Shown piece after piece: positions 1 through 64,000 of a DNA stretch of 64,000 nt (the stretch's first letter is position 1; each line of letters starts with the position of its first letter). The notes beneath the pieces are model-generated. The model was given only the letters and a program-made list of their open reading frames with translations, searched no databases and was not told the DNA's origin. The translations under genes were made by a program, and so were the position numbers. This stretch comes from Microcella sp. (GTDB lineage Bacteria; Actinomycetota; Actinomycetes; Actinomycetales; Microbacteriaceae), in the NCBI RefSeq assembly GCF_019739195.1, contig NZ_JAHHDS010000003.1, positions 620,001 to 684,000 on the forward strand, written 5' to 3'.

Positions 1-1
1 C

Positions 2-967
2 GACATCGCGCCGTGGGTTGCGCGTCTCGCCGTGGCGGGGGTGCCGGCCGTCGGCTTCGGCACCGAGGTGATCCGAGACGGCACACCGGATGCTCTCGCC
101 GAGGCTTGCGCCGCGCACGGCATCGCCCTGCTCGAAGTGCCTTACCGCACGCCGTTCATCGCCGTGGCCCGCGCGGTCGCAGACCTCGACGCCGAAGAAC
201 GGTATGCCCGCGTGCGCTGGACGCTCGAGACGCAGCGCGCCATCGCCGTCGCCGCGCTCAAGCCCGGGGGCCTCGGCGCAGTCGTCGCGGAACTCGGGCG
301 GCGCATCGGCGCTGCCGCGGGCATCGTGCGGTCTGAGGTGGGCAGTGGCGGGCCGACCAGCGTGCTGGGTGACGAGCCGCCCGCCGCCGTGCTTGATGAG
401 GCCTACGGCATGTTGCGGGCAGGCCGCCGCGCCGCGCGCACCGTCGACGGCTGGAGCCTGCAGACCGTCGGCGCCGCGACCGCCCTCACGGGCGTGCTCG
501 CAGTCGGGCCGGGGTCCGTGCACGACGATGCCGAGCGCGCCGTCATCACGAGCGTCGTCGCGCTCGCCGGTCTCGCGGGCATCGCCGATCGGGATGCCCA
601 CGCAGCGTCAGCCGCCGACACCGCCGCGCGCCTCGCGGCCCTGCAGTCAGCCGTGCGCGAGGCACTCGTCGCGAGCGAGCCATCCCCCTTACTGGTCGCC
701 GAGCAGCCCGACCCCAGCGACCCGGCCGCGCTCGTGCAGCCGCTGCTCGAGCACGACGCCGCGACCGGCGACGAGCTCGTCGAGACGCTCGGCACGTGGC
801 TGCGGTGCGATGCGGTTGCTGAGGCAGCAGCTCTGCGGTTGGGCATCCACCGTCATACGGTTCGCGCGCGCCTACGGCGCGCCGCCGAGCTGCTCGACCG
901 CGACCTCGACGCGTTCCCCGCACGCGCCGAGGTGTGGGCCGCGTTGCAGGCCGTCGGGCGACTGTAG
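2..967 (+). CDS. PucR-family transcriptional regulator, 3' part
   Basis: The frame is open from the first bases of the window, so the gene begins upstream and the ATG at 32 is internal. About 321 residues are visible. The C-terminal ~50 residues carry a helix-turn-helix of the PucR type (LGIHRHTVRARLRRAAELL), the usual DNA-binding end of regulators named after purine catabolism in Bacillus. The preceding part is Ala-rich and fits the variable sensor and linker regions. It ends 27 bp before the tRNA-Leu gene. What it controls cannot be told, because its upstream neighbours are outside the window. Confidence 0.7.
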   Translation, partial: DIAPWVARLAVAGVPAVGFGTEVIRDGTPDALAEACAAHGIALLEVPYRTPFIAVARAVADLDAEERYARVRWTLETQRAIAVAALKPGGLGAVVAELGRRIGAAAGIVRSEVGSGGPTSVLGDEPPAAVLDEAYGMLRAGRRAARTVDGWSLQTVGAATALTGVLAVGPGSVHDDAERAVITSVVALAGLAGIADRDAHAASAADTAARLAALQSAVREALVASEPSPLLVAEQPDPSDPAALVQPLLEHDAATGDELVETLGTWLRCDAVAEAAALRLGIHRHTVRARLRRAAELLDRDLDAFPARAEVWAALQAVGRL

Positions 968-994
968 CGGTGCGGTTCTAGACTGGCGACACCA

Positions 995-1076
995 GCGGGA
1001 GTGGTGAAATTGGCAGACACGCAGGATTTAGGTTCCTGTGCCTTCGGGCGTGAGGGTTCAAGTCCCTCCTTCCGCA
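995..1076 (+). tRNA. tRNA-Leu (UAG anticodon)
   Basis: A seven-pair acceptor stem (GCGGGAG with CTTCCGC, one G-U pair) closes the gene. The anticodon stem CAGGA/TCCTG (1022-1026 and 1034-1038) presents TAG at 1029-1031. A long variable arm around TGCCTTCGGGCG marks a class II tRNA, and the T loop GGTTCAAGTCC follows. CCA is not encoded. The 3' end is repeated imperfectly at 5401-5425, which suggests the gene served as an integration site. Confidence 0.95.
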
Positions 1077-1080
1077 CTGG
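1056..1080 (+). repeat. attL-like direct repeat at tRNA-Leu 3' end
   Basis: These 25 bases cover the T-arm and 3' acceptor of tRNA-Leu. They match 5401-5425 at 22 of 25 positions in the same orientation, including an unbroken 13-base stretch over CCCTCCTTCCGC. A tRNA 3' end duplicated on the far side of AT-richer DNA is the classic footprint of site-specific integration. Confidence 0.7.
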
Positions 1081-1489
1081 TTACTTTGGGGAGTGGCCTC
1101 GATGATGGGAAGTAGGTGGTCTCGTCGCGGGCCCTGTAGGGGTTCGGCCGCTGGTTCTTTCACTTCAATCATTACGAGGCAGTCGCCACTCCCCGAGTGA
1201 AGCTGCCATCGGTGATCCTCGGCGGCCGATCAGTCAACGACCCTCTAGTCGCTTCGTCCGCATGACAGCCCTAAAGCCGCGCTCGCCGCCGACTTCGAAG
1301 GCATGCAACGTGTCTTGCGCTACCTACTTGGATTGCCAATCATCCACTCGTCGAGCGCGCACTACTCTGCGCCCAAGTCGGTTGCCGCTACTTCCAAGAC
1401 GTTCCTCAACAGGGATTAGAAGCCAACGGCCGGGACTTCAATCACGTTCGTTCGTGTTGCACCGTTTACTTGGCAATACAGTTGTGAGC
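1077..1489. other. Gene-poor stretch with long inverted repeat
   Basis: No convincing gene lies between the tRNA and the HEPN-like gene. The stretch contains an imperfect inverted repeat: GGGGAGTGGCCTCG at 1088-1101 against CGAGG at 1075-type spacing on the far arm (1175-1179) followed by GCCACTCCCC at 1185-1194. The loop is about 75 nt, so it could fold as a structured RNA or be an island-end feature. From about 1262 the reading frame of the next gene is open, but codon use is poor until 1490. Confidence 0.5.
1477..1482 (+). promoter_or_regulatory. Leaderless -10 box of HEPN-like gene
   Basis: TACAGT lies 7 nt before the ATG at 1490. This spacing recurs before many genes in the window and places the transcription start on or next to the start codon. 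Confidence 0.45.
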
Positions 1490-2863
1490 ATGGCCCATGA
1501 TTCGGCACAAAGTGAAGACCCCACGTCGGCCGAGCAGACATCCGAACCTGACCTCTCGCCCGCCGACCTCTTCTACCTTCGAGTCCAAGGGCTACTCAAC
1601 ACTTTCTCGCTCCGCCAAGCGGAAATACTTCGCCTTGCGACCTACATCGATGAACGAACGGCTGAGGTAGACAGCGCCGCTGCGCGTGCTCGAGACCGCA
1701 TCCGCCAGAAGATTGGTTCCGCGCCGGCTGGATCTCTTGATCACGATTCAGTAATTCATCAATTGCTTGAGGTATTCAAGTCCGAGCCTTTCGAAGACGA
1801 TGAGGACGAAGAGCTCAGCGAAGATGAGCGCTTCGACGCGTTCACATCAGCATTGACTGAAGTTGGGGACTCCCTGCCTGAAGGTTTGCTCTCTACGTAC
1901 ATCGAAGCAGTGATCGAGGCGCTGGAAACTCCGCCCGGAAGTCGGTTCCTCCACCCTCCGCTCCTTGTGACATTGGTGGGCGAGTTGGAGATGGTCGTCA
2001 AGTCGCTCGCGAGAGCCAGCTTCGAGCGGCAACCGGCCGCATTGAATGACGAGGGAAAGACGTTCTCGTGGGCGGAACTGATCGAGCACGAGTCACTCGA
2101 TGATGTCCGCGATTCGCTCGTGGATCGAGTTATCGATGACGTGCTGCGTGGTTCCCTCACTGACTGGTGCGACTACTTCGTGAAGCGGTTCAAGATCGCC
2201 AAGATCGCCTCTGTCGACACCCTTGAAGCACAAGAGCCGGTTCAGCGGAGACACTGCATTGTCCACAACGCAGGCATGGCGTCGCAGCCGTACATCGAGC
2301 GCCTTCAGGCATACGGACATAGCGCGGAGCTCGGATCAAGCCTCGACGTCGACGCTCAGTACCTTCGACGTGCTGCAGATGCGCTCTACCTCGTGGCCTA
2401 CTCCTTGTGTTGGGCCGTCGCTTTCAAGCTTGCACAAACGGACGAGGAGAGGAACAACTTCGGCTCGTTGCTTGCCAACCGCATCTACTTCTTGCTCCAG
2501 CAAGGGCGCCATCAACTTGTTATTGACATCGTGTCTAGCGCCCCCTTGGAACGACTCAATGAGATGACTGCCTTTGTTGTCAAGGTCAACTACTGGATCG
2601 CGATGAAGAGAATTGGGAGATTCTCTGAGGTCCGTCCCGAGATCGAGTCACTGGATACGAGGGCTCGAAGCCGTGAGTTCAGGTTGGCAAAGCTTGCCCT
2701 GCTTGACCGAGTTGAGGAAGCTCATGAGCTGACCGAGCAAATGATTCGAGACAGCGAGCTACGGCCCGAGTTCCTCTTCACCTGGCCTCTACTCACAGGA
2801 GTGCGCGATTTCGCCGCAAGCAGAACGGAACCTGACACTATTGCCCCTACTGAGCAAGACTAA
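1490..2863 (+). CDS. HEPN-like hypothetical protein (island cargo)
   Basis: The protein has 457 residues from the ATG at 1490. That start is preferred over the open frame from 1262 because the acidic, protein-like sequence begins there and a TACAGT -10 box sits 7 nt upstream. A GTG at 1484 is also possible. Residues ~254-259 read RHCIVH, followed by NAGMASQPYI. This matches the R-x4-H signature of HEPN domains, which are often ribonucleases or nucleotide-binding modules in defence and toxin systems. The region around residues 90-125 is strongly acidic. The gene is first in the AT-richer block behind tRNA-Leu and is followed by a strong terminator. Molecular function is inferred only from the motif; overall family not recognised. 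Confidence 0.6.
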   Translation: MAHDSAQSEDPTSAEQTSEPDLSPADLFYLRVQGLLNTFSLRQAEILRLATYIDERTAEVDSAAARARDRIRQKIGSAPAGSLDHDSVIHQLLEVFKSEPFEDDEDEELSEDERFDAFTSALTEVGDSLPEGLLSTYIEAVIEALETPPGSRFLHPPLLVTLVGELEMVVKSLARASFERQPAALNDEGKTFSWAELIEHESLDDVRDSLVDRVIDDVLRGSLTDWCDYFVKRFKIAKIASVDTLEAQEPVQRRHCIVHNAGMASQPYIERLQAYGHSAELGSSLDVDAQYLRRAADALYLVAYSLCWAVAFKLAQTDEERNNFGSLLANRIYFLLQQGRHQLVIDIVSSAPLERLNEMTAFVVKVNYWIAMKRIGRFSEVRPEIESLDTRARSREFRLAKLALLDRVEEAHELTEQMIRDSELRPEFLFTWPLLTGVRDFAASRTEPDTIAPTEQD

Positions 2864-2929
2864 CTATGCTGTTGTTGTCCGAACGGGAAAGGACCGCTCA
2901 TGAGCACCCCCGACCTTTAGTTCTTGATT

Positions 2930-2957
2930 GCCCCCGGCTGTTGGCCGGGGGCTTTTT
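2930..2957 (+). terminator. Rho-independent terminator
   Basis: A perfect 9-bp stem (GCCCCCGGC with GCCGGGGGC) encloses the 5-nt loop TGTTG and is followed at once by five T residues. It ends transcription of the HEPN-like gene, about 65 bp after its stop codon. It lacks a T run on the opposite strand, so it is one-directional. Confidence 0.9.
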
Positions 2958-3091
2958 CCTTGCCAAGGACTTGTCGAGTTGGCATTCTGCATCGCTCGCA
3001 CGGGCTGGCGCCGATGGCGAATTCCATCGACGGCCGCCATTTGCAACGTGGATTCGGCGTGAAGTCGAGGACCAACTATCGCCGATCGAGG

Positions 3092-4264
3092 CTAGGTCGA
3101 CAAAGTGACGCCTCTCTTCGCCTTCGGGGAGGGCTTCCGCCTCCAGGCGATATGCCACCAAACGCCAGCACCTACCGCGAGGAAAAGCAGGACCGGACCG
3201 ACGGCGGGGATCTGCGCGAGAAGGAGTGCGCCAACGATCACAAGCGTCCATCCCCACCACGGGAGCCCCATTCCCGCGGGAGGCTCGGGCAGCGGTGCCT
3301 CGTCTCGCCACGCGGCCGGCGGCCGGTAGAACTGACCAACCTTCGGCAGCACGTCGGACGGGGATGGCCAGCTGCTCGGGATGTCCTCTGGCTTCTGCAG
3401 GAAAACAGAGACCTCGGCAGCGAACCGTGAGCCCTTCACGCGCGCCCAGGCAACAGTCACCAGGCCTTCGCGCTCTACTTCCTCGATGAGCTTGAGGATC
3501 GGCACCGACGTCGCCGGCGTCAGCTGGCCGATCCGCTCGCCGTCTAAATGGACCTCAACGACTTTGACCTCAGACTTCGCTTTCGCGACTGTCAGCGGGT
3601 GAAGGGTCACGACGACCTGCGAGGCTTCGCCATCGCGGCAGTACGGCGTGATCCGCTCGAGGTGCTGCTCTTCGCCTGTGACCTGCACGGCGCGACCGAT
3701 CGGAAGCACGCGATGTGGTGCGGAGGGGATCTCGTTCTCAGGCAAGATCTGGTCCGGCGCGGGCAGCGCTAGCCGGATGGATGCCTTCAGCTCGTCGCGC
3801 GAGCGAGACGCCACCCACCGGGCGACGGCCCACACGTCGGCGCGAACCGTTGGCACCTGCCACGACCCGATGAAGCGGCAGATTACGTCCCAGTAGTCTG
3901 CAGCCGACTCATCAGGCAGGTAGCCGACGACGTCGCCGTTGATGCGCACCGAGATTGCCTTGCCGTTTCGCGAGTGGGGGTTGTCAGGTTCGGGCACGAG
4001 CTCGGCCGTGACGTTGCGTGTAACTTCGACGTCGCGCGGAGGTTGGCCACCGATCGCACGCGCAATCGCAGCCTCTCGATAGTTCTCGCCCACAATGTCG
4101 ACGCTCGCCCAGGCAGAGGAGATGTCGACGCGCTCAGCAGTTGGCAGGTAGTCGTCTTTGGCCGGCCTGGTCGGCCAGTAGGCATCGCTCCACGCCTTGC
4201 CGTCCCACCATCTAAGCCACTTCGGGTCCGTGGTCGAGTACCAGCCTTTGGCGGCAGAAGCCAT
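3092..4264 (-). CDS. DUF2510-HIRAN membrane-anchored protein
   Basis: The protein has 390 residues. The N-terminus (GWYSTTDPKWLRWWDGKAWS) fits DUF2510, a short actinobacterial motif common in membrane proteins. Residues ~60-125 resemble a HIRAN domain (ELVPEPDNPHSRNGKAISV, then VVGYLPDE), a module seen fused to DNA-repair helicases and nucleases that binds DNA ends. A second, weaker HIRAN-like stretch (VEVHLDGERIGQLTP) follows near residue 240. The C-terminal ~80 residues hold two hydrophobic segments and a basic tail, so the HIRAN part would be cytoplasmic and tethered to the membrane. The ATG has a GGGAG ribosome site 11 nt upstream. It faces the HEPN-like gene convergently inside the same island. 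Role unknown. Confidence 0.7.
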   Translation of the reverse strand: MASAAKGWYSTTDPKWLRWWDGKAWSDAYWPTRPAKDDYLPTAERVDISSAWASVDIVGENYREAAIARAIGGQPPRDVEVTRNVTAELVPEPDNPHSRNGKAISVRINGDVVGYLPDESAADYWDVICRFIGSWQVPTVRADVWAVARWVASRSRDELKASIRLALPAPDQILPENEIPSAPHRVLPIGRAVQVTGEEQHLERITPYCRDGEASQVVVTLHPLTVAKAKSEVKVVEVHLDGERIGQLTPATSVPILKLIEEVEREGLVTVAWARVKGSRFAAEVSVFLQKPEDIPSSWPSPSDVLPKVGQFYRPPAAWRDEAPLPEPPAGMGLPWWGWTLVIVGALLLAQIPAVGPVLLFLAVGAGVWWHIAWRRKPSPKAKRGVTLST

Positions 4265-4478
4265 GGGGTCGATCTCCCTTATTGTGCGTGACAGACCCTC
4301 AGTATCACGGAGGCTCTAGTTCATCGCAATCGGCGCTCCTAAAGGCGCGGCGACAGCCATCCCGATTGAGGCTAGGTCCACGGTTGCGAGCATGCGACGG
4401 ATCGCGCTTCACGCATCGACGGCCATCGATGCCGGCTGCACTCGCCAACGTTGGCCAACTCGCGGTTCGCGGGATGGC

Positions 4479-5336
4479 CTAGTCCACGTCTGTGCGTCGA
4501 TCTTCTTCTGCAATCCGCTCCGCAAGACTCCAGGGCAGCTTCAGTTCAGCGCCATTCTCGCGTAGGCGCTGCATCAGGCGAGAGTCAACGTGACAGACGG
4601 CCTCGAGCCACCAGGAGAGCAGGCAGCTCGCCGCCAACACGTAGAGCACTTGGTGTCGCAGCTTGTCCTCTGGCCAGTCACGCAGAAATAGGCGCCCATC
4701 GTCGTTGAGCTCAACGACGTCCGAAATCGCGCCGTGGGTCACATGAACGCTCTGAGAGAGCATGCGGTACGCGTGACCGAGGAAGTCGTCGTTCCGGTCG
4801 AGCGCCTGCCGGATCTGCGTCCACTTCTGGAGGCCCTTCCCCTCGGGCACCTCGGCGATGAGCCTGAGCATCAGTTCGTCGTCCTCGGAGAGTCCGGCCA
4901 CCTCTCGAGCGAGCGCGACTCGGTCGCGGCCGACTTCGACCATGTACCTATTCAGCCCACCGGTCGTGTAGAACACCCACTGCGCCGTCACGGCATGCTC
5001 GAGGGCCGCGCGAACCATCGGGTGCCCAGCTGTGGCCATGTCGTGGTGCCCCAGACGCACATAGGCCTTCGCATACCGGCGCACTCGCTGTGTCATGGAG
5101 TAGACGACCACGAAGTCTTGATGAAGGCGCTCTGGCACAGTGAAGGAGTCGCGCTTCCCGTGCTGCACATAGCGCACAACGAAACCGAGCAATAGCTTTG
5201 CCGGCGGCAGATCCTCTTTCGGCACACCCTCAGGATGCACGAAGTAGGCGAGACAGAGCACGAGGTTGCGAGCGCTCTCACAAAAACACCACAACGCACC
5301 CACAACTCTGTGCGTTCCCGCACGATCATCTGCCAT
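4479..5336 (-). CDS. Hypothetical protein, DUF5677-like
   Basis: The protein has 285 residues from the ATG at 5336. A GTG at 5351, five codons further up, is an alternative start. The sequence is mostly helical, with a central stretch (GHPMVRAALEHAVTAQWVFY) like that in the DUF5677 group of uncharacterised proteins, and a C-terminal hydrophobic segment (YVLAASCLLSWWLEAVC). No catalytic motif is evident. Codon use is less GC-rich than in the flanking housekeeping genes. It lies last inside the tRNA-Leu island, 65 bp from the second copy of the tRNA 3' end. The family assignment is tentative. Confidence 0.5.
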   Translation of the reverse strand: MADDRAGTHRVVGALWCFCESARNLVLCLAYFVHPEGVPKEDLPPAKLLLGFVVRYVQHGKRDSFTVPERLHQDFVVVYSMTQRVRRYAKAYVRLGHHDMATAGHPMVRAALEHAVTAQWVFYTTGGLNRYMVEVGRDRVALAREVAGLSEDDELMLRLIAEVPEGKGLQKWTQIRQALDRNDDFLGHAYRMLSQSVHVTHGAISDVVELNDDGRLFLRDWPEDKLRHQVLYVLAASCLLSWWLEAVCHVDSRLMQRLRENGAELKLPWSLAERIAEEDRRTDVD

Positions 5337-5679
5337 CGACAACCTGCACAAATGCAGGGTTCTAAGCCTTTTCCGCCACTGCTGAGCGGCGCTGGGGAGA
5401 GTTCAGATCCCTCCTTCCGCTCTGGAGCCCTCCTCGAGGTTCCTCATGATGAGCCCAGACAAGGTCCGTATCAGACTTCGCGTACTCGCGACAACGTCGA
5501 CCGAAGTGGCCAGATAGCATGCGCAGACGTCGAAGGGTCCCGGGCTCGAAGTCCTCGGCTCGCGTCGGCCTGAAATCTCCTGATGCCCCTGATGCCCGTT
5601 TCCACGCTCGAGTTCATGTTGCGAGAGAAGTCTTGTGTGCCGCGACTCGAGGCTGAATCAGGTCTGGGATGATTCGTCA
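5337..5679. other. Intergenic stretch containing the distal att-like repeat
   Basis: No gene is recognised here. It holds a small palindrome CTGCA-CAAA-TGCAG at 5344-5357 just upstream of the minus-strand gene, and the imperfect copy of the tRNA-Leu 3' end at 5401-5425. A short ORF from 5447 (MMSPDKVRIRLRV...) ends after about two dozen codons and matches nothing I know. Confidence 0.5.
5401..5425 (+). repeat. attR-like copy of tRNA-Leu 3' end
   Basis: This copy agrees with 1056-1080 at 22 of 25 positions, in the same orientation. It cannot be a tRNA, as no acceptor, D or anticodon arms precede it. It marks the probable distal end of an island of about 4.35 kb. Confidence 0.65.
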
Positions 5680-6609
5680 ATGAGTGCAACCATCACGCCT
5701 GTTGTGTCTCCCGCGGGCATCGCGGCCATGAAGCAACTCGACAGAACTGATCCGGTTCCATCCCTCAAACGAGCGGCGATTCTCGGCGAGAGGATCTTCC
5801 TACATACGGTTGGTCTTGGCCCCCCGAACGGTGACTGGTACCGGTTCTTCGTTCAGAGTGCGTTCGGCGGGGACAAGGAGAGCCACGATCTCATGGACGA
5901 CCCCGACTTCAGAAGTCTGCTCCTCCTGCCGGAGGATTATGGATCGAACACCGAGAAGGAAATGTTCGAGGCTCCGTTGGGGGGATTTGGCGACATCGCC
6001 TTCGACGAGATTCGAAAGCGGGCGGAGTCGGACCCTCAGTTCAGCACTGGCCTTGGACCGGCTGGCCGAGGCACCACTGCGAAGGACTGGATGAAACTCG
6101 CAGTCGAGATCTCCGCGACGCTGCAGATGCCCGCCCACCTCGATCGCTGGTTGACGAATCCGGTGGGGCTAATAGGCCCTACGCACGTGGAAGTGTTGCA
6201 ACGCGCTGAGGTTGAACAGCGAAGCCCGTTTGGGCCGAGCGAAGTACTCGGATCGATGGGAATGGTTGACTTTGGTTCATTTAGTTGGAGAGAAATCCTT
6301 CAGCTACGAAAGAGCCAAGGAATCTACGAGTTTCGGCTCTTCATCGAGGGCCTGCCGCGAGATGAGCGCTCCCACGTTCAAGACCACCTGTGGGACGCAG
6401 TTGCTGACTTCGTTTCCACCCATAAGCCGAGACCCGTTAGGAGTTTCCTGAAGGGCATAGTCGCCTCCCTGCCGATACCGGGCCTTGAGTTGATCGGCAC
6501 TGCTCAGACCTTCTCCGATTACTTCCGACAAGATGAGGATCTGAGGAAGTCCCGGTGGCTCCACTTTCTCGCTGACGCCAGACGTCTGCAAAGCACTCGA
6601 ATCGATTGA
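5680..6609 (+). CDS. Hypothetical protein
   Basis: The protein has 309 residues from the ATG at 5680, which is preceded by GATGAT six nt upstream, the leaderless pattern. It is soluble-looking, with no signal peptide. A short Gly/Pro-containing hydrophobic stretch (FLKGIVASLPIPGLELIGT) near residue 270 precedes a charged tail. I do not recognise a family. It lies just outside the second tRNA-like repeat but shares the lower GC and accessory look of the island, so it may belong to an older or larger insertion. It converges on the lactate permease gene. Confidence 0.6.
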   Translation: MSATITPVVSPAGIAAMKQLDRTDPVPSLKRAAILGERIFLHTVGLGPPNGDWYRFFVQSAFGGDKESHDLMDDPDFRSLLLLPEDYGSNTEKEMFEAPLGGFGDIAFDEIRKRAESDPQFSTGLGPAGRGTTAKDWMKLAVEISATLQMPAHLDRWLTNPVGLIGPTHVEVLQRAEVEQRSPFGPSEVLGSMGMVDFGSFSWREILQLRKSQGIYEFRLFIEGLPRDERSHVQDHLWDAVADFVSTHKPRPVRSFLKGIVASLPIPGLELIGTAQTFSDYFRQDEDLRKSRWLHFLADARRLQSTRID

Positions 6610-6680
6610 GGAACGCTCGCGACTTGGGCGAGGAAGCGCTCCCGTTCTATCTGGCGCTCGGACCAAAGATTCGTCGTCAG

Positions 6681-8237
6681 CTAGAGCACAAGCAGCAGCG
6701 CGAGCACGCCGCCGAGCACGATGACGACGAGTGCCGTGGGCACGGTGCTGCGCAGCACACGCCCCTCTTGACCCGTGAGGCTCACGGTCGCGACCGCGGC
6801 GACGATGTTGTGCGGGGCGATGATGTTGCCGACCGCAGCGCCGAAGGTCTGTGCGCCGAGAAGCGGTAGTTCGGGCAGCGCCAGAGCACGCGCCGTTGAG
6901 GCCTGCAGGTCGGTGAACAGCAGGTTCGAGGCTGTGGCCGACCCGGTGATGAACGTGCCGAAGGCTCCGACGAGCACCGTGAGCAGGGGCCACGCGAGCC
7001 CGATCGAGGCGGCGGAGAGCGCGAGCTCGGCGGTCATTCCCGACGACGACATCGTGCGGGCGATCGTGATCATCGCGATGAGCGCGACGATGACGGGCCC
7101 GAGCTGCAGCGTCGCCGTGACGAAGGCTACGCGCACTCGCCGCCATGACGCGCGCTGGATGATCGCGCCCACGACGAACGCCACCGTGAGCAGCATCGTC
7201 GGGTGGTAGAAGGGCTGCACTGAGCCCGAGAAGCCCGCGGGCAGTTCCCACGCCAGCACGATGCCCTGCAGCAGTTCCCTCAGCGGTGGGATGAGCCGCG
7301 TGAGCAGCACGACGAGCACGAGCACGAGGTACGGGGCCGCGGCACGCAGAACTGAGAGGTCGGCGGCGACCACGTCGCGAGCATCCGGGTGCGGATGGGT
7401 GACCGTGATCTCGTCGGGCACGGCGCGAAGCCCGCGCGAGTGCACGTGCCGACGGTGCCGCACGAGCACGAACGAGAACAGCAGCACTCCGACGAGGGCT
7501 CCGCCAAGAGTCGGCAGCTCGGGCCCGATCAACCACGCGATGAGACCGAACGGCACGAAGAAGCAGACCGCCGCGAGCAGCCCCCAGCGCCACAGCCCGC
7601 GGAAGTGGCCGTAGGCCTTGCCGATGATGACGATCATGACGGCGGTGAGCACGATGCCGAGCGCCAAGGGGAAGACAACAGTCGCCTGCGCGAGCTCAGC
7701 CGGCGTGAAGTCGACCAGGGTGCTCTGCGCGAGCACGGGCGTGCCGATCGCGCCGAATGAGACGCCGGCCGCGTGCCCGATGAGCGCGGCCGACACCGCG
7801 GCGAGCGCCGGCATGCCCGCAGCGACCAGGAAGGGCGCAGCGAGCGCCACGGGCGTGCCGAAGCCGGCCGCCCCCTCGAGGAAGAGGGCGAAGAACCACG
7901 CGACCAGAATGGCGCCCAGCCGCGGGTCGGGGTGCAGCAGGGCGAGTGCCTGACGCAGGCGAGCTGCGGCACCGGTGCTGCGCTGTAGATAGTGGATGCC
8001 CAGAGCCGGGCCGATGATGCCCACGACCGTGAGCGCGATGAAGCCAGCTTCGGCGAGCACGCCGGCGATGCCCTCGACGACCCCGAACTCTTCGCCCCCG
8101 CCGAAGCCGAAAGCGACGATCGCCAGCGCGATCGTGAACACCGCCGTCACGAGCCCCGCACGCGCGGCCGACCAGCCCGCGACCGTCATGAGCACAAGCA
8201 CGAGAATCACGGGGGTGAGAGCGAGCAGGCTGAGCAT
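6681..8237 (-). CDS. lctP: L-lactate permease
   Basis: The 518-residue protein is a polytopic inner-membrane carrier of the LctP family, which takes up L-lactate (and glycolate) with protons. Diagnostic stretches are FLEGAAGFGTPVALAAPF in the first half and GSATASNLLFTDLQ with FGAAVGNIIAPHNIVAA in the second. About a dozen hydrophobic segments fill the chain, and the length is normal for the family. The ATG at 8237 is chosen because hydrophobic family-like sequence starts there and a TACGCT -10 box lies 7 nt upstream. No lactate dehydrogenase gene is adjacent. Confidence 0.9.
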   Translation of the reverse strand: MLSLLALTPVILVLVLMTVAGWSAARAGLVTAVFTIALAIVAFGFGGGEEFGVVEGIAGVLAEAGFIALTVVGIIGPALGIHYLQRSTGAAARLRQALALLHPDPRLGAILVAWFFALFLEGAAGFGTPVALAAPFLVAAGMPALAAVSAALIGHAAGVSFGAIGTPVLAQSTLVDFTPAELAQATVVFPLALGIVLTAVMIVIIGKAYGHFRGLWRWGLLAAVCFFVPFGLIAWLIGPELPTLGGALVGVLLFSFVLVRHRRHVHSRGLRAVPDEITVTHPHPDARDVVAADLSVLRAAAPYLVLVLVVLLTRLIPPLRELLQGIVLAWELPAGFSGSVQPFYHPTMLLTVAFVVGAIIQRASWRRVRVAFVTATLQLGPVIVALIAMITIARTMSSSGMTAELALSAASIGLAWPLLTVLVGAFGTFITGSATASNLLFTDLQASTARALALPELPLLGAQTFGAAVGNIIAPHNIVAAVATVSLTGQEGRVLRSTVPTALVVIVLGGVLALLLVL

Positions 8238-8244
8238 CGCTCTC

Positions 8245-8250
8245 AGCGTA
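8245..8250 (-). promoter_or_regulatory. Leaderless -10 box of lctP
   Basis: On the minus strand TACGCT sits 7 nt before the lctP ATG, so the mRNA probably begins at the start codon. Confidence 0.45.
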
Positions 8251-8324
8251 GGCGAGGCCCACACATGGCTTCTGCCCGGTAGCCTGAGACACCGATTGTT
8301 CACCACTCAGCTCTGGAGCCGCGC

Positions 8325-9122
8325 ATGATGCCGATGGACCTCGGCCTCTTCGATGTCGAGGCGTGGATCACCGCCGCTGGCTCGTGGGGCCTCGTGCTCG
8401 TCTGCGCGATCGTCTTCGTCGAAACAGGCCTTCTCATCGGCTTCTTGCTGCCCGGCGACACGCTGCTGCTCATCACCGGCATCTTGACCTTCACGGGCGT
8501 GATTCCGCAGCCGATCTGGCTCGTCGTGCTGTGCATCTTCATCGCCGCGGTGCTGGGCGATCAGCTGGGCTACTACATCGGCTACAAGGCTGGCCCTCCG
8601 ATCTTCGAGCGTAAATCGGCCGGCTTCTTCAGCAAGAAGAGCGTGGCCCGCACCGAGTACTTCTTCGCGCGCTACGGCGGTTGGGCCGTTACGATCGCCC
8701 GCTTCATCGGCGTCGTGCGCACCATTGCACCTGTGGCCGCGGGTGTCGGCAAGATGCCCTACAAGAAGTTCTTGTTCTTCAACATGCTCGGCGCCTTCCT
8801 CTGGGGCGTCGGCCTGCCGCTCATCGGCTGGTGGGCAGCGCACATTCCGGGCGTCGCCGACGTCGTCACCGAGTACATCGAGATCGTCTTCCTCGTCGTC
8901 ATCGGCATGGCCGTCACCGGTATCGGCTGGCACCTGGGCCGCGAGCAGTGGGAGAAGCGCAAAGAGGCGAAGGCCGCTGCCGCGGGCGAGCCTGTGCCCG
9001 AGATCGAGATCTGGACGGCCGAGCCCGAGCACGACGGGCGGCACGAGGCGGAGCATCCGAAAGCGACCTACGGCATCGGCCCGCACGACGGCAAGCACGA
9101 AAAGAAGCCGAGCGTCTCGTGA
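8325..9122 (+). CDS. DedA-family membrane protein
   Basis: The 265-residue protein belongs to the DedA (SNARE-associated/VTT) family. Hallmarks are the early ETGLLIGFLLPGDTLLL segment, the FFARYGGWAVTIARFIGVVRT block with its conserved arginines, and several hydrophobic segments, followed by a charged cytoplasmic tail. Members such as UptA recycle undecaprenyl phosphate across the membrane. The ATG has a GGAG site 7 nt upstream, and a TAGCCT box lies about 40 nt further up. Its TGA stop overlaps the GTG start of the next gene (GTGA), implying translational coupling to a DUF368 protein from the second known family of polyprenyl-phosphate transporters. Confidence 0.9.
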   Translation: MMPMDLGLFDVEAWITAAGSWGLVLVCAIVFVETGLLIGFLLPGDTLLLITGILTFTGVIPQPIWLVVLCIFIAAVLGDQLGYYIGYKAGPPIFERKSAGFFSKKSVARTEYFFARYGGWAVTIARFIGVVRTIAPVAAGVGKMPYKKFLFFNMLGAFLWGVGLPLIGWWAAHIPGVADVVTEYIEIVFLVVIGMAVTGIGWHLGREQWEKRKEAKAAAAGEPVPEIEIWTAEPEHDGRHEAEHPKATYGIGPHDGKHEKKPSVS

Positions 9123-10135
9123 CGCGCGTGCATCCCGTCGCTCGCACCGTCGGCGACGCGGCGCGCGGCGCGCTCATCGGGTTCGCCGAGATCGTTCCCG
9201 GGGTGAGCGGCGGCACGATCGCCCTCATCGTGGGCGTCTACGACACGCTCATCGACGGGGCCGGTCACCTCGCGCGCGGGGTCGCGCGCACGATCGGCGA
9301 CGGGATGCGGGGCCGCGGTCTCTCGAAGGCCGTCGCGCACTTCCGCTCAGTGCGCTGGAGCGTCGTGCTGCCGATCGGCATCGGCATGCTCGCGGCGATC
9401 GTGGTCGGTGCTGCCCTGCTCGCTCCCCTGCTCGAGGCGTACCCGACGGGCACGCGCGCCGTGTTCGCGGGATTGATCGCCGCCTCGCTCATCGTGCCCG
9501 CCCGCATGGTCGGGGGTCGCTGGTCGCCGTTCGAGGTTGTCATCGGCCTGCTCGCCGCGGTTCTCACCTTCGTGCTCACCGGTCTGCCGCGGGGTGCTGA
9601 CGCCGACCCGACCCTGCTCGTCGTCGCCGTCGCCGCGGCCTTCGCGGTCTGCGCGCTCGTGCTGCCCGGCGTCTCGGGCTCGTACCTGCTGCTCACCGTC
9701 GGCATGTACGCGCCGACGCTCGCCGCCGTGAACGATCGCGACTTCGCCTACCTCGGCGCGTTCATCGTGGGCGCAATCGTCGGTCTCGGCGTCTTCGTCT
9801 CGGGCCTGCAATGGCTGCTCAAACACCGCCGCCGTATCACGCTCGTGATCATGACCGGCCTCATGCTCGGCTCGCTGCGTGCCCTCTGGCCGTGGCAAAC
9901 CGAGACCGGCGGGGTGCTGCCGCCCGACGACGACCTCGGCCTCGTGCTGCTGCTCGTCGTCATCGGCGCGAGCCTCGTTCTCGGCATCATGGCCGTCGAG
10001 GCGGCACTGCTGAAACGACGGATGCTCTCACCCGAGATCATCGCCGACCCCGAGCCACACGAGCCCGACGAGACGGCAGTCGAGGGCGAGCTGCCGACCG
10101 AAGGCGCGCAGCCCCGGTCAGAGCCCGAACGCTAG
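9119..10135 (+). CDS. DUF368 polyprenyl-phosphate transporter-like protein
   Basis: The 338-residue membrane protein starts at the GTG overlapping the dedA stop. It shows the DUF368 signature GALIGFAEIVPGVSGGTIAL near the N-terminus and its internal echo LVLPGVSGSYLLLTVGMY, reflecting the two inverted halves of this family. PopT, a DUF368 member, carries undecaprenyl phosphate back over the cytoplasmic membrane for reuse in envelope synthesis. The C-terminal ~35 residues are acidic and soluble. The 3' end overlaps the convergent mntH gene by 18 bp. Confidence 0.88.
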   Translation: MTRVHPVARTVGDAARGALIGFAEIVPGVSGGTIALIVGVYDTLIDGAGHLARGVARTIGDGMRGRGLSKAVAHFRSVRWSVVLPIGIGMLAAIVVGAALLAPLLEAYPTGTRAVFAGLIAASLIVPARMVGGRWSPFEVVIGLLAAVLTFVLTGLPRGADADPTLLVVAVAAAFAVCALVLPGVSGSYLLLTVGMYAPTLAAVNDRDFAYLGAFIVGAIVGLGVFVSGLQWLLKHRRRITLVIMTGLMLGSLRALWPWQTETGGVLPPDDDLGLVLLLVVIGASLVLGIMAVEAALLKRRMLSPEIIADPEPHEPDETAVEGELPTEGAQPRSEPER

Positions 10136-11380
10136 AAGTACGAGCAGCGTCACGTTGAGCGCGACGAGCAGCCCCGCGCACAGGATCGCGAGGGCCGTCG
10201 TACCCCGGCGGTTGACCGACTCCCCCATCAGCCGCCTGTCGGCAGTGAGCCGCACGAGCGGGATGAGCGCGAAGGGAATGCCGAAGCTCAGCACAACCTG
10301 ACTGAGCACCAGGGCGAACGTCGGGTCGACGCCGAGCGCGAGAATCACCAGGGCGGGTGCGATCGTGATCGCGCGGCGCAGCAGCAAAGGGATGTTCACG
10401 CGCAGCAGCCCCTTCATGATCTCGGCTCCCGCGTAGGCGCCGACCGACGTCGAGGCCAGGCCGCTCGCGAGCAGGGCGATCGCGAAGAGGAAGGCCACGG
10501 CCGGACCCAGCGCGGCGCCGAGCGCCGCGTGAGCGCCTTCGAGCGTGTCGGTGCCCTCGACGCCCGCGAGGTTCGCCGCCGCGAGCAAGAGCATGACGAC
10601 GTTCACCGTGCCCGCGATCGCGAGGGCGATCGTCACGTCGATGCGCGTGGCCTTGAGCACGAGCGAGCGCTCGGCGCCCGCAGCCACCTGACCGAAGCGG
10701 TCGCGGGTGAGGGCGGAGTGCGCGTAGATCGCATGCGGCATGACCGTCGCACCCATGATGCTCGCGGCGAGCAGCACGCTCTCGGTGCCGTCGAACATGG
10801 GCAGCAGGCCCGCCGCGGCCGCAGCCGGGTCAGGCGGTCCGATGATGAGACCGGCGCAGAAGCCGACGACGATGATCGCGATGAGCCCGGTGATGATGCG
10901 CTCGAAAGGCTTCGCACCCTTGCGGCTCTGCACGACGAGCAGCAGCATCGAGACGACGCCCGTGATGACGCCGCCGACGAGCAGGGGCAGGTCGAACAGC
11001 AGATAGAGCGCGACGGCCCCGCCGATGACCTCGGCGACATCGGTCGCCATCGCGACGAGCTCGGCCTGGCCCCAGTAGCCGAGCCTGGCTGGACGACGAC
11101 GGATGCGCTGCCCGAGCGCCTCGGGAAGACTCAAGCCTGTGGCGATGCCGAGCTTCGCCGAGAGGTACTGGATGAGCCAGGCCATGACGTTGGCCGTCAC
11201 GACGACCCAGATGAGCAGGTAGCCGAACAGGGCACCTGCCGTCATGTTCGCGGCGACGTTGCCCGGGTCGAGGTAGGCGACGCCGGCGACCATCGCAGGG
11301 CCAAGCATCGGGGCGATGATGAGGCCGCGGCGCGCAGCCTTCAGTCGTGCGGCAGGCGCAGGGGCGGCTTCATCGGGCAC
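10118..11380 (-). CDS. mntH: Nramp-family Mn2+/divalent metal transporter
   Basis: The 420-residue protein is an Nramp transporter importing Mn2+ (and Fe2+) with protons. The metal-site motifs are present: DPGN in the first membrane segment (GVAYLDPGNVAANMT) and MPHAIYAHS in the sixth. Eleven or so hydrophobic segments fit the family. The GTG at 11378-11380 is the start, with GGAG only 3 nt upstream. An 18-bp palindrome at 11401-11418 and a TACAGT -10 box lie in the gap to the regulator gene, so the manganese-responsive regulator encoded just upstream probably represses it. Confidence 0.93.
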   Translation of the reverse strand: MPDEAAPAPAARLKAARRGLIIAPMLGPAMVAGVAYLDPGNVAANMTAGALFGYLLIWVVVTANVMAWLIQYLSAKLGIATGLSLPEALGQRIRRRPARLGYWGQAELVAMATDVAEVIGGAVALYLLFDLPLLVGGVITGVVSMLLLVVQSRKGAKPFERIITGLIAIIVVGFCAGLIIGPPDPAAAAAGLLPMFDGTESVLLAASIMGATVMPHAIYAHSALTRDRFGQVAAGAERSLVLKATRIDVTIALAIAGTVNVVMLLLAAANLAGVEGTDTLEGAHAALGAALGPAVAFLFAIALLASGLASTSVGAYAGAEIMKGLLRVNIPLLLRRAITIAPALVILALGVDPTFALVLSQVVLSFGIPFALIPLVRLTADRRLMGESVNRRGTTALAILCAGLLVALNVTLLVLLAFGL

Positions 11381-11386
11381 GCTCCG

Positions 11387-11392
11387 ACTGTA
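11387..11392 (-). promoter_or_regulatory. -10 box of mntH
   Basis: TACAGT on the minus strand, 6 nt before the mntH start and 8 nt downstream of the palindromic operator. A repressor bound at the operator would cover the -35 region. Confidence 0.45.
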
Positions 11393-11400
11393 GCATCGAG

Positions 11401-11418
11401 ATTTCGGTGTACCGAAAT
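11401..11418. promoter_or_regulatory. MntR/DtxR-type operator
   Basis: ATTTCGGT-GT-ACCGAAAT is a perfect 8-bp inverted repeat with a 2-nt centre. It sits between the end of the DtxR-family gene and the mntH start, overlapping the expected -35 region. This is the size and position expected for a DtxR-family dimer site. Confidence 0.75.
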
Positions 11419-11420
11419 AT

Positions 11421-12116
11421 TCAGTCGATGGCCAAGCGCTCGACCCACACGGCGGCGGCGACGGCGGGCGACACCACGATCTCGGAGCCCGTGCCGCGGG
11501 TGATGGTGACGCCCGCGGGCGACTGCTGCTCGGCGACCGTCACGGCCTCGTCGAGGGCGACGCCGAGGCGGTCGAGCACGCGGAGGGCATCCGGATCACG
11601 GTCGCTGATGCGCACGACGCGGCCGCTGAATCCGATGGGGGCGGCGTCGAGGCGCACGGCGTCGGGGCGGTGCAGCGTTCCGTCGGCGGCGGGGATGAGG
11701 TCGCCGTGCGGGTCGCGCGTCGGGTGCCCGAGTTGCGCGTCGATCGCGTCGAGCAGACGGTCGCTCAAGGCGTGCTCGAGCACCTCGGCCTCGTCGTGCA
11801 CTTCGTCCCAGCCGTAGCCGTGCTCGTTGACGAGCCACGTCTCGATCAGCCGATGCCGGCGCAGCATCGCGAGAGCGCGCTGCTCGCCCTCGGGCGTCAG
11901 CCGAATCGCACTGTACGGGCGGTGGTCGACGAGCCCGGCGGCAGCGAGCTTCTTGACCATCTCGGTGACGCTTGAGGGTGCGAGGGCGAGCCGCTCGGCG
12001 AGTTGGCTCGGCGTGATCGGCTCGGGTTGCCACTCGGTGAACTGGAAGATCGTCTTGAGGTAGTCGTCGATCGCATCGGCCGTCGTGCGCGGGGGCGGGC
12101 GGAGCGACGAAGTCAT
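11421..12116 (-). CDS. DtxR-family metal-dependent repressor (MntR-like)
   Basis: The 231-residue protein has an N-terminal winged helix (ADAIDDYLKTIFQF, then LAERLALAPSSVTEMVKKLA, residues ~12-55). The metal-binding and dimer region follows (RHRLIETWLVNEHGYGWDEV, then a stretch rich in His, Glu and Asp), and then a C-terminal SH3-like FeoA domain. Such proteins bind Mn2+ or Fe2+ and shut off metal uptake. The gene sits directly upstream of mntH on the same strand, 10 bp after rdgB, and an operator lies in the short gap to mntH, so manganese control is most likely. Confidence 0.88.
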   Translation of the reverse strand: MTSSLRPPPRTTADAIDDYLKTIFQFTEWQPEPITPSQLAERLALAPSSVTEMVKKLAAAGLVDHRPYSAIRLTPEGEQRALAMLRRHRLIETWLVNEHGYGWDEVHDEAEVLEHALSDRLLDAIDAQLGHPTRDPHGDLIPAADGTLHRPDAVRLDAAPIGFSGRVVRISDRDPDALRVLDRLGVALDEAVTVAEQQSPAGVTITRGTGSEIVVSPAVAAAVWVERLAID

Positions 12117-12126
12117 GCTCGCCAGC

Positions 12127-12732
12127 CTACGAGTCGGGCTGACCGTAGCGCTCGCGCAGCACCTCGGCCAGCGAGGTGAAGGCCCGGCCGCGGTGGCTGA
12201 TCGCGTTCTTCTCGTCGGCGCTGATCTCGGCGCTCGTCACCTCGAGGCCCTCGGGCACGAAGATGGGGTCGTAGCCGAAGCCGCCGATTCCTGCCGCATC
12301 GTGCGCGATCGTGCCGGGCCACACCCCCAGGGCAACGTGCTCGAACGAGGTGCCCTTACCCTCGAGCGGGTCGACGAGGGCCGCCGCGCAGGTGAAGTGC
12401 GCCGCGCGGTTCGACTCGTCGCCGAGCTCGGCGAGCACGAGCTGCAGGTTGGCCGTGTCGTCTCGCCGACCCGAGTAGTGGGCGCTGTCGATGCCGGGGG
12501 CGCCGCCGAGAGCATCCACGCTGATGCCCGAATCGTCCGCGATCGCCGGCAGCCCCGTGTGCACCGCGGCAGCGCGCGCCTTGATGAGGGCGTTGGCCTC
12601 GAAGGTGTCGCCGTCTTCGACGGGCACGGGCCCGCCGTAGGCCAGCAGGTGGATGCCCGGCACCTGCTGCTCGAGAATGCTCTGCAACTCGGCCACCTTG
12701 TGGGCGTTGTGCGTCGCGACGACGATCTGCAT
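12127..12732 (-). CDS. rdgB: Non-canonical purine NTP pyrophosphatase (RdgB/HAM1)
   Basis: The 201-residue enzyme hydrolyses dITP, ITP and XTP to monophosphates, keeping deaminated purines out of DNA and RNA. Family motifs are THNAHKVAEL at the N-terminus, AIADDSGISVDALGGAPG, GGFGYDPIF and ISHRGRA. The ATG at 12732 starts the conserved MQIVVATHN strand; the open frame upstream only shadows rph. It follows rph by 4 bp, the usual actinobacterial rph-rdgB order, and is followed by the DtxR-type regulator. Confidence 0.95.
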   Translation of the reverse strand: MQIVVATHNAHKVAELQSILEQQVPGIHLLAYGGPVPVEDGDTFEANALIKARAAAVHTGLPAIADDSGISVDALGGAPGIDSAHYSGRRDDTANLQLVLAELGDESNRAAHFTCAAALVDPLEGKGTSFEHVALGVWPGTIAHDAAGIGGFGYDPIFVPEGLEVTSAEISADEKNAISHRGRAFTSLAEVLRERYGQPDS

Positions 12733-12736
12733 GGGT

Positions 12737-13486
12737 CTAGCCTGCCAGCGTTGCGCGCTGCAGAGCCGCGAGGTCGGTGCAGCCGCCGAGCGCGAGGTCG
12801 AGCAGGGCGTCGAGCTCGGCGCGGTCGAAGGGCGCCGCCTCGGCGGTGCCCTGCACCTCGACGAACTTTCCACTGCCGGTGACGACGACGTTCATGTCGG
12901 TCTCAGCCCGGCTGTCTTCGTCGTAGGGCAAGTCGAGCATCGGTACTCCATCGATGATGCCGACGCTCACGGCGGCGATCGAGTCGGTCAGCGCCGTCGC
13001 CTTTTTGGCGATGAAGTTGTGCTCGCGACCCCACTCGACGGCGTCAGCGAGGGCGACGTAGGCGCCGGTGATGGATGCTGTGCGCGTGCCGCCGTCGGCC
13101 TGCAGCACATCGCAGTCGATGACGATGGTGTTCTCACCCAGCGCCTTGGTGTCGATGATGGCGCGCAGGCTGCGGCCGATGAGCCGCGAGATCTCGTGCG
13201 TGCGACCGCCAACCTTGCCCTTGACGCTCTCGCGGTCCATGCGGTCGTTCGTCGAGCGCGGCAGCATGCCGTACTCGGCCGTCACCCAGCCGCGGCCCTT
13301 GCCGACGAGCCAGCGCGGCACGCCATTCGTGAAGCTCGCCGTGCACAGCACCTTGGTGTTGCCGACCGTGATGAGGGCGCTGCCTTCGGCCTGGGCGCTC
13401 CAGCCGCGCTCGATCGTGACAGGGCGCAGTTGCGAGGGCGTGCGGCCGTCGGCGCGCAGGCCGGCTGCTTCGGCGATGGTGGTCAT
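12737..13486 (-). CDS. rph: Ribonuclease PH
   Basis: The 249-residue phosphorolytic 3'-5' exoribonuclease trims tRNA 3' ends. The family pattern is clear: R-DGR-T-Q-LRP near the start, [10 protein letters not shown], then [13 protein letters not shown] with the conserved arginines and Asp, [12 protein letters not shown], and [20 protein letters not shown]. Its ATG overlaps the murI TGA (ATGA), and rdgB follows 4 bp after its stop, so murI-rph-rdgB is one operon. Confidence 0.96.
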
Positions 13487-14331
13487 GAGGTGCCTTTCGG
13501 GGTTGAGACTGCAGGAAACGTTCCGGTCGGAAAGGCCTCCACATGCCCGATCTCGGGGCCGAGGAATCGATGGGCGAGCAACCGGAAGTGCTCGGTGTCG
13601 GGGCCGGTGGCCTCGAAGACGTGGTGGGGAGCATCCGTTGACGGAGTCTCGAGGCCGTGCGCCACGAGCTGACGGTAGACGTCGTAGGCGGTCTCTTCGG
13701 CGCTCGAGACGAGCGACACGTCGGCGCCCATGACGTACTGGATGGCTCCGGCGAGCAACGGGTAGTGCGTGCAGCCGAGCACGAGCGTGTCGACCTCGGC
13801 AGCCTTCAGCGGCGCGAGGTACTGCTCGGCGACCGCGAAGAGTTCGGGCCCGCTCGTGATGCCGGCCTCGACGAACTCGACGAAGCGCGGGGCTGCGGCC
13901 TGCGTCACGACGATCTCAGGGTCGGCGATGAACGCATCGACGTAGGCGCCCGAGCGCACGGTGCCCGCGGTGCCGATGACGCCGATGCGCTTGCTGCGCG
14001 TGCGCCGCACGGCGGTGCGCACGGCCGGCTGAATGACTTCGACCACGGGAATGCCGTGGCCCTGCTCGAAACGCTCACGAGCATCCCGAAACATGGCGGC
14101 ACTCGCGGTGTTGCAGGCGATGACGAGCAGCTTGACCCCCTGGTCGACGAGCTCGTCCATGATGCGCAGCGCGTGCTCGCGCACCTCGGCGATAGGCAGC
14201 GGACCGTAGGGGCCGTTCGCGGTGTCGCCGACGTAGAGCAGCTGCTCGCGGGGCAGCTGATCGATGATCGCGCGGGCGACGGTGAGGCCGCCGACCCCTG
14301 AGTCGAAGACTCCGATCGGCGCGCTGCTCAC
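13483..14331 (-). CDS. murI: Glutamate racemase
   Basis: The 282-residue enzyme makes D-glutamate for peptidoglycan. It starts at a GTG (14331) just before [18 protein letters not shown]. The two catalytic cysteines are visible in IACNTASA and LGCTHYPLL, along with [11 protein letters not shown]. The GTG is preceded 8 nt upstream by TAGACT, a leaderless promoter, and then by two copies of CCCAGATCTGGG. Its stop overlaps the rph start. Confidence 0.95.
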
Positions 14332-14339
14332 GGGGGTCG

Positions 14340-14345
14340 AGTCTA
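14340..14345 (-). promoter_or_regulatory. Leaderless -10 box of murI
   Basis: TAGACT on the minus strand, 8 nt before the murI GTG. The first CCCAGATCTGGG palindrome lies about 15-30 bp further upstream, over the -35 region. Confidence 0.5.
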
Positions 14346-14358
14346 GTGCCCTGCAATC

Positions 14359-14425
14359 GGCCCAGATCTGGGCCAAAAAGGCGTAACCCATGGCGCCTAA
14401 CGCCAAATTGCCCCAGATCTGGGTC
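14359..14425. repeat. Two-fold symmetric palindromic element upstream of murI
   Basis: A perfect 16-bp palindrome GGCCCAGATCTGGGCC (14359-14374) and a second CCCAGATCTGGG (14412-14423) lie 51 bp apart, about five helical turns. Between them GGCGT (14380-14384) pairs with ACGCC (14400-14404), so the whole unit is roughly symmetric about position 14392. Its place next to the murI -10 box suggests a double operator; an extragenic palindromic repeat is the alternative. Confidence 0.55.
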
Positions 14426-14434
14426 GGGTTTGCT

Positions 14435-15928
14435 CTAGAGCGGGCCGCGGGCTCGCTCTTGTGCCACCACATGCTCGCGGTCGGCGAGACGCCGCAGCCC
14501 CGCGAGCGGCTGCGCCATGCGGTGGTTGCCGCGGATGCTCGGCTCGACCCGATCGAGAAACGCCCAGTACCCCGCGGTGAACGGACAGGCGTCCGGGCCG
14601 ACGCGCACCTTCGGGTTGAAGCGGCACGAACCGCAGAAGTCACCCATGCGGTCGATGTACGCACCCCCCGAGGCGTAGGGCTTCGTCGCCACGACTCCCC
14701 CGTCGGCCCACTGGCTCATGCCGACGACGTTGGCCGGCATGACCCAGGGCGTGCCGTCGACGAACGCGCCCTGAAACCACGCCGTGAGCTCGGCGGGGTC
14801 GTACCCGCGCTGCAGGGCGGCGTTGCCCAGCACCATGAGGCGCGGAATGTGGTGCGCATAGCCCGAGCCGCCGACCGTGTCGAGGGTGTGTGACAGGCAG
14901 CGGGCATCCGTCGCCGAACCATCGAGCGCCCACCAGTGGGCTGGCAGCGGCTCGTGAGCGGCGAGCGCATTCGAGCGCCGCGTGTAGTCGGGCCCGAGGT
15001 GCCAGTAGAGGTGCCAGACCCAGTCGCGCCAGCCGATGAGCTGCCGCACGAGACCCTCGACGCTGTTCAGTGGAGCCCTCCCCGCCTCGTACTCGGCGAC
15101 GACGCGCTCGACGACCTCGAGTGGATGGAGCAGGCCGAGGTTCAGCGGCACGCTCAGCCGCGCATGCGCCATCGTGTCGTCGCCGAGCATCATGGCGTCT
15201 TCGTACGGCCCGAAGTCGTTCAGGCGCGACTCGACGAAGTCGTCGAGGGCGGCGAGCGCCTCGGTGCGTGTCGCTGCGAACCGGCGGGGCCCGTCGCGCC
15301 CGAGAAAGCGCACTCCGTCGGCCTCGAGGCGGTCGAGCTCGGCGCGCACCTCGGCATCGATGTCGTCTTCGACGGGCTGCCACGGCAAGGGCAGGCCGAG
15401 GCTCGTCGCCCCCTCGGGCGGCGGCTGCCGGTTGTCGGCGTCGTAGCCGAACTGCCCGCCGACCGGCTCGCCACCTTGCATGAGCACGCCGGTGCGCTCG
15501 CGCACGTCGCGGTAGAAGCGGTCCATCACGAGCTGCGTCGGTTTGCGCCCCGCGGCCCACTCGGCGAAGTCGGCCTCGCTCGTCACGAAACCCCGCGACG
15601 GCAGGATGCTCGCCCCGAGCTCGCGCACGAGCCGCCGTGCGGCCCACGACGGAGGGTCGATCGACTCGAGCCTCTCGCCCGTGAGGCCAGCATCCGTCAG
15701 CGCGGAGCGATAGCTGCCCGCCCGCAGAAGCGTGCCGCGTTCGCCCAGCTCGCGCGCACGATGCCGCAGCGCAGTCAGATACAGGTGCGCCTTCTGGCGA
15801 TGCGTCGGGCGGCGGCGGAACACCTCAGTGTTCTCGATGAGCACGATCGTCCCGCCGTCGTCGAAGGCCGGACCGAGCTGCTCGGCGGTGAGCCAGCGCG
15901 TGGGCGGGGGCGAGGCGTGCTCGGTCAT
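14435..15928 (-). CDS. Iron-sulfur bacterial photolyase/cryptochrome (PhrB-like, probable (6-4) photolyase)
   Basis: The 497-residue protein belongs to the FeS-BCP group of the photolyase superfamily, which binds FAD, a lumazine-type antenna and a 4Fe-4S cluster and repairs (6-4) photoproducts in light. The N-terminus is the alpha/beta domain ([20 protein letters not shown]). A middle FAD region contains [11 protein letters not shown]. The C-terminus carries candidate cluster cysteines in DARCLSH, FCGSCRF and DACPF; the CxxC followed 13 residues later by Cys matches Agrobacterium PhrB spacing. The ATG is preceded by TAGGGT six nt upstream. It is divergent from pncB. Confidence 0.9.
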
Positions 15929-15934
15929 GCGCCG

Positions 15935-15940
15935 ACCCTA
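15935..15940 (-). promoter_or_regulatory. Leaderless -10 box of the FeS photolyase gene
   Basis: TAGGGT on the minus strand ends 6 nt before the photolyase ATG. It shares a 41-bp divergent region with the pncB promoter. Confidence 0.5.
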
Positions 15941-15957
15941 TGGCGAGGCCTCGCGCG

Positions 15958-15963
15958 TAGGCT
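15958..15963 (+). promoter_or_regulatory. Leaderless -10 box of pncB
   Basis: TAGGCT ends 6 nt before the pncB GTG. The context TAGGCTGAGCGC recurs almost unchanged before fbiC. Confidence 0.5.
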
Positions 15964-15969
15964 GAGCGC

Positions 15970-17292
15970 GTGACGACCGCTCTGCTGACCGACCGCTACG
16001 AACTGACGATGATCGAGTCGGCCCTGCGCTCGGGCCGCGCGCACCGCGAGTGCGTGTTCGAGGTGTTCGGCCGTCGACTGCCGAGCGAGCGGCGCTACGG
16101 CGTGCTCGCCGGAACGGGCCGTCTGCTCGACGCCGTCGAAGCATTTCGCTTCGGTCGCGCCGAGCTCGACTGGCTCGCCGACGAAGGCGTGGTCGACGAT
16201 GCGACGCTCGAGTGGCTCGCCTCGTACCGGTTCACGGGCAGCATCGAGGGCTACCGCGAGGGCGAGCTGTATTTTCCGACGTCGCCGGTGCTGACCGTGC
16301 ACGGCACCTTCGCCGAGGCGGTCGTGCTCGAGACGGTCATCTTGAGCATCCTGAATTACGACACCGCCGTGGCGACAGCCGCGGCCCGCATGGTCTCGGC
16401 GGCCGACGGGCGTCCGCTGGCTGAGATGGGGTCGCGCCGCGCGAACGAATCGGCGGCCGTCGCCGCGGCCCGCGCTGCCTACATCGCGGGCTTCAGTGCG
16501 ACATCGAACCTCGAAGCCGGACGAACCTGGGGTGTGCCGACCATGGGCACTGCCGCCCACTCGTTCACCCTGCTGCACGACACCGAAGAAGACGCGTTTC
16601 GCGCACAGGTCGACTCGCTCGGATCGGGAACGACCCTGCTCGTCGACACCTACGACGTGCGCACGGCCATCGAGACCGCGGTGCGTGTCGCTGGGCCCTC
16701 GCTCGGTGCCGTGCGGCTCGACTCCGGCGACTTGCCCTCGCTCGTGCGCGAAGTGCGCGCGCAGCTCGACTCGCTCGGCGCCACCGCGACCCGCATCACC
16801 GTGACGAACGACCTGGACGAGTCGTCGATCGCGGCCCTGCGTGGTGCCCCGGTTGATGCCTTCGGTGTCGGCACCTCTGTCGTCACGGGATCTGGGTCAC
16901 CGGCGGCCGGCTTCGTCTACAAGCTTGTCGCGCGGCGCGATGAGCAGAGTGCCGAGTGGATGCCCGTCGCGAAGTCATCGCCCGGCAAGGTCTCGGCGGG
17001 CGGAACCAAGAGGGCCGAGCGGCTGCTGCGCGACGGCGTCGCTCTCGCCGAACGCATCGTCGTCGATGACGACCACGACGGCGTGCCCGAAGGCCTGCAG
17101 CCCGACGCCGCAGTGCAGGCGCGCGAGCTCACGGTGCCGCTCATGACCGACGGCGTCGCAGACCCGCGCTGGCTCGGCCCGGCGGGCGTGCAGGCAGCGC
17201 GCGAACACTGCGCGGCCGCGGTCACCGAGCTGCCGGCCTCGGCGCTCCGACTCAGCCGTGGCGAGCCCGCGCTGCCGGTGCTGACCGTCTGA
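15970..17292 (+). CDS. pncB: Nicotinate phosphoribosyltransferase
   Basis: The 440-residue enzyme joins nicotinate to PRPP in the NAD salvage pathway. Family features include LLTDRYELTMIESAL at the start, EMGSRRANESAAVAAARAA, the phosphoribosyl-site MGTAAHSFTLLH, LLVDTYD, RLDSGDL and FGVGTSVVTG. The GTG start at 15970 is supported by the nearby -10 box and immediate entry into conserved sequence. It is transcribed away from the FeS photolyase. Confidence 0.95.
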   Translation: MTTALLTDRYELTMIESALRSGRAHRECVFEVFGRRLPSERRYGVLAGTGRLLDAVEAFRFGRAELDWLADEGVVDDATLEWLASYRFTGSIEGYREGELYFPTSPVLTVHGTFAEAVVLETVILSILNYDTAVATAAARMVSAADGRPLAEMGSRRANESAAVAAARAAYIAGFSATSNLEAGRTWGVPTMGTAAHSFTLLHDTEEDAFRAQVDSLGSGTTLLVDTYDVRTAIETAVRVAGPSLGAVRLDSGDLPSLVREVRAQLDSLGATATRITVTNDLDESSIAALRGAPVDAFGVGTSVVTGSGSPAAGFVYKLVARRDEQSAEWMPVAKSSPGKVSAGGTKRAERLLRDGVALAERIVVDDDHDGVPEGLQPDAAVQARELTVPLMTDGVADPRWLGPAGVQAAREHCAAAVTELPASALRLSRGEPALPVLTV

Positions 17293-17412
17293 ACCGCGTT
17301 CGTGAACCGGCAGGGTACACGACCACTGCCCCCAGCGTGACCCCTATCTGCGGTGGCCCTGACCTCCCTATGGTCGATGAACGACCGTGCTGGCGCGAAC
17401 CGGGGGACCACC

Positions 17413-18381
17413 ATGACACGACTGGGGTATCACGCATCTCATGAGCAGTTGGGCCCTCGCACCCTGCTCGAGGCCGTGCAACTCGCTGAGCGAGTGGGCT
17501 TCACCGAAGCCATGTGCTCCGATCACTTCGCTCCGTGGAACACCCGCCAGGGTGAGTCGGCGTTTGCCTGGGCGTGGCTCGGTGCCGCTCTCGAGGCGAC
17601 CAGCCTGCGCTTCGGCGCCGTCAATGCTCCCGGTCAGCGATACCACCCCGCGATCATCGCCCAGGCGATCGCGACCCTGGGCGCCATGTATCCCGATCGC
17701 ATCTGGACGGCCTTCGGCAGCGGCGAGAACCTCAACGAGCGCATCACGGGCGACCGCTGGCCGTCGAAGCCCGAACGCAACGAGCGCCTCGAGCAGAGTG
17801 TGCACGTGATCCGAGAGCTACTCGCCGGGCACGAGGTCAGTCACGAGGGGCGAGTGCGCGTCGACCGGGCACGCCTCTGGACACTGCCCGAGCATCCGGT
17901 TCGACTTTTCGCCGCGGCGGTCACCCCTGAGACGGCCGCCTGGGCCGCAGAGTGGGCCGACGGTCTGCTCACCGTCAATCAGTCGACCGAGAAGCTCGAG
18001 CGGGTCATCGGCGCCTACCGAGATGCGGGTGGCGACGGCGCCGTCATGCTTCAGCTGCACGTCGCCTACGCCGACTCGCACGAACAGGCGCTGCGCGAAG
18101 CTCACGAGCTGTGGCGCACCAACGTCTTCCCTCCCCCGCTGTGCTGGGACATCGACTCGCCCGAAGCATTCGAACAGGCTGCCCAGCACGTGACCCCCGA
18201 GCAGGTGAAGGGTTCGGTCTTCGTGTCGGCTGACGCCACCGCTCACGTCGACGAGGTGGGGCGGATGCTCGATGTGGGGTTCGATCGTGTGTACCTGCAC
18301 CAAGTACCAAATGACCAGCGCGCGTTCCTCGAGATGGCCGCAACGCACCTGATTCCGGCGTTCGCGGAGGTCGGAGCATGA
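17413..18381 (+). CDS. LLM-class flavin/F420-like oxidoreductase
   Basis: The 322-residue protein has the luciferase-like TIM-barrel fold. MCSDHFAPWN (His38) and FGSGENLNER (Glu105) correspond to the active-site His and Glu regions of F420-dependent glucose-6-phosphate dehydrogenase, found in true form at 51915-52940. It resembles the subfamily annotated as probable non-F420 flavin oxidoreductases (TIGR03885-like), so cofactor use is uncertain even though this organism makes F420. The ATG at 17413 has GGGGGA upstream. Its TGA overlaps the next ATG (ATGA), coupling it to a GH13 glucosidase. Confidence 0.8.
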   Translation: MTRLGYHASHEQLGPRTLLEAVQLAERVGFTEAMCSDHFAPWNTRQGESAFAWAWLGAALEATSLRFGAVNAPGQRYHPAIIAQAIATLGAMYPDRIWTAFGSGENLNERITGDRWPSKPERNERLEQSVHVIRELLAGHEVSHEGRVRVDRARLWTLPEHPVRLFAAAVTPETAAWAAEWADGLLTVNQSTEKLERVIGAYRDAGGDGAVMLQLHVAYADSHEQALREAHELWRTNVFPPPLCWDIDSPEAFEQAAQHVTPEQVKGSVFVSADATAHVDEVGRMLDVGFDRVYLHQVPNDQRAFLEMAATHLIPAFAEVGA

Positions 18382-20030
18382 GGCTCACCGACACAAGCGA
18401 CCTGTGGTGGAAGACCGCGGTCATCTACTGCCTCGACATCGAGACCTTTCTCGACTCGAACGACGACGGTGTCGGTGACCTGCAAGGACTCTCTCACCGC
18501 ATCGACTACCTCGCCGAGCTTGGAGTGACATGCCTATGGCTCATGCCGTTCTACCCGACACCCGGCAGGGATGACGGCTACGACGTCACTGATTTCTACG
18601 GGGTGGATGCTCGACTCGGGCACCTCGGAGACCTCGTGGAGGTCATCCGTACCGCGCGCGACCGGGGCATTCGCGTGATCGCCGATCTCGTGGTCAACCA
18701 CACCTCAGATCAGCATCCGTGGTTCCGCGCCGCCCGCTCGAGCCGTGATTCGCCGTACCGCGACTTCTACATCTGGCGCGACGAGCCTCCGGCGACGCAG
18801 CCCAAGCCTGTCTTTCCCGACGCTGAAGACGGCGTGTGGCAGTTCGACGAGAAGACTCAGCAGTACTACCTGCACAACTTCTACCATCACCAACCAGACC
18901 TCAATCTCGGCAACCCCCGCGTGCGCGATGAGATTGCCAAGATGATGGGGTTCTGGCTCGAGCTCGGAATCAGCGGATTTCGTGTCGACGCTGTGTCGTA
19001 CCTGCTGGAGGAACAAGCCGAGAGCGACCCGCACGAGCTCGTGCGGAACCTGCGCAAGTATCTCTCTCGCCGCGCGGGTGACGCCGTGCTGCTCGGCGAA
19101 AACAACCTGCCCTATGAGCAGCAGTTGCCCTACTTCGGCGACGGCGATGCCGAAGGCCTCACGATGCAGTTCGACTTCGTCGCCATGCAGCAGATGTACC
19201 TCTCGCTCGCTCGAGAGGATGCCCGGCCTCTGGCCGCAGCGTTGCAGGACCGGCCGGTTCTGGCCGAAGAGGCGCAGTGGGCAAACTTCGTGCGCAACCA
19301 CGACGAGCTCACGCTCGACAAGCTGAGCGACGACGAGCGCGCTGAGGTGTTCGAGGCTTTCGCGCCCGAGCAGCACATGCGACTGTTCGATCGGGGCATC
19401 CGTCGCCGGTTGCCGACCATGCTCGATGGCGACCCGCGACGGGTGCGCATGATTTACAGTCTGCTGTTTTCGCTACCGGGCACTCCGGTGCTCTTCTACG
19501 GCGAAGAGCTGGGCATGGGTGAAAACCTCGACATCGAGGGCAGGCAAGCGGTGCGCACACCGATGCAGTGGAACGATTCCCCGGGCGCAGGCTTCTCACG
19601 GACGCCGCGACGGGGCCTGGCGCCACGTGTCACCGGCGACGGCTACGGCCCTGCGCACGTCAACGCCGCCCAGCAGCGGAATGACCCCGACTCTTTGCTG
19701 CGGTACATGGAGTTGTTGATCAAGCGCTATCGAGCATCGTCAGAGATCGGATGGGGTCGGTTCCTCCTGCTCGAGCAGGAGTCGACCTGCGTGCTTGCGC
19801 ACGCGATGATCGGCGAACAAGGGGCCATGATCGCCGTGCACAACTTCTCATCCCATCCTCAGACGGTGTCGATCACGGTGCCGGATGTGGAGGGCCCAGT
19901 GCAATTGGTCGAATTGCTCGACGACGGACGCGTGGAGACCGACGGTCGAGGCCGGGTCGAGCTCGAGCTTCAGGGGTACGGCGCGCGCTGGCTGCGGGTA
20001 CACCGCAGCGATGATCTGCGGCTCACCTAA
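18378..20030 (+). CDS. GH13 alpha-glucosidase/trehalose synthase-like enzyme
   Basis: The 550-residue protein is an alpha-amylase-fold enzyme close to trehalose synthases (maltose-trehalose isomerases). The N-terminal pattern WWKTAVIYCLDIETFLDSN with GVGDLQGL and the DVVNHTSDQHPW-like DLVVNHTSDQHPWF motif are typical. The catalytic triad is complete: Asp204 in GFRVDAVSY, Glu241 in LLGENN and Asp309 in FVRNHDEL. A beta-sandwich C-terminal domain follows. The first residue of the trehalose-synthase YxxxxxxF core is replaced by YCLDIETF, so the real product may differ from trehalose. It overlaps the upstream oxidoreductase gene by 4 bp. Confidence 0.82.
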   Translation: MRLTDTSDLWWKTAVIYCLDIETFLDSNDDGVGDLQGLSHRIDYLAELGVTCLWLMPFYPTPGRDDGYDVTDFYGVDARLGHLGDLVEVIRTARDRGIRVIADLVVNHTSDQHPWFRAARSSRDSPYRDFYIWRDEPPATQPKPVFPDAEDGVWQFDEKTQQYYLHNFYHHQPDLNLGNPRVRDEIAKMMGFWLELGISGFRVDAVSYLLEEQAESDPHELVRNLRKYLSRRAGDAVLLGENNLPYEQQLPYFGDGDAEGLTMQFDFVAMQQMYLSLAREDARPLAAALQDRPVLAEEAQWANFVRNHDELTLDKLSDDERAEVFEAFAPEQHMRLFDRGIRRRLPTMLDGDPRRVRMIYSLLFSLPGTPVLFYGEELGMGENLDIEGRQAVRTPMQWNDSPGAGFSRTPRRGLAPRVTGDGYGPAHVNAAQQRNDPDSLLRYMELLIKRYRASSEIGWGRFLLLEQESTCVLAHAMIGEQGAMIAVHNFSSHPQTVSITVPDVEGPVQLVELLDDGRVETDGRGRVELELQGYGARWLRVHRSDDLRLT

Positions 20031-20075
20031 CAGGGCCACAGCGTTCGCTCGCAGCACGAACGCCGTGAACGGCAC

Positions 20076-20110
20076 TGCCCCCGCCGCCGGGGGTAGCCGG
20101 AGCGGGGGCA
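20076..20110. terminator. GC-rich hairpin between convergent genes
   Basis: TGCCCCCGC (20076-20084) pairs with GCGGGGGCA (20102-20110) across a 17-nt loop in the gap between the GH13 gene and the acidic lipoprotein gene. No T run follows on either strand, so termination by this hairpin is plausible but not certain. Confidence 0.4.
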
Positions 20111-20146
20111 GCAGCGGGCGCTATCGCGCCCCGAGACGAGACGAGA

Positions 20147-20365
20147 TCAGCCCTCGGTCTCTTCCTCGGTGTCCTCGTCGAGGTCGTCGTCGAGGTCGTC
20201 GTTCATGTCGTCGTCGACGTCGTCATTCAGGTCGTCGTCGGGCAACGGTTGCTCTTCACCTGGAATCGGCTCGTCGATGATTTCGTCTTCCGCCGTCGTG
20301 GGGTTGCCGCACGCCGACAGTGCGAACACCGTGGCGATTCCGAGTGCTGCGAGTCCTCGTTTCAT
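20147..20365 (-). CDS. Small acidic lipoprotein
   Basis: The 72-residue precursor has a lipoprotein signal peptide: MKRGLAALG, a hydrophobic core, then the lipobox LSAC with Cys at residue 19. The mature part is almost wholly Asp/Glu, with repeated DD-x-N-DD units and a run of DDDLDEDTEEE near the C-terminus. It would sit on the outer face of the membrane as a polyanion, perhaps binding cations. The ATG at 20365 has AAAGGAG at good distance; an in-frame ATG 10 codons upstream lacks this. A palindrome TACCCCC-N5-GGGGGTA lies upstream. No family recognised. Confidence 0.75.
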   Translation of the reverse strand: MKRGLAALGIATVFALSACGNPTTAEDEIIDEPIPGEEQPLPDDDLNDDVDDDMNDDLDDDLDEDTEEETEG

Positions 20366-20409
20366 GTTGTGCTCCTTTCGATGAGGAGCTTCCACGCTAG
20401 GCGCGCACG

Positions 20410-20430
20410 CTACCCCCCGAAAGGGGGTAG
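20410..20430. promoter_or_regulatory. CTACCCCC palindrome upstream of acidic lipoprotein
   Basis: CTACCCCC (20410-20417) and GGGGGTAG (20423-20430) form a perfect 8-bp inverted repeat with a 5-nt centre, about 45 bp before the lipoprotein ATG and just upstream of a TAGCGT -10 candidate (20394-20399). It resembles CsoR-type metal or persulfide sensor sites. It could instead act as the smc terminator hairpin, but no T run follows. Confidence 0.5.
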
Positions 20431-20449
20431 ACCTTTCAGTCGGAGCCTG

Positions 20450-23400
20450 CTAAACGGCACGTTCGTCGGGCGCTTGCACGCGCTGACCGACGACGGCGCT
20501 CACGCCGTCGTGGCGCATGCTGACGCCATAGAGCGCATCGGCGATCTCCATCGTGCGCTTCTGGTGCGTGATGATGATGAGCTGCGAACTCTGCCGCAGG
20601 TCGCGGAAGATCGTGAGCAAGCGGCCGAGGTTGGCATCGTCGAGCGCGGCCTCGACCTCGTCCATGATGTAGAACGGGCTCGGGCGGGCCTTGAAGATGG
20701 CGATGAGCAGCGCCACCGCCGCGAGCGAGCGCTCGCCGCCGCTCAGCAGGCTCAAGCGCTCGATCTTCTTGCCGGCGGGCTTGACCGTGACCTCGATGCC
20801 CGTCGTGAGCATGTTCTCGGGGTCGGTCAGCAGCAGGCTGCCGGTGCCGCCGGGGAACAAGATCGGGAACACGACGTCGAAGGCCGCCTGAGTATCGGCG
20901 AACGCGGCGGCGAAGATCGTCTGCATCGTCGAGTCGACCTCGTCGATGATCGTGAGCAGGTCGCGGCGCGTGCTCGCGAGGTCGGTGAGCTGCTCGGTGA
21001 GGAACTTGTGGCGCTGCTCGAGCGCCGCAAACTCTTCAAGGGCGAGCGGGTTGACGCGCCCGAGCTGGCTGAGCTTGCGCTCGGCGCGCGCGAGGCGGGC
21101 CTGCTGCTCGGCGCGGTCGAAGGGCTTGCCGGCAGCGTCTGTTCGCAACTCAGGCTGAGCGTCGTCAGGTGCTGTGCTACCTGTCACATCTGTCCGCTCA
21201 GCCTGAGTTGCGAACGGGTGCACGGCGGCCTGGGCCACAATGTCGGCTACCCGGGCGGCCTCGTCGTCGCTCGTCGGGTCGAATGCTGGCGCGTCGGGAT
21301 CGGGGTCGACGCGCGACGCCGCCTCGGCCGCGATCGCGTCGGCGACGGCCCGCGCGGCCGCGGTCAGCGCATCATCGTCGGGCACGGGCACTGCGGGGCC
21401 GTACTCGGCGACGAGCACGTCTTCGACGAGGCCGAGCTCGTCGCCCGCGCGCTCGAGCAGCTGCGTCAGGTGCAGCTTCTTCTCGTAGATCTGCAACTCG
21501 AGGCCGTGCACGCCCTCGGTGATCGCACTCAGGCGCTCGCGCAGCGAGCTCTCGGTGCGGCGCAGCTCGAGCAGCTCGTCGTTCTGGGCCGCGCGCTCCG
21601 ACTCGCGCTGAGCAAGGGCAACACGTGCTTCGGCGACCGAGCGGTCGATCGACTGCTGCACGGCCGGCAGGGCGACCGCCACGGCCGTCGCACGCTCGAC
21701 CTGGCGCTGCCGCAGCACCGTGCGGCGTGCGGCCTCGTCGGCCGCAGCCTTCTCGGCCAAGCGGCGCTTCTCGAGCTGCTCGGCGGCCTCGCGCGCGCCG
21801 CGCACGCGCTCGCGCACGGTCTCGAGCTCGATGCGTCGCTCGAGCTCGGCCGCCCGCGCCGCCTCGAGGTCGACGACGAGAGCATCGCGCGCCGACGCGT
21901 CGAGCATGGGGCGAGGGCGAGCAGCGAAGGCCTCGTGCTCGGCCTGCGCACGCTCGACGGCCGCCTCGGCCTCGCGCACCGACTCTTGCGCCGCGTCTAC
22001 CCCGAGCGCGAGCCGGGCGGCTTCTGCCTCGGCGGCCTCGGCCTGTGCTCGCGCCCGCGAGACCTGCTCGCTGCGGGCGGCGCGCTGAGCATCCTGATCG
22101 CGCACGGCGGCGAGCGCCTCAGCGGCCTGCTGCTTCGATGCGGTGAGGGATGCCCGCGACTCATCGAGCACGCCCCGAGCTCGCTCGATGCCGGTCGAGA
22201 CCTCGGTCAGCCGCACCGAGGCGGCGTCGCGCTCGGCGGCGAGCTCGAGCCGGCTGCGTCCGGCACCGGAACCGCCGCGCAGCACCGAGCGTGTCAGCAC
22301 GTCGCCCTCGCGGGTTACGATGCTCACCGAGTCGGCGCCGTCGAGCTTCTGCACGGCGGGCCAGGCGGCGCGGGCGGCGGCGAGGTCGTCGGCGATGAAG
22401 GTGCGCGCGAGCAGGGCGAGCACGCCGTCGGGCGCGGTCAGCACCTCGGTGGCGGGCGTGAGTTCGCCCACCGCTGACAGGGTCGCGGTAGCGCCGGACA
22501 CGCGGGCGAGCACGACATCGACGCGGCCCGCCTCGGCGGCGTGCGCGCGCTCGAGGGCGGCGAGACCCGCGTCGAGGTCGTCGGCGAGCGCGGCATCGGC
22601 GAGGGTGCCGAGCGCTGCGGCGATCGCGGCCTCGAAGCCCGGCGTCACCTGCAGGTGGTCGCTGACGAGGCCGCGAATGCCGGTTGAGCCCACGAGTCCG
22701 CTCGCTCCGTCACCCGTGTCGATGGCCTGAGAGAGGGCACTCACTCGGGCCGCGAGGGCATCGCGCTCACGCTCGAGGGCGTGCACGGTGTCGCGCTCAT
22801 TGTCGAGTCGTGCTGTGATCTCGGCCACGCGCGCATCGGCGTCGGCGAGCGCGGCATCGAGGGCGCGCGATTCGTCGGTGCCTTCGCCCTCGTCGACCTC
22901 GGGCAGGGCGGAGAGGTCGGCGCGGGTCGCCTGCTGCCGCGCGGTCGCCGCCTCGAGGGCGTTCTGCTGGCGCAGCAGCTCGCCCCGGGCGGCCGCGAGC
23001 GTCGAGCGTGCCACGTCGACGCGCCCGGCGAGCGCGGCGAGCTCGAGGTCGTGCTGCGAGACCAGCGCGCTCTGCGCCGCGATCTCGTCGTCGAGGGCGT
23101 CGAGCGCGGCACGCGCGGTCGCCGTGCGGGCGGCGACCTCGCCCACCTGCTGCTCGGCGGCAGCAACACCCTCGCGCAGAGCCTCGGCCTCGGCGCGAGC
23201 CTCATCGACCTGAGCCTGCGTGATGGTCGTCGACATGCCGGGCAGCTCGGCCTGCTGACTCAGTAGCGTCAACTTCTGCTGCGTGAGACTCGAGAGGCTG
23301 CGCACGCGCTCTTGCACCTGCTCGAGCTCGAAGGTCACGCGCCGAGCCTCATCGACAGCGTCACCCACCTGCTGCGATTCGATGCGCTGCACGCGCAGAC

Positions 23401-24196
23401 GCGTCTGGTCGAGCTGGCTCTGCACAACGATGCGCTCACTCGTGCGCTCGCTCTCGGTGCGGGCGTGGTCGGCCAGAGACTCGCGCAGGGCGACCACTTC
23501 GTCGGCGAGGAGCCTCGCGCGAGCATCCCGCACGATCGCGGCGATCGTCTGCGCCTCGCGCGCGATCTCAGCCTGCCGGCCGAGCGGAGTCAGCTGGCGC
23601 CGAATCTCACCCGCCAGATCGCTCAGGCGCGTGAGGTTCGACTGCATCGCCTCGAGCTTGCGCACCGTCTTCTCTTTGCGTCGGCGGTGCTTCAAGATTC
23701 CCGCCGCCTCTTCGATGAACCCGCGACGGTCTTCGGGGCTCGCGTGCAGCACCGCATCGAGCTGACCCTGCCCGACGATGACGTGCATCTCGCGCCCGAG
23801 ACCCGAGTCGCTCAGCAGCTCTTGCACGTCGAGCAGGCGGCAGGCCGTGCCGTTGATCGCGTACTCGCTGCCGCCGTTGCGGAACAGGGTGCGCGAGATC
23901 GTGACTTCGCTGTAGTCAATGGGCAGGGCGCCGTCGGCGTTATCGATGGTGAGCAGCACTTCGGCGCGGCCGAGCGGCCCGCGCGTCGCGGTGCCGGCGA
24001 AGATGACGTCTTCCATCTTGCCGCCGCGCAGGGTCTTGGCTCCCTGCTCGCCCATGACCCAGGCGAGAGCGTCGACGACGTTCGACTTGCCCGAGCCGTT
24101 CGGACCGACGACGCAGGTGACGCCCGGCTCGAACTGGAAGGTGGTCGGCTGCGCGAACGACTTGAAGCCCTTGAGGGTCAGGCTCTTCAGGTGCAC
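20450..24196 (-). CDS. smc: Chromosome segregation protein SMC
   Basis: The 1248-residue ATPase compacts and segregates the chromosome with ScpAB. The N-terminal head holds the Walker A site VVGPNGSGKSNVVDAL. Long coiled coils flank a central hinge around GIRGLVSDHLQVTPGFEAAI. The C-terminal head has the signature LSLLSGGERSLAAVALL and Walker B/D-loop FYIMDEVEAALDD. The start is a GTG (24196). Between the second coiled coil and the C-terminal head, around residues 990-1020, a linker rich in Thr, Asp and Gln is encoded by a perfect 21-bp inverted repeat, an apparent in-frame palindromic insertion. It follows the mutM end of the yceD-rpmF-rnc-mutM operon but is separated by a plus-strand acetyltransferase. 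Confidence 0.97.
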   Translation of the reverse strand: MHLKSLTLKGFKSFAQPTTFQFEPGVTCVVGPNGSGKSNVVDALAWVMGEQGAKTLRGGKMEDVIFAGTATRGPLGRAEVLLTIDNADGALPIDYSEVTISRTLFRNGGSEYAINGTACRLLDVQELLSDSGLGREMHVIVGQGQLDAVLHASPEDRRGFIEEAAGILKHRRRKEKTVRKLEAMQSNLTRLSDLAGEIRRQLTPLGRQAEIAREAQTIAAIVRDARARLLADEVVALRESLADHARTESERTSERIVVQSQLDQTRLRVQRIESQQVGDAVDEARRVTFELEQVQERVRSLSSLTQQKLTLLSQQAELPGMSTTITQAQVDEARAEAEALREGVAAAEQQVGEVAARTATARAALDALDDEIAAQSALVSQHDLELAALAGRVDVARSTLAAARGELLRQQNALEAATARQQATRADLSALPEVDEGEGTDESRALDAALADADARVAEITARLDNERDTVHALERERDALAARVSALSQAIDTGDGASGLVGSTGIRGLVSDHLQVTPGFEAAIAAALGTLADAALADDLDAGLAALERAHAAEAGRVDVVLARVSGATATLSAVGELTPATEVLTAPDGVLALLARTFIADDLAAARAAWPAVQKLDGADSVSIVTREGDVLTRSVLRGGSGAGRSRLELAAERDAASVRLTEVSTGIERARGVLDESRASLTASKQQAAEALAAVRDQDAQRAARSEQVSRARAQAEAAEAEAARLALGVDAAQESVREAEAAVERAQAEHEAFAARPRPMLDASARDALVVDLEAARAAELERRIELETVRERVRGAREAAEQLEKRRLAEKAAADEAARRTVLRQRQVERATAVAVALPAVQQSIDRSVAEARVALAQRESERAAQNDELLELRRTESSLRERLSAITEGVHGLELQIYEKKLHLTQLLERAGDELGLVEDVLVAEYGPAVPVPDDDALTAAARAVADAIAAEAASRVDPDPDAPAFDPTSDDEAARVADIVAQAAVHPFATQAERTDVTGSTAPDDAQPELRTDAAGKPFDRAEQQARLARAERKLSQLGRVNPLALEEFAALEQRHKFLTEQLTDLASTRRDLLTIIDEVDSTMQTIFAAAFADTQAAFDVVFPILFPGGTGSLLLTDPENMLTTGIEVTVKPAGKKIERLSLLSGGERSLAAVALLIAIFKARPSPFYIMDEVEAALDDANLGRLLTIFRDLRQSSQLIIITHQKRTMEIADALYGVSMRHDGVSAVVGQRVQAPDERAV
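21141..21215. repeat. Perfect 21-bp inverted repeat inside smc
   Basis: The arms at 21141-21161 and 21195-21215 are exact reverse complements (GTTCGCAACTCAGGCTGAGC plus one base) around 33 nt. The loop itself contains CAGGT-N8-ACCTG. The unit is in frame with smc and encodes the segment from about FATQAER to QPELRTD, between the coiled coil and the C-terminal ATPase lobe. Confidence 0.85.
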
Positions 24197-24315
24197 GCGC
24201 TGCCCCCTCTCGGCACGGTCGACGGCGACCGCCGCACGGCGCAGAACGGTCAGGCCTACCGTACCGGAGCGGCGAGGGCTATTCTGGCGGGCTGGCCTGC
24301 CGACGAGGAGACCTC

Positions 24316-25389
24316 ATGAGCGAGATCGTGATTACCGAAGTGGTGATTCCTGAGACCGTGGATGCACCAGACGCCGCCGACTTCATCGCGGCCGTCGCGG
24401 TGCGCACGCGGGTCAACGCGCACGACTCGGGAACCGGCGACGAGGCGCGACCACCAGAGGAGATGCTGCCCGGCTGGCGCAAGCAGCAGTTCGAGCCCAA
24501 GCGACTGTTTCTCGCGCGCCGCGACGGCGAGGTCGTCGGGCGGGGTATCGCCGAGTACCGGCTCGGAGAGGCGATCGACTCGGCGTGGCTGCACGTCGAA
24601 GTGCTGCCGGAGGCACGCGGGCGCGGAGTCGGGCGCGCGCTCGCCGAGCATGTTGAGAACGTTGCGCGTGTCGACGGCAAGCGTCGCGCCATCGTCTACG
24701 CGCCGTGCTGGAAGGTCGGTGGCGAGCGAATGGCGGCCCCGACGGGCTTCGGCGATGTCGCCGCCGACACCGCCGAGACGCGGTTGCTGGTCGCCCTCGG
24801 CTACCGGCTCGAGCAAGTCGAGCGCGGCAGCAAACTGCCGCTGCCGCTCGACGAGCAGGCGCTGCGGCTCGTGCACGACGAAGCCTCCGAGATCGCCGGG
24901 CCCGACTACCGCGTGCATCTGTGGGGCGATCGGACTCCCCCGGAGTGGCGCGAAGACATCGCGCACCTTCTGACACGCATGAGCACGGATGCTCCATCGG
25001 CCGGTCTCGAAGAACCCGAAGACCCGTGGACCGTCGAGCGCCTGCTGGCCGATGAAGAAGGGGAGGCGGATGGCCCGCGCACGCCCTTCGTCGCCGCGGT
25101 CGAGCACGTGCCGACCGGCAGGCTCGCGGGGTTCACCGAACTCGTCGCACCCGACGATGGCACTCGACCGGTCGACCAGGAAGACACGATCGTGCTCACC
25201 GAGCACCGCGGGCACCGCCTGGGCCTGCTGCTGAAGGCCGCGAACCTGCTGCACCTGCAACGAGTTCGCCCCGGGCATCCGGCTGTCGTCACCTACAACG
25301 CTGAAGAGAACCGGCCGATGCTCGATGTGAACGAAGCGCTCGGGTTCGTGCCCTTCGTCTACGAAGGCGCGTGGCGCAAAGACCTGTGA
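24316..25389 (+). CDS. Tandem GNAT N-acetyltransferase
   Basis: The 357-residue protein contains two GNAT folds. The first carries the acetyl-CoA loop VLPEARGRGVGRALAEHVE (residues ~95-115); the second has LTEHRGHRLGLLLKAANL (~295-312) and ends in NALGF-like NEALGFVPFVYEGAW. Such double-GNAT proteins resemble mycothiol synthase in layout, but this one lacks other clear MshD landmarks, so the substrate is unknown. The ATG has GAGGAG upstream and a TATTCT box about 35 nt before it. It lies between smc and mutM, divergent from smc. Confidence 0.8.
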   Translation: MSEIVITEVVIPETVDAPDAADFIAAVAVRTRVNAHDSGTGDEARPPEEMLPGWRKQQFEPKRLFLARRDGEVVGRGIAEYRLGEAIDSAWLHVEVLPEARGRGVGRALAEHVENVARVDGKRRAIVYAPCWKVGGERMAAPTGFGDVAADTAETRLLVALGYRLEQVERGSKLPLPLDEQALRLVHDEASEIAGPDYRVHLWGDRTPPEWREDIAHLLTRMSTDAPSAGLEEPEDPWTVERLLADEEGEADGPRTPFVAAVEHVPTGRLAGFTELVAPDDGTRPVDQEDTIVLTEHRGHRLGLLLKAANLLHLQRVRPGHPAVVTYNAEENRPMLDVNEALGFVPFVYEGAWRKDL

Positions 25390-25392
25390 CGC

Positions 25393-26295
25393 TCAGCGAA
25401 TCCGCTGGCAGCGCGGGCAGAAGTGCGAGCCGCGGTTCATGAACTGCTCGCGCACGATGAGGCGACCGCAGCGGGCGCACGGTCGACCCTGCTGGCCGTA
25501 GGCGCGCAGTGAGTGGCTGAAGTACCCCGAGGCTCCGTTGACGTTGACGTACTGCGCGTCGAACGAGGTGCCGCCCTCGACGAGCGCGCGACGCAGCACC
25601 GCGCGCACCTCGGCGAGCAGTTCGCCGCTCTTGCGCGTCGAGAGCGTCTCGGTCGGCTGGTCGTAGTGCACGCGCGCGGCCCAGAGCGCCTCGTCGGCGT
25701 AGATGTTGCCGATGCCGCTGATGAGGGTCTGGTCGAGCAGCGCTCGCTTCACGGTGGTTCGCTTAGCGGCGAGCCGGCGACGGTAGAGCCGCTCGTCGAA
25801 GGCCGGGTCGAGAGGGTCGCGCGCGATGTGGGCCACCTGGCTCGGGATGCTCGCGAGCGGTAGACCGTATCCGGCCGCCGCCCCGTCGGGCGTCGGCAGC
25901 AGCGCGTCGATCGCCATCGAGCCGAAGATGCGCTGATCGACGAAGTCGACCCGCAGCGGGCCGTGCAGCGGATGAGTCAGAGTGAACCGCACGCGCGTGA
26001 GTGCAGAAGGCTCGGCGTCGAGGTCACGCAGCAGCACCTGGCCGCTCATGCCCAGGTGGGCGACGAGGGCTTCGGTAGGTGTATCTGCCCCGGCCAATGG
26101 CAACCACAGAAACTTTCCGCGACGCACCGCGCCCAGCAGCGTCGCGCCCGTCAGCCGCTCGATGAAATCTTCACTCGGGCCGACGTGTCTGCGCAGCGAG
26201 CGCTCGTCGAACACCTCGACAGCGTCGATGCGTGCGCCGGTGACGGCCGGTTCCAGTCCGTGTCGAACGACCTCGACTTCGGGCAGTTCGGGCAC
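25393..26295 (-). CDS. mutM: Formamidopyrimidine-DNA glycosylase
   Basis: The 300-residue base-excision enzyme removes 8-oxoguanine and nicks the abasic site. Its catalytic N-terminus PELPEVEVVRHGLEP, the helix-two-turn-helix ISGIGNIYADEALWAA, and a C-terminal zinc finger with two Cys pairs (CARCG and CPRCQ) are all present. It follows rnc by 3 bp in the yceD-rpmF-rnc-mutM operon. Confidence 0.96.
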   Translation of the reverse strand: MPELPEVEVVRHGLEPAVTGARIDAVEVFDERSLRRHVGPSEDFIERLTGATLLGAVRRGKFLWLPLAGADTPTEALVAHLGMSGQVLLRDLDAEPSALTRVRFTLTHPLHGPLRVDFVDQRIFGSMAIDALLPTPDGAAAGYGLPLASIPSQVAHIARDPLDPAFDERLYRRRLAAKRTTVKRALLDQTLISGIGNIYADEALWAARVHYDQPTETLSTRKSGELLAEVRAVLRRALVEGGTSFDAQYVNVNGASGYFSHSLRAYGQQGRPCARCGRLIVREQFMNRGSHFCPRCQRIR

Positions 26296-26298
26296 GGC

Positions 26299-26979
26299 TC
26301 AGCGCCGCGACTGCAAGGTGGTGAAGGCCTCGAGAGCAGCGCCCATCTCGGCCTGCTTTTTGCTGCTGCCCTGGCCGGTGGCAACCGGTTTGTCGGCGAG
26401 CATGACCGTGGCAGTGAAAACCTTTGAGTGGTCGGGGCCGTCGTCGGCGATCTCGTAGGTCGGCAGGCCCAGCCCGAGGCGAGCGGCGAGCTCTTGCAGC
26501 GACGTCTTCGGATCCATGCCCGCGCCGAACCGGTCGGGGTCAGCGAGTAACGGCGCGATGAGGCGCAGCACGAGATCGGTGGCCACCTCACCGCCGAGGT
26601 CAAGGTAGGCGGCGCCGATCAGAGCCTCGACGGTGTCGGCGAGGATGGACGACTTCTCGCGGCCGCCCGTGAGCTCTTCGCCCTTGCCGAGCTTGAGATG
26701 CTCGCCGAGGCCGATCGAGATAGCAACCTCGGCCAGTGCCACGGCCGAGACGAGCGAGGCCCGACGCTTGGCGAGATCGCCCTCGCTCAAGTCGGGGTAG
26801 GTCGTGTAAAGCATGACCGTGACGGCCTGCCCGAGAATGGCGTCGCCGAGAAACTCGAGCCGCTCGTTCGTCGCGACGCCGCCGTTCTCATACGCCCACG
26901 ATCGATGCGTGAGCGCCAGGTCGAGCAGCTCGGGCTCGATAGTGACTCCCAGAGCTTGCTCGAGAGTGGAATGAACCAC
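26299..26979 (-). CDS. rnc: Ribonuclease III
   Basis: The 226-residue double-strand RNA endonuclease processes rRNA precursors. The signature NERLEFLGDAILG and later catalytic TVEALIGAAYLD are in the N-terminal nuclease domain. The C-terminal dsRNA-binding domain begins near DPKTSLQELAARL and ends with SSKKQAEMGAALEAF. The gene starts 10 bp after the rpmF stop. Confidence 0.96.
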   Translation of the reverse strand: MVHSTLEQALGVTIEPELLDLALTHRSWAYENGGVATNERLEFLGDAILGQAVTVMLYTTYPDLSEGDLAKRRASLVSAVALAEVAISIGLGEHLKLGKGEELTGGREKSSILADTVEALIGAAYLDLGGEVATDLVLRLIAPLLADPDRFGAGMDPKTSLQELAARLGLGLPTYEIADDGPDHSKVFTATVMLADKPVATGQGSSKKQAEMGAALEAFTTLQSRR

Positions 26980-26989
26980 CGTTGATTGA

Positions 26990-27193
26990 CTAGACGTCGG
27001 CGACCTTGCGGCCCTTGTACTCCATGTACAGGGGCGTGCCGGCGGAGTCTTCGACGACCTTCGCGCGGTGCGGGAGGCTGTAGACGACCTTGCCGTTTTC
27101 GATGGTCTTGACCAGGGTGGGAACCTCGGCCTTCCACTGCGAACGACGTGCGTGGGTGTTGGCGCGCGACTTCTTCCGCTTGGGAACAGCCAT
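26990..27193 (-). CDS. rpmF: 50S ribosomal protein L32
   Basis: The 67-residue protein begins [20 protein letters not shown], the unmistakable L32 start, so the ATG at 27193 is used rather than the in-frame codon 8 residues upstream. No CxxC zinc pair is present, as in many actinobacterial L32 forms. Ribosome site AGAGAGA lies upstream. It sits between yceD and rnc. Confidence 0.97.
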
Positions 27194-27244
27194 GATGTCT
27201 CTCTTCTCTCTCACCACCGCCGTGCGCGTGAGCGCACCACGGTG

Positions 27245-27766
27245 TCAGTCTGATTCGGCCTGAAAGCCTTCGAGCGCGGCCCACCGAGGATCGATGGTTT
27301 CGCTCGGCCGCCGTTCCGGATGGTCTGCGAGGCGCTCGCCCGTTTCGGGGTCGAGCCCCGGGCAATCGTCTCGGCACACCGGCTGGAACGGCAGTGCGAG
27401 CACTACCGCGTCACGAACGACCGGTTCAACATCCACGTGGGTTTCGTGAACCTGGTAGTCATCGGCAACCTCAGGAGAATACGCGAAAAGCTCCTGAAAA
27501 TCGACTCGAAGGTCGATCGCGACCTCGTCAAGGCACCGCACGCACTCGGCACGCGCCGTCGTGCGGGCCTGACCCGTTACGAGAATGCCGTCGTGCAGCC
27601 CTTCCAGGCGCAGGTCGATTTCGAGCTCGGCACCCGCCGGCACGATCGCCGCGCCAGCCCCGAGCTGCTCGGGCGTCACGAGGTCGAGGGTCTTCTCGCG
27701 CATCTCGCCGGGGCGGTGCACGATGTCGCGCACATTCACGCGATAAGGGCTCGAGGGGGCAGGCAT
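27245..27766 (-). CDS. yceD: YceD-family DUF177 protein
   Basis: The 173-residue protein belongs to the DUF177 family regularly found before rpmF and linked to 23S rRNA accumulation. It has the conserved cysteine pair pattern CVRCLDEV and a C-terminal CRDDCPGLDPETGERL. The ATG at 27766 is 8 nt behind TAGACT, a leaderless promoter that probably serves the whole yceD-rpmF-rnc-mutM operon. Confidence 0.92.
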   Translation of the reverse strand: MPAPSSPYRVNVRDIVHRPGEMREKTLDLVTPEQLGAGAAIVPAGAELEIDLRLEGLHDGILVTGQARTTARAECVRCLDEVAIDLRVDFQELFAYSPEVADDYQVHETHVDVEPVVRDAVVLALPFQPVCRDDCPGLDPETGERLADHPERRPSETIDPRWAALEGFQAESD

Positions 27767-27774
27767 AGCGTCCC

Positions 27775-27780
27775 AGTCTA
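27775..27780 (-). promoter_or_regulatory. Leaderless -10 box of yceD operon
   Basis: TAGACT on the minus strand, 8 nt before the yceD ATG. Confidence 0.5.
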
Positions 27781-27882
27781 GCGCCGCAGGGCACTCACCG
27801 CCGTCGGCAACGGGGGGGCGCTCATAGAACGGCCGCGAGCATCTCCCGCCCGATCGCAAGAGGTGCCCGCGGCCAGTTCTGA

Positions 27883-29259
27883 TTACAGGCCGTGACTCTG
27901 CGCGACAGCCGTGAAAGCGCCGTCATACGCCTGCAAGGCGACTGCGACTTGGTCGGCAGTCACGATGCACGGCGGCACGACATGGATGCGGTTGTCGGCC
28001 GCGAAAGGCAGCACTTTGCGCGCCATGAGCTCGGCCTTGAGCGCGCCGATGATCTCGGGGCCGACGGGCTCGCGTGTCGTGCGGTCAGTCACGAGGTCGA
28101 GCGCCCAGAACACGCCCAGGCCGCGCACGTCGCCGATCATCGGGTGCTTCTCGGCGAGCGCCCGAAGGCCCGGTCCGAGGTGCTGCTCGCCGATCATCCG
28201 TGCGTTCTCGACGATCTTCTCGTCGGTCATCGCGTCGATCGAGGCGACGATCGAGGCGGCGGCGAGGGGATGCCCGCTGTAGGTGAGTCCGCCCGGAAAC
28301 ACGCGCTCGTCGAATGCCGCGGCGATGCTCGGGCTCATGACCACACCACCCACGGGCACGTAGCCGCTGTTGACGCCCTTCGCGAAGGCGATGAGGTCGG
28401 GAGTCGCCCGGCTCGGGTTGATCTCGGGGTTCTGCCACGCGAACCAGTCGCCCGTGCGGCCGAAGCCGGCCATGACCTCGTCGGCGATCCAGACGATGTC
28501 GTACTTGTCAGCGATCGCGCGCACGCCCTCGAGGTAGCCGGCCGGAGGCGCGAAGATGCCGGCCGTGCCAGGCACCGACTCGAGCAGGATAGCCGCGATC
28601 GTGCCGGGGCCCTCAGCGACGATCGTGCGCTCGAGGTGGCGCAGGGCGCGCTCGCACTCCTGCTCGGGGCTGTCGGAGTAGAACTCGCTGCGGTAGGTGA
28701 ACGGGCCGAAGAAGTGCACGTGGCCGTAGGCGTACTCGTTGGGCATGCGGCGCCAGTCGCCCGTCGCCGCGATCGCCGCACCCGTGTTGCCGTGATAGCT
28801 GCGGTAGGTGCTCAGCACCTTGTGCTTGTGGGTCGTGAGGCGGGCCATGCGCACGGCGTTCTCGATCGCGTCGGCGCCGCCGTTGGTGAAGAAGACCTTC
28901 GAGAAGCCGTCACCCGCCTTCTCGACGATGCGCTTCGCGGCCTCGCCGCGGGCGAGGTTCGCGTGCGAGGGCGCGACGGTGGCGAGCTCGGCGGCCTGGC
29001 GCTGAATCGCCTCGACGACCTTCGGGTGCGAGTGGCCGATGTTGGTGTTGACGAGCTGGCTCGAGAAGTCGAGATAGGTCTCGCCGTCGTAGGTGTAGAC
29101 CTCGCAACCCTTCGCGCTCGCGATGACGAAGGGCTTCAGTGCCCCTTGCGCGCTCCACGAGTGAAAGACGTACTCACGATCGAGGTCGTAGGCACGCGTG
29201 CCGTCGGCCGGGTCGGAAGCGGGGGCGGGAGTGTGTGACCGGTTCAGAGTGTCGGTCAT
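27883..29259 (-). CDS. Class III pyridoxal-phosphate aminotransferase (probable beta-alanine transaminase)
   Basis: The 458-residue protein is a fold-type I class III transaminase. It shows FTNGGADAIENAVRMAR, YRSYHGNTGAAIAATGDWRR, the PLP-binding Asp in IVWIADEVMAGFGRTG, and the Schiff-base Lys in LIAFAKGVNSGYVPVGG. It is last in a co-directional cluster with a ureidopropionase-like amidase and a dihydropyrimidinase, so beta-alanine or 3-aminoisobutyrate is the likely amino donor. The ATG at 29259 is chosen because the family N-terminus (LDREYVFHSWSAQG) follows; a GATAAT box 40 nt upstream could give it a separate promoter. Confidence 0.85.
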   Translation of the reverse strand: MTDTLNRSHTPAPASDPADGTRAYDLDREYVFHSWSAQGALKPFVIASAKGCEVYTYDGETYLDFSSQLVNTNIGHSHPKVVEAIQRQAAELATVAPSHANLARGEAAKRIVEKAGDGFSKVFFTNGGADAIENAVRMARLTTHKHKVLSTYRSYHGNTGAAIAATGDWRRMPNEYAYGHVHFFGPFTYRSEFYSDSPEQECERALRHLERTIVAEGPGTIAAILLESVPGTAGIFAPPAGYLEGVRAIADKYDIVWIADEVMAGFGRTGDWFAWQNPEINPSRATPDLIAFAKGVNSGYVPVGGVVMSPSIAAAFDERVFPGGLTYSGHPLAAASIVASIDAMTDEKIVENARMIGEQHLGPGLRALAEKHPMIGDVRGLGVFWALDLVTDRTTREPVGPEIIGALKAELMARKVLPFAADNRIHVVPPCIVTADQVAVALQAYDGAFTAVAQSHGL

Positions 29260-29309
29260 GGTTATCGGTCCTTGAGTCGCAGGAATGGGATAGCGCCCAT
29301 TATCGCCGG

Positions 29310-30521
29310 TCAGGGCCCGATCTGTTGCTCGCGCAGAAGTGCAGGAATCTTCTCGCGGAACGGGAAAAACCCGCGGGTCGCGTGTGGCCAGGCGAGGGCA
29401 TCCCACGGGCGCAGGATGCGGGTGAGGGTGAGGTCGTCGCTCAGCTCTCTCTCGAGCTGATCGAGGCGGTCGCGCACCGGTCCGACGGGGCCGTACGGGG
29501 TCACGATCGCGGTCAGGTCGTAGCTGCTCGCCCAGTCGCGAATCGCGGATGCCGTGAGCCTGTCGAGCGCGCTGGCGTCGGCCCCGAAGTGCGCGCCGGC
29601 CCGTGCGCGGCCGTCGGCGAGCGCCGCCGCGGTGAAGCCCGCCACGAGCGCGTTCGCCGGATCGGCCGCGGGCGACCGCGGCTCCCCCGCCGTCGGGCTC
29701 GCGACCGCGACGACTTCGAGGCCGGCGAGCTCGAGGCTCTCGGAGTGCAGGTCGTCTTCGTGCAGGAGGAGCCCGACGCGACCGCGCGGCAGCGGCTCGG
29801 GCCGAGGCGCCGGGCCGGGCGCAGGAATCGGCCCGTCGTCGTCGACCGCCGGCGCGCTCTCCGCGAGCCCGCGCGGGCTGAACCGGCCTTCGGTCGCGAA
29901 CTCGATGTTCTGCGTCGTGGCGAGGTAGGTCTTGCCGACAGTCTGCAGGCCCGCGACCCACCGCCAGCTCAGCGTGTTCGAGGCCGGGTCGCCGTCGAGC
30001 AGGTGCCGCAAGAAAAAGTCGGCGCCGAGCTGCCAGGGCAGGCGCAGCGTGAAGATCCAGATGCTCGCGAACCACATGCGCGCGTGGTTGTGCAGATAGC
30101 CGAGCTCAACGAGTTCGCGCGCCCAGTCGTCGAAGCCCTCGATGCCCGTTCGGCCCGCGATCGCGTCGTCGTATGTCGCGCGGTCGGCGGCGCTCAGGGA
30201 GTCGAGCGCGGGCGCCACACTCGCGCTATAGCGAGCCCACACACTCGGGCGAAGCTCGAGCCAGCCCTTCCAGTAGGTGCGCCAGTAGACCTCCTGCACG
30301 AACTTGCCCGCCGCGTCGAGCGAGTGCCGCTGCAGCACGGCCTCGACGACCTCGCGCTCGGTGACGAGGCGGTGCCGCACCCAGGGCGAGAGGGTCGACA
30401 CGTTCGAGCGATCCCCCGGGCCTCGGTCGGTATTGCGCTCAGCAGCGTAGGCACGACCGGCACGGGGAACGAACTCGGCGAGCCGGGCGAGCCCGGCCTC
30501 ACGCGTGGGTTCGAACGTCAT
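29310..30521 (-). CDS. Photolyase-like FAD-binding protein with permuted domain order
   Basis: The 403-residue protein begins straight in the helical FAD-binding domain of the photolyase/cryptochrome family: KFVQEVYWRTYWKGWLELRP, YLHNHARMWFASIWIF, FFLRHLLDGDPASNTLSWRW and GLQTVGKTYLA (residues ~75-205). An alpha/beta domain, normally N-terminal and holding the antenna, follows at ~250-400 (GRVGLLLHEDDLHSES, IVTPYGPVGPVRDRLDQL, then WPHATRGFFPFREKIP). Order FAD domain first, Rossmann-like domain last, is inverted relative to classical photolyases. Linker 215-245 is Pro-rich. It lies in the pyrimidine-catabolism cluster behind a strong hairpin; repair, sensing or another flavin function are all possible. 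Confidence 0.75.
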   Translation of the reverse strand: MTFEPTREAGLARLAEFVPRAGRAYAAERNTDRGPGDRSNVSTLSPWVRHRLVTEREVVEAVLQRHSLDAAGKFVQEVYWRTYWKGWLELRPSVWARYSASVAPALDSLSAADRATYDDAIAGRTGIEGFDDWARELVELGYLHNHARMWFASIWIFTLRLPWQLGADFFLRHLLDGDPASNTLSWRWVAGLQTVGKTYLATTQNIEFATEGRFSPRGLAESAPAVDDDGPIPAPGPAPRPEPLPRGRVGLLLHEDDLHSESLELAGLEVVAVASPTAGEPRSPAADPANALVAGFTAAALADGRARAGAHFGADASALDRLTASAIRDWASSYDLTAIVTPYGPVGPVRDRLDQLERELSDDLTLTRILRPWDALAWPHATRGFFPFREKIPALLREQQIGP

Positions 30522-30555
30522 GCCCTCATCGTGCGCTCGGGTGCCTGGGAAGCAG

Positions 30556-30580
30556 CGGGATGCCCGCCGCGGGCATCCCG
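30556..30580 (-). terminator. Strong hairpin between luciferase-like and photolyase-like genes
   Basis: CGGGATGCCCG (30556-30566) and CGGGCATCCCG (30570-30580) form an 11-bp perfect stem with a CCG loop, 5 bp after the stop of the luciferase-like gene on the minus strand. No T run follows, so it may be a weak or factor-dependent terminator or an mRNA end stabiliser rather than a full stop. Confidence 0.5.
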
Positions 30581-30585
30581 AGCCT

Positions 30586-31602
30586 TCACACGCGCGCGGT
30601 CTTGCTGCCCTTCATCGCCGGGATGACGTGCTCGCCGTAGACGCGCAGCGTCTCTTCTTTGTTGTCGTGCTGCAGGTAGCCGGCGAACTGGTCGACACCG
30701 AGGTCGCGCAGCGCCTCGAGCTTCTCGATGTGGTCTTTGCCGTCGCCGAGCACGCAGAAGCGGTCGACGATCTCGTCCGGTACGAAGTCGACGTGGTCGT
30801 TGCCGGCCTTGCCGTGGGTGTTGTAGTCGTAGCCCTGGCGGCCCGCGATGTAGTCGGTGAGCGCCTTCGGCACGTCTGAACTCTCGCCGTGCTTCGCGAC
30901 GATGTCGGCCACGTGGTTGCCGACCATGCCGCCGAACCACCGCACCTGATTGCGCATGTGGTCCCAGTCGGTGCCGATATACATCGGGGCCGCCACGCAG
31001 AACTTGATCGCCATCGGGTCGCGCCCGGCGTTGTCGGCCGCGGTGCGCACGGTCTCGATCATCCACTTCGCGATGTCGAGGTCGGCGAGCTGCAGAATGA
31101 AGCCGTCGCCGACCTCGCCCGTGAGCTTGAGCGCGAGCGGGCCGTAGGCGGCCACCCAGACCTCGAGCTCGCTGCCGTGGCTCCACGGAAACTGCAGCGT
31201 CGAGCCGTTGTACTCGACGGCCCGCGAGTTGCCGAGCTCGCGGATGACGTGAATCGACTCGCGCAGTTCGGCCAGGGTCGTGGGCTTGCCGTTCGTCACG
31301 CGCACGGCCGAGTCGCCCCGGCCGATGCCGCAGATCGTGCGGTTGCCGTAGAGCTCGTTGAGGGTCGCGAAGACGCTCGCCGTCACCGTCCAGTCGCGGG
31401 TCGCGGGGTTCGTCACGAATGGACCGACCGTGATGCGCTTCGTCTCGGCGAGGATCGCCGAGTAGATCACGTAGGGCTCTTGCCACAGGATGTGGCTGTC
31501 GAAGGTCCACACGTGACTGAACCCGTACTGCTCCGCCAGCATGGCGAGGTGCACCGTGCGGCTGGCGGGCGGGTTGGTCTGCAGAACAGCGCCGAAATCC
31601 AT
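30586..31602 (-). CDS. LLM-class (F420-dependent-type) oxidoreductase in pyrimidine cluster
   Basis: The 338-residue protein is a luciferase-like TIM barrel resembling the subfamily of 5,10-methylene-tetrahydromethanopterin reductase relatives (CPS_4043-type). Visible features are FSHVWTFDSHILWQEPYVIY, VTNPATRDWTVTASVFATL, GIGRGDSAVRV and WVAAYGPLALKLTGEVGDG. The ATG at 31602 begins the conserved strand; a long frame extension upstream only mirrors hydA. It sits 41 bp after the dihydropyrimidinase gene. Since F420 genes are nearby, it could be an F420H2-dependent reductase acting on a pyrimidine or on a breakdown product; this is inference. Confidence 0.82.
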   Translation of the reverse strand: MDFGAVLQTNPPASRTVHLAMLAEQYGFSHVWTFDSHILWQEPYVIYSAILAETKRITVGPFVTNPATRDWTVTASVFATLNELYGNRTICGIGRGDSAVRVTNGKPTTLAELRESIHVIRELGNSRAVEYNGSTLQFPWSHGSELEVWVAAYGPLALKLTGEVGDGFILQLADLDIAKWMIETVRTAADNAGRDPMAIKFCVAAPMYIGTDWDHMRNQVRWFGGMVGNHVADIVAKHGESSDVPKALTDYIAGRQGYDYNTHGKAGNDHVDFVPDEIVDRFCVLGDGKDHIEKLEALRDLGVDQFAGYLQHDNKEETLRVYGEHVIPAMKGSKTARV

Positions 31603-31643
31603 GGATGCTCGTCTCTCGTTGCTCGTGCGCGGTGGGTATCGAC

Positions 31644-33107
31644 TCAGACCAGGTACTGCGAGAGGCCGCGGCGCAAGTACTGCCCGTGCCCGGCTCGCCC
31701 GTGGAACTCGTCGTTCTGGATGACGACCGAGCCGCGCGAGATGACCGTGTCGACCTTCCCGTCGATTTCGAAGCCCTCCCACGCCGCGTGGTCCATGTTC
31801 ATGTGGTGCTTCTTGCCCGTGGGGTTGCCAGCCTCGTCGACGGGCATGCCGATCGACGTGTGGCCATTGGGGTCGTAGACCACGATGTCGGCGTCGGCAC
31901 CGGGAGCGATGACGCCCTTCTTGCCGTAGAGCCCGAACATGCGCGCGGGCGTGGTCGAGGTGATCTCGACCCAGCGCTCGAGCGTGATCTGGCCCGTGAC
32001 GACGCCCTGGTACATGAGATCCATGCGGTGCTCGACCGAGCCGATGCCGTTGGGTATCTTCGAGAAGTCGCCGAGGCCGAGCTCTTTCTGGTCTTTCATG
32101 CAGAACGGGCAGTGGTCGGTCGAGACCATCTGAATGTCGTTCGTGCGCAGGCTCTGCCACATGTGGTCTTGGTGCCCCTCGGCCTTCGACCGCAGCGGAG
32201 TCGAGCACACCCACTTGGCGCCCTCGAAGGCACCGTACTTTTCGCTCACGGCACCCAGCTGTTCTTCCAGCGACAGGTAAAGGTACTGCGGGCACGTCTC
32301 GCCGAACACGTTCTGGCCGATGTCGCGCGCGGCAGCAAGCTGCTCGACGGCTTGCTTGGCGCTCACGTGCACAACGTAGAGCGGGGCTCCGGTGAGGTTA
32401 GCGAGCATGATCGCGCGGTGCGTCGCCTCCTCTTCCATCTGCCAGGCGCGGGCGACACCGTGGTAGTACGGGTCGGTCTTGCCCTTGGCGAGCAACTGAG
32501 CAACGAGCACGTCGATCGCCGGGCCGTTCTCGGCGTGCATCATCGTCATGAGCCCGTGCTCGGCGGCCACCTGCATCGCGCGCAGAATCTGGGCGTCGTC
32601 GGCGTAGAAGACGCCCGGGTAGGCCATGAACATCTTGTAGCTCGTGATGCCCTCGTCGATGAGCTTGGGCAGCGCGGCGAGCGAGTCGTCGTCGACGCCG
32701 CCGACGATCTGGTGAAAGCCGTAGTCGATCGCGCAATTGCCCGCGGCCTTCTGGTGCCACTCGGCGAGGCCGTCGAACACCTTGGCACCGGTTGTCTGCA
32801 CCGCGAAGTCGATGATGCTCGTCGTGCCGCCCCAGGCCGCGGCCTGCGTGCCCGTCTCGAAGGTGTCGATCGCCGCGGTGCCGCCGAAGGGCAGCTCCAT
32901 GTGCGTGTGCGCGTCGATGCCGCCAGGGATCACGTACTTGCCCGTCGCGTCGATCACGGTGTCGACGGATGCCGACAGATCGTGCCCGAGCAGAGTCGAC
33001 CCGGGCGCGAGCACCGCGGCGATGGTCTCGCCATCGAGCAGTACGTCGGCCGCGCCGCGGCCCGTGGCACTGACGACGGTGCCGCCGGTGATGAGGGTGG
33101 TGGTCAT
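31644..33107 (-). CDS. hydA: Dihydropyrimidinase (D-hydantoinase)
   Basis: The 487-residue amidohydrolase opens dihydrouracil or dihydrothymine to N-carbamoyl-beta-amino acids. The binuclear metal site is evident in IPGGIDAHTHMELPFGG, the carbamylated lysine in GITSYKMFMAYPG (near residue 155), later histidines in MMHAENGPAI and YVVHVSAKQAVEQL, and the closing FGLYGKKGVIAPGADADIV. It starts 12 bp after the amidase gene stop in the same direction. Confidence 0.93.
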   Translation of the reverse strand: MTTTLITGGTVVSATGRGAADVLLDGETIAAVLAPGSTLLGHDLSASVDTVIDATGKYVIPGGIDAHTHMELPFGGTAAIDTFETGTQAAAWGGTTSIIDFAVQTTGAKVFDGLAEWHQKAAGNCAIDYGFHQIVGGVDDDSLAALPKLIDEGITSYKMFMAYPGVFYADDAQILRAMQVAAEHGLMTMMHAENGPAIDVLVAQLLAKGKTDPYYHGVARAWQMEEEATHRAIMLANLTGAPLYVVHVSAKQAVEQLAAARDIGQNVFGETCPQYLYLSLEEQLGAVSEKYGAFEGAKWVCSTPLRSKAEGHQDHMWQSLRTNDIQMVSTDHCPFCMKDQKELGLGDFSKIPNGIGSVEHRMDLMYQGVVTGQITLERWVEITSTTPARMFGLYGKKGVIAPGADADIVVYDPNGHTSIGMPVDEAGNPTGKKHHMNMDHAAWEGFEIDGKVDTVISRGSVVIQNDEFHGRAGHGQYLRRGLSQYLV

Positions 33108-33119
33108 GGCCGGGCCTCC

Positions 33120-33968
33120 TTAGGGCTTCACCGTCGCGATGTACGAGTCGGGGCGGCGGTCGCGGTAGAACTGCCAACTGTTGCGCACCTCGCGAATGAG
33201 GTCGAGGTCGATATCGCGTGTGACGATCTCGGTCTTGTCTTGGCTCGCGACGTCGCCGACGTAGTTGCCACGCGGGTCGACGAAGTAGCTCGAGCCGTAG
33301 AAAGTCACCGCGAGGTCGCCGAACTCGTCGCTCTCGGTGCCGATGCGGTTGTTGGCCGCGATGAAGTACTGGTTCGCGGCGGCCGCGGCGGGCTGCTCGA
33401 GCTCCCACAACCGGTTCGAGAGGCCGGGCTTCGTCGCGCTCGGGTTGAACACCAGCTCGGCGCCGTTGAGGCCCAGCTCGCGCCATCCCTCAGGGAAGTG
33501 CCGGTCGTAGCAGATGTACACGCCGACCTTGCCGACGGCCGTATCGAACACCGGGTAGCCGAGGTTGCCGGGGCGGAAGTAGAACTTCTCCCAGAACCGG
33601 TCAAGGTTCGGAATGTGGTGCTTGCGGTACTTTCCGAGAACCGTGCCGTCAGCATCCACCACCACCGCGGTGTTGTAGTAGACGCCGGGCATGTCTTCTT
33701 CGTAAATCGGCAGCACCATGACGAGCTTGAGCTCTTTCGCGAGCGCAGCGAACCGCTGCACGATCGGCCCGTCGGCCGGCTCGGCGTAGTCGTAGTACTT
33801 GGCGTCTTCGATGATGCCGAAGTAGGGCCCGTAGAAGAGCTCTTGGAAGCAGATGATCTGAGCCCCGTCGGCGGCGGCATCGCGCGCGAACTGCTCGTGC
33901 TTCGCGATCATCGACTCTTTGTCGCCCGTCCAGGTGGTCTGGGTGATGGCGGCGCGGATCGTGGTCAT
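33120..33968 (-). CDS. Nitrilase-superfamily amidohydrolase (beta-ureidopropionase-like)
   Basis: The 282-residue protein has the nitrilase triad: Glu in IICFQELFYGPYF, Lys in LGKYRKHHIPN and Cys in VGVYICYDRHFPEGWREL. The sequence fits N-carbamoyl-beta-alanine/N-carbamoyl-D-amino acid amidases, which release the beta-amino acid, CO2 and ammonia after the dihydropyrimidinase step. The ATG at 33968 is preceded by AGGGGAA. It is the first gene of the minus-strand cluster, so its upstream region, shared with cofD, should hold the operon promoter. Confidence 0.9.
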   Translation of the reverse strand: MTTIRAAITQTTWTGDKESMIAKHEQFARDAAADGAQIICFQELFYGPYFGIIEDAKYYDYAEPADGPIVQRFAALAKELKLVMVLPIYEEDMPGVYYNTAVVVDADGTVLGKYRKHHIPNLDRFWEKFYFRPGNLGYPVFDTAVGKVGVYICYDRHFPEGWRELGLNGAELVFNPSATKPGLSNRLWELEQPAAAAANQYFIAANNRIGTESDEFGDLAVTFYGSSYFVDPRGNYVGDVASQDKTEIVTRDIDLDLIREVRNSWQFYRDRRPDSYIATVKP

Positions 33969-34133
33969 GGGTGGTGGTTCCCCTCTGCAGCGTTGAACAA
34001 GGGCCAGTGTGCGCTCACGTCGTTTCGAACGCGTTTCGCGCAGTGACGGTTGCATGACACGCTAGGCCGCATCTGCGCAGATCAACAGGTTCGCGCGCAC
34101 ATGAGCATGGTTCGGTCAACGATCGCCCGCCGC

Positions 34134-34139
34134 TAGCGT
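34134..34139 (+). promoter_or_regulatory. Leaderless -10 box of cofD
   Basis: TAGCGT ends 7 nt before the cofD ATG. Confidence 0.5.
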
Positions 34140-34146
34140 TGACCGC

Positions 34147-35175
34147 ATGAAGATCGTGGTGCTCGCGGGCGGCGTCGGCGGAGCACGTTTCGTGCGCGGT
34201 GTGCGCGAGGCGGTGCGGCGCGCGTCGTCGGGTGCGCCGAACGATGCGGATGCTGCGCTCGCGAATGCGCAGGTCGACGTCATCGTGAACACAGGTGACG
34301 ACTGGTGGCTCGCCGGGCTGCGCATCGCGCCCGACCACGATTCGCTGCTCTACACGCTGAGCGGCCAGAACGACGAGGTGCGCGGCTGGGGGCGAGTGGG
34401 CGAGACCGAGCGGGTCTCGGCCGAGCTGCAGGCCCATGGAGTGACCCCCGACTGGTTCACCCTCGGCGACCTCGACCTCGGCACGCACATCGCGCGCACC
34501 GCATGGCTGCGTTCGGGGCTCACGCCGTCTGAGGTCTCGGCTCGACTGCAAGCGCGGTGGCCGCTCGGCGTGACGCTGCACCCCGCGACCGACGACGAGG
34601 TCGACACTTATGTCGTGACGACGGCCGGCGAGCGCCTGCACTTTCAGGAGTGGTGGACGCGCCATCGCGCTACCCTGCCCGCCGCACGGTTCGAGCAGCA
34701 GAACCTCGCGACGGCACGCCCATCCCCCGGCGCGCTCGCGGCGCTGGCGGCCGCCGATGTCGTGCTCATCGCGCCGTCGAACCCGGTCGTGTCGATCGGC
34801 ACGATCCTGAGCATCCCCGGCATGCGCGACGCCGTGCTGAGCGCCGGCTCGTCGTCGCCGGCCGGCCGCGCGCCCATCGTCGGCGTCTCACCGATCATCG
34901 CCGGAGCGGCCGTGCGCGGCATGGCCGACGCGTGCCTCACGGCGATCGGCGTCGAGACGGATGCCGCCGCGGTCGCCCGGCACTACGGCTCGCGGTCATC
35001 GGGCGGTCTGCTCGACGCCTGGCTTGTCGGCGTCGAAGACGAGTCGCTCCTTACGGGGCTGCGCGCGGACGGCTTCGCCGCCAGCGCGGTGCCGCTCTGG
35101 ATGCGCGACCTCGACACTTCGGCAACTCTCGCCGCAGCAGCCCTTGCCGCGGGGCTCGAGCAGCCCCGCGCCTGA
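34147..35175 (+). CDS. cofD: 2-phospho-L-lactate (or enolpyruvyl) transferase, F420 biosynthesis
   Basis: The 342-residue enzyme (FbiA in mycobacteria) transfers the phospholactyl or phosphoenolpyruvyl group from its guanosine conjugate to Fo. The N-terminal nucleotide loop VVLAGGVGGARFVRGV is diagnostic, with NTGDDWWLAGLRIAPDHDS, LGDLDLGTH and IAPSNPVVSIGTIL following. It is divergent from the pyrimidine cluster. Its end faces a truncated AbiEi-like remnant on the other strand. The genes for its substrate (cofC) and next step (cofE) lie 6 and 11 kb away. Confidence 0.93.
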   Translation: MKIVVLAGGVGGARFVRGVREAVRRASSGAPNDADAALANAQVDVIVNTGDDWWLAGLRIAPDHDSLLYTLSGQNDEVRGWGRVGETERVSAELQAHGVTPDWFTLGDLDLGTHIARTAWLRSGLTPSEVSARLQARWPLGVTLHPATDDEVDTYVVTTAGERLHFQEWWTRHRATLPAARFEQQNLATARPSPGALAALAAADVVLIAPSNPVVSIGTILSIPGMRDAVLSAGSSSPAGRAPIVGVSPIIAGAAVRGMADACLTAIGVETDAAAVARHYGSRSSGGLLDAWLVGVEDESLLTGLRADGFAASAVPLWMRDLDTSATLAAAALAAGLEQPRA

Positions 35176-35573
35176 CGCAACGCCACCGACGGCGCCACCG
35201 CCTGGCGCGTGCCCGAGTATCGGGCGGCCGTGCTCCAGTGCACCACGAGGCCTTCGGGCGCATGTCGTGCCACGTGTCCGTCTGCAGGCAGAGAGATGTG
35301 CAGGTCGAGCTCGTCAGCGACCTCGGGCCTGACCATTCCGTGGTGAACGAGCGCACTCACGCACGCGAGCGGCCCGCCGGCTGCCCACGCCGCCCGAGCG
35401 TCTAGGGGCAGGTCGCTCGCCGCGTACCACCCGATGCGAATACGGTCGAGGTTGCCGTAGCGCCAGGCGAACCAGAGATCTGTCTCGCTCCACCCGGCGT
35501 GCCTCAACTCGCGTCGCGACGCGATACCGCCGAGTCGACGGATGACGGGATCGAACCCTGAGAAGCCGGCCAT
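35176..35573 (-). pseudogene. Truncated AbiEi/DUF559-type protein remnant
   Basis: From the ATG at 35573 the minus strand encodes IRRLGGIASRRELRHAG, a winged-helix N-terminus like that of actinobacterial AbiEi-antitoxin-like proteins that often end in a DUF559 endonuclease, followed by ACVSALVHHGMVRP and LDLHISLPADG. Likeness to the family stops near 35180, where the frame runs into the antisense of cofD and continues open to 34983 without conserved content. The expected nuclease half is missing, so this looks like a degraded gene, though a short functional form cannot be excluded. Confidence 0.6.
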
Positions 35574-35719
35574 CCCACCAGCGTGCCCTGCGGATCGCCC
35601 ACTTTCTCGCGCCCTGGAGAGGTCGGGTGCGAGCAAACTCCGTTCGCGACTGGGGAGGACACGCAGATCCATGTCGCTCCCGCCCCAGATCCGCCAGCAG
35701 CAACAGGGCACCTCGGTGC

Positions 35720-35778
35720 ACTTCAACGGATGCGGAACTTCGTGAATGGTGTTCGCGTACTTCCGCATCGGTTGAAGT
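35720..35778. repeat. 18-bp inverted repeat with 23-nt spacer
   Basis: ACTTCAACGGATGCGGAA (35720-35737) is the reverse complement of 35761-35778 except for one base. The spacer is CTTCGTGAATGG and its continuation. This could be a stem-loop RNA, or the remnant ends of a small mobile element near the degraded AbiEi-like gene. Confidence 0.65.
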
Positions 35779-35879
35779 CTCTGGGGTAGGTGCACGCAAA
35801 GACATGTCGTGCCGCACTCTGTGGTTGGTTCGCGTCGAGGCTCGCGCCTGGCGCGGTCGACGCGCTCAGGTGACCGGCG

Positions 35880-35885
35880 TACGGT
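35880..35885 (+). promoter_or_regulatory. Leaderless -10 box of selO
   Basis: TACGGT ends 6 nt before the selO ATG. Confidence 0.45.
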
Positions 35886-35891
35886 CGTGGG

Positions 35892-37376
35892 ATGAGCTCG
35901 CCCACGGCAACCCGCCGCGAGACCGCGCACACGGTCGCTGGTTCCGTCGCGCTCGACGGGCGTTTCGCTCGCGAGTTGCCTGAGCTGAGCATCCCGTGGT
36001 CGGCGCAGACCGCGCCTGCACCGCGACTGCTCGCGCTCAATGAGCCGCTCGCCCGCGAGCTCGGCATCGAGCCGACTTGGCTCCGAAGCGACGCGGGCAT
36101 CGCGCTGCTGACGGGCTCCGCGGTGCCGGAGGGAGCGACGCCGGTCGCCCAGGCCTACGCGGGCCATCAGTTCGGCGGATTCAGCCCTCGATTGGGCGAC
36201 GGGCGTGCACTGCTCCTGGGCGAGCTCACCGACATCGACGGCGCTCTGCACGACCTGCACCTCAAGGGGTCGGGCCCAACACCCTTCGCACGCGGCGGCG
36301 ACGGCTACGCGGCCATCGGGCCCATGCTGCGCGAGTACATCATCAGCGAAGCCATGCATGCGCTCGGCGTGCCGACCACACGATCGCTAGCCGTTGTCAC
36401 GACCGGCCGCACGGTGCATCGTGAGACCGCGCTGCATGGAGCGCTCCTCGCTCGCGTCGCGAGCAGCCACCTACGGGTCGGCACCTTTCAGTACGCGGCG
36501 ACGCAGGACGACCGCGACCTGCTCCATCGCCTGACCGACATCGCAATCGCCCGGCACGCGCCAGCGGCGGCCGAGGCGGAGCGCCCGGCGCTCGCCCTTC
36601 TCGACATGGTGATCGAAGCACAGGCGACGACCGTCGCGCGGTGGATGAGCATCGGATTCGTGCACGGCGTCATGAACACCGACAACATGACGATCTCGGG
36701 CGAGACGATCGACTACGGCCCCTGCGCGTTTCTCGACGCCTACGACCCCGGCGCCGTCTACAGCTCGATCGACCACGGTGGCCGATACGCCTACCGCAAC
36801 CAGCCGGTCGTCGCCGAATGGAACCTCGCCCGCTTCGCCGAGACGCTGCTGCCGCTCATCGACGACGACCTGCAGCACGCCATCGGGCTCGCGACTGCGG
36901 CCCTCGAGCGGTTCAGCGCGCACTATGCCGACGCGTGGCTGTCGCTCATGCGTGCGAAGCTGGGGCTCGGTGAGGCAGTCTCCGATGAGACAGCGGCGGT
37001 ACTCGCCACCGACCTGCTCGGGTTGATGGAGGAGGCGCGGGTCGACTACACCTCGACATTGCGCGCGCTCTCGGTATGCGCCAGCGGTGGCGTTCGACCC
37101 GTCGTGCTCGACAGTGCGACCGGCACGGCCTGGGCCGAACGGTGGCTCGCTCTCGAGCCCGACGCTGACGCCATGGACCGCGTCAACCCGGTGTACATTC
37201 CGCGCAACCACCTGGTCGAAGAGGCTCTGGGGGCAGCGACAGATGGCGACCTCGCGCCGTTCGACCGGCTGCTCGAGGCCGTCGCCCGTCCGTACGACGT
37301 GCGCCCCGGACTCGAGCGCTATGCCGAGGCCGCCACCGACGCGTTGGGGCCGTACACGACTTTCTGCGGAACCTGA
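35892..37376 (+). CDS. selO: Protein adenylyltransferase SelO (YdiU/UPF0061)
   Basis: The 494-residue pseudokinase AMPylates proteins in redox stress. Family landmarks are [53 protein letters not shown], the active-site region [20 protein letters not shown] with [14 protein letters not shown], and [19 protein letters not shown]. It ends in the typical Cys-containing tail (TFCGT). The gene stands alone between the AbiEi-like remnant and a lipoprotein gene. Confidence 0.95.
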
Positions 37377-37416
37377 CCCCACGAAGGCCCCGAGTCGGCT
37401 CTTCGGGCGACGTGGG
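37374..37416 (+). terminator. Possible selO terminator hairpin
   Basis: GACCCCACG directly at the selO stop can pair, with one bulge, with CGTGGGTC about 25 nt later, and an inner GCCCCGA/TCGGGC pairing extends it. A short CTGTCTT follows instead of a full T run, so this is tentative. Confidence 0.35.
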
Positions 37417-37521
37417 TCCTGTCTTGAGTACCGAGAGTTCGGCAGCTGGGGGCAGGTCACATCGGTGTCGGTCGATATGCGACCGTGACGAGCCGTGATG
37501 CCGTGACATTCGGCGAGTTGC

Positions 37522-37527
37522 TAGCGT
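37522..37527 (+). promoter_or_regulatory. Leaderless -10 box of lipoprotein gene
   Basis: TAGCGT ends 7 nt before the ATG at 37535. Confidence 0.45.
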
Positions 37528-37534
37528 CGATCAC

Positions 37535-38020
37535 ATGGCAGCTCGGAACGTTGCGACCGGGGTGGCGGCAATCGTGCTGTGCGTGTCGATGTCAGGATGC
37601 ACGCCAGCAGTTCGAGGCGCGGTCGGCGTGACGATCTCGAGCGCCGGTGTGCCTATCGCCGTATTGGCTCCGTGCGAGGGAGAAGTAACGGGAGTCGCCC
37701 TGAGCATCGTCGATCAGGACGGTTTTCAGATCGAGCTCCTCAAGCGATGGGACTTCGAGCAGGGTGACGCACCGACCGAAGTGCAGCTGGACGCTCCCTT
37801 GACCGAACTCGCGGAATCGCAACAATACGAAGTGCGCGCGGGCTCCCAGCACGACGCATGGCCACGCGGTGAGTACAAGAGACTCGAGTACGCGTGGTTC
37901 GATCTCGATGACCTCGCCAGGCTCACCCCCGATCTCGTCGTCCACGGATTCTTCAATGGTGGTCACGCCGGAACCATCACGAGCACCAGGGCTCAGTTCG
38001 AGAAGACTGCGTGCCTGTGA
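37535..38020 (+). CDS. Putative lipoprotein of unknown function
   Basis: The 161-residue precursor has an N-terminal hydrophobic stretch (VATGVAAIVLCVSMSGC) ending in a lipobox-like MSGC, so it is probably exported and lipid-anchored at Cys22. The mature part is mixed beta-like, with a second Cys in VLAPCEGE and a near-C-terminal Cys, which could form a disulfide. No family recognised. It is a single gene between selO and fbiC with its own leaderless promoter. Confidence 0.7.
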   Translation: MAARNVATGVAAIVLCVSMSGCTPAVRGAVGVTISSAGVPIAVLAPCEGEVTGVALSIVDQDGFQIELLKRWDFEQGDAPTEVQLDAPLTELAESQQYEVRAGSQHDAWPRGEYKRLEYAWFDLDDLARLTPDLVVHGFFNGGHAGTITSTRAQFEKTACL

Positions 38021-38093
38021 CTCGACTGCGTCATGAGGGCAAGGTCGACTGCAGAGCGCCAAGCAGGCTCAGGGGGCACGAGCGCGCCGGGCG

Positions 38094-38099
38094 TAGGCT
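38094..38099 (+). promoter_or_regulatory. -10 box of fbiC
   Basis: TAGGCT ends 9 nt before the fbiC GTG. TAGGCTGAGCGC is shared with the pncB promoter. Confidence 0.45.
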
Positions 38100-38108
38100 G
38101 AGCGCACT

Positions 38109-40757
38109 GTGACTGCGTTCGACTTCACTCCCACGGCATCCGCGATCTCTCGCGCTCTCAAGCGCGCTGAGAACGGTGTGACGCTCGACGCGAGCGAGGC
38201 CGAAACCCTGCTGCACTGCCGCGGAGACGACCTCGATCGACTGCTCGCTGTGGCGGGGCGGGTTCGGGATGCGGGGCTCGAGAAGGCCGGACGCCCCGGT
38301 GTCATCACCTACTCGCGCAAGGTGTTCATTCCGCTCACGCACTTGTGCCGCGACCGCTGCCACTACTGCGTCTTCGTGCAGACGCCGAACCAGCTCGAGG
38401 CGCAGGGCAAAGCGCCGTTCTTGAGCCCCGACGAGGTGCTCGACATCGCGCGTCAGGGTGCCGCGCTCGGCTGCAAAGAGGCGCTCTTCACGCTCGGCGA
38501 CCGACCCGAAGACCGCTGGCCCGCCGCCCGCGAGTGGCTCGACGCCCGCGGTTACGACTCGACGATCGACTACCTGCGCAGCGTCGCGATTCTCGTGCTC
38601 GAAGAGACCGGACTGCTGCCGCACCTCAACCCCGGCGTCATGACCTGGCAAGAGCTGCAGCGGCTCAAGCCCGTCGCGCCCAGCATGGGCATGATGCTCG
38701 AGACCACGAGCAAGCGGCTGTTCAAGACGCGCGGGCTCGCCCACTTCGGCTCGCCCGACAAAGACCCCGAACTTCGCCTGCGCGTGCTCGAAGACGCTGG
38801 CCGCAGCGCCATCCCCTTTACGACAGGCCTGCTGCTCGGCATCGGCGAGACCTACGCCGAGCGGGTCGACGGCATGTTCGCCATTCGCGCGACCGCGCGT
38901 CGGCACGGGCACGTGCAAGAGGTCATCATTCAGAACTTCCGGGCCAAGCCGCGCACGGCCATGCGCGCCGCCGACGACCTCGCGCTGCAGGAGTACATCG
39001 CCGCCGTCGCCGTCAGCCGCCTCGTGCTCGGGCCGAGTGCCCGGGTGCAGGCCCCGCCGAACCTCACCGACGCCGAAGAGCTGCAGCTGCTCGTGCGCGC
39101 CGGCATCGACGACTGGGGCGGCGTCAGCCCGCTCACCCCCGACCACGTCAACCCCGAGCGCCCCTGGCCGCAGATCGACGAGCTCGCGCGCCTCACGGCC
39201 GAGACCGGCTTCACGCTGCGTGAGCGCCTCACCGCGCACCCTCACTACGTGCGCGCCGAAGAACCGTGGCTCGACCCGCGCATCGTGCCGCACGTGCGCG
39301 CGCTCGCACTGCCCGACGGTCTCGCCGATGAATCGGCTGTCGTGCAGGGATCACCGTGGCAAGAGCCCGACCCCGACTGGGCGACGCGCGAGGGCACCGG
39401 CCGTACTGACCTGCACGTCGAGATCGACACCGAGGGTCGGCGCACCGAGACCCGCGGCGACTTCGACGACGTCTACGGCGACTGGGCCGAGCTGCGCGAG
39501 AGCACGGCCGCGGCACGAGGGCCGCGCATGACGAATGAGGCGCGGCGAGCATCCGTCGCCGTCAGCACGGGCGTGCGCGCGGTGCTGCGGCGAGCCGAGG
39601 ATGCTCCGGCCGGCTTGACCGACGACGACTACCTGACCCTGCTCTCGGCCGACGGCGCCGACCTCGACGCGCTCGCGCACCTCGCCGACCGCGTGCGGCA
39701 CGACACCGTGGGCGACTCGGTCGGCTACGTCGTGAACCGCAACATCAACTTCACCAACGTCTGCTACACAGGCTGCCGCTTCTGCGCCTTCGCGCAGCGA
39801 CGCACCGATGCTGACGCCTTCACGCTCTCGATGCAGCAGGTCGGCGACCGGGTCGACGAGGCGTGGGCGCTCGGCGCGACCGAGATCTGCATGCAGGGCG
39901 GCATTCACCCCGACCTTCCCGGCACGGCGTACTTCGATCTCGCGCGCGAGGTGAAGAAGCGCCAGCCCGAGATGCACCTGCACGCCTTCAGCCCCATGGA
40001 GATCGTGAACGGAGCATCCCGCACCGGGTTGTCGTTCGCGGAGTTCTTGACGGCGGCGAAAGAGGCGGGTCTCGACTCGATTCCGGGTACGGCCGCCGAG
40101 ATTCTCGACGACGAAGTGCGGTGGGTGCTCACCAAGGGCAAGCTGCCCGCCGCCGAGTGGATCGAGATCGTCAGCACGGCGCACCGCCTCGGCATTCGCT
40201 CGTCGAGCACGATGATGTACGGGCATGTGGATGCTCCGCACCACTGGGTCGCCCACCTGCGCACCCTGGCTCGCGTGCAGGACGACACCGGGGGCTTCAC
40301 GGAGTTCGTGCTTCTGCCCTTCGTGCACGCGAATTCGCCGGTCTACCTCGCGGGTGTGGCGCGGCCCGGCCCGACGCCTCAAGAGAACCGTGCGGTGCAC
40401 GCCGTCGCGCGCTTGATGCTGCACGGCCACATCGACCACATTCAGACCTCGTGGGTCAAGCTCACCGACGACGGCACCAAGCTCATGCTGCAGGGCGGCG
40501 CCGACGACGTGGGCGGCACGCTCATGGAAGAGACGATCAGCCGCATGGCCGGCGCCGACAACGGTTCGGAGAAGACGGTCGCCGAACTCGAGGCGATGGC
40601 CGCGTCGATCGGGCGCGTCGCGCGCCAGCGCACGACGACATACGGCACGCCGAGCCCCGAGCGCGTCGCGGTCGCCCAGGCGCACCGCGAGCAGGGCTAT
40701 GCGGCGACCGGCCGACGGCTCGCGCTGACGATCACCGACGTGCGCGACGGGGCCTAG
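38109..40757 (+). CDS. fbiC: FO synthase, CofG-CofH fusion (7,8-didemethyl-8-hydroxy-5-deazariboflavin synthase)
   Basis: The 882-residue protein joins two radical-SAM enzymes that build the deazaflavin core of F420 from tyrosine and a flavin precursor. The N-terminal CofG half has the 4Fe-4S triad CRDRCHYC (Cys80, 84, 87); the C-terminal CofH half has CYTGCRFC (Cys552, 556, 559) and NRNINFTNV. Fused FbiC is typical of actinobacteria. The GTG at 38109 starts the gene. It converges on cofC with 6 bp between the stop codons. Confidence 0.96.
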
Positions 40758-40763
40758 CGCGAC

Positions 40764-41384
40764 CTAGAGCAGGGCGCGCGTGCGGGGGCCGAGCACGACG
40801 ACTCCCTCAGCGTCGAGCCTGACGAGCTCGTCGAGCTGCGAGAGAGTGTCGACGTCACGCCGCAGCCCCGACGTCCGCGCGACTTCAAGTTCGGCATAGC
40901 CGCTGCGGCCATGCTGCTCGGCTGAGTCGTCGCCGAACCGCAGCGAGTGCGGCAGCCCCTCTTGCGCGACGACGAGGGTGGTGCCGGCCCCATCGGCGTC
41001 GGGCACGAACGCCCAGTGGTGCTCGCTGGCCCCGAGCAGGGCGGCATCGAGGTCGGCGGGCTGCAGGGCGGGCAGGTCGCCGAGCAGCACCGCCGTGGGT
41101 AGGGCATCGTCGCATCGCGCGAGGCCCTCGCTGATGGCGACGAGAAGCCCGAAGCCCGGGTCGGTCACGACGTGCACGCCGTCGACGGGTTCGGCGAGCG
41201 ACCCGACGACGAACAGCTCGCCAACGCTCGGTGACCGGCGGGCCGCCTCGACGGTGTCGAGCGCGATCGCCGCGGCGAGCGCCACGCGCCGCTCTTGCGC
41301 TTCGGGCGAGGTATCGACAGCGAGCCGCACCTTGGCGCTGAGAGCCGGACGCACCGGGATCACGAGCGAGGCGCGTGCAGACAT
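40764..41384 (-). CDS. cofC: 2-phospho-L-lactate/phosphoenolpyruvate guanylyltransferase
   Basis: The 206-residue nucleotidyltransferase (FbiD) makes the GDP-activated substrate of CofD. It has LVIPVRPALSAKVRLA at the start, in place of the usual K-x-SRLA loop, then DPGFGLLVAISEGL, VLLGDLPALQPADLD and the C-terminal RRDVDTLSQLDEL typical of CofC. The ATG at 41384 is chosen because upstream frame only mirrors the transglutaminase gene. It starts 10 bp after that gene's stop, so it is the last member of the moxR-DUF58-transglutaminase operon. Confidence 0.9.
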   Translation of the reverse strand: MSARASLVIPVRPALSAKVRLAVDTSPEAQERRVALAAAIALDTVEAARRSPSVGELFVVGSLAEPVDGVHVVTDPGFGLLVAISEGLARCDDALPTAVLLGDLPALQPADLDAALLGASEHHWAFVPDADGAGTTLVVAQEGLPHSLRFGDDSAEQHGRSGYAELEVARTSGLRRDVDTLSQLDELVRLDAEGVVVLGPRTRALL

Positions 41385-41394
41385 GAGGATGAGC

Positions 41395-43743
41395 CTAGTT
41401 GTCGGCCACACCGGCCATCGAGGCCGAATCGACCGAGAACCGCTCGTCACGCGGTGTGCGGTCGAGAAGCGACACGGGCGCGATGCGCGCGATCGCGCGG
41501 GCCCACCAGGGTGCCGACCCGCGCAGGGCGCCCAGCACCCGGGCCGTGGAGCCGGGAGTGGTCGCTGGCAGCGCCCCGCCCGCGAACGCCCGCTGCTCGA
41601 GCGCGTGACGCAGGGCATCGAGCTGAGCGACCTCGTCGGTCGACCACGCCGACGACCACGATTCGGCGAGCTGGCGCGGTGTCTGCTCGGGGTCGGCGAG
41701 CAGCCCCAGATCGCGCGCTGTGTCGCGCGCCTCGCGCCAGTGGTCGAGGGGATCCGGCGAGCGCAGCCGCGCCGTGCGACGCAGTACTCGCCAGAGCGCG
41801 GGGGCGAGCACGAGAGCGACGAGCAACGCGGTGAGGGCCGCGGCGAGAGCGCGAGCATCCGTGCCGCCATCGAGCGTGCCCGGTGCCCCGGAACCGTCTG
41901 CCGACCCGTCGTTGCCGCCGTCGATGAGTCCGCCCGCGTCGGGAGCGTCGGTCGGCCCGACGACGCGATCGACCGGGTCGGTCTCGGTATCGGTACCAGG
42001 AGCCGGCGCGTCGGGCCCCGCATCGATCGGCTCGCCCGTCTCGGGGTCGATCTCGGGCACATCGTCGGGTGCCGGCACGTCAGCAGAGGCGTACTCGGGC
42101 ACGGCTCCCCGTGAAGGGGTCGGTTCGAACCGCACCCAGCCGATGCCATCGAAGTGCAGCTCAGGCCACGCGTGCAGGTCGTCGGTGCTCACGATGTACT
42201 CGCTCGGTGCGTCGGGGTTGCGCACGCCGGGCAAGAAGCCGACCGCGATCCGCGCCGGAATGCCGAGCGTGCGCGCCATGAGCGTCATCGCCGAGGCGTA
42301 GTGCACGCAGTAGCCCGCGCGCGCCTCGAGGAACACGGCGACGATGTCTGCACTCGTGCCGTCGTAGCCGAGCTCGACGGGCGCCGACTCGGAGTAGACG
42401 AAGTCGCCCTGGGTGAAGTATCGCTGCAGTGCGAGCGCGGCGTCGTAGGCCGAGTCGCCTGGGGCCGCGTCGGCCACCTGCTGCGCCGTGAGGGCGATGA
42501 TCGGGTCGATGCCCTCGGGCAGGGCGCGGTACGGCTCGAGTCGCGGTGCGGCCACGAGGGCGCTGCGCAACTGCTCGGGCGTCGGCTGTGCGACCAGGCT
42601 TTCGACGTCGTAGGCTCCCTCGCGCACGCTGCCCTCGACCGTGCTCAGGGTCACTCCGGCGGTGTTCACGCGCCACTCACCCGCGAGCCCTGTCACTGTC
42701 TCGGGAGCACTGGGCAACGGCAGCCATCGCGTGCGCACATTCTCGAGCTGGATGCGGGTCGACACCGAGGTGGTCTCGACTGCGGCACCGAGCCACGCGG
42801 GCGGGCCGATGGTGCTGGGCTGCACCTGCTCGCCCGCGACGACGGGCTGCACCGAGTCATCGGTGAACTCGGCGAGGTGCGAGAGCGTCAGGTAGAGGCC
42901 GCCGTCGGCGTCGGTGCTGTAGCGCAGGGCGGTCACGGGGGTGTTGCGCCGCAGGTCGTCGCCGAGTTCGAGCACAGGGTTGATGCCCGTGACGAGGCCC
43001 GCGACTCCCCCACCGGGCAGTGCGGCACCCGCGACCACAGAAGGCAGCAAGGGCGGCACGATGAGCGCCGCGACGAGTACCGAGGCCGCGACCGCGACCG
43101 CGCGACCGAGTGCGGGTGCTCCACCGCTCGCCGCGGGTCGATGCAGAGCGAGCAGCAGCAGGAAGGCCGCGGTCGTCGCGAGCACCGTGAGCAGCGGCAG
43201 GGCTCCTGGAGCGAGGATCACCGGAACAGCGAGCATGCCCAGCAACGGGATGGCCGCGGCGGCTGGACGTCGGCTCGCCGTCACCACGGTGTCGACGAGA
43301 ACTGCGAAGGCGGCGACGCCGGAGGCGAGCAGGAAGCGGATGCCCTCGTCGGCCACTGCCGGAATCGACTGCTCGGCGATCGACAGCTCACCCGCGCGGA
43401 TCAGCTCGACGAAGCGCTGCAGCGTGTCGGGCGTAGGCACGAGCCCGAGCAGCGCTGTGTCGGCGGCGAACAGCAGAGTCAGCGAGAGCAGCGCAGCGAC
43501 ACCCGCGGCGCCGAGTGCCGCCACCACCGAGAAGAGCCGACGCGCGCGCCGCATCGCGACGCGCACGAGCGCTGCGGCAGCGATGGCCGCGGTCGCGACG
43601 ACCAGCGCCGTCGGGCCCCAGAGCCCCTCGTCGAGCAGCACGCCGAAGCCCGTGAGGGCGGCAGCGACGGCGAGTAGCGCCGCCGCGCTCAACCCCAGGG
43701 TCGAGCGCCGCTGCGGAATCGGCGAGGTCGCGCGCTCAGACAC
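41395..43743 (-). CDS. Membrane-bound transglutaminase-like protein (TgpA type)
   Basis: The 782-residue protein starts at a GTG (43743) overlapping the DUF58 gene by 8 bp. About seven membrane segments fill residues 20-230. A large outer domain follows, with the transglutaminase-like catalytic Cys in AGYCVHYASAMTLM and the His and Asp in VSTDDLHAWPEL. After a Pro/Asp/Gly-rich linker (residues ~560-640) comes a last membrane segment and a helical cytoplasmic tail (DUF4129-like). Such proteins accompany MoxR and DUF58, probably acting in envelope or protein-complex maturation. Substrate unknown. Confidence 0.9.
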   Translation of the reverse strand: MSERATSPIPQRRSTLGLSAAALLAVAAALTGFGVLLDEGLWGPTALVVATAAIAAAALVRVAMRRARRLFSVVAALGAAGVAALLSLTLLFAADTALLGLVPTPDTLQRFVELIRAGELSIAEQSIPAVADEGIRFLLASGVAAFAVLVDTVVTASRRPAAAAIPLLGMLAVPVILAPGALPLLTVLATTAAFLLLLALHRPAASGGAPALGRAVAVAASVLVAALIVPPLLPSVVAGAALPGGGVAGLVTGINPVLELGDDLRRNTPVTALRYSTDADGGLYLTLSHLAEFTDDSVQPVVAGEQVQPSTIGPPAWLGAAVETTSVSTRIQLENVRTRWLPLPSAPETVTGLAGEWRVNTAGVTLSTVEGSVREGAYDVESLVAQPTPEQLRSALVAAPRLEPYRALPEGIDPIIALTAQQVADAAPGDSAYDAALALQRYFTQGDFVYSESAPVELGYDGTSADIVAVFLEARAGYCVHYASAMTLMARTLGIPARIAVGFLPGVRNPDAPSEYIVSTDDLHAWPELHFDGIGWVRFEPTPSRGAVPEYASADVPAPDDVPEIDPETGEPIDAGPDAPAPGTDTETDPVDRVVGPTDAPDAGGLIDGGNDGSADGSGAPGTLDGGTDARALAAALTALLVALVLAPALWRVLRRTARLRSPDPLDHWREARDTARDLGLLADPEQTPRQLAESWSSAWSTDEVAQLDALRHALEQRAFAGGALPATTPGSTARVLGALRGSAPWWARAIARIAPVSLLDRTPRDERFSVDSASMAGVADN

Positions 43744-45031
43744 GAGAGGCCTCAGGCGCGACGGCCCAGTCGGGCAGGCTCGGCTCGGGCACGCCGAGCA
43801 GGGCGAGCCACGCGCTATCAGGGGCGAAGCGCGCAGGCACCCGAGCGACGGTCCAGCCGGCACGCTCGAACGCATCCCGTGCCGGGTCGGGGTCGATCGA
43901 GCCGTCATCGCGCACGACCGCGGCGGGCGGGCCCACGAGCAGTGCAATGGCGGGGGCGGCGGATGCGCGCTGAGCGAGCATCCATCGCGTCGTCTCAGCG
44001 TCGGGCGCGCCCGAGAGCGCGACGATCGGCAGAGAGCCCGAGCGCAGGAGTGATGGCAGGCTCGCCTCGAGGTCGTTGTCGGCCGGGGTCAGCGTGGCGA
44101 TCGCGAGCGCCCCGAGCACGTCGCCGACCGGGCCGTCGGCGACCGGAGTCTGCTCGTCGTCGAGCGCCTCGCGGCCGTCGGGCGTCGCCAGCTCGACCGT
44201 GTAGCCGCGCTCGGCGAGGTGTACGGCAGCAGAGGCCGCCATGCGCACGATCCACTCGAAGTCGTCGCTCGACGCCGTTCGGCCTCGGGTGCCCCGCACG
44301 CTGCGAGCGTCAGCATATGACGCTGCCTGGGTGTCGACGATGAGCCGAGCATGGGGCCCGGCCTGCGGCTCTTCCTGGCGCACCATGAGCTCACCCTGCC
44401 GCGCCGTCACGCGCCAGTGCACGCGGCGCAGAGCATCGCCGTCGCGGTACTCGCGCGTGACGACGTCATCGTCAGACCGCTCGCGCGAGCGCGTGGTGCG
44501 CGGCCCCGCCTCCGTCGAGGGATCGGGCATCGGCCCGACCGACAGCGGCGTCACGGCCGGGATCACAAGCTGGGTGGTCGTCGCGATCGTGTCGCTCACC
44601 CGCACGGCGAGCGCGAAAGGGTCGCGGTTTTCGATCAGCAGAGGGCCGACACTCACGAGCCCGCGTCGACCGGGTGCGAAGCGGTAGCCGAAGGTGGCGG
44701 GCCGCGTCGACCGCACCTCGCGCAGTCGACCCGGGCCGGCGAAGCCGGGGTGCATGGGCACGCGCTCGACCCATTCGGCGGCTCGGGCGCGGCCATTGAC
44801 GGTGACGTCGACCCGCACCGTCTCACCTTCAATGGCGACCACGGGGTCGAGTTGGCGCGTGACCCGAACGCGAGGCTGCGAGGTGGCCACGGCCAGTAGA
44901 GCGATGAGGGGCGCCGCAACCGCGACCGCCGAGATGGGCAGCAACTCGGGTCGCTCGATGAGGTAGGCGACGACTCCGATCGCGACTCCCACCACGAGAA
45001 ACGCGATGCCGCGCGCGGTCAGGCGTGGCAC
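43736..45031 (-). CDS. DUF58 protein
   Basis: The 431-residue protein has two N-terminal membrane segments (residues ~8-50), an immunoglobulin-like stretch, and the DUF58 core (REYRDGDALRRVHWRVTARQ, then QGELMVRQEEP) leading into a von Willebrand A-like fold. DUF58 proteins work with MoxR ATPases. It starts 8 bp after the moxR stop and overlaps the transglutaminase gene by 8 bp. Confidence 0.92.
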   Translation of the reverse strand: MPRLTARGIAFLVVGVAIGVVAYLIERPELLPISAVAVAAPLIALLAVATSQPRVRVTRQLDPVVAIEGETVRVDVTVNGRARAAEWVERVPMHPGFAGPGRLREVRSTRPATFGYRFAPGRRGLVSVGPLLIENRDPFALAVRVSDTIATTTQLVIPAVTPLSVGPMPDPSTEAGPRTTRSRERSDDDVVTREYRDGDALRRVHWRVTARQGELMVRQEEPQAGPHARLIVDTQAASYADARSVRGTRGRTASSDDFEWIVRMAASAAVHLAERGYTVELATPDGREALDDEQTPVADGPVGDVLGALAIATLTPADNDLEASLPSLLRSGSLPIVALSGAPDAETTRWMLAQRASAAPAIALLVGPPAAVVRDDGSIDPDPARDAFERAGWTVARVPARFAPDSAWLALLGVPEPSLPDWAVAPEASRV

Positions 45032-45039
45032 GGTGCGAC

Positions 45040-46041
45040 CTAGGCCCGCGAGGAGGGCACAGGCACCGCTGTGGCTGCGACGATGCGGTCAACCACCTCG
45101 TCGACACTGCGCACCGGCCGGCCATCGGGGTGCTGGGCGCGCGGCACGAGCAGCATGCGGTGCGAGAGCACGGTGGTCGCGAGAGCGTCGATGTCGTCGG
45201 GCACGACGAAGTCGCGGCCGTCGAGCGCGGCGCGGGCACGGCTGGCGCGCACGAGCTGCAGGGTCGAGCGCGGGCTGGCACCCAGCCGCAGAGCGGAGTC
45301 GTCGCGCGTCGCCTGCACGATGGCGACGGCGTAGCGCTCGACGGCGGGGCTCACGTAGACCTCGCGCGCCGTGGCGATCATGCGGCGCAAGCCCGCTATG
45401 TCGACGACGGGCGACAGCCGTTCGAGCGGGCTGCCGTGCTCGCGATCGCGCACCATGAGCGCTTCGCTCTCTGCGTCGGGGTAGCCGATCGAGATACGCG
45501 CCATGAAGCGGTCGCGCTGCGCTTCGGGCAGGGCGTAGGTGCCCTCCATCTCGATGGGGTTCTGCGTCGCGACGACCAAGAATGGGCTCTCGAGGTGGTG
45601 GGTGCGGCCGTCGACCGTGACCTGCTGCTCTTCCATGCACTCGAGCAGGGCGCTCTGTGTCTTGGGGCTCGCGCGGTTGATCTCGTCGCCGATGACGATG
45701 TGGGCGAACACCGGCCCTGGCGTGAATTCGAAGGTGCCGAGCTGCTGACGAAAGACGCTGACGCCCGTGATGTCGGCCGGCAGCAGGTCGGGCGTGAATT
45801 GAATGCGGTTGACCGTGCCGGCGATGCACTTCGCGAGGGCTCGAGCGAGCATGGTCTTGCCGACGCCCGGAACATCTTCGATCAGCAGGTGCCCCTCGGC
45901 GAGCAGCACGGTGAGAGCGATATCGACCGCTTCGGGCTTGCCGTCGAGCACGCCGTTCATGGCCTTGCGGATGCTCGAACCGAGTTCGGCGAACTCCTCA
46001 GCGCTGAGGCCCTCAGCCGTCGACGTCGTCATCATGCTCAT
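45040..46041 (-). CDS. MoxR-family AAA+ ATPase
   Basis: The 333-residue ATPase carries Walker A (LIEDVPGVGKTMLARAL), Walker B (IVIGDEINRASPKTQSALLE), sensor (VVATQNPIEMEGTYALPEAQ) and a C-terminal lid. MoxR proteins act as chaperone-like partners of DUF58/VWA proteins. Several in-frame ATGs open the gene (MSMMTT); the first is taken, with GAGGA upstream. It is first of the moxR-DUF58-transglutaminase-cofC run, and cofE precedes it by 63 bp on the same strand. Confidence 0.94.
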   Translation of the reverse strand: MSMMTTSTAEGLSAEEFAELGSSIRKAMNGVLDGKPEAVDIALTVLLAEGHLLIEDVPGVGKTMLARALAKCIAGTVNRIQFTPDLLPADITGVSVFRQQLGTFEFTPGPVFAHIVIGDEINRASPKTQSALLECMEEQQVTVDGRTHHLESPFLVVATQNPIEMEGTYALPEAQRDRFMARISIGYPDAESEALMVRDREHGSPLERLSPVVDIAGLRRMIATAREVYVSPAVERYAVAIVQATRDDSALRLGASPRSTLQLVRASRARAALDGRDFVVPDDIDALATTVLSHRMLLVPRAQHPDGRPVRSVDEVVDRIVAATAVPVPSSRA

Positions 46042-46104
46042 TCCTCGACTCTGCCACGATCGGGCAGAGAGCGCTCTGGGAGTCTTCTGACCGCGAATGC
46101 CCGG

Positions 46105-46875
46105 TCAGTTGTAGCCGATCATCTGAACGCCGGCAGAGAAGCCGTCGTCCCAGGCTTCTTTCGTGCCCTTCGTGAAGAGGTCGTCCTCGGCCGGGCGCAC
46201 CAGGCTGCGAGCGCCCGGTGCCGCGGCGTCGAGCAGTCGCTCGAGTCCGCGAACGGCTGCCACGGGAATGCCGCTCGACTTGCCCTTCACGAGGTCGGCG
46301 GCGGCCGCGATCTCGTCGCCGACGGCTGGCGCCGTGACCTCGAGCAGTTTGCCCGCGGCGTCGTGCGAGCCTCGGAGGTCATCCAGCAGGCGCACGCCGC
46401 TCGCCCCGATCGCGATATCGGTCTGGCCCTCTCGCCAGGCTCGCCCGGCAGTGTCGGTGATGACGACGCCGATCGGTGCGCCGACGACCGTTTCGACGGC
46501 GGTGCGGATCGCCGCGGCACTCGCATCAGGGTCGACCGGCAACAGCAGCACTGTGCCGTCGGCGGTGTTGCTCGCGTCGACGCCGGCGGCGGCCATGACG
46601 AGACCGAGCCGGTTCTCGACAATGCGCGTCGTGCCGCCGTCGGCGCGCGTACGTGTCGCCACAATGCGCACCGTCTCGTCAGTGATCGCCTGCTCACGGT
46701 CGGCGGCATGCACGATGCGGCCCTCGGCCTTGCTCACGATCTTGCTCGTGACGGCGAGGATGTCGCCGGGAATGACGCCCGCGTCACGCGCCGCGTCGGC
46801 GATCAGACGCGGCAGGTCGTCGCCGGGAGCCACCTCAGGAAGACCCGGAATTCCCCACACGCGCAACTCGGTCAC
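46105..46875 (-). CDS. cofE: Coenzyme F420-0:L-glutamate ligase
   Basis: The 256-residue enzyme adds glutamate residues to F420-0. It shows [52 protein letters not shown] and [15 protein letters not shown], all typical of CofE. It starts at GTG 46875, 6 nt behind CAGAAT. In mycobacteria this domain is the N-terminal half of FbiB; the C-terminal nitroreductase half that reduces dehydro-F420-0 is absent here, so a separate reductase should be encoded elsewhere. Confidence 0.92.
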
Positions 46876-46997
46876 TGGCCCATTCTGCCCCGGTATGCCG
46901 TGCGAGTGGATCCCTGCTGAGCCAGTGTGCCTCTCGCGGCACATGCCGCAGACGGCACATACCCGAGAGGGTGCGGCCCCGCCCGCGACGAGCCCGC

Positions 46998-47570
46998 TCA
47001 GATCGGCGACTCGCCCCGCTCGAGCTGCTCGAGGTAGCCAGCGAGCTTGCGTTCGCGGGTCTCTGCCCGCTTGACGCCGTCGAGGCGGAACACGATGCCG
47101 AATCGGGCAGTCGAGCTCAACGACGCGAACGTCGAGGCGGCCGAAGGCGAAGCATCGAGAGCCGCCTGCAGATCAGCGGGCACGACCATTCCCTTCTGGC
47201 TGTAGGCGGCATCCCACCGCCCGTCGGCTTTCGCGCGCTCGACCTGGTCGAGACCCGGCGGGCGCATACGCCCCGCGTCCGTGAGCCTCTCGATGATGCC
47301 GACGTTGCGCTGCGACCACACCGACCGAGGACGGCGCGGTGTGAAGACCTGCAGTGAGTAGTCATCGTCGAGGCCGTAGATCTGCCCATCGATCCAGCCG
47401 AAGCACAGTGCCGATTCGAGCGCTTCGTCGTAGGTGATGCCCGGCGCGGTCGAGCGCTTTTTGCGCATCTTCAGCCGCACTCCAGGGTCGTCGAGGTGCT
47501 CGGCGAGCCACGACTCCCACGCCTCGACGCTCTCGAACAGCAGCGCGGGCTTCTCAGAGTTCGCGACCAC
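46998..47570 (-). CDS. YdeI/OmpD-associated-family protein
   Basis: The 190-residue protein starts at GTG 47570 behind a TACGCT box. The family pattern includes the N-terminal WESWLAEHL and [41 protein letters not shown] and a C-terminal YLEQLERGE. These cytoplasmic proteins have no settled function; some protect against antimicrobial peptides or bind other proteins. Confidence 0.88.
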
Positions 47571-47576
47571 GGTTCG

Positions 47577-47582
47577 AGCGTA
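47577..47582 (-). promoter_or_regulatory. Leaderless -10 box of YdeI-like gene
   Basis: TACGCT on the minus strand ends 6 nt before the GTG at 47570. Confidence 0.45.
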
Positions 47583-47602
47583 GAGGCGAGGGGCGACAGC
47601 GA

Positions 47603-47893
47603 CTACGCGGGCTTTGTGGCGACGCCGTCGAGCCAGAGCGTGTCACTGGCGTCGCTGTGGGTGCCACCCGTGCCGACGTGCTTCGGATCGATCGACGGAC
47701 CCTTCTTGATGACGTGCACCATGGCCATCGCATGCCCGCGCCCGAGACCGTAGTCATCGGCGAGCCACTGCACGATCACACCCGCTTTCACCGCTGCGTC
47801 GTCGTAGCCGTGATCTCGGGCCTCGTCGAGTAGCGCGCGCGGCGTCTTGCCGGTCTTCGCCTCGATCGCGTCGAGGTACGCCTGGAACGACAT
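47603..47893 (-). CDS. DUF4287 small protein
   Basis: The 96-residue protein matches DUF4287: SFQAYLDAIEAKTGKTPRAL, then GVIVQWLADDYGLGRGHAMA and a short VIKKGP segment. Homologues are small, soluble and uncharacterised. It precedes the YdeI-like gene by 32 bp on the same strand; both often occur near each other as accessory stress genes. Confidence 0.88.
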   Translation of the reverse strand: MSFQAYLDAIEAKTGKTPRALLDEARDHGYDDAAVKAGVIVQWLADDYGLGRGHAMAMVHVIKKGPSIDPKHVGTGGTHSDASDTLWLDGVATKPA

Positions 47894-47976
47894 GGATGCC
47901 CTCTCTCCGTCTGGCTGCGCTCTCGGCGCCCTGCTCTGAGCCTAGAGACCGGCCAGCTGCAGGTCACGCGCCCGGC

Positions 47977-48981
47977 TCAGATCGTCACGATCACCTTGCC
48001 GCGGGCGTGACCGCCCTCGTTGTGCGCGACGGCGACGGCAATGCGTTCGAGGGCGTAAACCTCGTCGACGACGACCCGCAGCGCACCCGTGCCGAGCCAG
48101 TCGGCCAACTGCTGCAGGTCGTCGGTGTCGCGCTTCGCAAGAAACGACGTGTAGGTGCGCTTCGAGAATCGGGAGGCGATCGCCAGCCCGGCCGGTGCTG
48201 CGAGCGGACCGAACCACTGGCCCTTCGGCGCACCGCAGGCGACGAGGGTGCCGGTCGCCGTCAGAATACGCGCGAGATCGCGCCGACTGCGCATGCCCGC
48301 CAGCTCGAGCACGAGGTCGAACCGAGCCAGGCCGTGTGCGACCTCGGTCGTTGTGTAGTCGATCACGTCATCTGCCCCCAGCCGCGCCACAAGCTCCACG
48401 TTGCGCGTGCTCGCCACCGCCGTGACGTGGGCACCGAGCAGTTTCGCGATCTGCACGGCGAAAGTGCCTACCCCGCCCGAGGCGCCGATGATGAGCACCC
48501 GGGGGCGCATCGGCTCGACCTCGCCCGGCAGCCACGCCACTGGCGCCATGAGCCCGCCCGTGCGCAGACCCTGAAGCGCTGTTATCGCGGCCACACCCAC
48601 GCCACCCGCATCGGTCATCGCCAGCGCCGTCGGCTTGTGCACGAGCCCGGCCTCGCCCACCACCATCAGCTCGCTCCAGGCCGCAGAGCCGAAGCCCAGC
48701 ACCTCGTCGCCAACGGCAAACCTGGTCACCCCGGGTCCGACTGCTTCGACAGTTCCGGCGACATCAGAGCCCATGCCGGTCGACGAAGCCTTGGGACGCG
48801 TGAGACCCCGCATGATCCGCACCAGATAGGGCTTGCCGCGCAATTCGTGCCAGTCGAGCGGGTTCACCGAGCTCGCGGCGACGCGCACGAGCACCTGGCC
48901 TTCACGGGCAACGGGAGTCGGAGCATCCACCACACGCAGCACTTCGGGCCCACCGTACGTGGTGGCGACGACTGACTTCAT
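47977..48981 (-). CDS. Zinc-independent MDR alcohol dehydrogenase/quinone oxidoreductase
   Basis: The 334-residue protein is an NADP-dependent medium-chain reductase. The N-terminal GroES-like domain has SVNPLDWHELRGKPY and GMGSDVAGTVEAVG; the Rossmann loop is IIGASGGVGTFAVQIAKLLG. Structural-zinc cysteines are absent, as in quinone oxidoreductases. The ATG at 48981 lies 92 bp from a divergent TetR gene with two candidate operators between, so it is probably that repressor's target. Confidence 0.9.
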   Translation of the reverse strand: MKSVVATTYGGPEVLRVVDAPTPVAREGQVLVRVAASSVNPLDWHELRGKPYLVRIMRGLTRPKASSTGMGSDVAGTVEAVGPGVTRFAVGDEVLGFGSAAWSELMVVGEAGLVHKPTALAMTDAGGVGVAAITALQGLRTGGLMAPVAWLPGEVEPMRPRVLIIGASGGVGTFAVQIAKLLGAHVTAVASTRNVELVARLGADDVIDYTTTEVAHGLARFDLVLELAGMRSRRDLARILTATGTLVACGAPKGQWFGPLAAPAGLAIASRFSKRTYTSFLAKRDTDDLQQLADWLGTGALRVVVDEVYALERIAVAVAHNEGGHARGKVIVTI

Positions 48982-49012
48982 GACGGGCTCCTTCGGGCTT
49001 CCGCTGAGTTGC

Positions 49013-49036
49013 TTACACTGTATGCTTACGGCGTAA
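49013..49036. promoter_or_regulatory. Tandem TetR-type operators
   Basis: TTACA-C-TGTAT (49013-49023) and TTACG-G-CGTAA (49026-49036) are two neighbouring 11-bp near-palindromes. They sit in the divergent region between the MDR reductase and the TetR-family gene, where binding would control both. Confidence 0.6.
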
Positions 49037-49073
49037 ACTACTCATGGATCGACCACCCTGTCAAGGAGGCCGC

Positions 49074-49760
49074 ATGACCCCGCCCCGGGATGCCCTGAGC
49101 TACGACCGCGTGCTGCAGGCTGCCCTCGCCCTCGCCGACGTGCACGGACTCGAGTCGCTCAGCATGCGCCGTCTCGGCTCGGAGTTAGGGGTGGAAGCCA
49201 TGTCGCTATACCGCCATGTGGCCAACAAAGACGCTCTACTCGACGCCATGGTCGACGCCATCGTTCAGACGTGGGTCGACGACGCGCACCCCGCGGTTGA
49301 CGACTGGCGCGCTCGCCTCTCGTCGATCATGCACCGCGCCCACCGCGCCCTGCTCCAGCGGCCCTGGGCAGTCGAGCTGGTCACGGCGCGACCCCGGGTC
49401 GGCGACGCGCGGCTGCGCTATGCCGAAGCGGTCACCACCGCCCTTCTCGACGGTGGCTTCACGCCCCAGCTCGCCCACCACGGACTGCACATTGTCGACG
49501 GCACCATCATGGGTTTCACCGCCCAGCAGGCACGCCGCCCCAGTGCGGCCGCTCTCGGCGATCGGGTGCAGGCGCTGCATGACGGCACCCTCGCCGACAC
49601 GTATCCGGGGATCAGCCGCACCATCCGCGAGCGCCACGATCACCATGAGGAGTATGCGCTCATGGTCGATTTGGTGATCGAGGGGCTAGGTCGCCTGCGC
49701 GACGGCCGGCCGCCACGCCGCAGTGAGTCGGGGGCGGCATACGCGCTGTCGTTCTCTTAA
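49074..49760 (+). CDS. TetR-family transcriptional regulator
   Basis: The 228-residue protein has an N-terminal helix-turn-helix (RVLQAALALADVHGLESLSM, then LGVEAMSLYRHVANKDALLD) and a TetR_C-type ligand domain. The ATG at 49074 has AAGGAGG 5 nt upstream. It is divergent from the MDR reductase, with two TTACN palindromes between. Inducer unknown. Confidence 0.9.
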   Translation: MTPPRDALSYDRVLQAALALADVHGLESLSMRRLGSELGVEAMSLYRHVANKDALLDAMVDAIVQTWVDDAHPAVDDWRARLSSIMHRAHRALLQRPWAVELVTARPRVGDARLRYAEAVTTALLDGGFTPQLAHHGLHIVDGTIMGFTAQQARRPSAAALGDRVQALHDGTLADTYPGISRTIRERHDHHEEYALMVDLVIEGLGRLRDGRPPRRSESGAAYALSFS

Positions 49761-49770
49761 TCTGCCCCCG

Positions 49771-49929
49771 CTAGGCGCGCGAGAACAGCCGCGCGAAGAA
49801 GCCGGGCTCGTTCTCGTGACCCTGGCAGCGATCACGCTGCGGAATGCCCCGCATCACCTGGTTGACGTGCTGACCGCACCCGGTCCAGGTGGCCTTGCCG
49901 CACTTACGGCACGTGATCTGCTGGCACAT
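49771..49929 (-). CDS. 52-residue Cys-rich small protein
   Basis: A short gene from the ATG at 49929 (AAGGAG upstream) encodes MCQQITCRKCGKATWTGCGQ, HVNQVMRGIPQRDRCQGHEN and a basic hydrophobic tail. The five cysteines and two histidines (CxxxxCxxC, then C and C-x-x-H) could bind a zinc or other metal ion. It resembles a conserved group of tiny actinobacterial proteins of unknown role. The promoter region carries a perfect ATACCCC/GGGGTAT palindrome next to a TAAGAT -10 box, so expression is probably controlled by a CsoR-type sensor. Confidence 0.75.
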   Translation of the reverse strand: MCQQITCRKCGKATWTGCGQHVNQVMRGIPQRDRCQGHENEPGFFARLFSRA

Positions 49930-49966
49930 CGTGACTCCTTCTGTCGTGTCACGATCATCTTACTGC

Positions 49967-49982
49967 ATACCCCAGGGGGTAT
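49967..49982. promoter_or_regulatory. CsoR-type operator upstream of Cys-rich protein
   Basis: ATACCCC-AG-GGGGTAT is a perfect 7-bp inverted repeat. On the minus strand it ends a few bases before TAAGAT, so a bound repressor would block polymerase. The TACCCC/GGGGTA core is the shape seen at CsoR-family copper and persulfide (CstR) sites. Confidence 0.65.
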
Positions 49983-49985
49983 TCT

Positions 49986-50414
49986 TCAACGCGGGGCGCG
50001 CTCCAGCGCGAAGTAGGCGTTCGCCCGCGGAGTCCACAGCCAGCTCAGCACGATGGCCGAGATCAGCACGCTCACGACGCCGGCGAAGAGGGCGATTCCT
50101 CCTGAGGTGAGGGCGATGATCTGAGTGGCGATCGAGACGACGCGCACGGCGGTGAAGATCAGCCGCGAGAGGTTGCTACCGCGCAACAGGCCCCCCGCGA
50201 CGGCCACCACGATGATGCCAGCGATGATGATCGTGATGGCCGTGAGCAGCCCGCCCGGCACCGGGTTCTGCACGATCGCGGCGCCTGTGACGAGCACGAG
50301 CAACATCGAGCCGCCGATGATGTCGACGATGCCGCCCACATAGGCGAGCACGCCAATGAAGCTCACGCCGCCAGGTCGACGCGCATCCACAGTGGGTGAC
50401 GAAGCCTGAGTCAT
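49986..50414 (-). CDS. Small polytopic membrane protein
   Basis: The 142-residue protein from ATG 50414 has four hydrophobic segments, about residues 18-45, 50-75, 83-105 and 110-130, and short charged ends. There is no signal peptide. Leaderless promoter TACAGT lies 6 nt upstream. No family recognised beyond generic actinobacterial membrane protein. Confidence 0.7.
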   Translation of the reverse strand: MTQASSPTVDARRPGGVSFIGVLAYVGGIVDIIGGSMLLVLVTGAAIVQNPVPGGLLTAITIIIAGIIVVAVAGGLLRGSNLSRLIFTAVRVVSIATQIIALTSGGIALFAGVVSVLISAIVLSWLWTPRANAYFALERAPR

Positions 50415-50420
50415 GCGCTC

Positions 50421-50426
50421 ACTGTA
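50421..50426 (-). promoter_or_regulatory. Leaderless -10 box of membrane protein gene
   Basis: TACAGT on the minus strand ends 6 nt before the ATG at 50414. Confidence 0.45.
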
Positions 50427-50528
50427 ACGAAACGGCATCGGTCGCGATACGGCGAGTTTCGGTCGTTGCGCGACGGCCGTCGGGGGCGCTAGGTTCTGTG
50501 AGCGCCATATGACGAAAGGAGGCCGAGC

Positions 50529-50597
50529 GTGTTGATTCGATTCACCCAGGGGATGATCCCCACCACCGCCGGCTTCGTCGGCGTCTTCACCGCCTGA
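50529..50597 (+). CDS. Very short ORF with strong ribosome site (possible leader peptide)
   Basis: A GTG at 50529 follows AAAGGAGG and a TAGGTT box (50490-50495), and opens a 22-codon frame (MLIRFTQGMIPTTAGFVGVF plus two residues). It is mildly hydrophobic. Good signals but tiny size make it a candidate leader peptide or small protein; the 240 bp after it hold no recognised gene. Confidence 0.4.
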   Translation: MLIRFTQGMIPTTAGFVGVFTA

Positions 50598-50836
50598 TCG
50601 GGCAGCAGCACTTCCGCCGCCCGCTCCATGCCGGTGGCGACGCTCTCGAAGCCCGATTCGAACTCTTTCGAATCCGCCACGGCTCTGACGGCTGCACCTG
50701 ATCGTGGGTGCGCTGCGCAGGGCTCTCGGGCGGCGCGCGCGACCGTGCGCGCCGCCCTCCCCCGCTGTGCCATGAGCACCGCATCTCGACAGGGCTGCAC
50801 CACCGTGCGCCCGACGGCAGTGAGGAACCACTTCTG

Positions 50837-51106
50837 ATGAACACCACCATGACGGCGGCCCGGCCGGGTCGTCAACAGCAGCACCCCCCGAGTCCTACGA
50901 TCACGACCCGCGCTTCGGCGCGGCGCGTCGGCCTCATCGACCGTCTGGCCTTGCGGCTGGGCGTGGCGCTGGTCGCCTGGAGCCGACGGCCGCGCGAGCT
51001 CGACTCGCGCGACCAGCTGTCTCGACAGGTGCAGCGCGAGATGTCGACCGAGCAGCGCGAACGGCAGACGCAGCGACTCATGCTGCAGCTGCTGCCTCCG
51101 CGCTAG
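50837..51106 (+). CDS. Small basic hypothetical protein
   Basis: The 89-residue protein starts at ATG 50837, with GAGGAA upstream. Residues ~28-50 (RRVGLIDRLALRLGVALVAW) form an amphipathic or membrane-skimming helix, and the C-terminus is rich in Arg and Gln (REMSTEQRERQTQRLMLQLL). Similar short proteins occur in Microbacteriaceae without known role. The preceding frame ends in a TGATG overlap with this start, so upstream translation may couple to it. Confidence 0.5.
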   Translation: MNTTMTAARPGRQQQHPPSPTITTRASARRVGLIDRLALRLGVALVAWSRRPRELDSRDQLSRQVQREMSTEQRERQTQRLMLQLLPPR

Positions 51107-51143
51107 CGCGAGCGATGACAGCACTGAGCCGGGCGCCTGGCGG

Positions 51144-51812
51144 CTACCTACCCCAGGCGCTCGGCGGGGCTTCGATCACCGGCACGTCGGCGTACGACCA
51201 GTGCGCACCGTTGTTGTACATGCCTGTGGCCCAGCCCGAGAACCAGATCGCGCGCTCGACCTCGGCCGTCGGCGCAGAGGCGCGCAGCGTCGCAACGATT
51301 TCGCTGTAGCGGCCCAAGGTGTTGAGCGCCTCGGCAGCGTTCTCGGCAGCGTCGACGAGGGTCGCGTAGCGACCGGTTCCGCCCCCACCGCCCGAGCCCC
51401 AGCCGTTGTTGAGCGGGTTGTTGCGAGTCCACCAGGCGTCAACGTAGTTCTCTTGACGCATCCACCGCGTCACCACAGTCACGTTGCTGTCGGTGAGCGG
51501 AAAGTCGCCCATCAGCAGCACGAGCTTCGCCCAGTCGTGATTCGTGCCACCGGCGATGAACGTCTCGTACCCGGGAGTGGCCCCGAAGTCGTGACGCTCG
51601 GCAATCGGCAGAGCATCCACGGCCGCGACTGCGAGCGGCTGCGCGTTCTCATCGACGTACACGGCGAACAGTTCTTCGCGCGTCGGCGTCGAGAAGCCCA
51701 GGCTCGCCATGAGCACGAGGCCAGCGATGATCGACGTGAAGACCGTGCGCGTCGTCGACCAGGCGTGACGTCGGTACGCCGCGCGCGACGCGTGACGACG
51801 GTGCTTCGACAT
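51144..51812 (-). CDS. Secreted lysozyme-like protein
   Basis: The 222-residue protein has a long basic N-terminus and a membrane segment (VFTSIIAGLVLMASLGF) that should act as signal peptide or anchor. The outer part resembles phage-type lytic enzymes that share W-M-R-x-E-N...NNPLN (here WMRQENYVDAWW and RNNPLNNGWGSG), followed by DAAENAAEALNTL and YSEIVATL. Muralytic activity is an inference from this pattern. It stands alone between the small basic protein and fgd. Confidence 0.6.
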   Translation of the reverse strand: MSKHRRHASRAAYRRHAWSTTRTVFTSIIAGLVLMASLGFSTPTREELFAVYVDENAQPLAVAAVDALPIAERHDFGATPGYETFIAGGTNHDWAKLVLLMGDFPLTDSNVTVVTRWMRQENYVDAWWTRNNPLNNGWGSGGGGGTGRYATLVDAAENAAEALNTLGRYSEIVATLRASAPTAEVERAIWFSGWATGMYNNGAHWSYADVPVIEAPPSAWGR

Positions 51813-51914
51813 GGTGCGGAATCCCCCCAGAGAACGTCACCGGGCGGGAGTCTGGGCCAGTGACAGTCTTCTAGGAGACCAGCGCCCGCGGCGATGGCCC
51901 GGATTCGCCCAGGT

Positions 51915-52940
51915 TCAGCTGAGCGCCCGCAATCGGGGGGCAAGGTCGCGCTCGAACAGCTCGAGGAACCGGCGCTGGTCGTGGCCCGGGGCGTGGAACA
52001 CGAGGTGGTTCATGCCGTACTCGACGTACTTCGCGATCTCGGCGACGACGGCGTCAGGGTCGTTGCCGACGATCCAGCGCTTCGCGATCTGCTCGATCGG
52101 CAGAGCATCCGCCGCCTTCTCCATCTCGACCGGGTCGGTGATGTCGTGCTTCTGCTCTTTGCTGAGCGAGAGTGGCGACCAGAACCGGGTGTTCTCGAGG
52201 ACCGCGTCGAGGTCGGTGTCGTACGAGAGCTTGATCTCGATCATCCGGTCGATCTGCTCGAAGTCGCGGCCGACCTTCTCGGCGCCTTCCTTCACGGCCG
52301 GGATGAGCTCGTCGGTGTACAACTCGACACCCTTGCCCGACGTGCAGATGAAGCCGTCGCCCGCGCGACCCGCGTAGCGCGCGACGAACGGCCCACCGGC
52401 GGCAATGTAGACGGGAATGGGTTGCTCGGGCCGGTCATAGATCGACGCGTCGTGCGTCGAGTAGTACTCGCCGCGAAAGTTGACGCGGTCGTCACTCCAG
52501 AGTTGCCGCATGAGGTCGACGCTCTCGCGCAGGCGCGCGAAGCGCTCTTTGAACTCGGGCCACTCCTGTTCACCCGCTCCGGCGAAGCCGGTCGCGATCT
52601 CGTTGAGTGCCTCACCCGTGCCGACACCCAGGAAGATGCGCCCCGGGTACATGACGCCCATCGACGCGAAGGCCTGGGCGAGCACAGCGGGGTTGTAGCG
52701 GAACGTCGGTGTCATCACCGAAGTTCCGATACGGATGCTCGACGTGCGCTCGCCGACCGCCGACATCCACGTCAACGAGAACGGAGCATGCCCTCCTGTG
52801 TGCCGCCACGGCTGAAAGTGGTCGCTCACGGCGACGCTCTCCATGCCGTGCGCCTCGGCCGCGACCGCGATCTCGACGAGCTCGCGCGGGTCGAACTGCT
52901 CGGCCGAGGCTTTGTAGCCGAGAGTGAGGGGGTGCGTCAT
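51915..52940 (-). CDS. fgd: F420-dependent glucose-6-phosphate dehydrogenase
   Basis: The 341-residue LLM-fold enzyme reduces F420 with glucose-6-phosphate. Active-site residues match the mycobacterial enzyme with an offset of one: His41 and Trp45 in [17 protein letters not shown], and Glu110 in [32 protein letters not shown] and [17 protein letters not shown] are also typical. It supplies reduced F420 to the other luciferase-like enzymes in the window. Confidence 0.93.
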
Positions 52941-52968
52941 TGAGGGTCCGTCCGTTCAGTAGTCGAGG

Positions 52969-53376
52969 TCATTCCGAGATCGCGGCGCGCAGCGTCTCGA
53001 TCGAGGTGAGAGATGCCGTGCGCCATTCGCGCAGGTCGTCGTCGCCCGCTTCTTCCCAGAGCTCGTAGAGCTCGGAGCCGTCGGAGCCGACGGCCCGCTC
53101 GGCCGCGGTGAGAATGAAATCGTAGGTCTGGTCGTCGAATTGCGTCGAGATCAGTCTGATGTCGACCTCGTCGAGCGCAGCAGGCGGGTCGATACGACCG
53201 AGCGCCGTGAGCGCCACCTCGGTCAGGGCGAGGGCGATCGAGCCGCCCGGCTCTTCCAGGTACTCCGAAGCCATGAGCTCGCGCAGCTCGTCGAACGAGA
53301 AAGTTCCGTCGACGAGTTCGTCGACGGCATCCATCGCCGCATCGTTCTCGAACGCGCCTGATCCCCATGCACCCAT
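52969..53376 (-). CDS. DUF4259 protein
   Basis: The 135-residue acidic protein begins MGAWGSGAFENDAAMDAVDE, the DUF4259 hallmark, which fixes the ATG at 53376. TAGGGT lies 7 nt upstream. Members are small, soluble and uncharacterised. Confidence 0.9.
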   Translation of the reverse strand: MGAWGSGAFENDAAMDAVDELVDGTFSFDELRELMASEYLEEPGGSIALALTEVALTALGRIDPPAALDEVDIRLISTQFDDQTYDFILTAAERAVGSDGSELYELWEEAGDDDLREWRTASLTSIETLRAAISE

Positions 53377-53383
53377 GGTGGCC

Positions 53384-53389
53384 ACCCTA
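53384..53389 (-). promoter_or_regulatory. Leaderless -10 box of DUF4259 gene
   Basis: TAGGGT on the minus strand ends 7 nt before the ATG at 53376. Confidence 0.5.
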
Positions 53390-53481
53390 GCCACTGGTGC
53401 CCGGTGCATGACTGGTGTTCACTGTGAGGTGCTCGCGCGTTCGCGCAGGCGATCGCACCTGCGGCCCGAGGAGGCCCCGCC

Positions 53482-54156
53482 ATGCTTGATGCCATCGGCA
53501 CCGTTCTTCCACTCGCCGTGGCGCTCGCCCTGAGCCCGCTCGCGATCGCCTCGGTCGTGCTCATGCTGCTGTCGAGCAAGCCGAGGGCTGCGAGCTTCGC
53601 CTTCTTGATTGGCTTCGTCATCTCGATCGCCGTCGTCTCGACCGCGGCCTTTCTGCTCGCGTCGGTGCTGCCGCACAGCGACGACGACACCTCCATCTCG
53701 GCGCCCTACCTGCTGCTGTTGCTCGGAATCGCGGCGATCGTGCTCGCCGTGCGTCAGTGGCGCGCGCGCCCGAAGCCTGGCGACGAACTCGAACTGCCGG
53801 GGTGGATCGCCAAGGTCGAAGGTATCTCGACCCCTTCGGCGTTCACGCTCGGTGCGTTCTTCGGCGGCATCAAGCCCAAGAACCTTCTGCTGAGCGTCGG
53901 CCTTGGCGTGAGCGTCGAGGCGACCATGATCAGCGGTGGCGAGGCCGCGATCGTGCTCGTGGCTGTCGCCGTGGTCTCGTCGATTCCGATCATGGTGCCG
54001 GTGGTGCTCTCGATGGTCGCGCTCGAGCGCATCAGCGGCGCGCTCGACCGGCTGCGCGACTGGATGGTGCGTCACAACTCTGCGGTGGTCGGCGTCATTC
54101 TGCTGCTCGTGGGTGTGTTGCTCATCGGCAAGGCCCTCAGCACCCTCGGCGCGTGA
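53482..54156 (+). CDS. GAP-family (Sap/SfLAP) membrane protein, copy 1
   Basis: The 224-residue protein has six hydrophobic segments in two halves joined by a charged loop (RQWRARPKPGDELELPGWI). It fits the GAP/Sap family, named after mycobacterial proteins needed to expose sulfolipids and glycopeptidolipids on the cell surface. LGAFFGGIKPKNLLLSVG is a typical second-half motif. The ATG has AGGAGG upstream. A related gene follows 10 bp later. Confidence 0.85.
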   Translation: MLDAIGTVLPLAVALALSPLAIASVVLMLLSSKPRAASFAFLIGFVISIAVVSTAAFLLASVLPHSDDDTSISAPYLLLLLGIAAIVLAVRQWRARPKPGDELELPGWIAKVEGISTPSAFTLGAFFGGIKPKNLLLSVGLGVSVEATMISGGEAAIVLVAVAVVSSIPIMVPVVLSMVALERISGALDRLRDWMVRHNSAVVGVILLLVGVLLIGKALSTLGA

Positions 54157-54166
54157 GCGGTCGCGC

Positions 54167-54835
54167 GTGCTGACGGTCATCGGCGAGACTCTGCCGCTCG
54201 CGATCGCCATCGCCTTCAGCCCGTTCGGAGTCGTCGCCGTCGTGGTCATGTTGCTGTCGAGCTATCCGCGTGCCACCAGCATCGGTTTCGTGCTCGGGTG
54301 GGCTTCGGGCATCGCCGTGGTCGGTGTGGCCGGCTACCTGCTCGCCGAGCTCGTGCCCGAAGGAGTGGGCGGCGGAAGCGTTATCGGCCCCATCACGCTG
54401 GTGGTTCTCGGCAGCGTGAGCATCGGCTTCGCAGCACGGCAGTGGCGCGGGCGGCCCAGCGCCGACGACGAGGTCGAGCTGCCGGGGTGGATGTCGCGCA
54501 TCGACGGGCTCTCGGCCCTGCGATCATTCGCGCTCGGTGCCGCACTCGCCGCCACGAAACCGAAGAACATCATTCTGGCGTTCGGGTCGGGCGTCGCCGC
54601 GAGCACGGCGGGCCTCGTCGGCGCTCAGGCGGTCGTGGTGCTCGGGATCTTTCTCGGGGTCTCGTCGATCTCACTCGGAGCGCCCATCATCGCCTTTCTG
54701 ATCGCCGGCGAACGGGTCTACGGCAGTCTCGAGAGCATTCGCGATTGGATGATCCGCCACAACTCGGCGATGCTCGGCGTGATCTTGCTCTTCGTCGGTG
54801 TCGTACTCGTGGGCAACGGCCTCAGAGCGCTCTGA
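54167..54835 (+). CDS. GAP-family (Sap/SfLAP) membrane protein, copy 2
   Basis: The 222-residue protein starts at GTG 54167 and is a diverged duplicate of its upstream neighbour, sharing PLAIAIAFSPFGVVAVVVML, RQWRGRPSADDEVELPGWM, TKPKNIILAFG and the C-terminal DWMIRHNSAMLGVILL. The pair probably forms a hetero-oligomeric small-molecule or lipid exporter; substrate unknown. Confidence 0.85.
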   Translation: MLTVIGETLPLAIAIAFSPFGVVAVVVMLLSSYPRATSIGFVLGWASGIAVVGVAGYLLAELVPEGVGGGSVIGPITLVVLGSVSIGFAARQWRGRPSADDEVELPGWMSRIDGLSALRSFALGAALAATKPKNIILAFGSGVAASTAGLVGAQAVVVLGIFLGVSSISLGAPIIAFLIAGERVYGSLESIRDWMIRHNSAMLGVILLFVGVVLVGNGLRAL

Positions 54836-54852
54836 GCCGCTCGGGCCCGACG

Positions 54853-55344
54853 TCAGTCTTGATCGACCGTGTCGAGGTATTCGGCCACGGCCCGCGGCAC
54901 GTAGGGCGCTACATCGCCGCCCAGCGCCGAGACCTGCCGCACCAGCGAGCTCGAGACGTGAGCGTGAGCGGGGTCGGGCAGCATGAAGATGGTCTCGACG
55001 CCCGCGAGGTTGCGGTTGACGATGGCCATCGGCGTCTCGTAGGCGACATCGACCTGGCTGCGCACGCCCTTCACGAGCACGCTGGCTCCGACGTCAGAGC
55101 AATAGTCGACGAGCAGTCCGACGCTCCAGCTCGTCACGAGAATGCTGTCGGGCAGCGCTCGGTCGGCGACCGCCTGCTCGATGAGCGACACCCGCTGCGC
55201 AATCGGCAGCATCGCTTCTTTCGCCGGGTTATGCACGACGACGACGTGCACTTCGTCGAAGATGCCCGCCGCCCGCTCGATGACGTCGAGATGGCCGAGG
55301 GTGACGGGGTCGAACGACCCGGGAACAACAGCAATGGTGCTCAT
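54853..55344 (-). CDS. coaD: Phosphopantetheine adenylyltransferase
   Basis: The 163-residue enzyme makes dephospho-CoA. Conserved stretches are [20 protein letters not shown] with the nucleotidyl-transfer histidine, [15 protein letters not shown] and a closing [15 protein letters not shown]. Leaderless promoter TAGGGT lies 6 nt before the ATG. coaD usually lies next to rsmD and recG in this group; here an EEP hydrolase gene sits between. Confidence 0.96.
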
Positions 55345-55350
55345 GCCCCC

Positions 55351-55356
55351 ACCCTA
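55351..55356 (-). promoter_or_regulatory. Leaderless -10 box of coaD
   Basis: TAGGGT on the minus strand ends 6 nt before the coaD ATG. Confidence 0.5.
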
Positions 55357-55367
55357 GCGAGCACAGA

Positions 55368-56099
55368 TCACACGGATGTTTCGTCGTCAGACTTCAGAGT
55401 TTCGATCGAGCCCGTGTCGACGCGGTCGGTGTCTGAGTAGTTCGCCGTCACCAGAATCGGCAGGTGGTCTGACTCGCCTTGCGGCAGGGTCGTGACCCGC
55501 GTGATGTCGAGTCCGATCGACGTGGCGAAATCGAAGTGGCCTCGAAAGAACTTGTAGCGGGTGTACGTGCGCGCATCGCTCAGAGTGACCTCGTGACCGG
55601 TCTCCTGCACGCTCGTCGAGAGGTGGTCTTTGAAGATGGGGTAGTTGAAGTCGCCGACCATGAGAGTCGGCAGCGTCGACCCGAAGCTGTCGAGCGCCTC
55701 GTGCGCCGCGCGGATCTGCGTGCGGCGCAACGAGTTGAGCGCCGTGAGCGGGGCGGCGTGGAAGCACCCGACGACGAGCTCGCGGTCGTGCACGCGATCG
55801 ATCAGGTGAGTGCCGAGCAGCCGCTCGTGGGCCGGTTTGGCGATGACATCGTGCAGCGAGCGCTTCAAAGCGAAAGCCTTCGTGCTCAGCGCCTCGAAAC
55901 GCTCGCGGTTGTAGAAGATCGCCAGGCCGAGCCGATTCAGCTTGGTCGCATCGGCGAGATGCAGCGGGCCGAGCTCACGTGGCAGGTCTTCGGTGTCGAC
56001 CTCTTGCAGGCACAACAGGTTGGGTGAGTGCGACTCGACGAGCTTCTCGAGCTCGCCGCGGGCGGCGTGCTTGCGCAGGTTGTACGAGATGACCCTCAC
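55368..56099 (-). CDS. Endonuclease/exonuclease/phosphatase-family hydrolase
   Basis: The 243-residue protein has the EEP fold landmarks: MRVISYNLRKH, the metal ligand Glu in LLCLQEVD, MVGDFNYPIF and the terminal GESDHLPILV. Such enzymes cleave DNA, RNA or phospholipid/inositol phosphates; specificity cannot be read here. It begins at GTG 56099, between recG and coaD on the same strand. Confidence 0.85.
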   Translation of the reverse strand: MRVISYNLRKHAARGELEKLVESHSPNLLCLQEVDTEDLPRELGPLHLADATKLNRLGLAIFYNRERFEALSTKAFALKRSLHDVIAKPAHERLLGTHLIDRVHDRELVVGCFHAAPLTALNSLRRTQIRAAHEALDSFGSTLPTLMVGDFNYPIFKDHLSTSVQETGHEVTLSDARTYTRYKFFRGHFDFATSIGLDITRVTTLPQGESDHLPILVTANYSDTDRVDTGSIETLKSDDETSV

Positions 56100-56146
56100 A
56101 GGCCTATCTTCTCTCCCGCGCGGTCAGCCGCGAAATCGACGAAACG

Positions 56147-58357
56147 CTAGTTCTTCGCCAAGAAGTCGCGGGCGGCGTCATCGAGACGGCGATCGAGCGC
56201 GGCCTTGAGCGCCGGATGCCCGCTCAGCGCCGCATCCCCCTCGAGCACCCCGTCCGCGGCCTCGCGGGCCGCGAGAATGAGGTCGCCGTCGGTGGCCACA
56301 CGCAGCAGCTTGAGGCTCGAGCGCCCGCCGCTCTGGGTAGCCCCGAGCACGTCGCCCTCGCGCCGCAGCTCGAGGTCGACCTGCGCGAGCTCGAAGCCGT
56401 CGAGCGTGCTCGCCACGGCCTCGACCCGCTCGCGCGCCAGGCTCTCGGGCACCGCGGCGGTCACGAACAGGCACAGTCCGGGCACGCCGCCGCGCCCCAC
56501 GCGGCCGCGCAGCTGGTGCAACTGGCTCACGCCGAACCGGTCGGCGTCGACGACGACCATGGTCGAGGCGTTCGGCACATCGACGCCGACCTCGATGACG
56601 GTCGTCGCGACGAGCACGTCGATCTCGCCGCGCGCGAAGGCCTGCATCGTCGCGTCTTTCTCGTCGGTCGCCATCCGGCCGTGCAGCGGCTCGACTCGGC
56701 GCCCGGCGAGCGCTGGGTGCGATTGCAGCAGGGGCGTCAACTCAGCGACGGTCGCGGGCGGGCGGGCCACCGCATCCACGTCGTCGGCAGAGCCGTCGGT
56801 CGGGTCATCGGCCAGAGCATCCGGGTCGTCTTCGCGTGTCGCTGGGTCGATCGCCGGCACGACGACGAAGCCCTGCCGACCCTGCTCGAGCTCTTCGCCG
56901 AGGCGCTGCCACACGCGATTCCACCAGCCCGGCTTGTCGGCAAGCGGCACGACGTGGCTCACGATGGGCGTGCGGCCCGCGGGCAACTGGGCGATCGTCG
57001 AGATGTCGAGGTCGCCGAACACCGTCATCGCCACGGTGCGCGGAATCGGCGTGGCTGTCAGCACGAGCACATGCGGCGGCCGAGCGCCCTTGCGGCGCAG
57101 GCTCTCGCGCTGCTCGACGCCGAAGCGGTGCTGCTCGTCGACGACGACAAGGCCGAGGTCGGCGAACTGCACCTGGTCGCCGAGCAGGGCGTGGGTACCG
57201 ATGACGATGCGGGATGCTCCGCTCGCGATCGCCAGCAGCGCCTTGCGCCTCTCGGCCATCGGCAGCTGCCCGGTGAGCAGCACGGGCCTGAGGCGGGCAG
57301 CGCGGTCAGGGCCGAGGGTGTGCACGATGGAGCGCAAGTGTTGCGCCGCGAGCACCTCGGTCGGAGCGAGCAGAGCGCTCTGCCCGCCGCTCTCTGCGAC
57401 CGCGAGCATGGCGCGCACCGCGACGAGGGTCTTGCCCGACCCGACCTCGCCCTGCACGAGCCGGTTCATCGGTGCGTCGGCGGCCAGGTCGCGGGCGATC
57501 TCGTCGCCGACGAGCACCTGGTCGTCGGTGAGCGTGAAGGGCAGCTCGGCGTCGAAGCCGGCGAGCTCGGCGCCGGGCGTGCGCGGCGTCGCGGGCTGCT
57601 CGCGCAGGGCCGCGCGACGTTGCAGCAGGGCGGCCTGCAACACGAAGGCCTCGTGAAAGCGCAGGGTGTCGCGCGCGCGGCGCCACTGGCCGTCATTCTC
57701 GGGCCGATGGATGTACTGGTATGCGGTTGTGAGGTCGAGCAGCTCGGGGGCTTCAGAGTCGTGGGCTCGCAGAGCCGAGCGCACCTCGGCGGGCACGGGG
57801 TCGTCGAGCGTCGGCAGCGTATCGAGCACGACGCCGAGCGCCTTGGCGATCTGCCAGCTCGCGACCGTCGAGGTCGCCGGGTAGATCGGAATGGGCATCA
57901 TCGCCCACTTCTTCGCCTCGGGCCCCGAGTCGCGCTCGTCGCCCGCTTCGAAGAGCTCGTAGTCGGGGTGCGCGAGCTGCCGCGTGCCGCGGTACTCGCC
58001 GACCTTGCCGGCGAAGATGCCCCGCACCCCGGGCTTGAGGTCGTTCTTGCGCCACGCCTGGTTGAAGAACGTAAGAACGAGAATGCCTTTGCCATCGGTG
58101 ATGCGCACCTCGAGGATGCTGCCTTTGCGCTGCTTCATCGACCGCTCGACGACCTCGATCACCTCGGCGACGATGGTCACCGACTCGTCGACGCGCAATT
58201 CGCTGAGCGCGGTGAGCTCGCCGCGCCGGGCGTAGCGCCGGGGATAGTGGGTGAGCAGATCACCCACCGTGAGCATCCCGAACGCTTTCTTCAGCGAGTT
58301 CGCGCTGCGATCGCCCACCGCGCTGCTGAGTTTGGCGTCGAGCGGGCTGGTGTTCAC
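56147..58357 (-). CDS. recG: ATP-dependent DNA helicase RecG
   Basis: The 736-residue helicase remodels stalled forks and Holliday junctions. The N-terminal wedge/OB domain has VGDLLTHYPRRYARRGEL. Helicase motifs include GEVGSGKTLVAVRAM (Walker A), VVVDEQHRFGVEQRE, VLTATPIPRTVAMT, VIEVGVDVPNASTMVV and LHQLRGRVGRGG. An extra acidic loop (PATREDDPDALADDPTDGSA) sits inside the C-terminal lobe. Start GTG 58357 has TAGCGT 7 nt upstream. It is divergent from rsmD. Confidence 0.96.
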   Translation of the reverse strand: MNTSPLDAKLSSAVGDRSANSLKKAFGMLTVGDLLTHYPRRYARRGELTALSELRVDESVTIVAEVIEVVERSMKQRKGSILEVRITDGKGILVLTFFNQAWRKNDLKPGVRGIFAGKVGEYRGTRQLAHPDYELFEAGDERDSGPEAKKWAMMPIPIYPATSTVASWQIAKALGVVLDTLPTLDDPVPAEVRSALRAHDSEAPELLDLTTAYQYIHRPENDGQWRRARDTLRFHEAFVLQAALLQRRAALREQPATPRTPGAELAGFDAELPFTLTDDQVLVGDEIARDLAADAPMNRLVQGEVGSGKTLVAVRAMLAVAESGGQSALLAPTEVLAAQHLRSIVHTLGPDRAARLRPVLLTGQLPMAERRKALLAIASGASRIVIGTHALLGDQVQFADLGLVVVDEQHRFGVEQRESLRRKGARPPHVLVLTATPIPRTVAMTVFGDLDISTIAQLPAGRTPIVSHVVPLADKPGWWNRVWQRLGEELEQGRQGFVVVPAIDPATREDDPDALADDPTDGSADDVDAVARPPATVAELTPLLQSHPALAGRRVEPLHGRMATDEKDATMQAFARGEIDVLVATTVIEVGVDVPNASTMVVVDADRFGVSQLHQLRGRVGRGGVPGLCLFVTAAVPESLARERVEAVASTLDGFELAQVDLELRREGDVLGATQSGGRSSLKLLRVATDGDLILAAREAADGVLEGDAALSGHPALKAALDRRLDDAARDFLAKN

Positions 58358-58364
58358 GGGTTCA

Positions 58365-58370
58365 ACGCTA
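58365..58370 (-). promoter_or_regulatory. Leaderless -10 box of recG
   Basis: TAGCGT on the minus strand ends 7 nt before the recG GTG. Confidence 0.5.
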
Positions 58371-58425
58371 CTCGCGCGACCCGACCGTCTGGCGCCCCGG
58401 CGCCGTGCGCCGCCCAGCAGCGCAG

Positions 58426-58431
58426 TAGCGT
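58426..58431 (+). promoter_or_regulatory. Leaderless -10 box of rsmD
   Basis: TAGCGT ends 7 nt before the rsmD GTG at 58439. recG and rsmD thus have back-to-back leaderless promoters. Confidence 0.5.
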
Positions 58432-58438
58432 GGAGGCC

Positions 58439-59029
58439 GTGACACGCATCATCTCCGGGTTCGCGGGCTCGCTGACGCTCAAGGTGCCGAGCGCTGGCAC
58501 GCGCCCCACGAGTGACCGCGTGCGCGAGGCGCTCTTCAGCGCGCTCGAGGCCCGCGACGCGATCGCCGGAGCACGCGTGCTCGACCTTTACGCCGGCTCG
58601 GGAGCCCTCGCGCTCGAAGCCATCAGCCGCGGGGCCGCCTCGGCCGTGCTCGTCGAGAAGTCGTACTCGGCGGTGCAGGTGTGCAAGGCCAACGCCGCGC
58701 TCGTGAGTGGTCGGGCGGGGCGCGGCGAGAGGCCGAGCATCCGCATCATCGGCAAGCCCGCGACCTCGTACCTGTCGTCGGCGCTCGACCAGTTTGATCT
58801 CGTCTTCATCGACCCGCCGTACGAGGTGGTCGGGCTCGAGCTCGACCACGTACTCGAGGGGCTCGTGCCGCGATTGGCGACGGATGCGGTGATCGCGCTC
58901 GAGCGCTCGTCACGCACCCCGGTGCCCGCCTGGCCCGCTGGACTCGCGCTCGACAAGATGTCGCGGTACGGCGAGACGGCGATCTACTGGCTGGAGCCAG
59001 AATCCGATAGATGGAGAGAAGTCCCTTAG
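58439..59029 (+). CDS. rsmD: 16S rRNA (guanine966-N2)-methyltransferase
   Basis: The 196-residue methyltransferase has SGFAGSLTLKVP, TRPTSDRVREALFSAL, the SAM motif VLDLYAGSGALALEAISRGA and the catalytic VFIDPPYEV. The final part SRYGETAIYWLEP is followed here by ESDRWREVP and a stop. A second copy of SRYGET-V-IYWLEP with a different ending (TGS, stop) lies 2.36 kb downstream, so an insertion has replaced the last codons while keeping the enzyme intact. Confidence 0.94.
   Translation: MTRIISGFAGSLTLKVPSAGTRPTSDRVREALFSALEARDAIAGARVLDLYAGSGALALEAISRGAASAVLVEKSYSAVQVCKANAALVSGRAGRGERPSIRIIGKPATSYLSSALDQFDLVFIDPPYEVVGLELDHVLEGLVPRLATDAVIALERSSRTPVPAWPAGLALDKMSRYGETAIYWLEPESDRWREVP
58967..58998 (+). 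repeat. attL-like repeat at rsmD 3' end
   Basis: These 32 bases of rsmD match 61326-61357 at 29 positions in the same orientation, with an unbroken 17-base core (58982-58998). They mark the left edge of an insertion at the rsmD 3' end. Confidence 0.75.
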
Positions 59030-59264
59030 AGCGCAAGCTTCGTTCACCGATTGCTCCACGCCACACCTCACCCTGCCTGCTTGCGATCGAACTTGGGTTG
59101 GCCGCCGCCGAGTTCCACTAGGCCCGGTAGCCAGTGCCGTAGGCAAAGGACACAAGACCAAGAGCACTCTTGTGCTTCGGATCCCACCAACGAAGTAAAG
59201 GTTCGCCGCTCCTTGCTTCAGATTGGTTCGAGCGGGGCGTTGGTAGAGCCTGCAAAGAAGACCT

Positions 59265-61052
59265 CTACGAAGGTGGGTCCTTGCGAAGTCTCCAGATTGG
59301 CCACCCCTGCATCTCACTCAATTCGTCTGGTGTGAGTTGACCCGCCAAGAAAGCCACCTCCTCCTCTTCTCCAAGAAGCAGGGCGCAGGCCAAGAGGAGC
59401 TTCCGCGGAGAGATCTCTGAATCGTCTTTGATGCTCTTTCGGAAGGCGCGCACCTCGTTGCGTTCCGGAGCCGAAAGACCGCCCTTACGCCATTTCATCT
59501 GCCAAGAATTCAGTAGATGCTGTGGTTTCTGTCCCTCAGAAGCAATGAGCCAGTTGTTCAGCGCGATTGCCGCTTCGAGCAGTTCCTCCGCTCGCGCCTC
59601 GTGCGTATCAGCCGCCGCGATCAAGGCGAGCACACGAAGATTTGCCTGACCGAATGTCGAAGAATAGTCCGACAGCGCTTCATAGGCTCCGACGATCGAG
59701 CGCAGGTTCGCATTCAGAACTGTGCCAAGTTGATCGGGTTCCACCATGTCGTACGCAGTTACTGGAATGACCTGACGAACTCCCTCATCGATATAGCTCA
59801 TCCTGTATTGCTGGCGAGTCAGATCATTGAACGGGTCGACCATTCGCCATCTCCCCGGCTTGCTCCCGGGAACGACCAAGAACATGAGCCCCCAGTCCCC
59901 CACCTTCTGAAGCACACGAGAAGTCTCGAGCTCTGGATCGGATATCTCCTCACCGTGAACGAAGGCCCGTCGAAGCACGCTCAGTTGCCTCGAAAGCTTG
60001 TCGTCGATTGCTTGGATGTCGATAAACCGCGTGTCCACATTCAGCAAGTCGAAAAGCTCACGGAGTTCTCTAAGCGCACTAAGGTGCGTGATCAACTCCG
60101 CGTCTGAGTCACCTTCCGCCATTACGAATTGCTGCTCAACACCGTCAATGCTGATTGCCCGAGTGGCGAGCAACGCGGCGTAAAACTCAAGGCCCTTCAG
60201 GCGGTCCGCAAGGGAGCGCTCCAGCGTGAACGAGAAACTCATCGAGTGTTGATCGCCAGAAGCTCGAAAGACGATGCTCAGACCAGCTGCAAGTTCAATC
60301 TCAACTGAACCGTCGGCCGTTTGAACTGCTGTCCCGCCCTTGTACGCCATATCTCCACTTCTGAACTCCACGGCGATCGGACGCTTCGTAAAGGCCAGCG
60401 GCGTGACTTGAAAGACCCCCGACAAGGGAACCTCGAGCCCATCCTCAGTGGTGAGCACAAGCGCAAAATCGGCAGAGCCAGGGGAGAGAGTTACTGGCAC
60501 AGCGAAGTCGATCTCTGTTGCTGTGTGGATGGTCAAGCTCTTCATCCGCTCGAAGAGAACCGCATCGAATCCTTGAGAGATGCGCTGCTCCCGTGTCTTC
60601 AGAGCTAACGCGAAGATGGGCTGGATCTCCGATGGCGACGTGGGGAACAGCTTCAGGCCAACCGTTATGTTTTTGGTCGTTGGCGACGACCGGGCAAAGT
60701 GGTCCTCGATGGCGAACGGTGACAGCAGGGCGCAATACGTGGTACTCGCACCGGAGTCTTCGACCAACACCACGAAGTAGAGCACGCCGGAGTTTTTCTG
60801 GTACGCCTTCAGATCAGTGCGCTTGATCGAAAACGTTATCGACGTCCGCTCGTTTGCCTTTACTGACCGACCCTTTACTTGAACGTCCACCCTGCCCAAC
60901 CATTGCTCTTTGGACTGCTTCAGGCCGGAGTAGAGGTCGACGTGACCATCAGTGAAGGGGGTCTTGTCGTTCAGCGAAATGTAGGGCTTTAGGGCGGTGC
61001 AAGTGGCCACGAGCCGACTGACCTCAGCAACGGCGATCGCCTCGACATCCAC
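59265..61052 (-). CDS. DUF4365-like N-terminal nuclease-fold protein, large single island cargo
   Basis: The 595-residue protein starts at GTG 61052 behind CAGAAT. Its N-terminal ~150 residues resemble DUF4365, a PD-(D/E)xK-like nuclease domain: Asp39 in DGHVDLYSG and Gln58/Lys60 in GRVDVQVKGR, then SIKRTDLKAYQKNSGVLYFV. The rest, ~440 residues, is not recognised: a beta-rich middle and a helical C-terminus. Codon use is less GC-rich than in neighbours. It is the only gene of the rsmD insert. DUF4365 proteins often occur in defence loci, so a one-gene anti-phage system is a reasonable guess, not shown. Confidence 0.6.
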   Translation of the reverse strand: MDVEAIAVAEVSRLVATCTALKPYISLNDKTPFTDGHVDLYSGLKQSKEQWLGRVDVQVKGRSVKANERTSITFSIKRTDLKAYQKNSGVLYFVVLVEDSGASTTYCALLSPFAIEDHFARSSPTTKNITVGLKLFPTSPSEIQPIFALALKTREQRISQGFDAVLFERMKSLTIHTATEIDFAVPVTLSPGSADFALVLTTEDGLEVPLSGVFQVTPLAFTKRPIAVEFRSGDMAYKGGTAVQTADGSVEIELAAGLSIVFRASGDQHSMSFSFTLERSLADRLKGLEFYAALLATRAISIDGVEQQFVMAEGDSDAELITHLSALRELRELFDLLNVDTRFIDIQAIDDKLSRQLSVLRRAFVHGEEISDPELETSRVLQKVGDWGLMFLVVPGSKPGRWRMVDPFNDLTRQQYRMSYIDEGVRQVIPVTAYDMVEPDQLGTVLNANLRSIVGAYEALSDYSSTFGQANLRVLALIAAADTHEARAEELLEAAIALNNWLIASEGQKPQHLLNSWQMKWRKGGLSAPERNEVRAFRKSIKDDSEISPRKLLLACALLLGEEEEVAFLAGQLTPDELSEMQGWPIWRLRKDPPS

Positions 61053-61280
61053 CGTTTCATTCTGGCAGTCGGACCCGACAGAATCAGGTTTTGGAAGGAG
61101 CTCCCCGCCTACGGTGACCGCTCAACGTGTCAGCAGGCACCATTGGGATCGCCGAGGGCCATAGGTGCAGGACCGGTTAGTTGAGCCCAAGCTCTGGCGC
61201 GCTCCCCGCCCAAGTGCGCCAATCGGAACCGAGGGGAGCTAGAACTCGCCGGTGTGGTCGAAATCCGCGGGCGGCATTTG

Positions 61281-61370
61281 CCGCACGGTGCTGTGGTCGG
61301 GTTCGAGCTCGCCAATACATCTCGCTACGGCGAAACGGTCATCTACTGGCTGGAGCCGACCGGCAGCTGA
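61281..61370 (+). pseudogene. Displaced ancestral 3' end of rsmD
   Basis: Read in frame, this encodes VVGFELANTSRYGETVIYWL, then EPTGS and a TGA at 61368-61370. It lines up with the end of RsmD (LALDKMSRYGETAIYWLEP). It has no start of its own. The ancestral rsmD stop would have lain 6 bp from the RelE toxin gene, a natural convergent spacing. Confidence 0.7.
61326..61357 (+). repeat. attR-like repeat, copy of rsmD 3' end
   Basis: This copy is 29/32 identical to 58967-58998 and in the same orientation, and forms the right edge of the insertion of about 2.36 kb. Confidence 0.75.
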
Positions 61371-61376
61371 CACGGG

Positions 61377-61634
61377 TCAGCGGTCGTACACTTCGCGGCG
61401 ATGGCCAAGCGTCACGACGACGATGAGCAGCACTCCGTCGTCGATCGTGTAGATGATGCGATAGTCGCCGACGCGCACGCGCCAGGCGGGTCGCCCGCGC
61501 AAGGGTTTCGCGGCCGGCGGCCGAGGGTCGTCGCCGAGTAGGGCGATCACCCCGCGGATGCGCTCGCGATCTCGGTGGTCGATCTTCTTGAGGGCTCGAA
61601 TGGCGGCCGGCCGCAGTTCAATTCGGTAGCTCAC
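61377..61634 (-). CDS. RelE/ParE-family toxin
   Basis: The 85-residue protein has the RelE fold pattern: YRIELRPAAIRALKKIDHRD, then PLRGRPAWRVRVGDYRIIYTI and a C-terminal VVTLGHRREVYDR. RelE enzymes cut mRNA on the ribosome. It overlaps the antitoxin gene by 4 bp and follows it. Confidence 0.93.
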   Translation of the reverse strand: MSYRIELRPAAIRALKKIDHRDRERIRGVIALLGDDPRPPAAKPLRGRPAWRVRVGDYRIIYTIDDGVLLIVVVTLGHRREVYDR

Positions 61635-61879
61635 GCCCAGCCCAGGTCGGCCTTCGCTTGCGCCCAGGGGATGTTCGGCCCCTCCTCTTCCATCGCCGCG
61701 TCGAACGCGGCAACGTCGTCGACTTCGTCGAGCGCGTCAAGCATGCGCTCATACTGCTCGGGGCTGATGACGACCGCAGCACGTTGTCCGCGGCGCTCGA
61801 TGAACACCGCTTCGGTCTGCGAACGGTCGATGACCTCGGAGAACTGCTTGCGGGCGTCGGCGACGCTGAGGGGATTCAT
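61631..61879 (-). CDS. Phd/YefM-family antitoxin
   Basis: The 82-residue protein begins MNPLSVADARKQFSEVIDRS and continues FIERRGQRAAVVISPEQYER, the DNA-binding and dimer part of Phd/YefM antitoxins. The C-terminus (NIPWAQAKADLGWA) is the likely toxin-binding tail. The ATG at 61879 has TACAAT 6 nt upstream. Two TGTACA boxes in the promoter suggest autoregulation. Confidence 0.92.
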   Translation of the reverse strand: MNPLSVADARKQFSEVIDRSQTEAVFIERRGQRAAVVISPEQYERMLDALDEVDDVAAFDAAMEEEGPNIPWAQAKADLGWA

Positions 61880-61885
61880 GTGCCT

Positions 61886-61914
61886 ATTGTACAACCGACT
61901 CATGCAGATGTACA
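61886..61914. promoter_or_regulatory. Antitoxin promoter with paired TGTACA operators
   Basis: TGTACA occurs at 61888-61893, overlapping the minus-strand -10 box TACAAT (61886-61891), and again at 61909-61914, 21 bp (two helical turns) away. TGTACA is the known core of the YefM operator in E. coli. Confidence 0.65.
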
Positions 61915-61932
61915 TCAAAGTGGGTGTGACGG

Positions 61933-62715
61933 TCACTTCCGCTGGGAGCGCGAGTTCCGATCGTTGCGCAGCTCCACCAACAAGACCGATGCCCGCCATT
62001 CGACGGTTGCTGTAATCAATTCGCGCAATGTTGCACCGACGAGAGCCCACTGATCCGGGGTTGCGTCGTGTAGGTCGTTGCGCACGTCGAACGGGTACTG
62101 CGGGCTGAGCAATGAGTCTGCCGTCGCACTCGGAATTGGCGTCGTCGAGATCTCGGCGCGGACAACGTGCATCCCGGCCCTCGCGGAGATCTCGCGCCAC
62201 TTCTCGACAGTGGACGTCGCCGCGTTCGGATCCTCAACAATCAGACCGTGCTGATGGGCGGCGCGTCGAGTCAGCGTCGGGCCGGTCAGTCCGTCGGTCA
62301 CGAAGGCGGAAACAACAATGCGCCCATCGTCGGCGAGTACTCGGCGCCACTCGCGGACAGCCGCGTCGGGACTTCCTATGTAGGGCATCGCTGAAACGCA
62401 GGTGATCACGTTGAACTCCCCCGACTCGAAGGGCAGATCATGTGCACTCGCCTGGAGGAAGCGCACACCTGGCAAAGCAGTACGTGCAACTTTCAACATG
62501 GCCAAGGAAACGTCGATGCCTGTCAGGTGAGCAGCGGGCAGCGTCTGCAGGCTGCGCAAGACAAGTCCCGTGCCCGTCGCAACATCCAGCACGGTCTCGA
62601 TGCTTGTCGGAGCGGCGAACCGCGCGGCGGCGTCCGCAACGGAAGCGTGAAAGGAGCCTTGGTCGTAGGTGGAGGCACGGCGGTCAAACTCTCGTTCAAC
62701 CCATCCGACGTCCAC
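61933..62715 (-). CDS. SAM-dependent class I methyltransferase
   Basis: The 260-residue protein has ERFDRRAS-like EREFDRRASTYDQGS, the SAM loop VLDVATGTGLVLRSL, LTGIDVSLAMLKVART and LPFESGEFNVITCVSAMPYI. This is the Methyltransf_11/ubiE-like layout; substrate unknown. GTG start 62715, with TAACCT 6 nt upstream. Confidence 0.88.
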   Translation of the reverse strand: MDVGWVEREFDRRASTYDQGSFHASVADAAARFAAPTSIETVLDVATGTGLVLRSLQTLPAAHLTGIDVSLAMLKVARTALPGVRFLQASAHDLPFESGEFNVITCVSAMPYIGSPDAAVREWRRVLADDGRIVVSAFVTDGLTGPTLTRRAAHQHGLIVEDPNAATSTVEKWREISARAGMHVVRAEISTTPIPSATADSLLSPQYPFDVRNDLHDATPDQWALVGATLRELITATVEWRASVLLVELRNDRNSRSQRK

Positions 62716-62721
62716 GACGAA

Positions 62722-62727
62722 AGGTTA
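62722..62727 (-). promoter_or_regulatory. Leaderless -10 box of methyltransferase gene
   Basis: TAACCT on the minus strand ends 6 nt before the GTG at 62715. Confidence 0.4.
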
Positions 62728-62765
62728 GCGGTCAAGCCGACCTTGTCCCGAGGTCGTCAACCTGG

Positions 62766-63818
62766 TCAGCCAGTCTGCCCGCTCCACTCCGCGAACGGGT
62801 CCCAGCCGCCGCGCTCGTCGAACACCCGGCCGTCGACGAGCAACGCGGGCCCGTGACGATCGGCAGCGACCACCCGGCCGATGACACGAAAGCCGCCCGG
62901 CAGCGCGTCGAGCGGCGGCGCGACGTCGGGCGGGAAGGTCGCCAGCAGCGAGTGGTCTTCTCCCCCGGTGAGCGCGAGCGACGCCGGGGCTGCGGGGTCG
63001 AGGCCATGCGCGAGCGCGACCTCGCGCACCTGCTCGCTCGAGAGGTCGAGGTTGACGCCGCTCGCGCGAGCGATGCGGCGCGCGTCGAGGGCCAGCCCGT
63101 CGCTGAGGTCGAGCATCGACGAGGCTCCGCCGAGGGCGGCGGCCACGCCGTCCGCGATCGGCGGGTGCGGCGTGAGCTGGGCGGCGAGCGGCACGGGATG
63201 CTCGGCGCGCAGCCGAGCTGCGGCATCAGCATCCGGAGCCCCCGTCGCATCGACCCCGTGCTCGAAGAGGATCCGCAGCCCCTCGGCAGCGAGCCCCAGC
63301 GGGCCGGAGACCGCGACCCAGTCGCCCGGCCGCGCGCCCGAGCGTGTCACGGGGTCACGGTCGTCGAGGTCGCCGAACGCCGTGACGGCGATAGTCAGCA
63401 CGCTCGACACACTCAAGTCGCCGCCGACGACTCCGCAGCCGGGCGCGAGCGCCTCGCACGCATCGCGAAGCCCCTCGGCGAGCGCCTCGAGCTCGGCGAC
63501 CGGCGTCTCGGCGGGGGCGGCGAGCGCCACGACGAGCGCTGTGGGGCGGGCGCCCATCGCCGCGACATCGCTGAGGTTGGTCGCCGCAGCCTTGAAGCCG
63601 AGATCGTGCATCGTCGACCACGCCGTGCGGAAGTCGGGGCCATGAATCATCATGTCGGTCGTGATCACGACTCGGCGGTCGGGTGCGGCGAGCACGGCGG
63701 CGTCGTCACCCGGGCCGAGCAGCGTCGACTCGCTCTCGGGCAGCAGCGGGATGATGCGCGCGAGCGCCGCGAGCTCGCCAACTGATGCGAGGGTGTCGGG
63801 ATTCTGGGCGTGGCTCAC
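62766..63818 (-). CDS. thiL: Thiamine-monophosphate kinase
   Basis: The 350-residue enzyme makes thiamine diphosphate. The ATP/Mg region LLGPGDDAAVLAAPDRR, the Asp-rich VVITTDMMIHGPDFRTAW, VVGGDLSVSS and LDLSDGLALDARRI are typical. It starts at GTG 63818, with TACCGT 6 nt upstream, divergent from the gene at the window edge. Confidence 0.94.
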   Translation of the reverse strand: MSHAQNPDTLASVGELAALARIIPLLPESESTLLGPGDDAAVLAAPDRRVVITTDMMIHGPDFRTAWSTMHDLGFKAAATNLSDVAAMGARPTALVVALAAPAETPVAELEALAEGLRDACEALAPGCGVVGGDLSVSSVLTIAVTAFGDLDDRDPVTRSGARPGDWVAVSGPLGLAAEGLRILFEHGVDATGAPDADAAARLRAEHPVPLAAQLTPHPPIADGVAAALGGASSMLDLSDGLALDARRIARASGVNLDLSSEQVREVALAHGLDPAAPASLALTGGEDHSLLATFPPDVAPPLDALPGGFRVIGRVVAADRHGPALLVDGRVFDERGGWDPFAEWSGQTG

Positions 63819-63824
63819 GCCTCA

Positions 63825-63830
63825 ACGGTA
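63825..63830 (-). promoter_or_regulatory. Leaderless -10 box of thiL
   Basis: TACCGT on the minus strand ends 6 nt before the thiL GTG. Confidence 0.45.
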
Positions 63831-63851
63831 GTCCGCGCCAGTGCGCGCCAG

Positions 63852-63857
63852 TACTGT
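63852..63857 (+). promoter_or_regulatory. Leaderless -10 box of edge gene
   Basis: TACTGT ends 6 nt before the ATG at 63864, back to back with the thiL promoter. Confidence 0.45.
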
Positions 63858-63863
63858 CGAGCC

Positions 63864-64000
63864 ATGTCTGAGTCTTCCGCGACCGATGTGCCCGCGCCGC
63901 CGCCGGCCTCGCCGTACGGTCCAGCCGAGGGTGTGACCGGCGCATCGGTTCCCGTGCCCGAACCACGCGCTACCCCAGCAGCGTGGGTCGACCGAGGCCG
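63864..64000 (+). CDS. N-terminus of unknown gene, cut by window end
   Basis: Only 45 residues are visible, from the ATG at 63864: a Pro/Ala/Ser-rich, probably disordered stretch (MSESSATDVPAPPPASPYGP). The promoter hexamer 6 nt upstream supports the start. The family cannot be told from this part. Confidence 0.55.
   Translation, partial: MSESSATDVPAPPPASPYGPAEGVTGASVPVPEPRATPAAWVDRG

Follow-up and report, generated by a model that had tools for sequence, protein, structure and literature searches.

Locus and flanking genes

The window analysed here is a 64,000-nt stretch of the Microcella sp. genome GCF_019739195.1 (NZ_JAHHDS010000003.1, positions 620,001–684,000, forward strand), and coordinates below are those of the window. 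A full-length gene for a 16S rRNA methyltransferase RsmD-like protein (rsmD, 58439–59029, plus strand; PF03602, E 2.8e-42) is followed by a minus-strand gene for a DUF4365-like protein of 595 aa (59265–61052; PF14280, E 3.9e-4) and by a second, plus-strand copy of the rsmD 3' tip that has its own stop (61297–61370). Beyond these, all on the minus strand, lie genes for a RelE/ParE-type toxin (relE, 61377–61634; PF05016, E 1.1e-12), a Phd/YefM antitoxin (phd, 61631–61879; PF02604, E 6.9e-14) and a SAM-dependent methyltransferase (61933–62715; PF08241, E 1.3e-21), and then a gene that we take, from general knowledge rather than a family search, to be thiL (62766–63818), which forms the conserved right-hand flank.

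The RsmD protein is 87–94% identical to those of 12 congeners and 73–75% to those of 4. It ends in IYWLEPESDRWREVP (C-terminus PESDRWREVP), in agreement with the ESDRWREVP ending given by an earlier, sequence-only reading of this DNA. The left flank is 90.4–92.6% identical to that of G005, the closest relative of the window genome. Identity to G005 shows no drop from 49 kb to 59.0 kb, and no recombination break was seen by rsmD in the left flank examined from 56.9 kb on. On the right, identity to G005 falls in the interval 62.8–69.1 kb, where identity to another congener, G020, does not clearly rise.

An insertion between rsmD and relE

About 2.2 kb of DNA with 56–64% GC (67.7% for the window) lies between the two rsmD copies and contains one DUF4365-like gene. 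This gene and both of its non-coding flanks occur in 1 of 26 genus genomes, some of them incomplete, and that one is the window's own; the inserted stretch (59009–61234, both ends approximate) is absent from all 25 others. The rsmD–thiL interval is variable across the genus. In 5 of 16 congeners relE-phd comes after rsmD, with the rsmD and relE stops 12 (G021), 0 (G016), 12 (G025) and 11 bp (G024) apart; in G020 an assembly gap adds to a spacing of about 95 bp. The SAM-dependent methyltransferase gene has an equivalently placed counterpart in G016 alone among the 16 congeners, at 72% identity. The relE-phd pair is 86.4–89.8% identical to those of G021, G016, G025 and G020, about as diverged as the clade and with no clear foreign signal.

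In G009, rsmD ends in YWLERTAS and a stop, followed after 6 bp by a relE remnant that has 20/28 matches to relE of G016 (equalled by 0/20000 shuffles against five relE ends). The sequence-only reading had predicted an empty site ending in IYWLEPTGS and a stop about 6 bp from relE; G009 has nearly this arrangement, with a different sequence. Relatives thus provide an empty site, and the stretch has the deviating composition and patchy distribution expected of acquired DNA. An insertion between rsmD and relE is well supported.

The DUF4365-like gene

The 595-aa protein scores 20.9 bits against PF14280, below the Pfam cut-off of 24.3. Its N-terminal part contains a D-x3-D...QVKG motif in which D35, D39, Q58 and K60 are invariant in all eight aligned sequences, its own included. 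The motif resembles that of PD-(D/E)XK nucleases, and the gene is a putative defence nuclease gene. For the C-terminal part nothing was found in Pfam; the protein had no NCBIfam match at E 0.1, and its best PADLOC match reached only E 0.035.

Relatives of the protein were found in 2 phage and 7 plasmid records, every one at <60% identity (four of the plasmid records cover at least 80% of its length), and in 8 other genomes among 398 of the family; none was found in genome_contigs or viral_contigs. Seven such loci were read with their flanks: none contains rsmD, and four are at most about 5 kb away from a tRNA gene, which in one case has an integrase next to it. On this distribution the DUF4365 gene itself is mobile cargo. 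Neither an integrase nor any other recombinase turned up in or near the insert, which bears out what had been read from the sequence. The two PF00589 proteins of the genome are both Xer-like and far from the insert (C2; C3:2381704), and no hit to a serine recombinase was obtained in it (0 PF07508, 0 PF00239).

The duplicated rsmD end

Positions 58967–58998 recur at 61326–61357 with 29/32 identical bases, among them an exact 17-bp core (58982–58998 and 61341–61357), as first noticed in the sequence-only reading. The repeat is longer than this: the proximal tip, 58944–58998, matches 61303–61357 at 45/55 bp (82% identity), and the runner-up ungapped 55-bp match to the tip in the whole window, on both strands, is 33/55. 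A profile of 13 rsmD genes hits 61297–61359 at E 8.9e-11. The distal frame, open from 61185 onward, closes with FELANTSRYGETVIYWLEPTGS and a stop (EPTGS stop) at 61368–61370; the relE stop starts at 61377, so that 6 bp separate the two stops, and the in-frame TGS ending described earlier is present as stated. By eye, the sequence around the 17-bp core gave the impression of a palindrome.

The identical core lies within these 55 bp, with a more decayed stretch on the left, a possible direct repeat at the two ends of the insert. Homology is graded, from about 80% in the tip to about 60% left of it. The core ends in GAGCC, an ending found in 0/16 congeners, and past GAGCC the proximal and distal tails do not correspond. 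Differences in the tip fall at third codon positions in 7 of 12 cases against the proximal copy and 7 of 10 against G007, an excess that gives the pattern expected between coding alleles.

Left of the tip, 61235–61299 (plus strand) aligns ungapped and on the same strand with rsmD positions 393–457, which lie just upstream of the tip except for about 42 bp. The profile score is weak (2.5 bits), equalled by 0/200 shuffles yet by 2/241 control pieces of the window, and the protein-level match is non-significant (−1.7 bits). Against the fixed place 393–457 of rsmD, 39/65 matches are reached by 3 of 127,870 window positions, including 61235–61299 and rsmD itself. Of 12 congeners, nine have their best match at offset 393 and the other three at 405, 408 and 429; we read these as the same place because rsmD is longer in those three. 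With 39/65, the window's own rsmD has the lowest identity of 13; the 12 congeners have 40–44/65, the closest being G021 (44/65) and G007 (43/65). The stretch is probably a decayed rsmD remnant, judging by these alignments, making the second copy longer than the sequence-only reading had reported; the whole relic (61235–61370) would span about 136 bp and have lost about 42 bp between its two parts. A minus-strand frame ending at 61239 looks like a gene end (DHSTVRQMPPADFDHTGEF). Its final 25 aa had no match in 397 other family genomes (E 0.01) or in plasmids and it overlaps the stretch read as rsmD relic, so it is probably no gene.

Origin of the two rsmD tails

The sequence-only reading held that the element had supplied rsmD with a replacement C-terminus and displaced the original one. 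The tails do not support this: the supposedly new one resembles that of the closest relative, G005, and the supposedly original one fits G009 best. The 7.1-kb match to G005 extends to 59005, 7 bp beyond the core. The proximal tail PES-D-R-W (58997–59014, plus strand) aligns in frame to the PEPTD-stop tail of G005 (CCAGAATCC, a three-position gap and GATAGATGG against CCAGAACCCACTGATTGAGGG). The likeness spans 18 bp and is one of 13 comparisons made, and 6/1000 shuffles reach its score. Where G005 has its TGA stop, rsmD has AGA and then reads on as RWREVP. With the tails of G021, G022, G025, G016 and G024, a fraction of 0.14 to 0.50 of the shuffles reaches the score.

For the distal tail plus relE start, the top fit is G009 (score 17, 0/1000 shuffles), which is also the top match in the family once the window genome itself is set aside (76% over 82 bp). 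Most shuffles likewise fall below the score of the distal tail with G007 (3/1000 reach it), G012 (4), G011 (32) and G005 (34), so that G009 is its best link, not its sole one. G007 and G009 are sisters. Phylogenetic placement of the 57-bp distal tip favours the G007 branch (ELW 0.69), with the window branch second best (0.09). The window's own rsmD (AU 0.35), G009, G015, G017, G020, G021 and some inner branches are compatible placements as well, by AU values that come from 57 bp and for which IQ-TREE warned of too few replicates.

Tails of rsmD vary widely among congeners and genera, and an altered tail therefore requires no special mechanism. Among the endings of the congeners and genera examined, no other is ESDRWREVP; its occurrence in a relative without the DUF4365-like gene had been named as the case that would speak against an insertion that rewrote the tail.

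Interpretation

The reading we prefer, tentatively and with a little less than even confidence, is acquisition by recombination, with the full-length rsmD as the resident copy and the relic derived from another branch of the genus. About 2.2 kb of foreign DNA with one DUF4365-nuclease-like gene would have been joined directly to the 3' end of the resident rsmD, adjoining what decay has left of the end of another rsmD allele, with relE-phd next. At the left junction the resident gene, with its own PE-x-D tail, would have lost its stop, so that its frame now extends over a few codons of insert sequence. The relic would be the rsmD end of another genus branch that arrived with the cargo or before it; decay and the loss of about 42 bp would have come later. 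Recombination with congener DNA, either homologous or with one side homologous and the other illegitimate, is the likely route, rather than site-specific integration. What the comparisons show is the insertion, the duplicated gene end, the resemblance of the tails and the lack of recombinase candidates beyond the Xer-like proteins; which copy is resident, by what route the DNA came and whether relic and DUF4365 gene came together are inferred from them. The repeat is far above chance and, its decayed part included, longer than a usual core, which counts for recombination of alleles, and two rsmD alleles were probably brought together in this way. Counting against this, both copies share the core and no congener has GAGCC, a combination more easily explained by crossing over at the core than by two alleles that are unrelated.

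By site-specific integration, a small integrase-less element, using the core in the rsmD 3' end and a recombinase acting in trans or lost since, would have restored the gene end as ESDRWREVP from its attachment site and displaced the original EPTGS end to relE. This was the proposal of the sequence-only reading, of which the insertion is supported and the site-specific entry is not; we regard the latter as unlikely, though a serious candidate. The direct repeat at both ends with its exact core, the near-match to the predicted empty site in G009, the 5 of 16 congeners with relE after rsmD and the cargo relatives near tRNA genes, one with an integrase, are in its favour, and a long displaced gene end would suit a case like that of prophage e14. 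Against it stand the missing integrase at a locus whose genome offers just two Xer-like candidates, the graded homology and the resemblance of the supposedly imported tail to that of the closest relative. Nor does the rsmD end appear to be used recurrently: the tip repeat downstream of rsmD reaches 33/45 at 0/52 testable other loci (a limited sample, 7 of the 52 with <6 kb downstream), and the tip pattern has 0 matches in viral contigs. The 17-bp core itself occurs there in three stretches, which we took as chance. We found no report in the literature connecting rsmD to genomic-island insertion. The wider proposal, that the rsmD 3' end is an attachment site for integrase-less one-gene cassettes that carry a gene-restoring end, are moved in trans, for instance by Xer or a helper element, and use tRNA-Leu in this genome too, is improbable; at tRNA-Leu, 13 nt near the tRNA 3' end (TCCCTCCTTCCGC) recur at 5408 and nothing longer does.

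An event of the preferred type could also have run in the other direction, again with no recombinase. The resident arrangement would then be rsmD(EPTGS)-relE-phd, and incoming congener DNA with a whole rsmD end and the DUF4365 gene would have recombined in rsmD and been joined illegitimately inside the resident gene, whose last part is the relic. The position of relE 6 bp after the distal tail, a relE-phd divergence about that of the clade, a tip placement compatible with the window's own rsmD, and the deletion within the relic of about 136 bp all agree with this. The left flank remains G005-like up to 59.0 kb, so the full-length rsmD shows no sign of local import, and the distal tip and tail point to other genomes; we consider this direction rather unlikely. 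Like site-specific integration, it implies a single ancestral rsmD ending in ELANTSRYGETVIYWLEPTGS six bases before relE. Very improbable is a local origin of the repeat, in which DNA capture at a break duplicated the window's own rsmD end and the distal copy drifted free of selection. The 12 tip changes, 7 of them GC to AT and 3 the reverse in a by-eye count, and the second-best placement on the window's own branch would suit drift, but the third-position excess, the upstream part being less like the own rsmD than like any of 12 congeners and the lack of correspondence between the tails past GAGCC argue against it.

Relation to known systems

The locus looks like one more example of a known process, ordinary acquisition of a gene by recombination, and not like a novel type of mobile element. 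It offers one clear instance of chromosomal cargo that has no recombinase of its own and has a second gene end as its footprint. Should footprints of this sort prove frequent at housekeeping gene ends, a spread of small cargo by recombination that integrase-bearing islands do not explain could be traced through them; for now this is a single case, and its explanation is ordinary.

Among the closest known systems are prophage e14, which sits in icd of E. coli, and elements like it that restore a protein gene at its 3' end. They share with this locus the diverged second gene 3' end at the far side of the insert and the altered C-terminus; this insert, in contrast, has no integrase inside it or nearby and only a single long cargo gene, and no recurrent occupation of the site was seen among the loci searched. 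In Vibrio T6SS arrays, stepwise replacement leaves relics, and the likeness lies in these. Displaced relics in effector and immunity arrays are described in PMC5361080; the present case differs in that a housekeeping gene is affected and the cargo is one gene, with no effector–immunity pair in the insert. The DUF4365 nuclease domain is known beside short Argonautes, as PMC10810196 describes, and our protein is linked to it by a weak Pfam match and by the D...D...QxK residues conserved in 8/8 aligned relatives. Going by long frames, a single long gene is evident in the insert and so no Argonaute partner is seen. Homology-facilitated illegitimate recombination is described for small linear DNA molecules in PMC3240628; at our locus such a process is proposed from sequence alone. 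One-sided homology with an illegitimate join would leave one gene intact, bring in new DNA and strand the remnant of a gene end.

Duplicated rsmD end

The 3' end of rsmD (58439-59029), here called its tip, has a second copy beside relE. The repeat described in the sequence-only reading (29 of 32 bases, with a 17-bp core) was exact on re-reading of the sequence. Extended upstream, the two copies are identical at 45 of 55 bases; the runner-up site for the same 55 bases, on both strands of the whole window, reaches 33/55. A profile built from 13 rsmD genes matches the distal copy at 61297-61359 (E 8.9e-11).

To the left of the distal tip, 61235-61299 aligns without gaps to rsmD bases 393-457. Its profile score is weak at 2.5 bits, which is higher than all 200 shuffles but equalled by 2 of 241 other window pieces. 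The observed 39/65 identity at rsmD offset 393 is reached by 3 of 127870 window positions, including this stretch and rsmD itself. Identity to the rsmD genes of 12 congeners is 40-44/65, and the best match lies at offset 393 in nine of them and at 405, 408 and 429 in the remaining three, taken as the same place within longer rsmD genes. We read 61235-61299 as a probable rsmD relic because of its position, despite the weak profile score. From these alignments, the distal copy is probably the remnant of more of the rsmD end than the tip alone, with about 42 bp lost. A minus-strand frame of 44 amino acids (61239-61373; C-terminus DHSTVRQMPPADFDHTGEF) overlaps this decayed relic of the opposite strand; a search for relatives of the frame found none.

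Insert and its distribution

The two rsmD copies are separated by about 2.2 kb of 56-64% GC, compared with 67.7% for the window. The insert has one long gene, DUF4365-like (59265-61052, minus strand), with a Pfam match below the cut-off. Among 26 genomes of the genus, several just 71-86% complete, only the window's own matches this gene (E 1e-5) or both non-coding insert flanks (E 0.01).

Sixteen of the 25 congeners, chosen by the rsmD nearest to the window's, were read in detail. The relE-phd pair follows rsmD in five, with stop distances of 12 bp (G021), 0 (G016), 12 (G025) and 11 (G024), and a spacing of about 95 bp plus an assembly gap in G020. G016 has the window's gene order without the insert: rsmD, relE, phd, a methyltransferase and thiL. 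In G009, the rsmD tail ERTAS is followed by 6 bp and a relE remnant that matches G016 at 20 of 28 positions (equalled by 0 of 20000 shuffles). The remaining congeners have different contents between rsmD and thiL, or almost none; thiL was not reached or not fully matched in G015 and G024.

This interval (window 59029-62766; loci L032-L047) varies across the genus. It is nearly empty in G005, G017 and G022, and G007 and G009 have similar gene pairs there, one gene sigma-factor-like by eye. Long hairpin-like sequences, also seen by eye, lie past the rsmD stop in G012 (GTGTGAAGACG...TTCACACAAGAG) and G011 (L038, L040), with a different one in G020; these are perhaps terminators for convergent genes.

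Origin of the two copies

The left flank is nearest to G005, the closest relative, with 92.4, 92.6 and 92.1% identity in three successive stretches up to 58998, and the alignment reaches 59005, beyond the core. The window tail CCAGAATCC---GATAGATGG aligns in frame with the G005 tail CCAGAACCCACTGATTGAGGG, one codon fewer, with a score of 9 that 6 of 1000 shuffles match; the shuffle fraction is at least 0.137 for the other 12 tails. This likeness suggests that full-length rsmD retains its inherited end, with the stop altered. The earlier claim that insertion rewrote the last codons may hold for the final six (RWREVP), which are read into inserted DNA. The altered tail is without evident function, because rsmD tails are highly variable between genomes.

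Recombination is the most likely source of the cargo and second rsmD end, as judged from sequence comparison: congener DNA carrying both would have recombined into the interval, beside the resident rsmD. The distal tail with the first relE bases aligns best to G009 (score 17, 0/1000 shuffles), followed by G007 and G012 (12 each; 3/1000 and 4/1000), and in blastn of the family the distal piece has G009 as top match after its own genome (76% over 82 bp). The 57-bp distal tip has 10 mismatches to G007, the sister of G009, 12 to the window's own rsmD and 13-19 to the other 11. Maximum likelihood placement gives weight 0.69 to G007 and 0.09 to the window's own branch, the latter and several others not being rejected. 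For the upstream part of the relic, identity is highest to G021 (44/65) and G007 (43/65) and lowest to the window's own rsmD (39/65). Alternatively, the distal copy may itself be the resident rsmD end, left behind by displacement. Assignment of the resident copy calls for caution because the sample is small, the core including GAGCC occurs in the two window copies but in none of 16 congeners, and relE-phd showed no clear foreign signal when examined for one. To the right, identity to G005 falls from about 92% to 84.0-88.5% over about 6 kb (62776-69138; L166, extending right of the window) and returns to 91.6% past 69.3 kb, a sign of recombination in the window genome or G005.

The insert may also have entered by site-specific integration at the rsmD end, as proposed in the sequence-only reading. 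The genome has two PF00589 proteins, on contig C2 and at C3:2381704, and no match to PF07508 or PF00239. Both are provisionally called Xer-like here; the one inspected has the SAM-like and catalytic domains typical of Xer proteins. Most of the genus has PF00589 matches of similar score. A search for rsmD loci returned 55, of which 52 were usable: two were set aside as distant, and L107 ends inside rsmD. In none of the 52, some being genus genomes already compared, does the tip recur with at least 33/45 identity within up to 10 kb downstream (under 6 kb in seven); the window scores 36. A pattern search of viral contigs did not find the tip. Elsewhere in the window, tRNA-Leu (995-1077) has 13 nt close to its 3' end (TCCCTCCTTCCGC) that are repeated at 5408-5420; the two copies may be the att sites of a further small insert.

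DUF4365 cargo

Relatives of the DUF4365 gene occur in 8 further genomes among 398 of the family. Flanks were read for seven loci: rsmD is absent from all, tRNA-Pro is present in three (L057, L058, L059) and tRNA-Ser in one, 0.2 to about 5 kb from the gene, and three have no tRNA. One of the four tRNA-bearing loci, with tRNA-Pro, has a tRNA-adjacent integrase. The DUF4365 gene is mobile cargo, not bound to the rsmD site.

Eight aligned DUF4365-like proteins have D35, D39, Q58 and K60 in common, presumably a PD-(D/E)XK-type nuclease motif. The top PADLOC match of the cargo protein has an E-value of 0.035, and a defence role is likely though putative. DUF4365 has been described in print as a nuclease domain that accompanies short Argonautes (PMC10810196).
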